This document shows, piece after piece, positions 1 through 37,978 of a stretch of DNA of 37,978 nt. Numbering within the stretch: the stretch's first letter is position 1; each line of letters opens with the position of its first letter. Position numbers and translations under genes: made by a program. The notes under the pieces were generated by a model that saw only the letters and a program-made list of their open reading frames with translations, was not told the DNA's origin and searched no databases. The DNA comes from an uncultured Gemmiger sp. (GTDB taxonomy: Bacteria; Bacillota; Clostridia; Oscillospirales; Ruminococcaceae), in NCBI GenBank assembly GCA_944382785.1, contig CALWNO010000025.1, positions 1-37,978 of the forward strand, read 5' to 3'.

Positions 1-23
1 ACAGAAACCCTGGGGACAAACAA

Positions 24-55
24 AAAAGACGAATGTCTTTCGACATTCGTCTTTT
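24..55 (-). terminator. Host tRNA-Pro terminator left at attL
   Basis: A perfect 14-bp inverted repeat with a 4-nt loop (24-37 and 42-55) sits directly against the tRNA-like core; on the minus strand it ends in a T-run. It is most simply the original rho-independent terminator of the host tRNA gene, now separated from the gene by the prophage. Its last four bases belong to the att core. Confidence 0.8.
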
Positions 56-77
56 GGTCGGAGCAGCGGGATTTGAA
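52..77. other. attL core
   Basis: These 26 bases are identical to 37902-37927, where they form the 3' end (acceptor strand, part of the T arm and encoded CCA) of an otherwise intact tRNA-Pro. Identity stops at 78 (a here, c at 37928). The integrase gene begins 49 bp further in, as expected for a phage that integrates into a tRNA 3' end. Confidence 0.93.
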
Positions 78-117
78 ACTTCTTTATTTTTCGTTGTGAA
101 ATTATTTTTTCAGCTTT

Positions 118-139
118 TACGACAGTCATACGACACTTT
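118..139 (+). repeat. Putative integrase arm-type sites, left pair
   Basis: TACGACA occurs at 118-124 and 129-135, 11 bp apart, overlapping the 3' end of the integrase gene. The same pair with the same 11-bp period and orientation occurs inside the right end at 37770-37787, and TACGACACTTT is shared exactly. Tyrosine integrases bind repeated arm sites on both sides of attP, so that role is inferred from position and symmetry. Confidence 0.6.
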
Positions 140-1232
140 CCATCTGATCCCGAGCAAGCTTCATTTCGCTGGCGTAGCCGTGGGTGTAAATCTGCATAGT
201 GGTGTGGATGTCGGCGTGGCCCATCCAGAGTTGGCGGGCCTTCATGGGCACATCGGCCCGGTCCAGCAGAGTGGCGCAGTAGTGGCGCAGCTGGTGGGCG
301 GTGACGTCCACTTCCCAGTGGGTCTGGCGTTTTCCGTTGTACGGCTTATACTCCCCTGCCTCATGGGCCAGCCCCAGGGCCTTGCAATAGGCCAGCCACC
401 GCTTCCGGTGCTGGCTGGCCGTCAGCGGCTCACGGGTGCCGCTGATCAGGTACTCCCCCGCGGGGCGGCGGCCTTCCTGGGCCAGGCGGGCCGCCAGCGG
501 GCTCAGGATCGGCACCTGCCGGACGGCGTTCTTGGTTTTGGTGGTGGAGATTACCGGCTTGTTATTCCCCCATGACACCGCTTTCGTCACCGACAGCACC
601 CCATTTTCCAGGTCAATGTCCCCCCAGGTGAGGGCCATGATCTCCCCCAGCCGCAAGCCGGTGTACATGGCCACCGCGGCCAGCAGGCCCATCTTGCCAT
701 CCAGATGGGCTTTGATCGTCTCGATAGCCTCATCCGCCGGCGGGGTGCGCTCCACCTTCTTGCCTTTCAGGTTCCGCACCAGCAGGCTGGGGTTGGCATC
801 GCCGCCCAGATCGGTGCACCAATACCCAAAAATCAGGTTTAGAACGCTGTGCCGATTCCGCATGGTGGCCTGGGCCAGCCCCTCGGCCTTCAGGTCTTTC
901 AGCCATGCCGCCACGTCCTGGGGCTTGATCTGCGCCATCCGGCGGCCACTGAAGCTCTCCACCGCTGCCTGGTAACTGGCCTTATAGCTGCGCAGGGTGC
1001 CGGGCTTCAAGGCCGGCTGGGCCTGCTCCCACCACTCCCTGGCAACATTCTCAAAGAGCGGCCCTGCGGCTTCCTGCTGGGCGCTGAGGGCCATCTGCTG
1101 CAGCTCTGCCTGGTACTTTGCCTCGGATTCGGCCCGGCTGGCGCCGTAAAAGTGCCGCCGGCGCCCGTCCGGCATGGTGTGGGTGACCTCCACCAGCCCG
1201 TCGGCCCGCTGGCCTTTCTTCTTCTTTGCCAT
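126..1232 (-). CDS. int: Phage tyrosine integrase
   Basis: A 368-aa site-specific tyrosine recombinase that would insert and excise the prophage at the tRNA-Pro gene. The basic N-terminus (MAKKKKG) resembles an arm-binding region; a SAM-like core-binding domain follows (about 60-165), then the catalytic domain with the first Arg in TGLRLGE, HxxR in HQLRH, the GH motif and the nucleophile Tyr in QIYTH near the C-terminus, so all catalytic residues are present. The ATG at 1232 is chosen because GGAGGG lies 7 nt upstream; an in-frame ATG at 1247 overlaps that ribosome site. It is transcribed towards attL. Family assignment is firm. Confidence 0.96.
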   Translation of the reverse strand: MAKKKKGQRADGLVEVTHTMPDGRRRHFYGASRAESEAKYQAELQQMALSAQQEAAGPLFENVAREWWEQAQPALKPGTLRSYKASYQAAVESFSGRRMAQIKPQDVAAWLKDLKAEGLAQATMRNRHSVLNLIFGYWCTDLGGDANPSLLVRNLKGKKVERTPPADEAIETIKAHLDGKMGLLAAVAMYTGLRLGEIMALTWGDIDLENGVLSVTKAVSWGNNKPVISTTKTKNAVRQVPILSPLAARLAQEGRRPAGEYLISGTREPLTASQHRKRWLAYCKALGLAHEAGEYKPYNGKRQTHWEVDVTAHQLRHYCATLLDRADVPMKARQLWMGHADIHTTMQIYTHGYASEMKLARDQMESVV

Positions 1233-1423
1233 AGCACAACCCTCCAAAACGACAACGATTATACAACACAGCAGACTCCGGGTGTGCTATAATAAAAGCG
1301 CAGGATCACCCATAAGATCATGCTCCTTTCATTGGACGTAACGCACTGCCCCGGGGTCCGCACTTCCCCGGGGTATCTTAAGATTCTATAGCGGTTTGCT
1401 TTGCATTCATATACTTCCCCCTG

Positions 1424-1497
1424 AAAGACCCCCGGCCACCACCGGGGGCCTTTTGATTTGATAAAGGCCCCTGACGCTTCGGCGCCGGGGGCCTTTT
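1424..1497. terminator. Two tandem hairpins between int and the next gene
   Basis: Hairpin one pairs CCCCCGG (1429-1435) with CCGGGGG (1442-1448) and is followed by CCTTTT on the plus strand. Hairpin two pairs AAAGGCCCC (1463-1471) with GGGGGCCTTT (1487-1496). Both have A-runs on one side and T-runs on the other, so they could stop transcription in either direction. The rest of the 1233-1571 gap shows no convincing gene: it holds a repeated CCCCGGGG (1351-1372) and a TATAAT at 1258-1263 on the minus strand without a recognisable -35 box. Confidence 0.65.
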
Positions 1498-1571
1498 GTT
1501 TTGCAAAAAACGGCCCGAAATTGCAAACGACTTTGCAAATTCCGCCGGGCGATTTTCAAAAGTGTTCAATT

Positions 1572-2417
1572 TCACAGCCCCAGCAGCTGCTTCTTCTTTG
1601 TGTCAAACTCCTCCTGGGTGATGGCTCCGGCGTCCAGCAGCTGCTTGTACTTGATCAGCTCATCAGCGGCAGAGGGCACGGCAGTGTTTACCACAACCGG
1701 CTGGGCCGCGGTTTCTGCCGCTGCCTTGTCTGCGGCCACCTGGAGAGCCGAGAGGATGTTCTGGGCCTGTTTGGCGGCTGACTTATAAGTCCAGCTGTCG
1801 CACTTGGTCTCTTTGGTAATCAGGTCCACATAGATGGCGTCCGGATTGTTGTCCCGGAGGGTGATCTTGATCTTCATAGAGGTACAGACATTCTTCGTCT
1901 TGGTTTTCTTGCCGCCCAGCACTGCACCCGCGACAAGACCGGCGGGGCCCAGCAGCACGCCACCCACCACGGCGCTGCCCAGGCCGCCTTTGGATTTGGC
2001 GATGGATTCGCCGTCTTGCAGCAGCTCAAAGTCCAAGATCTGCCTATACCGGAAATACTGGTCTGGCTCAAACATATTGGAAAAACTGACTTTCACGACA
2101 CCCTCGGTATCGTTGAATGCCACCGGTCCGATCGTCTTTTCCGGCACGACGCTTTTTAGGCGGGCCAGTTCTTCCTCTGCTTCTTTTTTCTTCAAAGCTT
2201 CTTCGGCTTGTTTTGCTTCGGTCTCTTTGCGGTGCTCTGCCAGCTGGGCCAGAGTGTATTTGCCGGCCCCCAGGGTGGAAATCCCAAAACCAGCGTTTTT
2301 CCAGCAGTCAAAGCAGATTTCGCCGTCAGCCAAAATGATATCGCCGTTCAGCATGCCCAGCGGCTTTCCGCAACAAGCGCAGGGTTTTTTCTCTTTGCTT
2401 ACTCCGAACAGTCCCAT
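1572..2417 (-). CDS. DUF4428/SHOCT-type protein of unknown function
   Basis: A 281-aa protein. The N-terminus has a small zinc-ribbon-like unit (CACC at 13-16 and a second Cys pair near FDC, 35-38) like DUF4428. A charged, probably coiled-coil stretch (about 60-90) and a Gly-rich, hydrophobic segment (about 145-170) follow, and the last 30 residues match the SHOCT pattern (ELIKYKQLLDAGAITQEEF). SHOCT domains are small oligomerisation modules on many membrane or lysogeny proteins. AAGGAGG lies 8 nt before the ATG. Its place between int and the repressor implies expression in the lysogen; its task is unknown. Confidence 0.75.
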   Translation of the reverse strand: MGLFGVSKEKKPCACCGKPLGMLNGDIILADGEICFDCWKNAGFGISTLGAGKYTLAQLAEHRKETEAKQAEEALKKKEAEEELARLKSVVPEKTIGPVAFNDTEGVVKVSFSNMFEPDQYFRYRQILDFELLQDGESIAKSKGGLGSAVVGGVLLGPAGLVAGAVLGGKKTKTKNVCTSMKIKITLRDNNPDAIYVDLITKETKCDSWTYKSAAKQAQNILSALQVAADKAAAETAAQPVVVNTAVPSAADELIKYKQLLDAGAITQEEFDTKKKQLLGL

Positions 2418-2436
2418 GATTTTATCCTCCTTAATT

Positions 2437-2682
2437 TTAATTGAATTTATCCATGGCTTGGATTTCGTTGATAATAACGGGATCGCTGTTGTAAAAATGA
2501 TCCATTTTTATATGCCGTATTTCGTGCTCAACTGCATTTTTTTGTCTTTCTGAGCATAAACACGAATTAATAAAAACGTAAAAATCATCTTCATATTTTA
2601 CGGTTACACCGTGGACTTTTGCTGGCAAATCTATACTTCTGACAAAAACACGATCCACCCTCAAAAACACCTTACTTTCCAA
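2437..2682 (-). CDS. ImmA/IrrE-like metallopeptidase, short
   Basis: An 81-aa protein with a zinc-peptidase HExxH motif (HEIRH, near residue 53) followed by another His in KMDH. Proteins of the ImmA/IrrE family paired with an ImmR-like repressor cleave that repressor and trigger induction. Here the gene directly follows and overlaps the repressor gene by 11 bp, the usual pairing. The start is a TTG with GAGG six bases upstream. At 81 aa it is shorter than typical ImmA (roughly 120-170 aa), so it may be a reduced or less active version. Confidence 0.75.
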   Translation of the reverse strand: MESKVFLRVDRVFVRSIDLPAKVHGVTVKYEDDFYVFINSCLCSERQKNAVEHEIRHIKMDHFYNSDPVIINEIQAMDKFN

Positions 2683-3019
2683 ACAACGCCTCGATCACTT
2701 TGACGGCTCGTTCGACATCTTCTTTACTTGCGTCGCGAGCCAACGAAAACAGCATTCTCAGCTCCTCTCTGTTCTTCAAATCTTCAAGATATTGATCTAG
2801 CTCCCTATCTATAGCGACAGGGGGCTTTTCTTGTTTTACCAAACCATCGAGAGACACACCAAAATAATCCGAAATTTTTGAAAGGGTGCTTCCCTCTGGC
2901 GTCGCTCCCGTCTTTTTCCACTTTGTCACAATAGAATTGCTTAAGCCAATCTCCTTGGCGGCCTTGCTCGGGCTGATGCCTCGCTTATCGCACAATTCTT
3001 TGAAAATGTCGTAAAACAC
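2672..3019 (-). CDS. CI/ImmR-like prophage repressor
   Basis: A 115-aa XRE-family protein: helix-turn-helix in residues about 3-58 (SPSKAAKEIGLSNSIVTKWK), then a charged helical tail that probably dimerises. The start is a GTG at 3019 with AAGGAG 11 nt upstream. It is transcribed away from the lytic promoter and faces the operator cluster at 3055-3218. In ICEBs1-type switches such a protein is cleaved by ImmA, encoded just downstream here. It lacks an S24 peptidase domain, which fits ImmA-dependent rather than RecA-driven self-cleavage; that is inference. Confidence 0.88.
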   Translation of the reverse strand: MFYDIFKELCDKRGISPSKAAKEIGLSNSIVTKWKKTGATPEGSTLSKISDYFGVSLDGLVKQEKPPVAIDRELDQYLEDLKNREELRMLFSLARDASKEDVERAVKVIEALFGK

Positions 3020-3054
3020 AATAACAAACGCTCCTTTTTGTGCAGAGCGCCAAA

Positions 3055-3218
3055 TCTAACCAATTTCAGAAAATTCTATTGATTTTCTAACCAGAAGAAG
3101 CTATAATACTGGTGTGTTCTGAATTTGGTTAGAAAAAAGTCGGAACATTCTGAGGCTTTGGTTAGATTGAGGCTCAATATTTGTTGGCACTTATATCTTA
3201 GTCTTAATTCTAACCAAA
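3055..3218. repeat. Operator cluster, five TCTAACC motifs
   Basis: The motif TCTAACCAA and its reverse complement occur at 3055-3063, 3086-3094, 3124-3133 (inverted), 3157-3166 (inverted) and 3209-3218. The first and third extend to 17 bp (3055-3071 and the complement of 3117-3133) with 16 of 17 bases alike. Copy two sits between the -35 and -10 boxes of the rightward promoter. Position between the divergent repressor and early genes makes these the likely repressor and/or Cro binding sites. Confidence 0.75.
3079..3107 (+). promoter_or_regulatory. Rightward early (lytic) promoter
   Basis: TTGATT at 3079-3084, a 17-bp spacer and a perfect TATAAT at 3102-3107 form a near-consensus sigma-A promoter pointing to the early genes. 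An operator copy (3086-3094) lies in the spacer, so a bound repressor would block it. Transcription would begin near 3114, giving a 140-nt leader that carries three more motif copies. Confidence 0.8.
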
Positions 3219-3253
3219 GTCAACATTTTATGCAAAGGAGGTTAGTTTTTCGT

Positions 3254-3448
3254 ATGCCTGCACAATGGACTGGTGAATTGGTTGGCCGAATGCACAATGC
3301 CAGAATCACTGCGAAGCAGCTGGCTCAGAAGATGGGAAAGAACCCTAAATACGTTTCCCAGGTGCTCAACGGACATTACTCGCCTAAAACCGCAGAGCGT
3401 GAGTTCAACGAAGCACTGGATTCTTTGATCCAGGAAAAAACGGCGTGA
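3254..3448 (+). CDS. Small Cro-like HTH protein
   Basis: A 64-aa protein, the first gene behind the lytic promoter. Residues about 15-45 (TAKQLAQKMGKNPKYVSQVL) read as a helix-turn-helix of the XRE/Cro type, and position suggests a Cro-like role in switching off lysogeny genes. The reading frame is open from 3125, but the only good ribosome site, AAAGGAGG at 3234-3241, precedes the ATG at 3254 by 12 nt. The spacing is slightly long, and operator copies lie in the leader. Confidence 0.75.
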   Translation: MPAQWTGELVGRMHNARITAKQLAQKMGKNPKYVSQVLNGHYSPKTAEREFNEALDSLIQEKTA

Positions 3449-3474
3449 CGCTCTTGAGCTTTGGAGGTAACCCC

Positions 3475-3684
3475 ATGGACGAAAAACGCCCGCCGGGCGG
3501 CGGGCAGGAAGGAGGAAAGATGATCGACTTCGATTTCCTTTTTAGACTCTTTGCATTTGGCTTTTCGTGCTTTGCCTTTGGGTTTACGACTTGCAATCGG
3601 ATGAACGTTTACCGCATGACTGACAAGTTACTTAAAAAGAGCCACAAAAGCAATGAGCATAGAGATGAACGCGATGATGTTTGA
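3475..3684 (+). CDS. Small hydrophobic early protein
   Basis: A 69-aa protein with an aromatic, Phe-rich hydrophobic stretch (about residues 17-37) that could span the membrane, and a basic, hydrophilic tail. GGAGG at 3463-3467 sits 7 nt before the ATG at 3475; a second start at 3520 also has GGAGG and would give 54 aa. The 3' end overlaps the convergent gene on the other strand by 57 bp. No family recognised; a real but unproven gene. Confidence 0.5.
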   Translation: MDEKRPPGGGQEGGKMIDFDFLFRLFAFGFSCFAFGFTTCNRMNVYRMTDKLLKKSHKSNEHRDERDDV

Positions 3685-3987
3685 GATGTTGGCATCGCGC
3701 CTGGCGCGTTTTGCTTCTTTCGCGGAATCTTTGGCTTCGGCTTCGGCCAGTTCGGCTTGTTTCTGGGCTGCCTTGGCAATCTTGGAGAGCTCCTCCAAAT
3801 GGTGAGCATTTTTGAGGACTTCTTTCATTGCTTCGTTGTGCGTCCGGTTTCTCTCGGCTTCGGCTGCGATATAGTCCTCAGCCTGGCTTTCCATGTCCTC
3901 AATGGATTGGCCCAAGTCGGCAAAGCCGGAACAATCGCCTTTGAAGTTCTCAGACCAATCGTCAAACATCCCTTTATTTTCACCCAT
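3628..3987 (-). CDS. Coiled-coil protein with C-terminal membrane anchor
   Basis: A 119-aa protein, leftward against the early operon. An acidic N-terminus is followed by a long Ala/Glu/Lys-rich helix (about 30-98) typical of a coiled coil, then a single hydrophobic segment (ISNIIAFISMLIAFVAL) ending almost at the C-terminus, so the bulk of the protein would face the cytoplasm. AAAAGGAG lies 8 nt before the ATG at 3987. It has its own extended -10 promoter. Orientation, promoter and membrane tail suit a lysogenic-conversion gene such as a superinfection-exclusion factor, but no known family was recognised. Confidence 0.7.
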   Translation of the reverse strand: MGENKGMFDDWSENFKGDCSGFADLGQSIEDMESQAEDYIAAEAERNRTHNEAMKEVLKNAHHLEELSKIAKAAQKQAELAEAEAKDSAKEAKRARRDANISNIIAFISMLIAFVALFK

Positions 3988-4007
3988 AATCAACACTCCT
4001 TTTGCTC

Positions 4008-4036
4008 ATTGTACCAGATGGGCGAAAGGCAAACAA
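4008..4036 (-). promoter_or_regulatory. Promoter of the leftward coiled-coil gene
   Basis: On the minus strand TTGTTT (4036-4031), 17 bp, then TACAAT (4013-4008), preceded by TGG as an extended -10. The start codon follows 20 nt downstream of the -10. The -35 overlaps the ribosome site of the divergent gene at 4047. Confidence 0.6.
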
Positions 4037-4046
4037 GGAGGAATAT

Positions 4047-4250
4047 ATGCAGTTTGTTAAATCCAAACGGGACGCATGGGAAAATCAGTTTGTTGAAAAT
4101 TTGCTGAACGCCCAGTCGCAGATGGCACAGCAGGAGCATGTAGATGCTAAAGGGCTGGTAATTCTGAGTCGCTTTTTATGGAAGCTGATTCATCAGCTCC
4201 CGGATGAACTCGTAGAGGTTGTCTCGTGTGACAAGGAACAGGGGGACTAA
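4047..4250 (+). CDS. Small early protein of unknown function
   Basis: A 67-aa protein, mostly charged and helical, with no membrane segment or motif that I recognise. AAGGAGG (4035-4041) lies 5 nt before the ATG, a strong site that supports translation. The 3' end overlaps the convergent membrane-protein gene by 75 bp. It is the only rightward gene between the two leftward ones, so it keeps the early transcript coding through this insertion. Confidence 0.5.
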   Translation: MQFVKSKRDAWENQFVENLLNAQSQMAQQEHVDAKGLVILSRFLWKLIHQLPDELVEVVSCDKEQGD

Positions 4251-4715
4251 GACCCAATACAATAGCTGCAAGATTCTGGACGATACCTGATCGGCACTCA
4301 TTCCCATGTATTCGCAGATCCGGCTGGGAAGAAAGATAAATGTCTGAATCCAGTAAAAAGGAGAGAAACATTCCAGTAGATTTGAGCGGAAAACACCTTC
4401 GGCTTTTAAAAAATATTGCCGCATGGCCGTCACTGTGTAATCGTTTACGGCGCCTATATTTTTAAAAAGCTTGGCCTTGGCCTTGCGAATTACGCCGGGT
4501 GCAATCCATTCATCACACGGAAATACATAATCTTCCAGTTTGGCCTGTTTAAAAAGTTTGGTTAAAGCGGATTCGTATACAAAGAAATTCAATTCAGGGT
4601 TTATAAGAAATTCTTCATATTTCTTTTTGTACCACCTTATCTTCAACAGGCTGGCCCAATTAAGAGACAACCGATACAGGAAAACAGCAACCCAAATAAG
4701 CAAAATCCAGGACAT
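4176..4715 (-). CDS. Two-segment membrane protein, unknown function
   Basis: A 179-aa protein rich in aromatic residues and noticeably more AT-rich than its neighbours. One hydrophobic segment lies at the extreme N-terminus (ILLIWVAVFLYRLSL), one or two near the C-terminus (about 118-165, including ILQLLYWVLVPLFLV), and the middle is a basic, soluble stretch. Upstream is a weak AAGGGTGA ribosome site and a promoter candidate of its own. Composition, opposite orientation and membrane character point to a transferred accessory (moron) gene, perhaps for superinfection exclusion; this is inference and no family was recognised. Confidence 0.65.
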   Translation of the reverse strand: MSWILLIWVAVFLYRLSLNWASLLKIRWYKKKYEEFLINPELNFFVYESALTKLFKQAKLEDYVFPCDEWIAPGVIRKAKAKLFKNIGAVNDYTVTAMRQYFLKAEGVFRSNLLECFSPFYWIQTFIFLPSRICEYMGMSADQVSSRILQLLYWVLVPLFLVTRDNLYEFIRELMNQLP

Positions 4716-4738
4716 TTAAACTCACCCTTTTTATTTTT

Positions 4739-4768
4739 ATCATAACACAAAGGAGAAGTTATGAGCAA
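4739..4768 (-). promoter_or_regulatory. Candidate promoter of the leftward membrane gene
   Basis: On the minus strand TTGCTC (4768-4763), 18 bp, TATGAT (4744-4739), about 24 nt before the ATG at 4715. The -35 is a poor match and overlaps the start of the divergent BRO gene. Confidence 0.4.
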
Positions 4769-5309
4769 CCTGCAAATTTTCCAGAGCCCCGAGTGGGGCC
4801 CGGTCCGCACGGTGGAGCTGGACGGCGCCCCGTGGCTGGTGGGCAAGGACGTGGCCCAGGCGCTGGGGTACAGTGATACCTCCGACGCCCTGAAAAGGCA
4901 CGTTGACCCGGAGGACAAGCTGACCCGGCGTTTCACCGACTCAGGTCAGAACCGGGAAATGTACATCATTAACGAATCCGGCCTGTACAGCCTGGTGCTG
5001 GCGTCCAAGCTGCCCAGCGCCCGGAGGTTCCGCCGGTGGGTCACCAGCGTGGTGCTGCCCAGCATCCGCAGCACGGGCAGCTACAGCACCGGAGGCGATT
5101 TTTCCGCCATCCAAAAGCTGTGGCGCGAGCAGGCCGAATGGACAAGCCTGGCCGAGCAGTTCGACCAGGTGGCGCGGGACTCCCGCCGGCGGTACGAGGA
5201 AAGCCGCACCCAGCGGAACCAGTGCCGGGCCCGCGCCCGGGAGGCCGCCGCCAAGCTGTCCCGCATCATGGCCCGGATTGAGGCGGAAAGGGTGCTTTCC
5301 GATGGTTGA
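4761..5309 (+). CDS. BRO-family phage antirepressor
   Basis: A 182-aa protein. Residues about 1-105 form a BRO-N domain with its hallmark blocks (GKDVAQALGYS, DKLTRRF, INESGLYSLVLAS, ARRFRRWVTSVVLPSIR); the rest is a charged, Arg-rich coiled-coil-like region instead of a KilA/ANT domain. Such proteins bind DNA or the repressor and favour lytic growth. AAAGGAG lies 7 nt before the ATG. The next gene starts 8 bp inside its 3' end, so the two are translationally coupled. Confidence 0.9.
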   Translation: MSNLQIFQSPEWGPVRTVELDGAPWLVGKDVAQALGYSDTSDALKRHVDPEDKLTRRFTDSGQNREMYIINESGLYSLVLASKLPSARRFRRWVTSVVLPSIRSTGSYSTGGDFSAIQKLWREQAEWTSLAEQFDQVARDSRRRYEESRTQRNQCRARAREAAAKLSRIMARIEAERVLSDG

Positions 5310-5550
5310 CTATGACGCCCTGGACAAGCGGATCAAAAAGAGCCGCTACACCCAGAAGTACCTAGCCACTCGGCTGTGTATTTCGGTGGACGCTCTGAAA
5401 GGCAAGCTGCTGGGGCAAACCGATTTCAAGCTTGGCGAGGTGGCCAACCTGGCCCGGCTGCTCAACCTAAGCGACCAGGAACTGCTGAGGATCTTCTTCA
5501 AAAAGGTCCATGTGGACTTTGATATTTACCAGAAAGGAGAAACCCTATGA
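5302..5550 (+). CDS. Small helix-turn-helix protein
   Basis: An 82-aa protein whose residues about 10-55 (TQKYLATRLCISVDALKGKL followed by a LGEVANLARLLNLS helix pair) look like an XRE-type DNA-binding fold. The ATG overlaps the stop of the BRO gene; an upstream TTG at 5278 is less likely. No strong ribosome site is present, which suggests coupled translation. Probably an early transcriptional regulator; its target is not known. Confidence 0.7.
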   Translation: MVDYDALDKRIKKSRYTQKYLATRLCISVDALKGKLLGQTDFKLGEVANLARLLNLSDQELLRIFFKKVHVDFDIYQKGETL

Positions 5551-5915
5551 CACCCAGAAACAAGCTGACCCGGGAGCAATGGGGCGCCCTGGCCGAGGCC
5601 CGGCGGGGCGGCGCCACCATCAAGCAGCTGCAGGAGCACTTCGGCGTGTCCTACGCCGTCGCCTGCGAGGTGTCCCGCAACAACGACGCCTCCCCCGCAA
5701 AGGGGGCTGCAAAGTGCGTCCACCCCCGCATTGCCGAGTGGATGATCCAGAACAAGGTGTCCCGCAAGGACTTCGCGCTCCGCGCCGGGGTTTCGCTCAA
5801 AGCACTGTGCCGTTTCCTGAGCGGAGAAACCAAGACCCCCACGGCCCCCACCCTGCGGGCCATTGAGCGGGTCACCTGCCTGAGCATTGATGAGATCATG
5901 GAAGAGGAGGAATAG
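5547..5915 (+). CDS. Regulator with two helix-turn-helix units
   Basis: A 122-aa protein. The N-terminal part (about 5-45, with GGATIKQLQEHFGVSYAVAC) resembles a Hin/homeodomain-like helix-turn-helix, and the C-terminal half (about 65-118, SRKDFALRAGVSLKALCRFL) a second, XRE-like one. The ATG overlaps the preceding stop (ATGA), and AAAGGAG lies just upstream. Likely a DNA-binding early regulator; double-headed proteins of this kind are often annotated only as phage transcriptional regulators. Confidence 0.7.
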   Translation: MTPRNKLTREQWGALAEARRGGATIKQLQEHFGVSYAVACEVSRNNDASPAKGAAKCVHPRIAEWMIQNKVSRKDFALRAGVSLKALCRFLSGETKTPTAPTLRAIERVTCLSIDEIMEEEE

Positions 5916-5919
5916 GATC

Positions 5920-6156
5920 ATGAAGAATAACACCATCGGCCGCGCCGGTATCTTTGCCATGAAGCTGGGCTTTACCTTCTTTGGCCTGCTGGCCATCTGG
6001 ATTCTGGGGGGCATTGCAGAGCACCCGGGGATGTGGTGGCTGTACGCCCTGGCCGCCGTGGGCAGTGCCGGGATCGGCGTTCTGCTGCTGGGCACCGCCT
6101 TGGAGGCAGAGTCCAACCCCGACAACCCCAGCACCAGGATCGGAGGTGGGCGGTGA
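5920..6156 (+). CDS. Small double-spanning membrane protein
   Basis: A 78-aa protein with two hydrophobic segments (about 9-27, AGIFAMKLGFTFFGLLAIW, and 35-58) and a polar tail, probably an inner-membrane hairpin. GAGGAGG (5904-5910) is 9 nt before the ATG at 5920. Its stop TGA overlaps the next ATG (TGATG), so it belongs to the same operon. Function unknown. Confidence 0.65.
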   Translation: MKNNTIGRAGIFAMKLGFTFFGLLAIWILGGIAEHPGMWWLYALAAVGSAGIGVLLLGTALEAESNPDNPSTRIGGGR

Positions 6157-6452
6157 TGGATGATATTGAGTACATCTCCACTCACCTGTCCCGGTGCGAA
6201 ATTTTGGCCCAGCTGGCCGAGGAGGCTGCAGAGCTGTCCCAAGCTGCACTGAAGATGCGCCGGGCACTGAGCGGCGTGAATCCTACGCCGGTGACCGAGG
6301 CCGAGGCCTGGGACAATCTGGTGGAAGAGCGTGCCGACGTGAGCCTGTGCCTCTGCACTTTATTTACCATGCAGGACATCGAGCGCGCGAACACAATCGT
6401 CGAAGAGAAGTCCGCCCGTTGGCGCAAAAGATTGGAGGAGCATCATGGTTAA
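6156..6452 (+). CDS. MazG-like NTP pyrophosphohydrolase
   Basis: A 98-aa all-alpha protein with the metal-binding signature of the MazG/dUTPase superfamily: EEAAE at 22-26 and EERAD at 57-61. Members hydrolyse nucleoside triphosphates to monophosphate and pyrophosphate; in phages they may clean the nucleotide pool or lower the alarmone response of the host. The start codon overlaps the previous stop and the 3' end overlaps the next gene by 8 bp. Substrate cannot be told from sequence. Confidence 0.8.
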   Translation: MDDIEYISTHLSRCEILAQLAEEAAELSQAALKMRRALSGVNPTPVTEAEAWDNLVEERADVSLCLCTLFTMQDIERANTIVEEKSARWRKRLEEHHG

Positions 6453-6726
6453 TACTTTGGGCCTGAGCCGGGGCGACATCATCCGGGCCATCGAGGCTGA
6501 GACCGGCGCACATTTTGAGGAGGTCAGAGCCTACAAGCCCATCTGCCCCCGCCCCGGGAACTTTGTAGCAATGGCCAAGGGCCGGATGCTGCTGGTGGAC
6601 CTGTTTGCCCCGGATGGCTTTGATGAATCGGACATTGACATGACCTTCGGCCTGGGCACCGCACAGCGGGCCGTGGACAGGCTGCGGGCCGAGAAGGGGG
6701 CTGTACATCATGAAAGTGCTGAATGA
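6445..6726 (+). CDS. Early protein of unknown function
   Basis: A 93-aa mixed alpha/beta-looking protein with no recognised family. It is acidic in the N-terminal third, has a short hydrophobic strand (GRMLLVDLFAP, about 46-56) and ends in a charged helix. GGAGG (6434-6438) is 6 nt upstream. It overlaps both neighbours by a few bases, so it is translated as part of the early operon. Confidence 0.6.
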   Translation: MVNTLGLSRGDIIRAIEAETGAHFEEVRAYKPICPRPGNFVAMAKGRMLLVDLFAPDGFDESDIDMTFGLGTAQRAVDRLRAEKGAVHHESAE

Positions 6727-6916
6727 CTTCCAGGCCATCTACCACGAGCTCTCTGGCCGGTATGGCCAGCTCATGAGTTCCAAGCAAGCTTGTGATGAGC
6801 TGGGCGTTTCCAGGGTCTGCTATGCCAGGAAGCTGATTCCCGCCGGTTGGATCGGGGACACAAAGGGCCTCTGCATTAAGACCGTGGTTTTCGCCCGGCA
6901 GCTGGCCGAGCTGTAA
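6710..6916 (+). CDS. Small HTH protein, possible excisionase-like factor
   Basis: A 68-aa protein. The stretch SSKQACDELGVSRVCYARKL (about 23-42) is a helix-turn-helix of the MerR/excisionase type, followed by a short wing-like segment. No other Xis candidate is obvious in the prophage, so excision control is possible, but a role as an ordinary repressor or activator fits equally well. It closes the first early gene run. Confidence 0.55.
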   Translation: MKVLNDFQAIYHELSGRYGQLMSSKQACDELGVSRVCYARKLIPAGWIGDTKGLCIKTVVFARQLAEL

Positions 6917-6957
6917 AAAACGGCCCCACCCGATGGACAGGACCGGGCAGGGCCAAA

Positions 6958-6981
6958 GGTGAGCAGTGGTAAACGCTCACC
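6958..6981 (+). terminator. Hairpin after the first early gene run
   Basis: GGTGAGC (6958-6964) pairs with GCTCACC (6975-6981), followed by the weak T-rich TTCATTGT. It lies in the 98-bp gap before the next gene. It may be a weak terminator or a point where an antiterminator acts. Confidence 0.4.
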
Positions 6982-7014
6982 TTCATTGTAGCAGAAATGG
7001 AGGAATTTGCAAGA

Positions 7015-8505
7015 ATGGAAACCACAAACGCCGTCAAGCTGGCGGCCATCCTGGTGAGCTATAAAAAGAAAATCGGCGGTGATATGACCGCCGAAGGATT
7101 CAGAAATGCCATGGGAAACGGTTGGTCTGCCCGATCCTTTGGGTTCATTGACTACGACTACAAAGGTGTTTCTATTCGTCCCGAGGGAGAGCCGGAAACG
7201 AAATACACCTGGTCCAAATTTATCAAGTTTTGCCGTGAGAACGGCCTGATGGAGGAGGCGACCACCCCATGCAATCCCAAACCTGTCCCGAGCACGGATG
7301 CTGCTGCGACTGCGGCAGACCCTGCTGCCGCGCCGCCGGCGGCAACTTCGACCACTTGGGAGAGCGGGGCGGATGCCGCCGCATCGACCCCCGGGAGCTC
7401 GACCGAGTCCACCCAAGCCTCACCATCGGCCCCCTGCTCCCCTGTGGGCTCCGACACTGCCGTGCCTTTGGCCTGTGCGCCCAGTGCGTCCGCAACCCCC
7501 GCCGCTGGCTTTGACTTTGGAGCCGACGCCGAGACTAATGCACTGCTGCTCCAGGATGCTCAAATCTTCATGGCCAGCAGCATGGCCCGAGTGATGGCCG
7601 CGAAACGGGCTCACGATCGGACAGCTCACAACTATCGGGGCAGCTGGGGCAAATGGTGCGAGGTGGTCGGCATCAGCCGCGACACCGGCGACAACATGGT
7701 GAGAGTTGCCGAACGGTTCGGCAACGTCCAGATCGACGGGCAGAACTTGATCGACCTCCAGCCCCTGAAACTGCTCTATGCAGCTTCCAAGCCTTCCGCC
7801 CCGGCCCAGCTGGTGCAGGGGGTCAAAGACGGGGACATCACCACCAACAAGCAGTACCAGGAGCTCCTGGCCCAGCTGAAAGCCAAGGACCAGGCCCTGG
7901 CCGACGAGAAGGCCGCCCATAAAGCTGAAAGTCTCGCTTTCAGTGAGGCACTAGCAGATGAACAGCGCCTCCGTCAAGCGTCAGATGCAGCCCGGATCGA
8001 GGCTGAGAGTACCGTTCGTGGGCTGCAAGAGCTCTGCTCTGGAGCCAGCAAGAGCGAGCAAGCAGCTATCCAGCGGGCCGAGAAGGCAGAGCAGCAGTTG
8101 GCTACCACTCGGGACGAGCTTCGGCAGCAGACAGGCCGGGTGAAGGAGCTGGAGGCCCGCCCCATCGAGGTGAAGGGCGCCGACCCCGACGACATCGCAC
8201 GCTGGCTGGCCGAGGGTGCCAAACCGGTGCAGGCGAAGCTGGACCAGGCTCTGGCCGAGGCTGCCGAACTTCGGCAACAGCTCCGCGAGTCACAGGCCGG
8301 GAAGCAGGACTCCGCCGACGAACTGGGCATCTCGAAGCAGATTGTCAGCAGCCTGGAGGATATCCTGCGGGCCCGGTTTGAAACCCTGGACTCTCTGGAT
8401 TATGACACCTTCGAGGCCGCTGTGGAGCCCTTCGAGGGCCTGCGGGACCGGCTGAACGAGGCGCTGGAGTTTGGCTCCTGGCCCAAAGGAAAGGAGGTCA
8501 AGTGA
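7015..8505 (+). CDS. DUF3102-like phage protein with long coiled coil
   Basis: A 496-aa protein. Residues about 1-85 form one compact domain, about 85-168 are a Pro/Ala/Ser/Thr-rich stretch, about 175-235 resemble DUF3102 (NYRGSWGKWCEVVGISRDTG), and the remainder is a long Glu/Gln/Ala-rich coiled coil. DUF3102 proteins are common in phages of Firmicutes but their role is not known. ATG 7015 is chosen because GGAGG (6999-7003) lies 11 nt upstream; ATG 6997 has no ribosome site. The low-complexity stretch coincides with a Cys-rich reading frame at 7269-7514, so it may be a by-product of overlapping coding. Confidence 0.75.
   Translation: METTNAVKLAAILVSYKKKIGGDMTAEGFRNAMGNGWSARSFGFIDYDYKGVSIRPEGEPETKYTWSKFIKFCRENGLMEEATTPCNPKPVPSTDAAATAADPAAAPPAATSTTWESGADAAASTPGSSTESTQASPSAPCSPVGSDTAVPLACAPSASATPAAGFDFGADAETNALLLQDAQIFMASSMARVMAAKRAHDRTAHNYRGSWGKWCEVVGISRDTGDNMVRVAERFGNVQIDGQNLIDLQPLKLLYAASKPSAPAQLVQGVKDGDITTNKQYQELLAQLKAKDQALADEKAAHKAESLAFSEALADEQRLRQASDAARIEAESTVRGLQELCSGASKSEQAAIQRAEKAEQQLATTRDELRQQTGRVKELEARPIEVKGADPDDIARWLAEGAKPVQAKLDQALAEAAELRQQLRESQAGKQDSADELGISKQIVSSLEDILRARFETLDSLDYDTFEAAVEPFEGLRDRLNEALEFGSWPKGKEVK
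7269..7514 (+). CDS. Possible overlapping Cys-rich zinc-binding protein
   Basis: An 81-aa frame lying wholly inside the DUF3102-like gene. It begins with ATG 10 nt after GGAGGAGG (7251-7258) and encodes a cluster of Cys/His (CPEHGCCCDCGRPCC) plus a second set near the C-terminus (CAQC), as in small phage zinc-ribbon proteins. By hand count about 83 percent of its codons end in G or C, against about 69 percent for the long frame over the same bases. These three facts favour real coding, but no family was matched and chance cannot be excluded in GC-rich DNA. Confidence 0.45.
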   Translation: MQSQTCPEHGCCCDCGRPCCRAAGGNFDHLGERGGCRRIDPRELDRVHPSLTIGPLLPCGLRHCRAFGLCAQCVRNPRRWL

Positions 8506-8508
8506 CCT

Positions 8509-9435
8509 ATGGCGAACGAGCTTGTGCAAGTGCGGATTCAGGTATCTCCGATCCCTGAACCCACCGGAAACCTGGACGAAGTCCAGGCCAATATCGACAC
8601 CCTGCTGGCCAGCTACACCGGCAGAGTCTACACCGCCGAGGAAATCAAGTCGGCCAAGGATGACCGCGCCCAGGTCAACAAGTGGGACAAGCAGCTGGCC
8701 GAGGCTGCCAAGGCCATCAAGGACAAATACCTGGAAAAGGTTGACCCCACGCTGAACCGCATCGCCGAAATGCGTGGCCAGGTCAAGCAGGTGTCCGCTG
8801 CCATTGACCACCAGGTCAAGGCTGTAGAGGAAGCCGAGCGAGAGGAAAAGCGCAAGGCGCTAGAACAGATCTATCAGGACGCCGCCGGCGCTGATCTGGC
8901 CCCCATTGTACCGTTTGACAGCCTGCTGGACCGCCGCTGGCTGAACAAGACTGTTCCCATCTCTACCGCCAGCCGGGAACTGCGAAGACTTCTGGAACAG
9001 CGGCGGGAAGAGCTGCGCATCATCCATGAAACCTGCGACGATGACGCAGAGGCGTGCATTGCAGAATACACGCGGGCTTTCCGTCTGAATGATGCCCTGC
9101 GGGAATACCAGCGCCGCAAAGATCTGCGCCTCGCTGCTGCTCAGGCCGAGGCCGCAAGGGCCGAGGCAGAGCAGGCCAGGAAGACCGCTCCGGTGATGAT
9201 CCCGCCCAGTGAGGAAGAACGACAAATCAAGGCCGAAGCGTCCGCCGCTGCCCATGCCGGGGCCTTTGTCACCGCGGAAGGGCGCCTCGACACAGATCTT
9301 CTCCAGACATTCGCCCAACCCCAGGAGCCTGAGCGCCGCCGGTATCGGTTCTGGGTGGAGTTCACCCAGGAGGATATCCGCTGGTTCAAGGCAGCTGCCG
9401 CAGAGCGCGGTTTCCGCTTCGGTTCCATCAAATAA
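8509..9435 (+). CDS. DUF1351 protein
   Basis: A 308-aa, mostly helical protein. The N-terminal half (YTAEEIKSAKDDRAQVNKW and following) matches the DUF1351 pattern, with a central coiled coil (about 60-125 and 180-240) and a conserved-looking end (FWVEFTQEDIRWFK). DUF1351 genes are typically found next to single-strand annealing proteins in phages, as here, where Bet follows 18 bp downstream; a helper role in recombination is inferred. AAGGAGG lies 14 nt before the ATG. Confidence 0.85.
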   Translation: MANELVQVRIQVSPIPEPTGNLDEVQANIDTLLASYTGRVYTAEEIKSAKDDRAQVNKWDKQLAEAAKAIKDKYLEKVDPTLNRIAEMRGQVKQVSAAIDHQVKAVEEAEREEKRKALEQIYQDAAGADLAPIVPFDSLLDRRWLNKTVPISTASRELRRLLEQRREELRIIHETCDDDAEACIAEYTRAFRLNDALREYQRRKDLRLAAAQAEAARAEAEQARKTAPVMIPPSEEERQIKAEASAAAHAGAFVTAEGRLDTDLLQTFAQPQEPERRRYRFWVEFTQEDIRWFKAAAAERGFRFGSIK

Positions 9436-9453
9436 ACAGGAGGTACATACACC

Positions 9454-10284
9454 ATGGCTTTCACGCGCAACAATCAGACCGCATCCGCTTCTACTGCTTC
9501 CCGCTCTGCCCGGCCCGCCCCGGCTTTTGAGACGGCAGGCAGCGCCGCACTGGCTCCGGCTGTACCCAGCAAGCCGGTGGAGATCACCGACGCCGGCGGT
9601 CAGCACTTCTCTGTTTCCTTCGACGACGTTCGGAATTTTATCTGCCCCAAAGCGACTGACGCAGAGTGCAAGATCTTCCTGGAGACCTGCCGGTCCTATC
9701 ATCTCAATCCCTTTACCAAAGAGGCCTATCTGATCCACTACGACAACAACAACGAGGATACCCCCAGCACCATCGTCCTGGGCAAAAACTGTTATATGCA
9801 GATGGCCGAGCGTCACCCCGCCTTTGATGGCTTCGAGGCCGGCGTGATTATCCTGGCAGACGGCCAGATCGAATACCGGGATGGCTCCATCACCTACGAG
9901 AACGAGGAGCTGCTGGGCGGCTGGGCCAAGGTCTACCGGAAGGACCGGACCCGTCCCTCTTATGACGAGGTGAAGCTCAGCGAATACGACACCGGCAAAT
10001 CCCTATGGGCCAAAAAGCCTGCCACCATGATCCGCAAGGTGGCTCTGGTCCATGCCCTGCGGGAGGCTTTCCCCTCCACTTATGGGCTGCTCTACGACGA
10101 GAGCGAGATCCAGGTGGACGCAGAGAGCACCGCCCGAGAGGTGGACGACTACCAGCCGCCCCGCCGCATTTCCAGCCGCCGGAAAGCCGCAGAGCAGCCG
10201 GCCGTGGAGATCGTTACCACTGACAGCTCCGACGAAATGGAGCAGGACAGTGAAGACGACCCCTTCGGAGGTAAGGGCGAATGA
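9454..10284 (+). CDS. bet: Bet/RecT-family single-strand annealing protein
   Basis: A 276-aa recombinase that anneals complementary single strands during phage replication and repair. After an Ala/Ser/Pro-rich leader (about 1-45) the core shows Bet family blocks: FLETCRSYHLNPFTKEAYLI, MQMAERHPAFDGFEAGVI, GGWAKVYRKDR, and SLWAKKPATMIRKVALVHAL. The C-terminus is acidic. GGAGG stands 10 nt upstream of the ATG. Usually a YqaJ or Exo-type 5'-3' exonuclease is encoded beside Bet; none is seen here, so the host or another gene must supply the ends. Confidence 0.93.
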   Translation: MAFTRNNQTASASTASRSARPAPAFETAGSAALAPAVPSKPVEITDAGGQHFSVSFDDVRNFICPKATDAECKIFLETCRSYHLNPFTKEAYLIHYDNNNEDTPSTIVLGKNCYMQMAERHPAFDGFEAGVIILADGQIEYRDGSITYENEELLGGWAKVYRKDRTRPSYDEVKLSEYDTGKSLWAKKPATMIRKVALVHALREAFPSTYGLLYDESEIQVDAESTAREVDDYQPPRRISSRRKAAEQPAVEIVTTDSSDEMEQDSEDDPFGGKGE

Positions 10285-10913
10285 TTGTCAAAACGCGGCT
10301 GGGCGTCCTTGTATCGGGCACCCTGGCCCGAGAACCTGATGTCAAAAGCCTGGGCGGCAAGGACGTCCTGATCCTGAACGTCAAAGCCCAGAGCGAAAAG
10401 GACCAGGCCGGACACTGGAAAAGCCTCTTTGTGGACGTCCAGTGCTGGAACGGCATCGCCCCGCGGGATGGAATGTACCAGAAGGGCGACTTCCTGGCCG
10501 CCTTTGGCCGGGAGATCAAGCGCCGGGAGTATCCTGAGGGCAGCGGCAAGTTTTTCTACAGCCTTTCGGCGGATGGCATTCTGCCCGGGGACCTGGTCAC
10601 CCTGCGCTGGATGCAGCAGGTGGTGGATATGATCCCGGATCTGCCCCTTCCGGCCCCGCCGGCCCTGGCCGAGACCGACGAGGCCACCCCCTTTGACCAA
10701 CCCGCTCCAGTGCCGCAGCAGACCAGCATGGCCAGCTTTGCCGTTGCTGAGAAGCGTCCGACGGACGCTGATCCGCCGGACATTCCCGCTGAAAACAGGA
10801 TTTATCCCGGCGAAACCCTGGGAGACTATTCCCTCCGCAGCCGCCAGCCGGTGCCTGAGGAGGATTTGACCCGCCAGCTGGATGCCACCGACGCCGATGA
10901 CCTGCCGTTTTGA
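10281..10913 (+). CDS. ssb: Single-stranded DNA-binding protein
   Basis: A 210-aa protein with an OB-fold N-terminal domain (about 1-105: GTLAREPDVKS, VQCWNG, GDFLAAFGREIKRREY) and a long Pro/Ala-rich linker ending in DADDLPF, the acidic tail by which SSB proteins recruit partners. It would coat single strands in replication and work with Bet. The start overlaps the Bet stop (ATGA), so the two are coupled. It diverges from host SSB in the OB domain. Confidence 0.85.
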   Translation: MIVKTRLGVLVSGTLAREPDVKSLGGKDVLILNVKAQSEKDQAGHWKSLFVDVQCWNGIAPRDGMYQKGDFLAAFGREIKRREYPEGSGKFFYSLSADGILPGDLVTLRWMQQVVDMIPDLPLPAPPALAETDEATPFDQPAPVPQQTSMASFAVAEKRPTDADPPDIPAENRIYPGETLGDYSLRSRQPVPEEDLTRQLDATDADDLPF

Positions 10914-10927
10914 TTGTGGAGGCCCCC

Positions 10928-11674
10928 ATGGAAAAAAGCAAGAGCGTTCTGCTGTATACCGACTGGGCGGGGCCCTTGAAGGGCCTGCCGCTGGAGGATG
11001 TGGGCCGCCTGTTTTTGGGGATTCTCAACTACACCGAGACCGGCAGCCCCCAGGTCTTTGACAGCCCGGCGGCCGCCATGGCCTGGGAGTTCATCCGGCT
11101 GCGGCTGGACAACAACCTGGAAAAGTGGGCCGACACCAAGGAAAAGCGCCGGGAGGCAGGCCGCCGGGGCGCCCAGGTGACCAACGGCAGAGAGCGGCAA
11201 ACGCCGGCAAAAGCGGCAAATGCCGATTTTGCCGAAACGAAATCGGCAAAACCGGCTGTACCTGTACCTGTTCCTGTACCTGTTCCTGGGAAGACTTCGT
11301 CTTCTTCCGGGGCGGGGCCGCCGGGGATGACGACGATGACGCCCTCCCCCGAATGTTTTTGGACTGACTGCGGCTACACGGGAGGCGCAGCGGTCCGGGA
11401 TGCCTTTGCTGGATACAGGAAAGCCGGCATGGAGGACGCCCTGATCCTGGAAGCCATCCGGGAGACGGCAGCCCATGCGGCCAAGTGTCCCCTGGCCTAC
11501 ACCCGCCGGATTCTGGACCAGGCCGCAGCGGCGGGCCAGCTGACCCTGTCCGCCTGGCAGGCCGGGCGGCGCCCTGCCGGCTCGGACAAGCGGGTGGACC
11601 GGCCCCAGCCCAGCGGAAACGATTTTCTGGCCGACGCGGTGGAGAGGCCGCGGAGGCACAAGAGGAAGGAGTAA
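10928..11674 (+). CDS. DnaD-like replication initiator with DUF6291 domain
   Basis: A 248-aa protein. Residues about 5-85 match DUF6291 (SVLLYTDWAGPLKGLP and KRREAGRRGAQVTN); about 150-205 resemble the C-terminal DnaD/DnaB_2 domain (AILEAIRETA and YTRRIL type helices). Between them lies a linker with five Val-Pro pairs encoded by hexamer repeats (11258-11287). Such proteins open the phage origin and load the host helicase. GGAGG sits 5 nt before ATG 10928; an in-frame ATG at 10910 is less well placed. CGGCAAA repeats inside the gene could mark the origin itself. Confidence 0.8.
   Translation: MEKSKSVLLYTDWAGPLKGLPLEDVGRLFLGILNYTETGSPQVFDSPAAAMAWEFIRLRLDNNLEKWADTKEKRREAGRRGAQVTNGRERQTPAKAANADFAETKSAKPAVPVPVPVPVPGKTSSSSGAGPPGMTTMTPSPECFWTDCGYTGGAAVRDAFAGYRKAGMEDALILEAIRETAAHAAKCPLAYTRRILDQAAAAGQLTLSAWQAGRRPAGSDKRVDRPQPSGNDFLADAVERPRRHKRKE
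11195..11250. repeat. CGGCAAA repeats, possible replication origin
   Basis: CGGCAAA occurs at 11195-11201, 11205-11211, 11214-11220 and 11244-11250, and inverted as TTTGCCG at 11228-11234: five copies in 56 bp inside the initiator gene. Phages often carry iterons inside the initiator gene, so an origin is possible; the repeats also encode an Ala/Lys-rich linker, which is an alternative explanation. Confidence 0.35.
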
Positions 11675-11678
11675 ATAC

Positions 11679-11906
11679 ATGGACTGTTATTATTGCTCGG
11701 CGAAAAACGAATGCTCGGAAGCGGTGCAGCCCGGTTCTGTCGTGTGCCTGATCAATCAGCTTCACCACGGAGGAACGAAAGCAAATGTGCAGCCTATCCG
11801 GCAGCCTGGCGAGTTTTGCCAGTTCTGCGGTCAGAAGCTAAAAACGATTGGGAGACAGCGATTCTGTGCCAACCCATGCTGCATTAACCGGTTTCGGGAT
11901 GTTTGA
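11679..11906 (+). CDS. Small zinc-ribbon protein
   Basis: A 75-aa protein with eleven Cys, in two clusters: CYYC plus a following Cys near the N-terminus, and CQFCG followed by CANPCC at the C-terminus, suggesting two zinc sites. AAGGAG lies 8 nt upstream of the ATG. It is the first of five Cys-rich small genes between the initiator and YopX. Function unknown; DNA or protein binding is likely. Confidence 0.65.
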   Translation: MDCYYCSAKNECSEAVQPGSVVCLINQLHHGGTKANVQPIRQPGEFCQFCGQKLKTIGRQRFCANPCCINRFRDV

Positions 11907-11920
11907 GAGGTGACCAGGCC

Positions 11921-12238
11921 ATGAATAGTCTAAGGCGGATTTTCAGGCCCACCAAGGAGGAGCGGCTTAGCTATTTGAAAAGGCTTCTCCAGCTTCACCG
12001 GGAGCAAATTGGGTTCTGCTCTACTTGCGTCCATCTCGATCCCGGTACAACCTTCTCACCGGACAACCATGGAGAATGTGAGGTGGATGAACCGATATTT
12101 GCCCGAAAGGCATGTGAAATATGGACCGCCGAGCCTTGCCCCCAATACGTCGAGAGCACCGCGCTTGTGCATGAAATTGAGCTGGAAATTCAGCGTATTC
12201 AGAAAAAACGGAGAGGAGTAACACATGGAACTGAGTGA
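11921..12238 (+). CDS. Small Cys-containing protein, unknown function
   Basis: A 105-aa protein with a basic N-terminus, a CSTC pair at about 34-37 and further Cys near 54, 66 and 73, and helical, Lys-rich ends. The pattern resembles small phage proteins that bind one zinc ion. GAGAGGTGA lies upstream of ATG 11921. The 3' end overlaps the next gene by 14 bp. No family recognised. Confidence 0.6.
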   Translation: MNSLRRIFRPTKEERLSYLKRLLQLHREQIGFCSTCVHLDPGTTFSPDNHGECEVDEPIFARKACEIWTAEPCPQYVESTALVHEIELEIQRIQKKRRGVTHGTE

Positions 12239-12653
12239 TCTGAAACGCCGCGCCCTGCTGGGTGACCGGCAGGCACAGGAGGAATGCACACGGCAAGGGA
12301 TCGCACTGCCGTGCCCCTGTTGCGGTAGCGATGTGATCGTGAACGAAATCCCGCCGCACAAACACACTTTGGCCACGTTCATGCCTGATTACGAGGGCGG
12401 ATGCTTCATCGAATGCCCTTCCTGCAATTATGCAAACTGTGGAAAGACCAAGCATGAAGCGCTGATGAACCACAACCGCCGCCCCGCGCCTCCGATCGGC
12501 CGGTGCAAAGACTGCGCACACAGTTCGCCACGCATGGTCATGGGAAATAAAACCTATGGCAAAGTGTGCAAGATTGACCCGTATCTTGTTCATGAAGTAA
12601 ACCCGGACGGGTATTGCGATGGATTCAAGCCGAAGGAGGCCCCCAATGACTGA
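12225..12653 (+). CDS. Lar-like double zinc-ribbon protein
   Basis: A 142-aa protein. Residues about 28-85 follow the Lar/restriction-alleviation layout (PCPCCG, then ECPSCNY and KHEALMNHNRR), and a second Cys unit (CKDC ... C ... YCDGF, about 93-135) is a common phage add-on. Lar-type proteins in phages are reported to reduce type I restriction; whether this one does is inferred only from the fold. GGAGAGGAG lies 7 nt upstream of the ATG. Confidence 0.65.
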   Translation: MELSDLKRRALLGDRQAQEECTRQGIALPCPCCGSDVIVNEIPPHKHTLATFMPDYEGGCFIECPSCNYANCGKTKHEALMNHNRRPAPPIGRCKDCAHSSPRMVMGNKTYGKVCKIDPYLVHEVNPDGYCDGFKPKEAPND

Positions 12654-13032
12654 CCTGCTTTGGTACGCCACCCTGAAAGGCGCCCCGCGAACCAAGAAGA
12701 ATCACCAGCAAATCCTGAAGAACCGCTCAGGGCGGCCGTTCGTGGCCCCTAGCAAGGAGTTTCTGGTCTACCAGGAACAGTGCCTTTGGCAAATCAGAAC
12801 GCCTCGCAGGGCCATCTCTGAGGCTGTGAACGTGAAGGCAGTCTACTACATGCCGGACCATCGCCGGGTGGACCTGGTGAACCTGCTGGAGGCCACCTGC
12901 GACATCCTGGTGAAAGCTGGGGTGCTGGCTGATGACTGCGCCACCATTGTGGCCGCCCACGACGGCAGCCGGGTGCTGCTTGACCGGAAGCGGCCGCGGG
13001 TGGAGATCGAGATCACGGGAATGGAGGAATAA
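12646..13032 (+). CDS. rusA: RusA-type Holliday junction resolvase
   Basis: A 128-aa endonuclease that resolves four-way junctions made during phage recombination. It has the RusA signature: an N-terminal GAPRTKKNHQ strand, and the acidic catalytic region RRVDLVNLLEATCDILVKAG followed by DD, giving the needed Asp residues. AAGGAGG lies 9 nt before ATG 12646, which overlaps the preceding stop. Together with Bet, SSB and the initiator it completes the phage recombination and replication set. Confidence 0.92.
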   Translation: MTDLLWYATLKGAPRTKKNHQQILKNRSGRPFVAPSKEFLVYQEQCLWQIRTPRRAISEAVNVKAVYYMPDHRRVDLVNLLEATCDILVKAGVLADDCATIVAAHDGSRVLLDRKRPRVEIEITGMEE

Positions 13033-13036
13033 AACC

Positions 13037-13600
13037 ATGGACAACCAGAAGTTTCGTGTGAACCTGACGATTTACCATACCGCCGGCGGCGTCATGTCGC
13101 CCACGACCATCGTGTTTTCCGGCGCCCGGCGGGATGACCTGAGCAAGGCCCTTGCACTGCTGGCTGAGGCGGCGGACGGGCTGTGGAACCCGGACGAAGC
13201 CCCGGCAGATGATGCAGCGGCCCAGAGCGTCCAGCCCGATTTGCCCGCCGAGACCGCCGCAGCGGAGGAGCCCAAAGCAGAGTCGAAGCGCCCGGAGAAT
13301 AGGGTCAAAGGCATGCTGTTGGTGCGGTGCCCGGAATGTCACGGACGGTTTGTGACTGTGGCTCGCGATTATGTGTCTGAAACGGGATGCAGCTGCGGGC
13401 ACAAGGTTCAGCTGGGGAAGAGCAACACAACGCGCTTTGAGTTCACATGCAAAGCCTGCAACAAGTTGAACTACGGGCGCACCAACATCGACGAAGCCGA
13501 CATTCCAGCAGGTTCCATTTCTTGCTTCTGCGGGGTGCCTGGCCCCGAGCTGATCTGGCGGCCTGACATCCGCGAATACCGGGAAAAGGAGGAAGTCTGA
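13037..13600 (+). CDS. Zinc-ribbon protein of unknown function
   Basis: A 187-aa protein. Residues about 1-50 form a small hydrophilic domain, 55-90 an Ala/Glu/Pro-rich linker, and 95-175 carry CPEC, CSCG, CKAC and CFCG, enough for two zinc sites. GGAGG is 9 nt upstream of ATG 13037; the open frame upstream to 12932 overlaps RusA and is not needed. Nucleic-acid binding is plausible but unproven. Confidence 0.65.
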   Translation: MDNQKFRVNLTIYHTAGGVMSPTTIVFSGARRDDLSKALALLAEAADGLWNPDEAPADDAAAQSVQPDLPAETAAAEEPKAESKRPENRVKGMLLVRCPECHGRFVTVARDYVSETGCSCGHKVQLGKSNTTRFEFTCKACNKLNYGRTNIDEADIPAGSISCFCGVPGPELIWRPDIREYREKEEV

Positions 13601-13764
13601 TGAGCGCTTTTGAGTGGATCGGCCGCATTGTGATCGGCCTGGGAGTTGGTGTTTTGGCGCTCTTCCTGCTGGCGGGCACGGCGGGAGCCATCGCGGCCTG
13701 CATGCTGTCGGCCCGGATCGACCATGAGATGGAGGATGATCTCGATGGGGAAAGAGGCCTTTGA
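13600..13764 (+). CDS. 54-aa single-span membrane protein
   Basis: A small frame with AAGGAGG (13586-13592) 7 nt before its ATG, which shares an A with the previous stop. It encodes a hydrophobic, Gly/Ala/Leu-rich segment (about residues 7-35) and an acidic C-terminal tail (DHEMEDDLDGE). The next gene starts 20 bp inside its end and uses GGAGG within it. Its strong ribosome site and tight packing make it likely real; function unknown. Confidence 0.6.
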   Translation: MSAFEWIGRIVIGLGVGVLALFLLAGTAGAIAACMLSARIDHEMEDDLDGERGL

Positions 13765-13966
13765 CAATTGGAAGCCCTGTGGAACGTGCGCGAGCAAAAA
13801 CTGCTTCACATGTCAGTGGAATAATTCCTTTTGGCGCGAGCCGTGCAGAAGCTGCTGGCCTGATTTCGGCGGCTACAAGCCCCGGAATTTTTGCCACATG
13901 TGTGGTCGCCCGCTGAATGAAGCAGGACGCGCCATCCTCAACAAGCATCTGGGAGGTGCCAAGTGA
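13745..13966 (+). CDS. Small Cys-rich zinc-binding protein
   Basis: A 73-aa protein with nine Cys in three close groups (CGTCASKNCFTC, CRSC, CHMCG), suggesting two zinc sites. GGAGG (13731-13735) lies 9 nt before ATG 13745. It overlaps the membrane-protein gene upstream and its stop overlaps the GTG of the YopX gene. It is the last of the zinc-ribbon run. Function unknown. Confidence 0.65.
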   Translation: MGKEAFDNWKPCGTCASKNCFTCQWNNSFWREPCRSCWPDFGGYKPRNFCHMCGRPLNEAGRAILNKHLGGAK

Positions 13967-14394
13967 GCAAACGTGAGATTCTGTTTAAAGCTGAGATTCT
14001 GTTTAAAGCAAAGTGCCTTGATAATGGCGAATGGGTGGAGGGCCTTTTGTGCAAAGGCTTGTTTTCGAAGCTTGCCATAGAAGAGATCAAAGAATCGCGC
14101 AGGCGTGACGTAGACCCAGAAACCGTCTGCCAGTTCACCGGCCTGACCGACAGTGACGGCAAAAAGGTCTTTGAAGGAGATGTTCTCGAGTTTGAGGAAC
14201 GGAACGAGGGGTACAAATGGACTGCACGGGTTGAATTTGGCAATCCAAACGGCACCTGGACCTGGGGATGGCAGCTTGTGTGGACGGGCGGCGAAAAGCC
14301 AAACCCTGGAATTTTGCTGTGGATCGGCATGGAATCCAGTGGAGCTTATAGCATGGTGATTGGAAACGTCCACGACAAGGAGGCCCAACAGTGA
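13963..14394 (+). CDS. YopX family protein
   Basis: A 143-aa protein of the YopX family, common in phages of Firmicutes and of unknown function. It shows the family blocks: EILFKAK ... NGEWVEG at the N-terminus, DPETVCQFTGLTDSDGKKVF in the middle, VLEFEE and IGNVHD at the end. The GTG start overlaps the preceding stop. Near the N-terminus an 18-bp in-frame tandem duplication (13975-14010) repeats the residues EILFKA, an unusual change in this conserved strand. Confidence 0.85.
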   Translation: MSKREILFKAEILFKAKCLDNGEWVEGLLCKGLFSKLAIEEIKESRRRDVDPETVCQFTGLTDSDGKKVFEGDVLEFEERNEGYKWTARVEFGNPNGTWTWGWQLVWTGGEKPNPGILLWIGMESSGAYSMVIGNVHDKEAQQ

Positions 14395-14795
14395 GCAAAC
14401 CCCGTTTCCCATGGTGGAGCTACGCCAGGTCTATGGCCTACCGATACCCGGACCTGTGTGCAAAGGAAAAGGCTCTCCGTGACACGACGATCACGCCCAG
14501 CTACGGCGGGACGCCAGGAGGCGGCAGAGGGCGCACCGACAAGACCGCGGACGCCGCCCTTCGTGAGCTGCCCGAAGTCAACCGGCGAGAGCTGGAAGCT
14601 GTCCGCCAGGCCCTGAAGTACATTTCGACCCAAAAACACGCAGATGAACGCCTGCGGGTGATCAATCTCTACTACTGGCGCAAAACAAACACCCTGTACG
14701 GGGCGGCCATGAAAGTGGGATTCCATGAGCAGACGGTCAAAGAATGGAACCGGGAATTTATCAAAAAGATTGCCGAAAACTTTGGTTTGCTGTGA
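14391..14795 (+). CDS. ArpU/RinA-like late transcription regulator
   Basis: A 134-aa protein with the ArpU-type beginning (RFPWWSYARSMAYRYPDL), a helical middle, and a sigma-region-4-like C-terminal helix-turn-helix (LYYWRKTNTLYGAAMKVGFH). Members switch on packaging and lysis genes. It is the last early gene, and a promoter-like site with an extended -10 follows immediately, consistent with activation of the late operon. GTG start with the stop-start overlap GTGA; AAGGAGG lies 7 nt upstream. Confidence 0.8.
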   Translation: MSKPRFPWWSYARSMAYRYPDLCAKEKALRDTTITPSYGGTPGGGRGRTDKTADAALRELPEVNRRELEAVRQALKYISTQKHADERLRVINLYYWRKTNTLYGAAMKVGFHEQTVKEWNREFIKKIAENFGLL

Positions 14796-14801
14796 AAATG
14801 T

Positions 14802-14830
14802 ACTACAGAGCCTAAAAAGTGTGTTATAGT
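14802..14830 (+). promoter_or_regulatory. Candidate late promoter
   Basis: ACTACA at 14802-14807, 17 bp, TATAGT at 14825-14830, with TGT directly upstream as an extended -10. The -35 matches the consensus only in ACA, as expected for an activator-dependent promoter. It follows the ArpU-like gene by a few bases and points to the tRNAs and late operon. Confidence 0.5.
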
Positions 14831-14841
14831 AGCACCATCGA

Positions 14842-14870
14842 AGCCGCGGGCGAAAGCCCACGGCTTTTTT
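14842..14870 (+). terminator. Hairpin at the start of the late leader
   Basis: AGCCGCGGGC (14842-14851) pairs with GCCCACGGCT (14856-14865) around a GAAA loop with one mismatch, and a T-run follows. It lies only about 5 nt after the predicted late transcription start, so it is either the terminator of the early operon or an RNA element at the 5' end of the late transcript. Confidence 0.7.
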
Positions 14871-14944
14871 GATCGGCGGCGCAGCCGCACAAAGACCGTG
14901 GCCAGAGGCGGTATAGTTCCCTGGCAGCAGCCCGGCTCACGGGC

Positions 14945-14971
14945 AAGCCCCGAATCGACCCGGGGCTTTTT
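14945..14971 (+). terminator. Second hairpin before tRNA-Thr
   Basis: AAGCCCCG (14945-14952) pairs with CGGGGCTT (14961-14968), ending in TTTTT, one base before the tRNA. It looks like a terminator, yet the late operon lies beyond it. The stretch 14871-14944 between the hairpins contains small inverted repeats and no gene. Confidence 0.6.
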
Positions 14972-15047
14972 GCTGTCTTAGCTCAGATGGCAGAGCAGTC
15001 GTCTTGTAATCGACGGGTCTCGGGTTCAATTCCCGACGGCAGCTCCA
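14972..15047 (+). tRNA. Phage tRNA-Thr (anticodon TGT)
   Basis: A 73-nt cloverleaf plus encoded CCA. D stem GCTC/GAGC, anticodon loop CTTGTAA with TGT, T arm TCGGG/CCCGA with loop TTCAATT, acceptor GCTGTC/GGCAGC. The arms contain two mismatches (end of the acceptor and end of the anticodon stem), as seen in some phage tRNAs. It would decode ACA and wobble-related Thr codons. Confidence 0.9.
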
Positions 15048-15167
15048 AACCTTAATTGGCCATAGAACAAGACAAACAGGATAAGTCTTAAAAGGCGTGT
15101 GCGTGCACAGGCCTTTGTTGGCGGAAAATAGCACTCGAGGCGATGGCCGACCTGAATCCTGTTCCAT

Positions 15168-15243
15168 GTCGCCGTGGCGCAGTTGGAAGCGCACCTGCTT
15201 TGGGAGCAGGGAGCAGTGAGTTCGATCCTCACCGGCGGCACCA
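15168..15243 (+). tRNA. Phage tRNA-Pro (anticodon TGG)
   Basis: A 73-nt cloverleaf plus encoded CCA: acceptor GTCGCCG/CGGCGGC, D stem GCGC, anticodon loop TTTGGGA with TGG, T arm GTGAG/CTCAC. All stems pair (one G-T). The TTG of the HNH gene follows 20 nt downstream, so the tRNA and nuclease are probably on one transcript. The host tRNA used for integration is also Pro but reads CGG. Confidence 0.93.
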
Positions 15244-15262
15244 AACGAAAGAGGTGTTCCGC

Positions 15263-15619
15263 TTGACTCCTGAGTTCTTACGCTGGCTCTGCGGCCTGAT
15301 CGAGGCGGGTGATGTGCATCCGTTCTATGTGTCTCCGGAATGGCGGCATATTTCCAGCGAGGTGAAACGGATGGACCACAACGAGTGCCTGATCTGCAAG
15401 AACCGCGGCCGTTACCGCCGGGCGGATCTGGTGCATCACGTCAACCATCTGCGCCGGGCGCCGTCTCTGGCCCTGGATATCTGGTACACGGATGCTCAGG
15501 GACAGCAGCGGCGGAACCTGGTGAGCGTCTGCCGGGACTGTCACGAGACCGTGTGTCACCCGGAGCGGATGCACAAGGCAGCCTTTCGGCCGCCGCTGAC
15601 CGCCGAGCGGTGGGACTGA
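15263..15619 (+). CDS. HNH endonuclease
   Basis: A 118-aa His-Asn-His nuclease. Cys pairs CLIC (about 43-46) and CRDC (about 92-95) would bind a structural zinc; the catalytic region reads LVHHVNH, then N in RNLVSV and H in CHETVC. In HK97-like phages such a gene beside the terminase assists cos cleavage in packaging. Start: TTG 15263 with AGAGGTG 6 nt upstream; a GTG at 15254 is possible. The longer open frame runs through the tRNA and is not coding. Confidence 0.9.
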   Translation: MTPEFLRWLCGLIEAGDVHPFYVSPEWRHISSEVKRMDHNECLICKNRGRYRRADLVHHVNHLRRAPSLALDIWYTDAQGQQRRNLVSVCRDCHETVCHPERMHKAAFRPPLTAERWD

Positions 15620-15739
15620 CCGGCCGCGGGGAGAAAAAAGACTCCCCCGGTCAGAAATTTTCGACTTTTCGCAAAAATCGTTACTCGGGGCGTAGCATGC
15701 CTCTGGAGAGGCTTGCTCTTGTTACAAGGGGGTGTGGTT

Positions 15740-16117
15740 TTGGACCGTTACAAAGCCGAGCAACCGGCCAGGCCGTCCAAGGACTGGGCCAAGTCCAAGA
15801 CTTTCCGCGAACTCCGCAAGGACTTGCTGGACGACATCGAGTCTCGCGGCCTGTGCGGCAGCCACTTTGTGGACAAAGTGGACGAATATATGCGCCTGTG
15901 GGTGATCGCCCGGCAGCTGAATGACAACATCCAGCAGGATGGCGTGGTGATCCCGTACAAGAACGGCCAGAATCAATTCGGGACCACCGACAACAAATCT
16001 GTGAACGCCCTGGTCCGGGTGTCTGCTCAGATGCTCCAGATTTGGCGGGCCCTTGGTTTTGTGGACCAGGCTGTCAGCCAGCCGACGGATTCCGGCGGTG
16101 ATGATGATGAGCTGTAG
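15740..16117 (+). CDS. terS: Terminase small subunit, P27 family
   Basis: A 125-aa DNA-recognition subunit of the packaging motor. It has the P27-type helices (SKTFRELRKDLLDDIESRGL, VDEYMRLWVIARQLND) and the conserved stretch GTTDNKSVNALVRVSAQMLQIWRALGF. TTG 15740 with AAGGGGG 7 nt upstream is preferred; TTG 15713 behind GGAGAGG is the alternative. The gene overlaps the large subunit by 17 bp. The 120-bp gap before it has GC-rich inverted repeats and may contain the packaging site. Confidence 0.87.
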   Translation: MDRYKAEQPARPSKDWAKSKTFRELRKDLLDDIESRGLCGSHFVDKVDEYMRLWVIARQLNDNIQQDGVVIPYKNGQNQFGTTDNKSVNALVRVSAQMLQIWRALGFVDQAVSQPTDSGGDDDEL

Positions 16118-17777
16118 GATTCCCCCAGCGGTAAAAAACTACATCGACCTGATCCGATCGGGCAAGCCTCGCGCCTGCCCCGAACAAATCGCCCTAGTGG
16201 AGATGATCCAGAAGATCTTTGACACTGAGGATCTGATAGTCAACGAGGAGCGGCTGGCTCACTACCTGAGCCTTGCCAAATACTTCCCATTCAAAAAACT
16301 TTTCCCCTGGGAGGAGTTTATTGTCTGCCTCTGGCTTTGCACCTACGACGCCAAAGGTTTCCCACGGTTTAAAACATCGTTCAACATGGTGGGCCGCGGC
16401 GCCGGCAAGGACGGCCTGATCGGTTTTGTGGGTTTCTGCATGGTTTCGCCATACAATCCCATCCCCCACTACAACATAGACATCTGTGCCAACAACGAGG
16501 AGCAGGCAGTGACGCCCCTGAAGGACGTGGCCGAAGTCCTCGAGACTCCCAAAAACGAGAAAAAACTGAACCGCTTTTTCTACCACACCAAGGAGGTGGT
16601 GCAGGGCCGGAAAAACAAGGGCGTCATCAAAGGCCGCACCAACAACCCCAAGGGCCGGGACGGTATGCGGTCCGGTATGGTGGTGTTCAACGAGGTGCAC
16701 CAGTTCACCAACTACGACAACATTACGGTGTTCGTCACCGGACAGGGCAAAGTGGCCGAGCCGCGGGTGGGCATCTTTACTTCCAACGGTGATGTGTCCG
16801 ACGGGCCCCTGGATGACTACCTGGCCCGCAGCCGGCGGATTCTTTTTGACGGTGAACCAGACAACGGCTTTCTCCCATTTATCTGCTGCCTCGAAAAAAA
16901 GGAGCAGGTCCATGATCCGGAGAACTGGTGCATGGCCAACCCTTCCTTGTTCTATATGCCCCATCTCCAAAAGGAGATCGAGGACGAATACAAGGACTGG
17001 GTGGAAAATCCAGACCAGAACAGCGATTTCCTCACTAAGCGGATGGGCGTCCGTTCCGGCCGGAAAGAGCTGGCCGTCACCGACTACGACAACATCAAGG
17101 CCACCAACCAGCCTTTGCCTGATCTCACGGGATGGAGCTGCACTGTCGGTATCGACTATGCAGAGCTGACCGACTGGGCCGCCGTCAATCTCCATTTCCG
17201 GCAGGGGCCCAACCGGTTTGATATCAATCACGCCTGGATCTGCCGGGACAGCAAGACCCTGCACAAGATCAAGGCTCCATGGCGCAGCTGGGTGGAGTCC
17301 GGCCACTGCACCTTTGTGGAGGATGTAAGCATCCATCCCCGCCTGCTGGCTGATTACATCCAGGAAGCCGGCCGCAAATACAGCCTGCTGGGGCTGGCCA
17401 TGGATAACTACCGCTGGACGATGCTCAGCGCAGAACTGCGCCGCATCGGCTTTGATGCCAACGACAAGGACCGCGTCCACTTGGTGAGACCGTCCGACAT
17501 CATGCGGATTGACCCCATCATCCAGGACTGCTTCCAGCGGCATCTGTTTTGCTGGGGCGATAACCCCGCGCTCCGATGGGCAGTCAACAACACCAAGCGC
17601 GTCCGCAGCTCCAAGAGCATGGGCGTGGACACCGGAAACTTTATCTACGCCAAAATTGAGGCCCGCAGCCGCAAGACAGACCCATGGATGGCCCTGGTGG
17701 CCAGCATGACCATTGAGGACAAGCTGGGCGACGGCATGCAGGCAGAGCTCCCGACTGTGGGGGCTTTTATTTTCTGA
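16101..17777 (+). CDS. terL: Terminase large subunit
   Basis: A 558-aa packaging ATPase and nuclease (Terminase_1/HK97-type). The ATPase has a Walker A-like VGRGAGKD at 97-104 and Walker B in MVVFNEVHQF at 193-202; the nuclease domain begins with VGIDYAEL near 349, its first metal-binding Asp present. Start choice among three consecutive ATGs (16101, 16104, 16107) is not resolved. The full usual length is present, so packaging should be functional. Confidence 0.95.
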   Translation: MMMSCRIPPAVKNYIDLIRSGKPRACPEQIALVEMIQKIFDTEDLIVNEERLAHYLSLAKYFPFKKLFPWEEFIVCLWLCTYDAKGFPRFKTSFNMVGRGAGKDGLIGFVGFCMVSPYNPIPHYNIDICANNEEQAVTPLKDVAEVLETPKNEKKLNRFFYHTKEVVQGRKNKGVIKGRTNNPKGRDGMRSGMVVFNEVHQFTNYDNITVFVTGQGKVAEPRVGIFTSNGDVSDGPLDDYLARSRRILFDGEPDNGFLPFICCLEKKEQVHDPENWCMANPSLFYMPHLQKEIEDEYKDWVENPDQNSDFLTKRMGVRSGRKELAVTDYDNIKATNQPLPDLTGWSCTVGIDYAELTDWAAVNLHFRQGPNRFDINHAWICRDSKTLHKIKAPWRSWVESGHCTFVEDVSIHPRLLADYIQEAGRKYSLLGLAMDNYRWTMLSAELRRIGFDANDKDRVHLVRPSDIMRIDPIIQDCFQRHLFCWGDNPALRWAVNNTKRVRSSKSMGVDTGNFIYAKIEARSRKTDPWMALVASMTIEDKLGDGMQAELPTVGAFIF

Positions 17778-17792
17778 GAAAGGAGGTAGGAG

Positions 17793-19028
17793 ATGGATAG
17801 AAAAATCTGGCAGGCCTGGGACGGCAGCAGCCCTTTTTATGCCTCGCAAGCGTATCCGCGGGGCGTGCTCCAGGATGCAGGCTCCCAACTATTCACGTCC
17901 AAGGCCATACCCCTGGTAGGGTGCTCTGAGCTGTACATGGCGGCGGAGGAAATCCGCATCCGAGAGCTGGCGTTCACCTGCGCCACCAACCTGATCGCCA
18001 ACATCCTGGGCAACTGTGAGATGAAAACCTACGGCAGTGGACGGCCCATCAAGGGCGCCGAGTATTTCACCTGGAACGTATCGCCCAACCCATTCCAGAC
18101 TTCCAGCGAGTTCTGGCATACGCTGGTGTGCAAGTTGTTCCGTCATAATGAAGCCCTGGTCATCCCGCTGAAACGCAGCGGCCGAAACCAGCTGCTGATT
18201 GCAGACAGCTGGGAGGCCAGCCAGTTTGATCCAAACCGGGACACGACGTATTCCGGGGTGGTGGTCAATGGCTACCAGTATGCCCGGACTTTTGGCGAGA
18301 GCGAAGTTCTCCACCTGAAGCTCCAGCATATGGACACCGCTAAGGTGGTGGAGGCCATCAACCAGAGCTACTACAAGCTGTTTGAGGCGGCTTCCAAGTC
18401 GTTTAAAACGGGCTCTGGTGTCCACCTGAAAGTCCATGTGAGCCGGACCGAATCGGGGGACCCGAAATTTAAAGAAACCCTGGCCAAGATCATGGAGGAC
18501 CAGGTCAAGCCCTGGATCAACTCCGACCGCAGTGTCTTGCCCGAGTTCGACGGATACAACTACGAGAATTTGTGGCCGGACAACGGCAGTCAGACTTCCC
18601 GCGACATCCGGGAATTGGTGAACGACGTGTTCGACTTCACCTTCTCGGCGTTCTGCATCCCGTCGGCCCTGATCCACGGCACCGCCACCAACATGGCGGA
18701 GGTAGTCACCCAGATGATGACCTTCTGTATCGACCCTCTGGCGGCCATGATCAGCGAAGAAGCTACCCGCAAGCGCTACACCTTCCGCGATTGGCGGCGG
18801 GGCGACTTCCTCCAGCTGGACACCAGCACGGTCCAGCATTTTGACATCTTCGCCAACGCCAACAACATCGAGAAGCTGGTGGGCAGCGGCGCCTTCTCGA
18901 TCAACGAGATTCTGGCCGCCGCCGGCCGGTCTGAGCTGGACGAGGATTGGGCCCGGATGCACTGGCTGACCCTGAACATCAGCAACATCGAGCAGGCCGC
19001 GAGGGCGGCTGAAAACGAAACTCAGTAG
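17793..19028 (+). CDS. Portal protein, HK97 gp3-like
   Basis: A 411-aa protein that forms the dodecameric ring at one capsid vertex through which DNA passes. It carries the portal family blocks (ELAFTCATNLIANILGNCEM, FWHTLVCKLFRHNEALVIP, VFDFTFSAFCIPSALIHG) and the long C-terminal helix region. AAAGGAGG lies 8 nt upstream of the ATG. Length is normal. It sits in the standard order after the terminase and before the protease. Confidence 0.94.
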   Translation: MDRKIWQAWDGSSPFYASQAYPRGVLQDAGSQLFTSKAIPLVGCSELYMAAEEIRIRELAFTCATNLIANILGNCEMKTYGSGRPIKGAEYFTWNVSPNPFQTSSEFWHTLVCKLFRHNEALVIPLKRSGRNQLLIADSWEASQFDPNRDTTYSGVVVNGYQYARTFGESEVLHLKLQHMDTAKVVEAINQSYYKLFEAASKSFKTGSGVHLKVHVSRTESGDPKFKETLAKIMEDQVKPWINSDRSVLPEFDGYNYENLWPDNGSQTSRDIRELVNDVFDFTFSAFCIPSALIHGTATNMAEVVTQMMTFCIDPLAAMISEEATRKRYTFRDWRRGDFLQLDTSTVQHFDIFANANNIEKLVGSGAFSINEILAAAGRSELDEDWARMHWLTLNISNIEQAARAAENETQ

Positions 19029-19041
19029 AAAGGAGAAAACC

Positions 19042-19782
19042 ATGGACAAAAACACCCCCTATTTTTCCATGCAGGTGAACGACCAGCGGGCCGATATTTA
19101 CATTTTCGGCGACATCGTGGACGACCAGTGGTACTCTTCGGAGACCAGCGCTTACAGCCTGGTGAGGCAACTCCAGATCATGGACCCGGCGGTGCGGGAA
19201 ATCAACCTGCATATTGACTCCTACGGCGGCAGCGTGGCTGCTGGCTGGGGTATTTACAACGCCCTGCGCAACCGGCAGGACGTGACCATCCGCACCTTTG
19301 CCGACGGTTTTGTGGCGTCGGCAGCCATTTACCCGTTTCTTGCCGGTTCGGAGCGCATCGCCAGCAGCACCTCGGCCTTTTACTTTCACCCCGCCAGCAT
19401 GGAGGCCAGCGGCTATGCTGAGGACCTGCGCAAGGCGGCAGACGAGGCCGAGTCCATCACCAAAATCGGGCTCAATGCCTTTGTGGACGTTGCCGGCATC
19501 AGTCTGGAACGTGCCCAGCAGCTGATCGACTCGAAAACCTGGTACAGCCCGGCGCAGATCCTCGATCTGGGCATTGCCACCTCTGTGAGTGGCCGCAGCC
19601 AGAGGCTCGGCACGCAGCAGAGTGTCCGGGAAATGGTGGTCAAGCAGCTGCTCGGCATCAACCCGCCCCCTGTGTTCCGGGAGGCAACACCTCCGCCTGC
19701 TGCCCAGCAGACACCGTCTCCCCCCAAAACCGAGCATCCCAGCCTGATGCAGATGCTCGCATCCATCACCACGAAAGCCTGA
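19042..19782 (+). CDS. Prohead protease, Clp (S14) type
   Basis: A 246-aa head maturation protease of the ClpP fold. The family blocks are the INLHIDSYGGSVAAGWGIYN oxyanion region, the nucleophile in DGFVASAA (Ser about 93), and FYFHPAS with His about 116. The C-terminal 40 residues form a Pro-rich tail. It would process the capsid or scaffold during maturation. AAAGGAG is 8 nt upstream. A hairpin with a T-run covers its stop codon. Confidence 0.93.
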   Translation: MDKNTPYFSMQVNDQRADIYIFGDIVDDQWYSSETSAYSLVRQLQIMDPAVREINLHIDSYGGSVAAGWGIYNALRNRQDVTIRTFADGFVASAAIYPFLAGSERIASSTSAFYFHPASMEASGYAEDLRKAADEAESITKIGLNAFVDVAGISLERAQQLIDSKTWYSPAQILDLGIATSVSGRSQRLGTQQSVREMVVKQLLGINPPPVFREATPPPAAQQTPSPPKTEHPSLMQMLASITTKA

Positions 19783-19807
19783 TTCTGTCGGGCTTTTGCT
19801 TTTTTTC
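19774..19807 (+). terminator. Weak hairpin before the capsid gene
   Basis: AAAGCC (19774-19779) pairs with GGCTTT (19791-19796), with a short extra GA/TC pairing inside, followed by GCTTTTTTT. It is in the middle of the late operon, so it probably attenuates or protects the message instead of ending it. Confidence 0.45.
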
Positions 19808-19823
19808 AGAAAGGAGATCAACC

Positions 19824-21350
19824 ATGTCCAACCCCATGTCGCACAACCCTGACCTGAACGAGACCGGCCAGGAGATTCAGCAGCGGATTGCTGACGCTCT
19901 GAAAAACAACGATGCAGCCAAGTTTGCCCAGGCGTTCAACGAGAACCTGGACTTCAAGGCTCAGATCCTGAAAGAGGAGTTTGACGCCAAGATCGCAGGC
20001 ATCCAGCAGAGCATGGACAACAGCACCCTCAATACGCGCGGCGTCCGCCAGCTGACCAGCAAGGAGCGCACCTACTGGCAGAAGATCATCGATGCTATGA
20101 AGTCCAACAGCCCCAAGCAGGCCCTGGCCAACATCGACGACGTGCTGCCCGAGACCGTCATCGACTCGGTTTTTGAGGATCTGCGCATTTCCCACCCGCT
20201 GCTGGACGTCATCAACTTCCAGCCCACCACCGCCACCACCACCTTCCTGACCAATGCCAACGGCATCAATATGGCCGCCTGGGGCCCTCTGTGCGACGAG
20301 ATCGTCAAGGAGATAGTCTCCGGCTTTAAGTCGGTGCAGACCGGTCTGTTCAAGCTGTCGGCCTTTATCCCCATCTGCCAGGATATGCTGCAGCTGGGCC
20401 CCGAGTGGCTGGATCGTTACATCCGCGAGATTCTGGGCGACGCGCTGTACAACGGCCTTGAGAATGGCATCATCAACGGCGACGGCAACAACCAGCCCAT
20501 CGGCATGATCCGCCAGGTGGGCGACGATGTCACGGTCGTGGGCAATGCCTATCCCTCCAAGTCTCCCGTCGCCGTCAGCGACCTGGGCGTCCAGTCTGTG
20601 GCCAATCTGATGTCCCTGCTGGCCGTCAACCCCATGGGCAAGCCCCGCCGGGTGGACGACCTGATCCTGGTGGTAAATCCCCAGGATTACTACCGCCGGG
20701 TGATGCCTGCCACCACCATCATGGCGCCTGACGGCACCTACCGCAATGACGTACTCCCTTATCCTGTGCAGGTGATCCAGAGCCCCTTTGTGGCTCTTGG
20801 CACGGCTGTGTTCGGCATTGCCTCCCGGTATTTTGCGGCCATCGCCACCGGCTCCAGCATGGCGGGCCGGATTGAGTATGACGACTCCTACCGCTTCCTG
20901 GAGGACGAGCGCGTCTACAAGATCAAGCTGCTGGCTAACGGCTTCCCGATGGACAACAACGCTTTCCTGCTGCTTGACATCAGCGGGATGAACCCCTTGG
21001 TCTTCAAGACCCAGACCGTGGCCGCCCCCGCAGCCTCCACCAATGCCAACTTGGCGTCGCTGTCCATCTCTGGCGGCAAGCTGAGCCCCGCCTTTGCGGC
21101 TGAGACTGACACCTACACCATGAGCACCACCAAGACCAGCGGCACCATCACCGCTGTGCCTGCTGACAACAACGCCAGCGTCGTGATCCAGGCCAACATC
21201 AACTCTGCTGGCAACAAGGAAGTGGCCAACGGCAGCGCCGTCACCTGGCAGGCCGGCTCCTCCAGCAACGTCATCACCGTCACCGTGACCGCCGAGGATG
21301 GCTCTACCAACGAGACTTACACCGTGACGGTCACCCAGAACAACTCTTAA
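19824..21350 (+). CDS. Major capsid protein with C-terminal cadherin-like domain
   Basis: A 508-aa HK97-fold capsid protein. Residues about 1-100 are a helical delta-domain-like region; about 105-395 form the HK97 fold (DDVLPETVIDSVFEDL, NGIINGDGNNQPIGM, RYFAAIATGSSMAG). From about 405 to 508 there is an added all-beta module (LASLSISGGKLSPAFAAE ... ITVTVTAEDGSTNETYTVTV) of the cadherin-like beta-sandwich type. Such modules on capsids are thought to project outward and may bind glycans. AAAGGAG lies 10 nt upstream. Confidence 0.92.
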   Translation: MSNPMSHNPDLNETGQEIQQRIADALKNNDAAKFAQAFNENLDFKAQILKEEFDAKIAGIQQSMDNSTLNTRGVRQLTSKERTYWQKIIDAMKSNSPKQALANIDDVLPETVIDSVFEDLRISHPLLDVINFQPTTATTTFLTNANGINMAAWGPLCDEIVKEIVSGFKSVQTGLFKLSAFIPICQDMLQLGPEWLDRYIREILGDALYNGLENGIINGDGNNQPIGMIRQVGDDVTVVGNAYPSKSPVAVSDLGVQSVANLMSLLAVNPMGKPRRVDDLILVVNPQDYYRRVMPATTIMAPDGTYRNDVLPYPVQVIQSPFVALGTAVFGIASRYFAAIATGSSMAGRIEYDDSYRFLEDERVYKIKLLANGFPMDNNAFLLLDISGMNPLVFKTQTVAAPAASTNANLASLSISGGKLSPAFAAETDTYTMSTTKTSGTITAVPADNNASVVIQANINSAGNKEVANGSAVTWQAGSSSNVITVTVTAEDGSTNETYTVTVTQNNS

Positions 21351-21365
21351 CCTGGAGGCGGGACC

Positions 21366-21689
21366 ATGGACTGCACTCAGCTCCAGGCGTTCCTGCTGCC
21401 GGCAGTAAAAAACTACATCAATATCACCTGGGATGACCCGGCCACCGACTCCAAAGTCTGGGAGATGACCCTCTCCGGCATGGCCTACATCAACGACAAG
21501 GCTGGCCAGGACTGCGATTTTCTCACCCCAGGCCGGGCGCGCACCCTGCTGCTGGATTATGTCCGATATATGCGGGACGATGCCCTGGATATTTTCGAGG
21601 CCAACTATCTCCATCTAATCCTGGATCTCCAGAACTTCATGGCGGTGCAACAGTATGAGCAGAGTCAAACAGCCAACGCGACCGAATAA
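21366..21689 (+). CDS. Head-tail connector, gp6-like
   Basis: A 107-aa helical protein of the phage gp6-like (Phage_connect) group, with the typical run LQAFLLPAVKNYINITWDDP and RTLLLDYVRYMRDDALDIFEANY. It would form the ring below the portal. GGAGG lies 9 nt upstream of the ATG. The next gene starts 35 bp before its stop. Confidence 0.88.
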   Translation: MDCTQLQAFLLPAVKNYINITWDDPATDSKVWEMTLSGMAYINDKAGQDCDFLTPGRARTLLLDYVRYMRDDALDIFEANYLHLILDLQNFMAVQQYEQSQTANATE

Positions 21690-22047
21690 CGAGATCACTC
21701 AGCAGTTCAACGACGGCGTGGTACGGATCTACACCCTGACCGACTCCAACACCAACGGCCTGCAGCCGGTGCCCACCGGAACTCTGCGCCTGACCCTGCG
21801 CTATGAAGAACAGCGCCTGGGCATCAACCGCCTTTACCTGGCCAAACAGGCCCAGGTGGAGATCGAGCGGGTGATCCGGGTGCCGCGGCTGCCCATCAGC
21901 AACCAGGACGGCGCCGTCACAGAGGACGGCACCCAGTACGGGATCGAATCTGTCCAGTCTGTGGACGGCGTTTATCCGCCGTCCCTCGATGTGGCGCTCA
22001 AACGTATCACCCAGAACTTCAACGTGGAAGGAGGCATTCCGCCTTGA
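21655..22047 (+). CDS. Head closure (head-tail joining) protein
   Basis: A 130-aa beta-rich protein in the position of the head-completion or stopper protein (SPP1 gp16-like). It includes the pattern VVRIYTLTDSNTNGL and RLTLRYEEQRLGINR. It would close the head exit and join the tail. No strong ribosome site precedes the ATG at 21655; translation is probably coupled to the connector gene it overlaps. Confidence 0.65.
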   Translation: MSRVKQPTRPNNEITQQFNDGVVRIYTLTDSNTNGLQPVPTGTLRLTLRYEEQRLGINRLYLAKQAQVEIERVIRVPRLPISNQDGAVTEDGTQYGIESVQSVDGVYPPSLDVALKRITQNFNVEGGIPP

Positions 22048-22391
22048 CCTGGTATGAGCACGTCATTTCAGCCATCCAGACCGTTACCGACCAGGTGAGC
22101 CACGGGGGCCGGATGAAATCCACCCGGTATTTTGTCTGGCAGGAGGACGGGAGAAACGATTTTGAGGCCGACAACGTCCACGCCGAGAAAGCCTGGACCG
22201 GCAGCACCGATCTTTTCTCCAAAATCGAGCTTGATCCGTGGGCGGATCGGTACGAAACCGCCCTGGATGCGGACCCCTGCCTCACCTGGGAGCTTTCGAG
22301 CTGCGATTTTGACCCGGATACGGGGTTTTGGCACTGGGTTTGGGACTGGGAGGCAGTAGGCGATGGCCAAAGTGACAGCCAACGGGGCTGA
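22044..22391 (+). CDS. Neck or tail-terminator-type protein
   Basis: A 115-aa protein with many Trp and acidic residues. It starts at TTG 22044 with AAGGAGG (22028-22034) 9 nt before it, overlapping the previous stop. By position, between head closure and gp10-like protein, it is a head-tail joining or tail-end protein. No family recognised from sequence alone. Confidence 0.6.
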   Translation: MTWYEHVISAIQTVTDQVSHGGRMKSTRYFVWQEDGRNDFEADNVHAEKAWTGSTDLFSKIELDPWADRYETALDADPCLTWELSSCDFDPDTGFWHWVWDWEAVGDGQSDSQRG

Positions 22392-22854
22392 AATCTACCT
22401 CAAACAACTCCAAAAACTGGGCGCCGACACCGACGCCATGTGCAAGGTGGCCGTTTATGAGGGCGCCGGCGTGGTGGCGGACGCTGTGCGGGCGGAAATC
22501 CAGCAGATTCCCGACCAAAACAAGCCCCCCACTGCCGCCGAGGGAGGCATTTATACCGGCCTCTACGCTGACCAGAAAAAAGGCCTCGAAGAAGGCCTCG
22601 GCGTCACCCCCATCACCCAGCAGGACGGCGTCTGGAGCGCCCGTGTGGGCTTTGATGGCTACAATGAGCGCAAAACCCACAAATATCCAAACGGCCAGCC
22701 CAACCAGATGATCGCCGCCGCCACAGAGCGCGGCACTGCCTACCGGATCAAGACCCCATTCATCAAAAAGGCTGTCCAAAAGTGCCGCTCTCAGGCCGAA
22801 AAAGCCATGGAAAACGCCCTGGACAGCGAAATCCAAAAAATTATCAACAAGTGA
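22363..22854 (+). CDS. HK97 gp10-like tail/neck protein
   Basis: A 163-aa protein of the HK97-gp10 family (AEIYLKQLQKLG, VVYEGAG-type helix and VADAVRAEIQQIP, then RTPFIKKAVQK-like C-terminus, here KTPFIKKAVQK). It acts in joining head and tail or in tail termination. The start lies 29 bp inside the upstream gene. A strong terminator-like hairpin follows its stop. Confidence 0.85.
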   Translation: MAKVTANGAEIYLKQLQKLGADTDAMCKVAVYEGAGVVADAVRAEIQQIPDQNKPPTAAEGGIYTGLYADQKKGLEEGLGVTPITQQDGVWSARVGFDGYNERKTHKYPNGQPNQMIAAATERGTAYRIKTPFIKKAVQKCRSQAEKAMENALDSEIQKIINK

Positions 22855-22857
22855 ACA

Positions 22858-22889
22858 GCGCCCGGTGAAAAACCCGGGCGCTTTTTTTG
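22858..22889 (+). terminator. Hairpin before the major tail gene
   Basis: GCGCCCGG (22858-22865) pairs perfectly with CCGGGCGC (22874-22881), followed by TTTTTTT. Structurally it is a full rho-independent terminator, yet the late operon continues without a visible promoter. It stands directly before the abundant major tail protein, like the weaker hairpin before the capsid gene. Confidence 0.7.
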
Positions 22890-22903
22890 AAAGGAGAAAC
22901 CCT

Positions 22904-23569
22904 ATGGTAACCACTGGCTTTCGGAATATTTACGTTGCAACCTACTCCAACACCGGTCAGAAAGTCACCTATACCGGCCTGGCCAAGCTGGCCCGGGCAC
23001 GCTCTTTCACCCTGAGCGTGGACGCCAGCGACGACAACAACTACTACGCTGACGACGCCCTGGCCGAAACCGAGAGCGGCGCCAATTTCACCAGCGGCAC
23101 CCTGGAGCTCACGGTGGACGGTCTGAGCGGCGAAGAGGAGGCTCTGCTGTTTGGCCTGCCGGACGAGCAGACGGTACAGGTCAATGAATCCCCGATTCCT
23201 GTCTTGAACTATGGCGACGGCATGAATCCTCCCTTTGTGGGGGTGGCCGGCATTGTGCGGAAACAGCTGAACGGCGTCGTTAGTTACCGACCAATCGTGC
23301 TGCCCAAGTGTCAGTTTGTGCTGAGCGATGACTCTGCCAACACCGCCGAGGAGACCATCGAGTGGCAGGACCAGACTCTCAATGCCAACGTGATGCGGGA
23401 CGACACGGCCAACCGCAACTGGAAGATCATGCCCAAAGACCCTTGCACCACCCTGCAGGCAGCCATCGACTTCATCACCGCCGTCCTGGGCGGTGCCGCT
23501 GCCGCTGCTGCCTCCACTCTGTCTGAGGAACCCGTGGTCGAGCCCACCGAAACTGTCGCGTCCGTGTAA
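22904..23569 (+). CDS. Major tail protein, phi13-like
   Basis: A 221-aa tail-tube subunit with the family blocks NIYVATYSNTG, SVDASDDNNYYADDALAE, TSGTLELTVDGLS and YRPIVLPKCQF. The C-terminus is an Ala-rich, acidic tail. ATG 22904 has AAAGGAG 8 nt upstream; the open frame before it spans the hairpin. It would polymerise around the tape measure. Confidence 0.9.
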   Translation: MVTTGFRNIYVATYSNTGQKVTYTGLAKLARARSFTLSVDASDDNNYYADDALAETESGANFTSGTLELTVDGLSGEEEALLFGLPDEQTVQVNESPIPVLNYGDGMNPPFVGVAGIVRKQLNGVVSYRPIVLPKCQFVLSDDSANTAEETIEWQDQTLNANVMRDDTANRNWKIMPKDPCTTLQAAIDFITAVLGGAAAAAASTLSEEPVVEPTETVASV

Positions 23570-23581
23570 GGAGGGACTTCC

Positions 23582-24016
23582 ATGAACATCAACGATCGGA
23601 TCACCTACATCAACATTATGGGCCATGAGTGCCCCCTCTGCCTGACTGTGCGCGCGACCAAAGTTTTCCGTAACGCTTTTGGGATCAGTATCAAAAATAT
23701 TGACCAGCTGCTGGAAATCGCTGACGACGGCGAAAACGTGGACGTGGTTATGGAAAATCTGGTGCGGATTCTTCAGATTCTTCTGTATGGCGGCCGGGAC
23801 GCCGTTCAGTGCTGGTACAAAACGGCAGGCGAAAAAGCGCCCCAGCTTCCCGATTTTTCGACCGAAGATCTTCTGAATATCTACACCATGGGCGATATCG
23901 CCGAGCTGACCCAGAAGATCATGGCCGCCATCTCCGCTTCTTACCGGCAGGAGATTGAGTCCAAGCCGGTAAAAAACGCAGGCGAGGCGGTCAGCGACAG
24001 CAAAGCATCTGCCTGA
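23582..24016 (+). CDS. Tail assembly chaperone G
   Basis: A 144-aa helical protein that coats the tape measure before tube assembly. It ends with TGA at 24014-24016. Codons 131-132 hold the slippery heptamer A_AAA_AAC (23971-23977), where a fraction of ribosomes slip by -1 to make the longer GT form. Position between the major tail and tape measure genes is standard. GGAGG lies 8 nt before the ATG. Confidence 0.88.
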   Translation: MNINDRITYINIMGHECPLCLTVRATKVFRNAFGISIKNIDQLLEIADDGENVDVVMENLVRILQILLYGGRDAVQCWYKTAGEKAPQLPDFSTEDLLNIYTMGDIAELTQKIMAAISASYRQEIESKPVKNAGEAVSDSKASA

Positions 24017-24186
24017 CCGCCCCATGGTTTTTGTTTTTCGGCCTGCGGATCGGCCTGAGCCGACATGAGGTGATGTGCACCCCGGTGGGCGAGATGCTGG
24101 ATTATCTCGCCTGCCGGGCCATCGCCGCCGGCGAGGCTGAGCAGGTCGTTTATTGCGAGGTGGACGACCTCGCCCAAATCAGATGA
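23582..24186 (+). CDS. Tail assembly chaperone GT, -1 frameshift fusion
   Basis: Slippage on A_AAA_AAC at 23971-23977 moves reading into the frame that stays open to TGA at 24184-24186, giving about 201 aa. The added part contains the typical T-domain sequence PWFLFFGLRIGLSRHEVM and a short conserved helix region. Eight bases after the heptamer, GGCGGTCAG (23986-23994) pairs with CTGACCGCC (24013-24021) in a perfect 9-bp stem, the usual stimulator. The G to GT ratio controls tail assembly in lambda-like phages. The T region has no start codon of its own in the right place. Confidence 0.85.
23971..24021 (+). promoter_or_regulatory. -1 ribosomal frameshift signal
   Basis: Heptamer AAAAAAC at 23971-23977 is in the correct phase (A_AAA_AAC); the spacer to the 9-bp stem (23986-23994 with 24013-24021) is 8 nt, and the stem spans the G stop codon. 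All three elements are visible and correctly spaced. Confidence 0.85.
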
Positions 24187-24190
24187 GGAG

Positions 24191-27100
24191 GTGAGCGCCA
24201 CGGCAACCAACATCGGTCCCAAAATCTCGGTAGAGGGCGAGGCCGAATACCGCCGGCAGATGAACCAAATCATCGCCCAGCAGAAAGCCCTCGTCGCCGA
24301 GCTGAAAGCTACCACCAGCGGCTTTGCAGCAGACGCCACCGCCCAGGAAAAGGCACGGGCCAGCGGCGCCGTGCTGCAAAAGGAAATCAGCAACCTTTCC
24401 CAGGCTCTCAAAGAGCAGCAGGGCATGCTGGACAAGGCCGTCGCCAAGTACGGCGAAAACTCCAAGCAGGCTTTGTCTTACAAGGCCGCAGTTTATAACA
24501 CCACAGCCCAGATCAATGACCTGAAGAAGGAACTGGGCAGCGCCGGCAATGCCCTGGACGACACTGCAGACGCCATGGACAACGCCGGCCAGTCCAGCAT
24601 CAAGTTTGGCGATCTCATCAAGGCCAACGTCATCGCGGATTTTGTGGTGGACGGTATCAAGCAGGTGGCGTCTGCTGCCAAGGACCTGGCTTCCAGCTTT
24701 GTCCAGGCTGCCGCCGACGTCCGGGCAGAAAAAGCCCAGTTTTCCCAGACTTTCGGCGACCTGGCAGGCGAGGCCACCACGGCCATCCAGAACGTGGCCA
24801 CCACGGCCAACACGCTGCCCACCCTGCTGCAGCCAGCGGCCACGTCTATTTATGCCTTTGCCCGCTCTTCCGGCGCCACCACCGCCGAGGCCATGGACCT
24901 GATGAGTCAGTCCATGCAGGTGGCGGTGGACTCGGCGGCCTATTATGACCGGACGCTGAGTGAGACCACCGAGACCCTGCAGAGTTTTTTGAAGGGCAAC
25001 TATGAGAACGACGCCGCCCTGGGCGTCAGCGCCACCGAGACCACCCGAAACGCCGAGGCCATGAAGCTGTTTGGCAAGGAGTTCAACGACCTGAGCGAGA
25101 TCCAGAAGCAGCAGACCCTGCTGCAAATGGTCGTCGATGCCCAGGAGCTGTCCGGTGCCATGGGCCAGGCGGCCCGCGAGGCTGACGGCTGGGCCAACGT
25201 CCAGGGCAACCTGGACGAGGCCTGGCGGCAGTTCTCTGCCACCCAGGGCCAGGCCATGCTGGACGCGCTGATCCCGGTCATCCAGGAGGTCACAAACCTT
25301 CTGGTGGGGCTGACAGACGGCTCTTTGACCGCCGGAGAGGCCTTACAGCAGGCGTTTGGGTTTATCGCCGAGCAGGCCGCCGGGCTTGTGAGCCAGCTCC
25401 CGGCAGCGCTGGGAAATCTGGCCAGCCTCGGAGGATCTCTAGCGGCGAGCATTGTAGGAGAGCTTCCGTCTGCGCTGCAAATGATCGGCAGCATCGGCAG
25501 CTCGATTGCATCCGGCCTCAGCGCCGCGCTGCCGCAGATCCAGACGGCTGCCGCCGGTCTGGTGGACTCCCTGAAACAGGGCATCGAGGCGAACTTTCCC
25601 CAGCTATTGGACAGCGGCCTCCAGGCTCTCACCAGCTTCACGGCGGGCCTTCGGGAAAATATCGGGCAGATTGTGGACCAGGGATTGTCTCTGGTCCTTT
25701 CTCTTGCCCAGGGCATCGCGGACGGACTGCCATCTTTGATCGAGCAGGTGCCACAGATTGTCTCCAATATCGCAGGGATCATCAATGACAACGCACCCAA
25801 GCTGCTAAGTGCAGGTGTGCAGATTATTGTGACTTTAGGGCAAGGTTTAATCCAGGCTGTTCCTACTCTGTTGGAAAATATCCCGCAGATTGTCCAGGCT
25901 GTCTATGATGTCTGGAAGGCAATGAACTGGGTGCAGCTTGGCACCAATGTGATCGACGGAATCATAAATGGAGTAAAATCCCTGGCCTCGGGAGTTGGCC
26001 CCAGTATTCAATCTCTCGGGAATAAAATTATCGACGTTTTCAAAAGCACAGACTGGAAGCAGCTTGGATCAAATGTTGTAAATGGGATCATCAACGGCGT
26101 GAAATCTCTTGCATCAAAGGCTATTCCGGCCATCAAAAATCTCGGCAGCTCCATTATCGATGCTTTTAAAAACATCGACTGGCGTCAGTTGGGAAACGCA
26201 GTCATTACAGGCATCATCAACGTCATCGCAACAGCCTTTAGTTTTGGATCTGGCGTTATCCAGGCCGTGATTGGGCTGGCGGGAAGCATTGTCGATGCCT
26301 TTTTGAGCACCGACTGGCTGCAGCTGGGCCGGCAAATTGTTCAGGGCCTTATAGATGGCATCAAAGGTCTGGCATCCGGTGCAGTGGACGCCATTTTGGG
26401 CGTGGGTGACGGAATTGTCGCAGGACTGAAAAACGTCCTCGGCATCCACTCCCCGTCCCGTGTATTTAAAGGCATCGGCGAAAATCTGATGCAGGGCCTT
26501 GCCATCGGTATGAAGGACAGCTCGGGCGAGGTCATGGAGACGGTGGATGATATCGCCTCTGAGCTGGAAACCCGGTTTTCCGCCATCCAGGACACCCTGT
26601 CCAACCAGCAGAGCATTGCACAGCAGAGCTTTGACAACTGGCTGAGTACCGACGGCCAGGACGCCAGCAGCGCCGAAGTGGCCGCCCGACAGATTGAGTC
26701 TCTGACCCAGCAGCTCAGCGCCCAGCAGAGTGTCCTGCAGGCAGCCGAGCAGGCCTATACCAAAATTGTAGAGCTCTACGGCGCCGGCAGCGCCGAGGCC
26801 CTGAAATACCAGAAAACCCTGCTGGAGCAGGCCGGAGCCTTTGAGGATCTGCAGGACCAAATCGACCAGGTAAAACTGGACGAGATCACCGCCGGTTATG
26901 ATGATCTCAAAGAGTCGATGGACGCCGCCACCAGCCGGGCCAAGCTGGACTTTGACATCTGGCAATCGGAGTATGCCGACACGGCGACTGAGTCTGAAAC
27001 ACTCCAGCGGCAGCTGGAATATCAAAACGCTGAGCTGGAAAACCAGGCTCAGGTGGTGGAGCAGGCCAAGGCCACCTATCAGCAGCTCTGCGACACCTAT

Positions 27101-28285
27101 GGCGCCACCAGCGACGAGGCCCAGAGCTACATTGAGACCCTGGACAAGGAGATCACCACTTACGCCGACCTCAAAGACGGCGTAAAGGAGACCACCGAGG
27201 CCCTGGAAGAGTCCCAGGACAAGCTGCAGCAGCTGGTCGATGAAGCGGACAGCTTTTTCGACAGCGCCAAGAGTTTCACGAGCAGCATTTCCTCCCTGGG
27301 CGACAGCATCTCCGACCTTTTCGATAACCTGAAAAACAACCCGTTCAGTGACGGATCGGAAGCGGGCAGCTTCTTCGAGTGGGCGGGCGACGTAGTGGAC
27401 AATCTGCTGGACATTGGCAGCGGATTTGCAAGCCTCATTACGACCACAAAAGATTTCGGCGCCGCCTTGCAGGGGCTCCCCGCCATCGGGAACCTGCTCG
27501 GCGGCATTCTGGGCGGGGCCGATGGCGGCATTTTGGGCGTGATCGGTTCCCTGGGCACCAGCCTGGGAGGAATTGTTTCCACCATCACCGGTGCCGTCGG
27601 ATCGATCGGAACAACTTTTGCGGGCATGGCCGGGACGGCCGGCACCGCACTCAGCTCCATTGGCGCAGCACTTGCCGGGCTGGCAGGTGGGCCGGTGGGA
27701 GTAGCGGTAGCAGCGGTGGCCGCCCTGGGCAGCGCCTTTGTGGTAGCAACCGCGGACGGGAATACTCTGGGCGAAAAGATCTCGAATGTATTCGAGGGGA
27801 TTCGCACCACGATTACCAATGTAGTGTCAAGTGCCTTTAACTGGGGCAGAGACATGATCCAAGGCTTTATTGACGGCGTATCGTCCCTGGCTGGAACGCT
27901 TTTAAACGGGATCAAAGGCCTTGCAAAAGGGATTGCATCTTTCCTGCATTTCTCGCGGCCTGACCAGGGCCCTCTGCGGGAGTACGAACAGTGGATGCCC
28001 GACATGATCCAGGGCATGGCCAAAGGCATCCGGGACAACACCTGGATGCTGCGGGATGCCGCCGCAGACGCCGCGCAGCTGATCAACGACCGGATGACGG
28101 TGCCGGTAAATATCGCCGCAGCTGCATCCGGCGCCCAGCCCGCGCCGCGGAATGTGAGCTTTAGTTTTGGCAACATCGTGGTCAACGGCAGCGGCGTCAC
28201 CGACGTGGACGAGCTGGCTGACCGGGTGATCGACCGGTTGACCATGCAGGTGCAGCAAAAGGAGGCGGCTTATGGGCTGGTTTAA
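24191..28285 (+). CDS. Tail tape measure protein
   Basis: A 1364-aa protein, the longest in the prophage, that sets tail length and leaves with the DNA. After a coiled-coil start (about 1-130) comes a hydrophobic, Gly/Ala-rich middle with repeats built on D/N-W-x-Q-L-G and GIINGVKSLAS (about 575-750), an IHSPSRVF motif, a second coiled coil (about 830-1030) and a hydrophobic C-terminal part ending in a second FSRPDQGPLREYE motif. The start is GTG 24191, but AGGAGG overlaps it; an ACG at 24200 is correctly spaced and would begin ATNIGPK. Confidence 0.93.
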   Translation: MSATATNIGPKISVEGEAEYRRQMNQIIAQQKALVAELKATTSGFAADATAQEKARASGAVLQKEISNLSQALKEQQGMLDKAVAKYGENSKQALSYKAAVYNTTAQINDLKKELGSAGNALDDTADAMDNAGQSSIKFGDLIKANVIADFVVDGIKQVASAAKDLASSFVQAAADVRAEKAQFSQTFGDLAGEATTAIQNVATTANTLPTLLQPAATSIYAFARSSGATTAEAMDLMSQSMQVAVDSAAYYDRTLSETTETLQSFLKGNYENDAALGVSATETTRNAEAMKLFGKEFNDLSEIQKQQTLLQMVVDAQELSGAMGQAAREADGWANVQGNLDEAWRQFSATQGQAMLDALIPVIQEVTNLLVGLTDGSLTAGEALQQAFGFIAEQAAGLVSQLPAALGNLASLGGSLAASIVGELPSALQMIGSIGSSIASGLSAALPQIQTAAAGLVDSLKQGIEANFPQLLDSGLQALTSFTAGLRENIGQIVDQGLSLVLSLAQGIADGLPSLIEQVPQIVSNIAGIINDNAPKLLSAGVQIIVTLGQGLIQAVPTLLENIPQIVQAVYDVWKAMNWVQLGTNVIDGIINGVKSLASGVGPSIQSLGNKIIDVFKSTDWKQLGSNVVNGIINGVKSLASKAIPAIKNLGSSIIDAFKNIDWRQLGNAVITGIINVIATAFSFGSGVIQAVIGLAGSIVDAFLSTDWLQLGRQIVQGLIDGIKGLASGAVDAILGVGDGIVAGLKNVLGIHSPSRVFKGIGENLMQGLAIGMKDSSGEVMETVDDIASELETRFSAIQDTLSNQQSIAQQSFDNWLSTDGQDASSAEVAARQIESLTQQLSAQQSVLQAAEQAYTKIVELYGAGSAEALKYQKTLLEQAGAFEDLQDQIDQVKLDEITAGYDDLKESMDAATSRAKLDFDIWQSEYADTATESETLQRQLEYQNAELENQAQVVEQAKATYQQLCDTYGATSDEAQSYIETLDKEITTYADLKDGVKETTEALEESQDKLQQLVDEADSFFDSAKSFTSSISSLGDSISDLFDNLKNNPFSDGSEAGSFFEWAGDVVDNLLDIGSGFASLITTTKDFGAALQGLPAIGNLLGGILGGADGGILGVIGSLGTSLGGIVSTITGAVGSIGTTFAGMAGTAGTALSSIGAALAGLAGGPVGVAVAAVAALGSAFVVATADGNTLGEKISNVFEGIRTTITNVVSSAFNWGRDMIQGFIDGVSSLAGTLLNGIKGLAKGIASFLHFSRPDQGPLREYEQWMPDMIQGMAKGIRDNTWMLRDAAADAAQLINDRMTVPVNIAAAASGAQPAPRNVSFSFGNIVVNGSGVTDVDELADRVIDRLTMQVQQKEAAYGLV

Positions 28286-28994
28286 ATTCGGCGGTCACGA
28301 CTGCCGGGAGTTTGAGCTGCGCATCGAGCACTACCCCTCCATCCCGACACCGGAACGCCAGACCGAAGCCTTCCCGGTGCCCGGCCGAAACGGCACCCTC
28401 TACTATGACAAGGGCAACTTTGCCAATGTGACGGTGTCCTATGAGTGCTGGTTCCGGGCCTATGACCGGCAGCGGATTGTCCCCCAGCTGGGGCAGAAGA
28501 TCAATGCCTGGCTCCTGGGAGCTGGCACCCAGTACCAGCCCCTGCAGGACTCCTACAACCCCACTTTCCTGCGGATGGCCCGCGCTCCCCAGGGCGCCGG
28601 GGCTATCGTAAACAGATTCATGTTGCATGGCCGCTGCACTATTGACTTTGATTGCAAGCCGCAGATGTACCTGATCGACGGCCTGCGCCAGAGGCCGGTA
28701 GACAGCGGCGCAATCCTGATCAACCGGTATCCGTTCCCAGCTTTGCCCCTGATCCAGGTGACAGGCACCGGCACCGGGACGCTGACGGTGGGGCAGGTGG
28801 AGGTACAGCTCTCGGGGATGGTGGAAACCAAGCCTGTAGTGATCGACTGCGAACGCCAAAACACCAACGACCCACAGGACATTCTGTCGAGCAGCAACAT
28901 GGAGTGGCCCTCGCTGCCCGAAGGACAGACCCAAATCAGCTGGACCGGTGGCATCACAGCCGTCAGCATTGCCCCGAGGTGGTGGACAGTATGA
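28272..28994 (+). CDS. Distal tail protein (Dit)
   Basis: A 240-aa baseplate hub protein of the Sipho_tail/Dit group, with the conserved block GRNGTLYYDKGNFANVTVSY and the N-terminal FELRIEHYPS. It joins the tail tube to Tal and baseplate proteins. AAAAGGAGG stands 5 nt before the ATG, which overlaps the tape measure end by 14 bp. The stop overlaps the next ATG (ATGA). Confidence 0.88.
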   Translation: MGWFKFGGHDCREFELRIEHYPSIPTPERQTEAFPVPGRNGTLYYDKGNFANVTVSYECWFRAYDRQRIVPQLGQKINAWLLGAGTQYQPLQDSYNPTFLRMARAPQGAGAIVNRFMLHGRCTIDFDCKPQMYLIDGLRQRPVDSGAILINRYPFPALPLIQVTGTGTGTLTVGQVEVQLSGMVETKPVVIDCERQNTNDPQDILSSSNMEWPSLPEGQTQISWTGGITAVSIAPRWWTV

Positions 28995-30652
28995 CTTTTC
29001 CAAGACTTTTTGGCTCCACGCCCCAAAGCATGGAGACCTATAACAACTCTCTGGGCATGGGCACCCTGATCGACGCCACCTCCTGCAAGGTCACGGCAGA
29101 GCTGGACGGCATGTATGAGCTCCAAATCACCTACCCGATGATCGGCGAGCACTTTGCAGACCTGCAGGCCGGCAACGTCATTGTAGCGAAACCTTATCGG
29201 GACGCTCCCGGCGTTCAGCCGTTTACCATCTACAAGGAGTCGCGCCCCATGTCCGGGCAGGTGACCTTCTATGCCCAGCACATCGGGTACAAGGCCCTGG
29301 GGGTACCCATTCGGCCCATCAACGCCCAGAGCGCCCAGGAGGCTGTGTCCGCCATCACGGCGGCGGCCGTGATTGACCAGCCGTTTGACATCTCCACCGA
29401 TGTGGACAGCACCGTCCCGTTTCTGACGGGCAAGCCAACCGCTCTGCAGTCCATCCTGCTGGGCACGTCGAGCAGCCTGGTCACTACCTATGGAGCGGAT
29501 GTGTCGCGGGATGGGTACACCATCCGGCTCCTGCAGCACCTGGGCGCCGACCGTGGTGCCCGAATCGTCTACGGGCGCAACCTGATGGACCTGACCCAGG
29601 ACAAAAACATATCAAACGTTTATGACGCAGTCTATCCGTTTTACTCCAAAGTCCAGGACGACGGTACGGTGCAGCTGGTGGAGATCGACTCCACCCTGAT
29701 CCTACTGACGGCTGCCAGCAACGTGGCGGCCCAGAACGTCTACATCCTGGACTTGTCCAGTAATTTTGATGAGCCTCCCACCCCAGCCGATCTGCTGGCG
29801 GAAGCGCAGGACTATGTGGACAAAAACAGATCCAGCCTGACGGTGCCGGAGCTTAATCTCTCGCTGAAATATGTGGACCTGTCCCGCACCCAGGAATACG
29901 CTGACATGCAAAAACTGGATCACATCGAGCTGGGCGATACCGTCACGGTGCAGTACCCGGAACTGGGGGTCAATGTCACAGCCAGGGCGACAAAGCTGGT
30001 ATATGATGTGCTGCTGGGGGCTTATGAGAGCATCGGCGTGGGCGAGGTCAAGCCCACTGTGGCCGACACCATTGCCCAAAGCCAGGCTGCGTCTACTGGC
30101 TCCGGGCAGCAAATCCAGGTCCTTACCATCAAGACCAACCAGGCCACCCAGGCCGCGGGAAACGCCGCCAAGACTGCTACCGACTACATCACCGATGCCC
30201 GAGGGCAGGTGGCTTTTGGCAAGGCCGGGCTGGCGGCCGCTGTGTCCATGGGAGCCGACGGCCTGACCTTCACCGGCGTCAAAAACCAGACCGTCCTATG
30301 GCAAAACAGCAACCCCTCCAGAATGGCCGCCGGTACCCGCATCAATGTCGATTTGTCAGGGTATAACGTCATCACCATCGGGTGGATTGACAATCTGGGC
30401 GGGATCTACACCAACAAAGTGACGGGCGCAACGGTACAGTATCAGCCGGCGACAATCAACGGTCTGGAGCAACGCGGGTTTTATGTTTGGGATTCGGTCC
30501 GCATCCGCACCTTTACCCCCGACGCCGCAGGCATCACGTTCGGGGCGGGCGGCTGGCTGACCTCCACCCAGCAAAATGGGATTCCCGTGGGGGACCCCCT
30601 CCACGAAAACGCCGCCTGCTGTATCCCATTTGTCATCTATGGATTTATGTAA
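28991..30652 (+). CDS. Tail-associated protein (Tal, phage minor structural)
   Basis: A 553-aa tail tip protein. The first 350 residues match the prophage tail/endopeptidase N-terminal domain (GTLIDATSCKVTAELDGMYEL, YQHIG-like YAQHIGYKALG, ARIVYGRNLMDLTQ). The C-terminal part (about 375-553) is beta-rich and carries no recognisable peptidase or lytic motif. It forms the tail hub beneath Dit. The longer open frame upstream is a shadow of the Dit gene. Confidence 0.88.
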   Translation: MTFPRLFGSTPQSMETYNNSLGMGTLIDATSCKVTAELDGMYELQITYPMIGEHFADLQAGNVIVAKPYRDAPGVQPFTIYKESRPMSGQVTFYAQHIGYKALGVPIRPINAQSAQEAVSAITAAAVIDQPFDISTDVDSTVPFLTGKPTALQSILLGTSSSLVTTYGADVSRDGYTIRLLQHLGADRGARIVYGRNLMDLTQDKNISNVYDAVYPFYSKVQDDGTVQLVEIDSTLILLTAASNVAAQNVYILDLSSNFDEPPTPADLLAEAQDYVDKNRSSLTVPELNLSLKYVDLSRTQEYADMQKLDHIELGDTVTVQYPELGVNVTARATKLVYDVLLGAYESIGVGEVKPTVADTIAQSQAASTGSGQQIQVLTIKTNQATQAAGNAAKTATDYITDARGQVAFGKAGLAAAVSMGADGLTFTGVKNQTVLWQNSNPSRMAAGTRINVDLSGYNVITIGWIDNLGGIYTNKVTGATVQYQPATINGLEQRGFYVWDSVRIRTFTPDAAGITFGAGGWLTSTQQNGIPVGDPLHENAACCIPFVIYGFM

Positions 30653-30664
30653 AGGAGTGACAGC

Positions 30665-31486
30665 ATGACCAACACCCAAGTGGTCGATATCGACCTGGTG
30701 AATCCGGGCTATCAGGCCACGATTTTTGCAGTGGTGGGCGATATTTACAGCCGATTTGTAGAGATGCACCTGTACGCCGCAGGGCAGCCTTACACACCGC
30801 CCGAGGGTGTCCAGTGCGTGATTGGCTGGCGCCGGGGCCTGTATCGCGGCAGCTACTCCCAGATTATGGCTGAGCAGGATACCGCCCCCGAAACCCACCA
30901 GGCATGGCAGCTCCAGGATAACATCCTCACCATCGAGCTCAACTGGGAGATCACCTCTAAGTCCGGCCCGGTGGCGGTCAATGTGGCCCTGGTGGGGCTG
31001 GACGGCAGCCGTCTCCACACCTGGGAGCTGCAATGCCAGGTGCAGCCGGGCGCTGTAGCCGATGCCGAAGACCCAACGCTTCCAAATGAGTCGGCCTCGG
31101 CCGCTGCCGACCGGGCTGAAGCTGCGGCAGAAAAGGCCCAGGCCGCCGCCGAAGAGGCCCAGAAGGTTGTCTCTGAGTCCGGCGCCGTGATCACGGTCAA
31201 TGGGCAGGGCGGAAACGTAGAGCTTGACGCTGCCGACGTGGGAGCCGTAGCTCTGCCCGACAACGCCGTCCAGGCGCAGCCTGGCATGATCCTCTCTATC
31301 ACCGGCGTGGACCCTGACGGCAATATCACGACCGAGGCCGCCCCCATTCCCCTGGGTGTTGGCTTTTATGAGATTCCACAGGATACCATCCTCCCGCCCT
31401 ATCAGCGGCAGGAGGGTGCCCTGTATGGCAAAGTCCTCACCGACTTTACCCAGGTCACGCAGCTGGAATGGGGTGCCGGAGCGTGA
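30665..31486 (+). CDS. BppU-like baseplate upper protein
   Basis: A 273-aa protein. Residues about 1-125 match the N-terminal domain of BppU-type proteins (VVDIDLVNPGYQATIFAVVGD, ELNWEITSKSGPVAVNVALV), an Ala/Glu-rich coiled coil follows (about 140-175), and the end is a small beta domain. It would link the tail tip to the receptor-binding proteins. AAAGGAGTGA lies 9 nt upstream of the ATG. Confidence 0.8.
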   Translation: MTNTQVVDIDLVNPGYQATIFAVVGDIYSRFVEMHLYAAGQPYTPPEGVQCVIGWRRGLYRGSYSQIMAEQDTAPETHQAWQLQDNILTIELNWEITSKSGPVAVNVALVGLDGSRLHTWELQCQVQPGAVADAEDPTLPNESASAAADRAEAAAEKAQAAAEEAQKVVSESGAVITVNGQGGNVELDAADVGAVALPDNAVQAQPGMILSITGVDPDGNITTEAAPIPLGVGFYEIPQDTILPPYQRQEGALYGKVLTDFTQVTQLEWGAGA

Positions 31487-31593
31487 GCGAGATTGTGGGG
31501 GAGGAAATCAAACCCCGCCGGAAGATTTCGGCAAACCGCACAGTCTCGGCCAAGCGAAAGCTGAAACAGCTAAAGCAATCCGCAAAGCAGTGA
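31483..31593 (+). CDS. 36-aa basic peptide
   Basis: A small frame starting at GTG, overlapping the BppU stop (GTGA), encoding a Lys/Arg-rich peptide (KISANRTVSAKRKLKQLKQS). It fills the gap exactly to the ribosome site of the fibre gene (AAAGGAG at 31594-31600), which supports translation. The upstream ribosome site is weak. Function unknown. Confidence 0.45.
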   Translation: MSEIVGEEIKPRRKISANRTVSAKRKLKQLKQSAKQ

Positions 31594-31611
31594 AAGGAGC
31601 TGAAGTAAACG

Positions 31612-33885
31612 GTGGCAAGCGCAAAACTTTCCACAAAGGCCGTTGGCAGCATCATCAAGCTGAACCTGAACAGCACTCCCTGGGACATCCGCATTCTGCA
31701 CCAGGGGAATCCCAACCCCGCTCTCTATGACGGCAGCTGCGATGGCACATGGGTTTGTCTGGAGAAGATTTATTCCACACGGGCGTGGGATCGCAACAAC
31801 AACGACCTGAAAAATTCTGACATCATGGCGTGGCTGAACGGGGATTTCCTCAATATGTTCGACCCCGATATCCGCGCCGCGATCAAACAGGTAAAGATTC
31901 CCTACGTCAACGGCCCCGGCAGTTCGGCGGTGGCGTCCGGTGCCAACGGACTGAGCTGTAAAATCTTCCTGCTGTCCGACTATGAGCTGGGCTGGACCAA
32001 GAGCGACAACTCTTATTTCCCGCAGGTCGGCGCGAAGCTGGATTACTTCACCGCCGGAACCGGCTCGGCAGCCAACAAGAAACGTATTGCAAAGTACAAC
32101 GGTTCGGCCACCAGCTGGTGGACCCGCTCGCCGAAAAGGAGCAGCGTCTACTACGTCTGGTGCGTCTACTCGGACGGCAACTACAACGGCTGGAGCTGCG
32201 ACGACACCAGCGGCGTGCGCCCCGCTTTTGTACTTTCTTCTACACTCTCGGTCTCTGACGATGGTACGGTCTCGACCAACGAGCCCCCCACGGCCCCCGG
32301 CTCCATTGAAGTCACCGGCATCGTGGGCGGCGGCAGCGCCACCATCACCCTGACGGCCGCCACCGACCCCGACGGCACCGTTGCCTCCTATGTGTATGAG
32401 CGGTCCGTGGACGGCGGCCAGTTTGTCCGGTTTGCCAACGTCAACAGCCTGACCACCACTGACAGCGTGCAGAATGGATGGGGCACCGTGGCCTACCGGG
32501 CGGCGGCGGTGGACAACTACGGGAGTCAGGGCCCCTACATCACCAGCGAGACTTTCACAGTCAACAGCAGATGGATCTTGATTGGAGGCCCCATCTCCAA
32601 CCTGGGCGTCCAGGCAGGGCTTTTTATCCTGCCCATCAATATCGGCGTATCGGGCAACACCGGCGTCACCGGGATCAACCTGCAAGTCCTGCAGGACGGC
32701 GTCCAGGTCTACAACGATACTGTCAATCAGGGCGATGTGATCAGCATCCCGGTGGACACACGAGCCATGGCAAGCGGTCAGCACGAGATCCAAGCCATCG
32801 CGGAAAAGGAAGATTACCTCTCCGCAAATGTGGCCTGGTATTTTGTGGTGCCGTCCATGGGTTTGCCGGACGGAGGCCGCTCTGAGCAGCTGCAAAACGC
32901 TGACGGGCAACCTATTTTCCCCGTCACCACCACCCGCGATGTCATTGGTCCCAACGGCGAGAGCGCCCAGACTCAGATCGACAAGATCAACCGCAGTCGC
33001 CAGGGCATCACGGGGCATCTGGCCTTTGTGGACGCAGTCATGGGGCCAAACGCCAGCTATGTGCTGGCACGGGCCGCGGCCACCACCTACGCCTACCAGT
33101 ATTTTGCTCCCGCCTCTGCAGAGGCGACCGGCGCGGCTCTGGTGAGCGTATACCCGGGGTATAACGGCGCTGTGGGCGACCTGCTGACTGCCGTGGCGGA
33201 TACGCTGACCTTTAACATCCCGGCAAATGGCCTGCTGAGCATCTATCAGTACAACCTGGATGCCACAGACCCGCCGAACACTGACCCCACCGCCAACTTT
33301 GTGACTCTGGATCAGCCTCATGTGGTGACGGCTGCCACAAACACCGGCAACACGGCTGACGGTCTCGAAGACGCGCTCACGGCTATGATGCGTGCTTTCC
33401 CGTCCCGGAACTATTACACCTTGAACGACGCCATGGACCCCGATGCGACTTATTATGTGGTGTCCCAGGCCGTCATCGGACCCGACACTGCCAGCGCCAC
33501 CGTGGCCTATGTGTCCAGCGCCAACCCCACTACCTGGTACCAGGGCGTGCAGATCACCCTGATGAATACCAGCAACATCCCGGCACTGTTTGACTACATC
33601 TCCAGCCCGCTGGTGTCCGCTGCCACCACCGACAATCCTGTGGTGGCCGGAGTCAACCTCAACGCTACGCTGGCAACTATGATCAAGGCGCAGCCCATCT
33701 ATCTGCGTTATCAGCTGGAGAGCTCCACCGGTGTCCTGTACTATGTGTGCAGCCCCACCGCCATCACGCCCGAAACCGTGTCGGCCATCAATGTGCTGTA
33801 TTGTACGGCATCCGGCACCTACTACAACGGCGAGACACTAACGCTGGCCCCGCCCACTGATCCCACCCCGGAGGTGACAGAGTAA
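31612..33885 (+). CDS. Receptor-binding/fibre protein with DUF6273 domain
   Basis: A 757-aa baseplate or fibre protein. Residues about 25-212 are a DUF6273-type, C-lectin-like domain (WLNGDFLNMFDPDIRAAI, WWTRSPKR, GVRPAFVLS), 223-318 a fibronectin-III-like domain, about 318-420 another beta domain, and the rest a Thr/Ala-rich fibre-like region. Residues 175-200 carry a run of NNC codons (AGC, TAC, TGC, GAC, AAC) as in retroelement-diversified variable repeats. GTG start at 31612, AAAGGAG 11 nt upstream. Likely role: binding of host surface. Confidence 0.8.
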   Translation: MASAKLSTKAVGSIIKLNLNSTPWDIRILHQGNPNPALYDGSCDGTWVCLEKIYSTRAWDRNNNDLKNSDIMAWLNGDFLNMFDPDIRAAIKQVKIPYVNGPGSSAVASGANGLSCKIFLLSDYELGWTKSDNSYFPQVGAKLDYFTAGTGSAANKKRIAKYNGSATSWWTRSPKRSSVYYVWCVYSDGNYNGWSCDDTSGVRPAFVLSSTLSVSDDGTVSTNEPPTAPGSIEVTGIVGGGSATITLTAATDPDGTVASYVYERSVDGGQFVRFANVNSLTTTDSVQNGWGTVAYRAAAVDNYGSQGPYITSETFTVNSRWILIGGPISNLGVQAGLFILPINIGVSGNTGVTGINLQVLQDGVQVYNDTVNQGDVISIPVDTRAMASGQHEIQAIAEKEDYLSANVAWYFVVPSMGLPDGGRSEQLQNADGQPIFPVTTTRDVIGPNGESAQTQIDKINRSRQGITGHLAFVDAVMGPNASYVLARAAATTYAYQYFAPASAEATGAALVSVYPGYNGAVGDLLTAVADTLTFNIPANGLLSIYQYNLDATDPPNTDPTANFVTLDQPHVVTAATNTGNTADGLEDALTAMMRAFPSRNYYTLNDAMDPDATYYVVSQAVIGPDTASATVAYVSSANPTTWYQGVQITLMNTSNIPALFDYISSPLVSAATTDNPVVAGVNLNATLATMIKAQPIYLRYQLESSTGVLYYVCSPTAITPETVSAINVLYCTASGTYYNGETLTLAPPTDPTPEVTE
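32134..32230 (+). other. Candidate DGR variable repeat
   Basis: Codons for residues 177, 178, 180, 181, 184, 186, 190-192, 195-198 and 200 are AGC, TAC, TGC, GAC or AAC, with one TGG (194), i.e. variants of AAC that differ at first and second bases, between an invariant WWTRSP block and an invariant GVRPAF end encoded at 32212-32229. This fits adenine-specific mutagenesis of an AAC-rich template. No template repeat or reverse transcriptase was seen in this window, and C-ending codons are common here, so it remains a candidate. Confidence 0.5.
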
Positions 33886-34167
33886 ATGTTTGTGCTGAAA
33901 AACGCCCCCAGCCCTGCGGGGCAGTATCCCGCCATCCTGCACACCACCAGCGCCACCGTCCCGGAGGGCTCTGTCTGGTGGCCGGACAGCCTGGAACAGG
34001 AAACCTTTTTGCAGTATGAGGGGTTTGTGATTCTGGAGGTCCAGCGTAATACAGTGGCCAGCTACCAGCCCAACGAGGCCGCCTATGAGGCCTGGAAGGC
34101 AGCGCAGCCCACACCGAAACCCACCGCTGAAGAAGTTCTGGAAACGCTTTTTGGGGTGACAGAATGA
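33886..34167 (+). CDS. Small tail protein, unknown function
   Basis: A 93-aa protein with a beta-rich first half and an Ala/Pro-rich helical end (AAYEAWKAAQPTPKPTAEE) often seen in small tail-fibre chaperone or XkdX-neighbour proteins. GGAGGTGA lies 7 nt upstream of the ATG; the stop overlaps the next ATG. It belongs to the tail-fibre group by position. Function unknown. Confidence 0.65.
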   Translation: MFVLKNAPSPAGQYPAILHTTSATVPEGSVWWPDSLEQETFLQYEGFVILEVQRNTVASYQPNEAAYEAWKAAQPTPKPTAEEVLETLFGVTE

Positions 34168-34811
34168 GTGCAGATATCCTTTTGAAGGCCGAGCAGGTTC
34201 TCCGCGCCCTGCGAATCTTTGCCAGTACGCTGACGGACGCTCAGGCGCTCGAGGTCGCGTCCATTTATCCCGAATGGACCACCGGCGCCGCCTACGCTGT
34301 GGGGGACATTGTGTCCTACGGCACCAACCCTGTGGGCGACCCCCAGTTGTACAAGGTAGTGCAGGCCCATACCTCGCAGGCGGACTGGACGCCTGACGCT
34401 ACCGCCTCTCTGTATGATGCCTTTGGCCTGGACGATTCCGGGTATGTTGTCTGGGCCCAGCCATCTGGAGCCCATGACGCATACCAGAAGGGGGATATTG
34501 TCAACTACCATGGGACGCTGTATCAGTCTCTGATCGACGGCAACGTCTGGGCTCCCGATGTGTACCCGGCAGGGTGGGAGCTGTACGAGGCTCCGGCAGA
34601 GCCGGAACCCGGCCCCACTCCCGAGCCGGAGCCGAAACCCGAACCGACCACCTACCCTGAGTTTGTCCAGCCCGCCGGCGCCCACGATGCCTACAGTATC
34701 GGCGATATTGTGAGCTATAACGGCAAGCTTTACCGCTCCACCATTGATAACAACGTGTGGAGCCCGGATGCCTACCCGGCAGGTTGGGAGGAATACATTG
34801 AAACTGTCTGA
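34164..34811 (+). CDS. CBM5/12-type carbohydrate-binding tail protein
   Basis: A 215-aa protein with three successive modules of the carbohydrate-binding family 5/12 type: about 35-95 (PEWTTGAAYAVGDIVSYG), 97-145 (AHDAYQKGDIVNYHGTLY) and 170-212 (AHDAYSIGDIVSYNGKLY). Modules two and three are near-copies, separated by a Glu/Pro linker (PEPEPKPEP). A short helical N-terminus would attach it to the tail. It may bind chitin-like or GlcNAc-containing cell-wall sugars or mucus; the ligand is inferred. Confidence 0.8.
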   Translation: MSADILLKAEQVLRALRIFASTLTDAQALEVASIYPEWTTGAAYAVGDIVSYGTNPVGDPQLYKVVQAHTSQADWTPDATASLYDAFGLDDSGYVVWAQPSGAHDAYQKGDIVNYHGTLYQSLIDGNVWAPDVYPAGWELYEAPAEPEPGPTPEPEPKPEPTTYPEFVQPAGAHDAYSIGDIVSYNGKLYRSTIDNNVWSPDAYPAGWEEYIETV

Positions 34812-35262
34812 CCTGCTACCCATGGTGCCGCCGGCCCTGGTGGCGCTGATGAGCCTGGTGGAGGTGTCGCCCATCAAGGTGAATCCCTGGTCTGGCCTGG
34901 CCAAGTGGCTGGGGCGGGCCATCAACGGGGAAGTCCTCTCCACCGTCAAAACCATCCAGACGGCCCAGCAGGCCCAGGCGGATGCCCTGGCGGCCCACAT
35001 CAAAGCCGACGACGAGCGCAACGCCGACGGCCTGCGGGAGCGCATCCTGCGCTTTAACACCGAGCTGCTGCGGGATGTGCGCCACACCCGGGAGGACTTC
35101 ATCGAGATTTTGGCGGTGATTGACGCCTACGAGGCTTACTGCCGTACCCATCCCGACTATCGCAACAACCGGGCCGTGTTTGCTATCCAAAACATCAAGC
35201 GCGTTTATGCAGAGCGCCTGCAAAAGCGCGATTTTCTGGGGGAAATCCCCACGGAGGTATAA
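34798..35262 (+). CDS. Membrane-anchored phage protein of the lysis region
   Basis: A 154-aa protein. The first 25 residues are hydrophobic (LLPMVPPALVALMSLVEV), followed by the family-typical VNPWSGLAKWLGRAINGEV and a charged helical region with REDFIEILAVIDAYEAYC and NIKRVYAERLQK. Similar proteins sit next to holin and lysin in Clostridia phages; the function is not established. TTG 34798 has GGAGG 6 nt upstream and overlaps the CBM gene end. Confidence 0.7.
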   Translation: MKLSDLLPMVPPALVALMSLVEVSPIKVNPWSGLAKWLGRAINGEVLSTVKTIQTAQQAQADALAAHIKADDERNADGLRERILRFNTELLRDVRHTREDFIEILAVIDAYEAYCRTHPDYRNNRAVFAIQNIKRVYAERLQKRDFLGEIPTEV

Positions 35263-35264
35263 AC

Positions 35265-35897
35265 GTGAAAGATATCATCGACGTCAGCCGCTACCAGGGC
35301 ACCATTGACTGGCAGCAGGTCCGCCCCAATGTGGGCGGCGCCATGCTGAAAACCGTGTCCACCAACAGCCGCTATGGCGGCATCTACATTGACCAGCAGT
35401 TCGAGCGCAACTATGCCAAGTGCAAGCGGCTGGGCATCCCTGTGGGCGCCTACTATTACACCTACGCCCAGGACGCCGCCACCGTCCAGGCCGAGCTGGC
35501 CAAGCTCCACGAGGCACTGGCCGGCAAGACCTTCACCCTGCCCATCGCGGTGGATGTGGAGGACAACAAGCTGAAGCCCCTGAGCGCCGATGCCCTCACC
35601 GACCTGGTGATCGCCGCCGCGGATGCCATCGAGAGCTGGGGCCTGTATGCGATGGTGTACACCTACACCTATTACTCCAACACCGAGATCAACATGGACC
35701 GCCTGGCGGCCTATGATCTGTGGATCGCAGACCGGACTGGCAAGCGCCCCGCACGGAAGCATGGGATGTGGCAGTATACCAACAAGTACAAGATGCCCGG
35801 TGTGCCTGAACAGGGCGGACTGGTAGATATGTCCCACGCCTATAAGGACTACCCCAGCATTATTACCCGCGCTGGGCTGACCACCCTGCGGGGCTGA
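35265..35897 (+). CDS. GH25 endolysin (lysozyme)
   Basis: A 210-aa muramidase that cuts the glycan strands of peptidoglycan for host lysis. It shows the GH25 fold motifs: DVSRYQGTIDW at the N-terminus, VGAYYYTYA, the catalytic DVED (about 101-104), and WQYTNKYKMPGV near the end. There is no added cell-wall-binding domain, so it is a single-domain enzyme. No signal peptide; export would need the holin. GTG start with GGAGG 7 nt upstream. Confidence 0.93.
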   Translation: MKDIIDVSRYQGTIDWQQVRPNVGGAMLKTVSTNSRYGGIYIDQQFERNYAKCKRLGIPVGAYYYTYAQDAATVQAELAKLHEALAGKTFTLPIAVDVEDNKLKPLSADALTDLVIAAADAIESWGLYAMVYTYTYYSNTEINMDRLAAYDLWIADRTGKRPARKHGMWQYTNKYKMPGVPEQGGLVDMSHAYKDYPSIITRAGLTTLRG

Positions 35898-35911
35898 GAA
35901 AGGAGAACCCC

Positions 35912-36325
35912 ATGAACGAAGCTCTGAACACCATTTTTACCGCAGTTCTCACCATTGCTGTGCCTGTTGTGTCCGGCCTGATCATCCAGGCGGTGCAGAA
36001 GGTCACCGACGCCATTGTGGCCAAAACCCAGAGCGAGACGGTGGCCCAGATTCTGGCCGAAATTTCGGAGGCGGTCGAGCGTGCCGTCTACAGCACCAGC
36101 CAGACCTATGTGGACAGCCTGAAAGCCAGCGGCGAGTTCACCGAAGCCGCCCAGCGGCTGGCCCTCCAGAAGGCCCTGGACGCCTGTCTGAACTCCCTGA
36201 GCCAGTCGGCCAAGGATTACATCCAGTCCACCGCCGGCGACGTCAATAAGTACCTGACCACCCAGATTGAGGCCGAGGTTAAGGCTCAGAAGATCTGGAC
36301 ACCTACCGCCGCAATTGTAAAATAA
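35912..36325 (+). CDS. Phage holin, LLH family
   Basis: A 137-aa protein with one N-terminal membrane segment (about 8-30, IFTAVLTIAVPVVSGLIIQAV) and a long amphipathic helical region (about 35-130), the layout of LLH-type holins. It would permit the endolysin to reach the wall. It directly follows the lysin, with AAAGGAG 8 nt upstream. A strong terminator follows, ending the late operon. Confidence 0.85.
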   Translation: MNEALNTIFTAVLTIAVPVVSGLIIQAVQKVTDAIVAKTQSETVAQILAEISEAVERAVYSTSQTYVDSLKASGEFTEAAQRLALQKALDACLNSLSQSAKDYIQSTAGDVNKYLTTQIEAEVKAQKIWTPTAAIVK

Positions 36326-36371
36326 TCATCCGGCGCCCGGCTGCGCCTTCCTCCCGCAGCCTGACGATTTT

Positions 36372-36408
36372 CCCCGCCTCTGCATCCCGCAGGGGCGGGG
36401 ATTTTTTA
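36372..36408 (+). terminator. Late operon terminator
   Basis: CCCCGCC (36372-36378) pairs with GGCGGGG (36394-36400) and is followed by ATTTTTTA. It separates the lysis genes from the right-end cargo operon. Confidence 0.8.
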
Positions 36409-36420
36409 TTGGATTTTTGC

Positions 36421-36470
36421 ATTTTATGTATTGACAAAATACATATTTTATGTTATACTCTATACATAAA
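36421..36470 (+). promoter_or_regulatory. Cargo operon promoter with operator dyads
   Basis: TTGACA at 36431-36436, 17 bp, TATACT at 36454-36459 with TGT as an extended -10: a near-perfect housekeeping promoter. An inverted repeat ATGTATT/AATACAT (36426-36444) covers the -35 and an imperfect one TATGTTATA/TATACATA (36449-36468) covers the -10; ATTTTATGT is repeated at 36421 and 36445. Such overlap predicts repression, perhaps by the HTH protein at the operon end. Confidence 0.8.
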
Positions 36471-36489
36471 GAGACGGGAGGAACGCAAA

Positions 36490-36783
36490 ATGTACAACAA
36501 ACACAACATCATGAAGAATGCCTGGAACATTCGCCGCACCGCCGGCGTCAGCATGAGCATCGCGCTGCGGGCCGCCTGGGCTCTGGAAAAAGCCATGATG
36601 CAGGCCGACAAACTGGGCGAGGAATCCGGCTGGAACCACAAGACTGTTGTCAATGATTGGGCCAAAGGCGGCAAGAACCGTACCTATGTGGAGGCCCGCA
36701 TCTACACCAACGCATGGAACTGCAAAAGCCGCATTTCTGTGGGCTATGTTGACAACCTGACCGGCACCTTTGTGGCCGCTTAA
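36490..36783 (+). CDS. Cargo gene 1, small basic protein
   Basis: A 97-aa basic protein. The N-terminus MYNKHNIMKNAWNIRR, with an alternating basic/Trp pattern, resembles short phage and plasmid proteins of unknown function that begin with an IMKxAW motif; the second half is beta-rich and aromatic (YVEARIYTNAW, RISVGYVDNLTG). GGGAGG (36476-36481) lies 8 nt before the ATG. First gene behind a strong independent promoter, so likely expressed in the lysogen or under its own control. No function assigned. Confidence 0.7.
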   Translation: MYNKHNIMKNAWNIRRTAGVSMSIALRAAWALEKAMMQADKLGEESGWNHKTVVNDWAKGGKNRTYVEARIYTNAWNCKSRISVGYVDNLTGTFVAA

Positions 36784-36805
36784 AATCAAAAGGAGGGAAA
36801 GGATC

Positions 36806-37249
36806 ATGATCAAACTTGAAATGCTTATCAGCCCCACCATCCACGCCGCCGCTTTTGCTGCTGACGAAATCGAGGCAAAGCGCCTCTGTGACGAAATGCA
36901 AAACCTGTGGGATACCGGATGCAGTTTTGTTCGCGATAACGCTGCAGCCCTGATGCTTGCGCAGCTTTGCGGAGAGGGCAGGATGGCCGACAGCCAGGAG
37001 GAGCTTGACGCTGCGGTCAGCCAGCTGCAGACCCAGCTGGCTGCGCTGGCCATCCGCAAAACCATCGCCCAGATGGGCCGTGAGGAGTGCGTTGGATTGG
37101 TTCAGGCCCTGGATCACCTGGATCTGGGGGCCCGAGTTCAAGTCCTTGGAGAGGAGCTCCGGTCTTGTGAGATTCGGCACATCTGGAACAATCAGCACCC
37201 GAACGAGGCTCCGATCCTGCCCACCGCAGGACTGGCCCCTGAGATTTAA
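36806..37249 (+). CDS. Cargo gene 2, helical protein of unknown function
   Basis: A 147-aa acidic, almost fully helical protein with Ala/Leu/Gln-rich stretches (about 55-100) and no membrane segment or recognised motif. GGAGGG is about 9 nt upstream of ATG 36806. Genes 1, 2 and 3 are closely spaced (22 and 16 bp), all with strong ribosome sites, so they form one operon ending at 37736. It might work with the HTH protein downstream; a toxin-antitoxin or exclusion role is possible but unsupported. Confidence 0.65.
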   Translation: MIKLEMLISPTIHAAAFAADEIEAKRLCDEMQNLWDTGCSFVRDNAAALMLAQLCGEGRMADSQEELDAAVSQLQTQLAALAIRKTIAQMGREECVGLVQALDHLDLGARVQVLGEELRSCEIRHIWNNQHPNEAPILPTAGLAPEI

Positions 37250-37265
37250 AGGAGGATCGATTATC

Positions 37266-37736
37266 ATGACCAATCGCGAATATTTTGTAATGGGTTGGAT
37301 TTTTGGCGCGATTACCCGCGCCGATGGCGGCAGCAACATCGGCGGCGATGTGACGCTGGCAGTTTTGCACCCGTTTGTTGCCCAGGCTCAGATCATCACT
37401 AAAGCCCAGCAAAAAGGCCTGTTGAGTGGAGAACTGGACCAGCAGATCATGGAAGCCATGGAAGAGATCACATCCATTCCTGACGAGTCGCCCGAGGTGG
37501 CGCCCACCATGGAGATGCAGGGTGCTTGGCAGATCGGCTATTTCCAGGGCCGGGGAGGCCTGCCGCTGGCTCGAGAATCCTTTGACATTGGAGCAGCCCG
37601 TAAGGCCAAGCGCATGACCCAGGCGCAGCTGGCCGAGCTGATGGGGGTGGATCAAGCCTTGGTGTCCCGGTGGGAGAGCGGCAAGGTTTCGCCCAATAAA
37701 TCCAACCTGGAAAAGTTGAAAGAGATTTTGAAATGA
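37266..37736 (+). CDS. Cargo gene 3, protein with C-terminal XRE HTH
   Basis: A 156-aa protein. Residues about 1-95 form an uncharacterised domain with FVMGWIFGAITRADGG at the start and WQIGYFQGRGG at the end; about 100-156 are a clear XRE helix-turn-helix (RMTQAQLAELMGVDQALVSR). A C-terminal HTH on a separate domain is common in antitoxins and in autoregulators. It closes the operon and could bind the dyads at 36426-36468. AGGAGG lies 9 nt upstream of the ATG; a terminator follows. Confidence 0.8.
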   Translation: MTNREYFVMGWIFGAITRADGGSNIGGDVTLAVLHPFVAQAQIITKAQQKGLLSGELDQQIMEAMEEITSIPDESPEVAPTMEMQGAWQIGYFQGRGGLPLARESFDIGAARKAKRMTQAQLAELMGVDQALVSRWESGKVSPNKSNLEKLKEILK

Positions 37737-37737
37737 C

Positions 37738-37766
37738 AAAAGCCCCGCTTTTCGGCGGGGCTTTTT
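37738..37766 (+). terminator. Cargo operon terminator
   Basis: AAAAGCCCCGC (37738-37748) pairs with GCGGGGCTTTTT (37755-37766). Runs of A and T on both sides make it bidirectional. Confidence 0.85.
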
Positions 37767-37769
37767 GTT

Positions 37770-37787
37770 TACGACACTTTTACGACA
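37770..37787 (+). repeat. Putative integrase arm-type sites, right pair
   Basis: TACGACA at 37770-37776 and 37781-37787, 11 bp apart, in the same orientation and spacing as the pair at 118-135. The gap from here to attR (37788-37854) also holds AAAAGGxxTT repeats (AAAAGGCTTT, AAAAGGTCTT at 37811-37830) that may be further protein sites. Confidence 0.6.
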
Positions 37788-37854
37788 TTTTGAATGCCAC
37801 AATAGGCCATAAAAGGCTTTAAAAGGTCTTAAACGGCACGTCCAGCAAATAAAG

Positions 37855-37899
37855 AAAACCCGCATGATCACTCATATTTTGAGTGCCCATGCGGGTTTT
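37855..37899. terminator. Phage-borne terminator for the reconstituted tRNA-Pro
   Basis: AAAACCCGCATG (37855-37866) pairs with CATGCGGGTTTT (37888-37899), and inside it CACTCA (37869-37874) with TGAGTG (37880-37885). On the minus strand, the direction of the tRNA, it ends in a T-rich run. It stands where the host terminator stood before integration. Confidence 0.75.
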
Positions 37900-37901
37900 T
37901 A

Positions 37902-37927
37902 TTTTGGTCGGAGCAGCGGGATTTGAA
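37902..37927. other. attR core
   Basis: Identical to 52-77. Here the 26 bases are the 3' end of the intact tRNA-Pro gene, so the phage supplies the replaced tRNA end. The core covers the terminal CCA, the acceptor strand and part of the T arm. Confidence 0.93.
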
Positions 37928-37978
37928 CCCACGGCCTCCTAGTCCCGAACCAGGCGCGCTACCAGCTGCGCTATGCCC
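37905..37978 (-). tRNA. Host tRNA-Pro (anticodon CGG), integration site
   Basis: On the minus strand the window ends inside the gene, two bases short of its 5' end. Visible are acceptor GGGCA, D stem GCGC, anticodon stem CCTGG/CTAGG with loop TTCGGGA (CGG), T arm GTGGG with loop TTCAAAT, acceptor TGCTCCG, discriminator A and encoded CCA. This is the reconstituted attB tRNA, right of the prophage. Confidence 0.93.

What the first reader, a model, noticed from the sequence alone, without database searches (positions are those of the whole stretch)
32134..32230. DGR-like variable repeat in the fibre gene, with no reverse transcriptase in the prophage
Seen: in the DUF6273 domain of the 757-aa fibre protein, 14 codons between residues 177 and 200 are AGC, TAC, TGC, GAC or AAC, while flanking WWTRSP and GVRPAF blocks look fixed. 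Known: diversity-generating retroelements mutate template adenines, so AAC codons become such NNC codons, and DUF6273/C-lectin folds are frequent DGR targets. Not seen: any reverse transcriptase, Avd or second copy (template repeat). Inference: the target may be diversified in trans by a DGR elsewhere in the host, or be a remnant of a lost element. The position early in the protein is also unusual, as targets usually vary at the C-terminus.
Basis: partly seen in the sequence, partly recalled or inferred. Interest (0 to 1): 0.75.

Follow-up and report, generated by a model that had tools for sequence, protein, structure and literature searches.

The report
Orphaned hypervariable lectin in a prophage
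A prophage in a bacterium carries a surface-lectin gene whose binding loop bears the marks of a mutation-making retroelement, but of that retroelement only the tail end of the reverse-transcriptase gene was found, just in front of the lectin, so the loop is probably frozen, or second-hand from a relative.

Summary
In detail: codons 175-200 of the 757-aa DUF6273 protein are a variable repeat (VR) of diversity-generating-retroelement (DGR) type. Related phages carry Avd, template repeat (TR), reverse transcriptase (RT) and target in a row. The closest relative found, IMG/VR contig L134 (73% aa), has an intact DGR. Against its TR the window's VR differs at 14 of 34 A sites and 4 of 71 others; against its gene, codon bases 1+2 are scrambled inside the VR while base 3 is kept (24/64, 1/32; flanks 7/178, 15/89).

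The window is a whole prophage (26-bp att-like repeats). No TR, Avd or working RT was found in it, and no RT or TR in the host assembly. But 31483-31593, directly before the target, is the 3' end of a DGR RT (59% over 39 aa to L134's, E 6e-9). So this is a relic; trans action is not supported. The lectin's second half is closer to L134 at silent sites than its first (12/82 v 31/68; boundary chosen after seeing the profile), so the VR may have come by recombination with a DGR phage.

The parts
52..77 (.). attL-like copy of a 26-bp direct repeat
   Evidence: 26-bp exact direct repeat with 37902-37927; beside the integrase 126-1247
37902..37927 (.). attR-like copy, overlapping tRNA-Pro(CGG) 37905-37980 (-)
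   Evidence: indicates that the window holds a whole integrated prophage
126..1247 (-). tyrosine integrase
   Evidence: PF00589 E 3e-21
30665..31486 (+). 273-aa protein of unknown family that now abuts the RT stub (its TGA overlaps the stub's GTG)
   Evidence: no Pfam or PHROG match at E<=0.001
31483..31593 (+). stub of a DGR reverse transcriptase: about 36 codons from near its C-terminal end only
   Evidence: DGR-RT profile, positions 336-379 of 396, E 0.02; tblastn E 2e-5 to 5e-5 with three RTs; blastn to the RT gene of L134, 73% over 86 bp, E 2e-8; 0 of 5000 shuffles; 59% over 39 aa, E 6e-9
31612..33885 (+). tentaclin-like surface protein, 757 aa (former DGR target gene)
31744..32238 (+). 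DUF6273 (C-type-lectin-like) domain
   Evidence: PF19789; AlphaFold2 pLDDT 92.5 for residues 1-231
31932..32291 (+). block nearest to the DGR-bearing relative L134 (about 93% identical outside the VR)
   Evidence: identity profile; synonymous differences 12/82 inside v 31/68 before it
32134..32211 (+). hypervariable part of the VR (codons 175-200); forms a beta-hairpin, strands at residues 181-185 and 191-195
32218..32226 (+). CGCCCCGCT at the VR 3' end, shared by the VR and TR of 25 of 29 relatives (position of the IMH; that name and role are recalled)

Best explanation
The stretch is a genuine DGR variable repeat in the beta-hairpin of an N-terminal lectin domain of a tentaclin-like phage surface protein. 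It was written by a DGR of the layout Avd - TR - RT - target that relatives still carry. In this prophage Avd, the TR and all but about 36 codons of the RT are missing, so the lectin can no longer be diversified in cis and its binding loop is frozen. Shown: VR pattern, template in a relative, RT stub, failure to find the rest in the whole prophage. Inferred: that the loss is recent (little third-base decay at the variable codons), that no co-resident DGR acts on it now, and that the protein still works as a binding protein with one fixed specificity.
For: TRs found about 2 kb upstream in 29 relatives, with 428 of 445 mismatches at template A (the scan that found them allowed at most 1 non-A mismatch in 60 bases and the extension penalised such mismatches, so this share is inflated by design; some loci are near-copies). 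L134: own VR 19 of 19 mismatches at A in the core; window VR against L134's TR, not selected in that way, 14 of 34 A sites and 4 of 71 other sites differ, Fisher p 2e-5. Window v L134 codons 169-200: bases 1+2 24/64, base 3 1/32; flanking block 7/178 and 15/89, p 4e-6. RT stub at the right place and strand; in the phage records its only tblastn match at E<=10 is the RT of FP_Brigit (E 5e-3; 2 records of one phage). No RVT_1 in the assembly, no TR-like peptide but the VR. Prophage bounded by att-like repeats.
Against: Four of 71 non-A sites differ from L134's TR (codons 175, 176, 179), so the window's own lost template differed or the VR has begun to drift. The own genome is a 93.6% complete assembly in 111 contigs; a DGR elsewhere in the cell could be missed. 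No reads were available to show that the VR is invariant in the population. The stub was weak in the first profile search (E 0.02 for the genome) and its best phage-record match is only E 5e-3; it became clear with L134's RT. The third-base test is significant against L115, L037 and L040 (p 0.002, 0.04, 0.01) but not against L039 (p 0.21).
Confidence: 0.87

Rival explanations
1. The VR is second-hand: the RT was lost earlier, and the lectin's second half with its VR was later imported by homologous recombination from an L134-like phage that has a working DGR. RT-less phages would then sample diversity made by others. This extends the best explanation rather than excludes it.
For: Window v L134 synonymous-codon differences 31/68 in codons 1-106 but 12/82 in codons 107-168 plus 201-227 (p 5e-5); six control pairs show no such step (p 0.39-0.74). 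The stub (73% nt) is as diverged as the first half of the gene (65-78% in 40-base steps), not as the block. Window VR v L134 TR third bases 1/36, below each of the TR pairs listed with gene divergence 0.15-0.36. L115 (G332) has a VR-like lectin beside otherwise unlike phage-type genes, with no RVT_1 in its genome.
Against: One donor relative only; the boundary at codon 107 was chosen after seeing the profile, so its p-value is optimistic; the exchange is not dated against the RT loss; constraint on this half was checked on six pairs only.
Confidence: 0.5
2. A DGR on another replicon or co-infecting phage still rewrites this VR in trans.
For: The GC-rich VR end is intact, the NNC pattern is little decayed, and a reconstituted DGR expressed from a plasmid edits a separate reporter (PMC12875486, passages). 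Strong DGR-RT profile matches occur in other species of the genus, e.g. G011 and G030.
Against: No RT but the stub and no TR found in the own assembly.
Confidence: 0.08
3. Ordinary lectin loop in a GC-rich gene; the NNC codons are codon bias.
For: The gene is rich in C-ending codons; DUF6273 lectins without RT such as L117, L118, L119 and L121 show no NNC excess, and L047, without RT and not shown to be a DGR target, does, so the codon pattern alone does not decide.
Against: NNC excess over the gene's own codon use, inverse base-1/2 v base-3 pattern, A-bias against a real template.
Confidence: 0.02
4. Assembly artefact: the RT and TR dropped out in assembly.
For: DGR repeats are said to complicate assembly (PMC5883640, passage); no reads available.
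Against: A collapse of TR onto VR would also remove the 5' part of the target gene, which is intact, and would not leave an RT 3' end (inference); the stub is diverged from L134's RT gene (73% nt) like the first half of the lectin.
Confidence: 0.04

Closest known systems
Tentaclins (Baykov et al. 2023, PMC10743442; nd4/nd12 target1, FP_Brigit Hoc-like protein)
   Same: N-terminal DUF6273 lectin with the VR in a surface beta-hairpin; [quoted passage not shown] best PHROG is the Hoc-like family
   Different: In that paper each genome analysed (several, picked at random from five groups) had the tentaclin inside a DGR cassette (section 2.4); here the cassette is gone. 757 aa exceeds the 313-649 aa given for phage tentaclins, one of 830 aa apart (section 2.3). 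The C-terminal Ig consensus was not tested.
DGRs of Faecalibacterium phages FP_Brigit, FP_Toutatis, Lelie (PMC5883640, PMC11792537)
   Same: Homologous target lectin (44-56% aa), same VR place
   Different: They have TR and RT directly upstream and a homologue of the Avd-family protein (PHROG match shown for Toutatis); the window has only an RT stub
IMG/VR contig IMGVR_UViG_3300030355_000011 (L134)
   Same: Nearest lectin, nearest template and nearest RT among those found
   Different: Intact Avd-TR-RT-target; of seven window proteins compared only the lectin protein, a GH25 lysozyme (33%) and a holin (46%) match its 8.7 kb
BPP-1 DGR / Mtd (recalled; the type system)
   Same: A-directed variation in a C-type-lectin-like fold
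   Different: BPP-1 VR is at the C-terminus; its RT, TR and Avd are present

Membership tests
DGR (active, cis) | RT gene of DGR type | tested here: not met
   only a ~36-codon stub from the RT's 3' end; no RVT_1 match in the assembly
DGR (active, cis) | template repeat | tested here: not met
   none found:
DGR (active, cis) | VR differing from a template at A sites | tested here: met
   against the TR of L134, not a TR of its own: 14/34 A v 4/71 other
DGR (active, cis) | Avd or equivalent | tested here: not met
   homologues of two PHROG-3206 (Avd) proteins in 58 of 68 RT-bearing loci; no match better than E 1.8 in the window
DGR (active, cis) | VR polymorphic in the population | not testable with these tools
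   no reads; no strain-level relatives found
Tentaclin | N-terminal C-lectin-like domain with surface beta-hairpin holding the VR | tested here: met
   PF19789; hairpin strands 181-185/191-195 in a pLDDT 92.5 model. Foldseek v PDB gave one hit at E<=0.001 (9qa6, an IgA peptidase) and only weak C-type-lectin hits, so the lectin fold itself rests on PMC10743442
[quoted passage not shown]
   residues 208-344 align to more than one segment in some relatives; model of residues 221-757 unusable (pLDDT 31.5); consensus not looked for

The most novel reading that the evidence does not exclude
Second-hand hypermutation: phages that have lost their DGR keep a working, little-decayed VR by taking lectin halves from DGR-bearing phages through recombination (or by trans homing into a kept GC-rich VR end), so one phage's mutator supplies receptor-binding diversity to a wider community of RT-less phages.
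Probability: 0.3. Interest if true: 0.65.

Novelty: new variant of a known kind. Interest (0 to 1): 0.45.

Why it matters
Searches for DGRs that start from the RT would pass over RT-less variable repeats. This locus gives an example marked by a scar: target, template in a relative and RT stub can all be named. It makes a question testable: once a phage loses its mutator, does its binding loop freeze and decay, or is it refreshed from other phages? Several other RT-less lectins with DGR-like codon patterns were met on the way (L115 in G332, L142, L192, Dulem virus 33), so the case may not be isolated.

Tried and rejected
Trans DGR in the host: no RT but the stub, no TR. Second DUF6273 gene of the own genome (C30, L009): no VR-like stretch, judged by eye. 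Shared RT loss of window and L115 in a common phage: L115 shows no stub and its neighbourhood is otherwise unlike. Strain-level relatives of the window prophage: none in viral contigs or genome contigs with single-protein queries; in 35 genomes of the genus only the window itself and a 33-base match in one genome. An 18-nt exact match of TR 3' ends at 7361-7378 (-) was judged chance: no further TR similarity. The 'real' line is empty because of a wrong option in my script; the real scores are those; its shuffle part stands (of 1000 shuffles 953 gave any match, 0 of 36 bits or more). One search listed many spurious motif matches, ignored. C-terminal model unusable. VIA-align not available. Rows left out: L082; L114 for want of the motif (52 of 53 rows counted); L078 and L080 from the tree as too short (50 rows); L161 and L223 (88 of 90 new loci used); 7 of the 16 phage records. 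Loci are not all independent: for example L171 is L115, L173 is L116, L210 is L120 and L222 is L119 under another name, and L071 and L072 are near-copies.

Full report
The gene and the stretch. The window is contig C25 of a 2.68-Mb assembly in 111 contigs, 93.6% complete. A 26-bp direct repeat at 52-77 and 37902-37927, the second overlapping a tRNA-Pro, with an integrase at 126-1247, indicates a complete prophage. The gene 31612-33885 codes for 757 aa with DUF6273 at 45-209. Its best PHROG is 'Hoc-like head decoration', so 'fibre' is not certain. Fifteen of the 24 codons 177-200 are AAC/AGC/TAC/TGC/GAC; no such stretch arose in 2000 codon shuffles.

Relatives are DGR targets. tblastn against 50,697 phage records gave 16 records, all under 60% identity; the nearest include Faecalibacterium phages. 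In FP_Brigit, FP_Toutatis and Lelie the gene directly upstream is a reverse transcriptase. A scan for repeats that differ at template A found a TR in L036, L037, L038 and L040 and none in the window. RVT_1 is present in 5 of 9 such phage records and in 25 of 35 IMG/VR records, and a DGR-RT profile hits 36 of 88 further loci (some of the rest are lectins without any VR-like stretch, and some records are fragments). In 29 pairs 428 of 445 TR/VR mismatches are at template A; because the search itself allowed few other mismatches, this share is inflated and I lean on L134 instead. Homologues of two proteins of the Avd family (PHROG 3206) are found in 58 of the 68 RT-bearing loci and in none of the other loci from L036 on that were in hand.

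The nearest relative holds the template. IMG/VR contig L134 (8739 bp) is 73% identical in the lectin and has an Avd-family gene, TR, RT and target in a row. Its own VR differs from its TR at 19 sites of the core, all A. The window's VR differs from L134's TR at 18 of 105 sites: 14 of the 34 A sites and 4 of the 71 others (p 2e-5). The gene alignment shows a local dip: 88-97% identity in 40-base steps on both sides, 68-70% in the VR. Inside codons 169-200 bases 1+2 differ at 24 of 64 places and base 3 at 1 of 32; in the flanking block 7 of 178 and 15 of 89. This inversion of the normal pattern is what DGR mutagenesis of AAC codons leaves. Against more distant lectins the same test is significant for L115, L037 and L040 and not for L039.

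The RT stub. A profile of five DGR RTs, run on 35 genomes of the genus, hit the own genome at one place only (E<=1): 31480-31611, model positions 336-379 of 396, E 0.02, directly before the target start, where RTs end in the relatives (3-80 bp before the target in 30 of 32 loci). tblastn with three RTs gives E 2e-5 to 5e-5 there; the best match in the reversed window has 28 bits against 37. L134's RT gives 59% over 39 aa, E 6e-9; blastn to L134 gives 73% over 86 bp, E 2e-8; 0 of 5000 shuffles of the stub peptide reach its score (113 v at most 48). Homology begins at 31483, where the stop of the upstream 273-aa gene overlaps it. Of the 21 RT-less loci compared, the window included, only the window shows such a stub; two of them hold no upstream DNA and one only 1.3 kb. 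In one search none of the 52 RT-less loci has an RT-profile match of 12 bits or more; the window has 14.1 in the same test.

No partner found in the host. RVT_1: none. DGR-RT profile: only the stub. TR/VR peptide profile at E<=10: only the VR itself, in the own genome and in G332. The assembly may lack some 6% of the genome, and other replicons are not covered.

Is the VR second-hand? Window v L134 differ at 31 of 68 synonymous codons in residues 1-106 but 12 of 82 in residues 107-168 and 201-227 (p 5e-5, boundary chosen); six control pairs show no step. The stub is as diverged as the first half. So the second half of the lectin, VR included, was probably exchanged with an L134-like phage after the first half and the RT end had diverged. 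Also, at third bases the VR is closer to L134's TR (1 of 36) than are the TR pairs with gene divergence 0.15-0.36; this may be the same fact seen twice. Whether the RT was lost before or after this exchange is open. A tree of 50 lectins without the VR puts the window with L115, another RT-less VR-like lectin, beside RT-bearing lectins (93/81, under the tool's mark for firm support; at least 4 changes of RT state on firm branches; L134 was not yet in it).

Wider picture. In 396 genomes of the family 27 match the protein. Of eleven such genomes tested for RVT_1, six have a match, several of them not next to the lectin. RT-less lectins fall into some with VR-like codons (window, L115) and some without (L117, L118, L119, L121).

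Structure. AlphaFold2 with 16 rows gives pLDDT 92.5; the VR is a hairpin with strands 181-185 and 191-195. Foldseek against PDB found one match at E<=0.001, an IgA peptidase of Thomasclavelia ramosa (9qa6, E 4e-7), and weak C-type-lectin hits. That DUF6273 resembles C-type lectins is from PMC10743442 (passages).

Literature. Tentaclins: abstract, passages and sections 2.3 and 2.4 of PMC10743442; there each genome analysed had the tentaclin in a DGR cassette. Faecalibacterium DGR prophages: passages of PMC11792537 and PMC5883640. Passages only of PMC8144416, PMC12629997, PMC11318856 and PMC12875486. The searches brought up no description of an RT-less tentaclin or of an RT stub before an orphan VR; they cover open-licence PMC papers only, and apart from the papers named I saw their hits only as listings.

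Noticed in passing
L037:9835-10410, L134:1087-1698 and homologues in 56 other RT-bearing loci: A ~190-200-aa protein upstream of the TR, without a Pfam match over cut-off, matches PHROG 3206 (Avd protein of DGR) in the two proteins tested; tblastn homologues occur in 58 of 68 RT-bearing loci and in none of the other loci in hand. PMC5883640 (passage) reports Avd homologues in Mushu and Lagaffe only, so Toutatis- and Brigit-type DGRs do seem to have one.
   Followed up: partly
L115 (G332 C61; L171 = CALXBN010000061.1, Ruthenibacterium MAG), L142, L192, L048 (Dulem virus 33, circular record): Further lectins with an excess of NNC codons in the hairpin but no RT found in the genome (L115), record (L048) or the locus held (L142, L192): candidate orphan or remote variable repeats.
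   Followed up: partly
L039 (MT835573) about 19989-20747: VR-like lectin without RT in its record and with an in-frame stop near codon 47; described only.
   Followed up: no
G030:C49 (L041): Same-genus contig with an RT, a DUF6273 gene and a second short DUF6273-like piece close by: a probable DGR of another target type.
   Followed up: no
window 7361-7378 (-): Exact 18-nt match to the 3' end of a relative's TR inside the 502-aa ORF 6997-8505; probably chance.
   Followed up: partly
L139, L141, L145-L147, L151, L159, L176, L177, L182, L185, L187, L198: The DGR RT matches the profile as two stretches split at model position ~131, some 57 nt apart; in those I checked from the offsets (L145, L176) both lie in one frame, so probably an insertion of about 19 residues that marks a sub-type of these RTs.
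   Followed up: no
L153, L154, L156: Three IMG/VR records of one source (2690315908) carry lectins with an identical hairpin peptide but differing flank codons, and no RT in the loci held.
   Followed up: no
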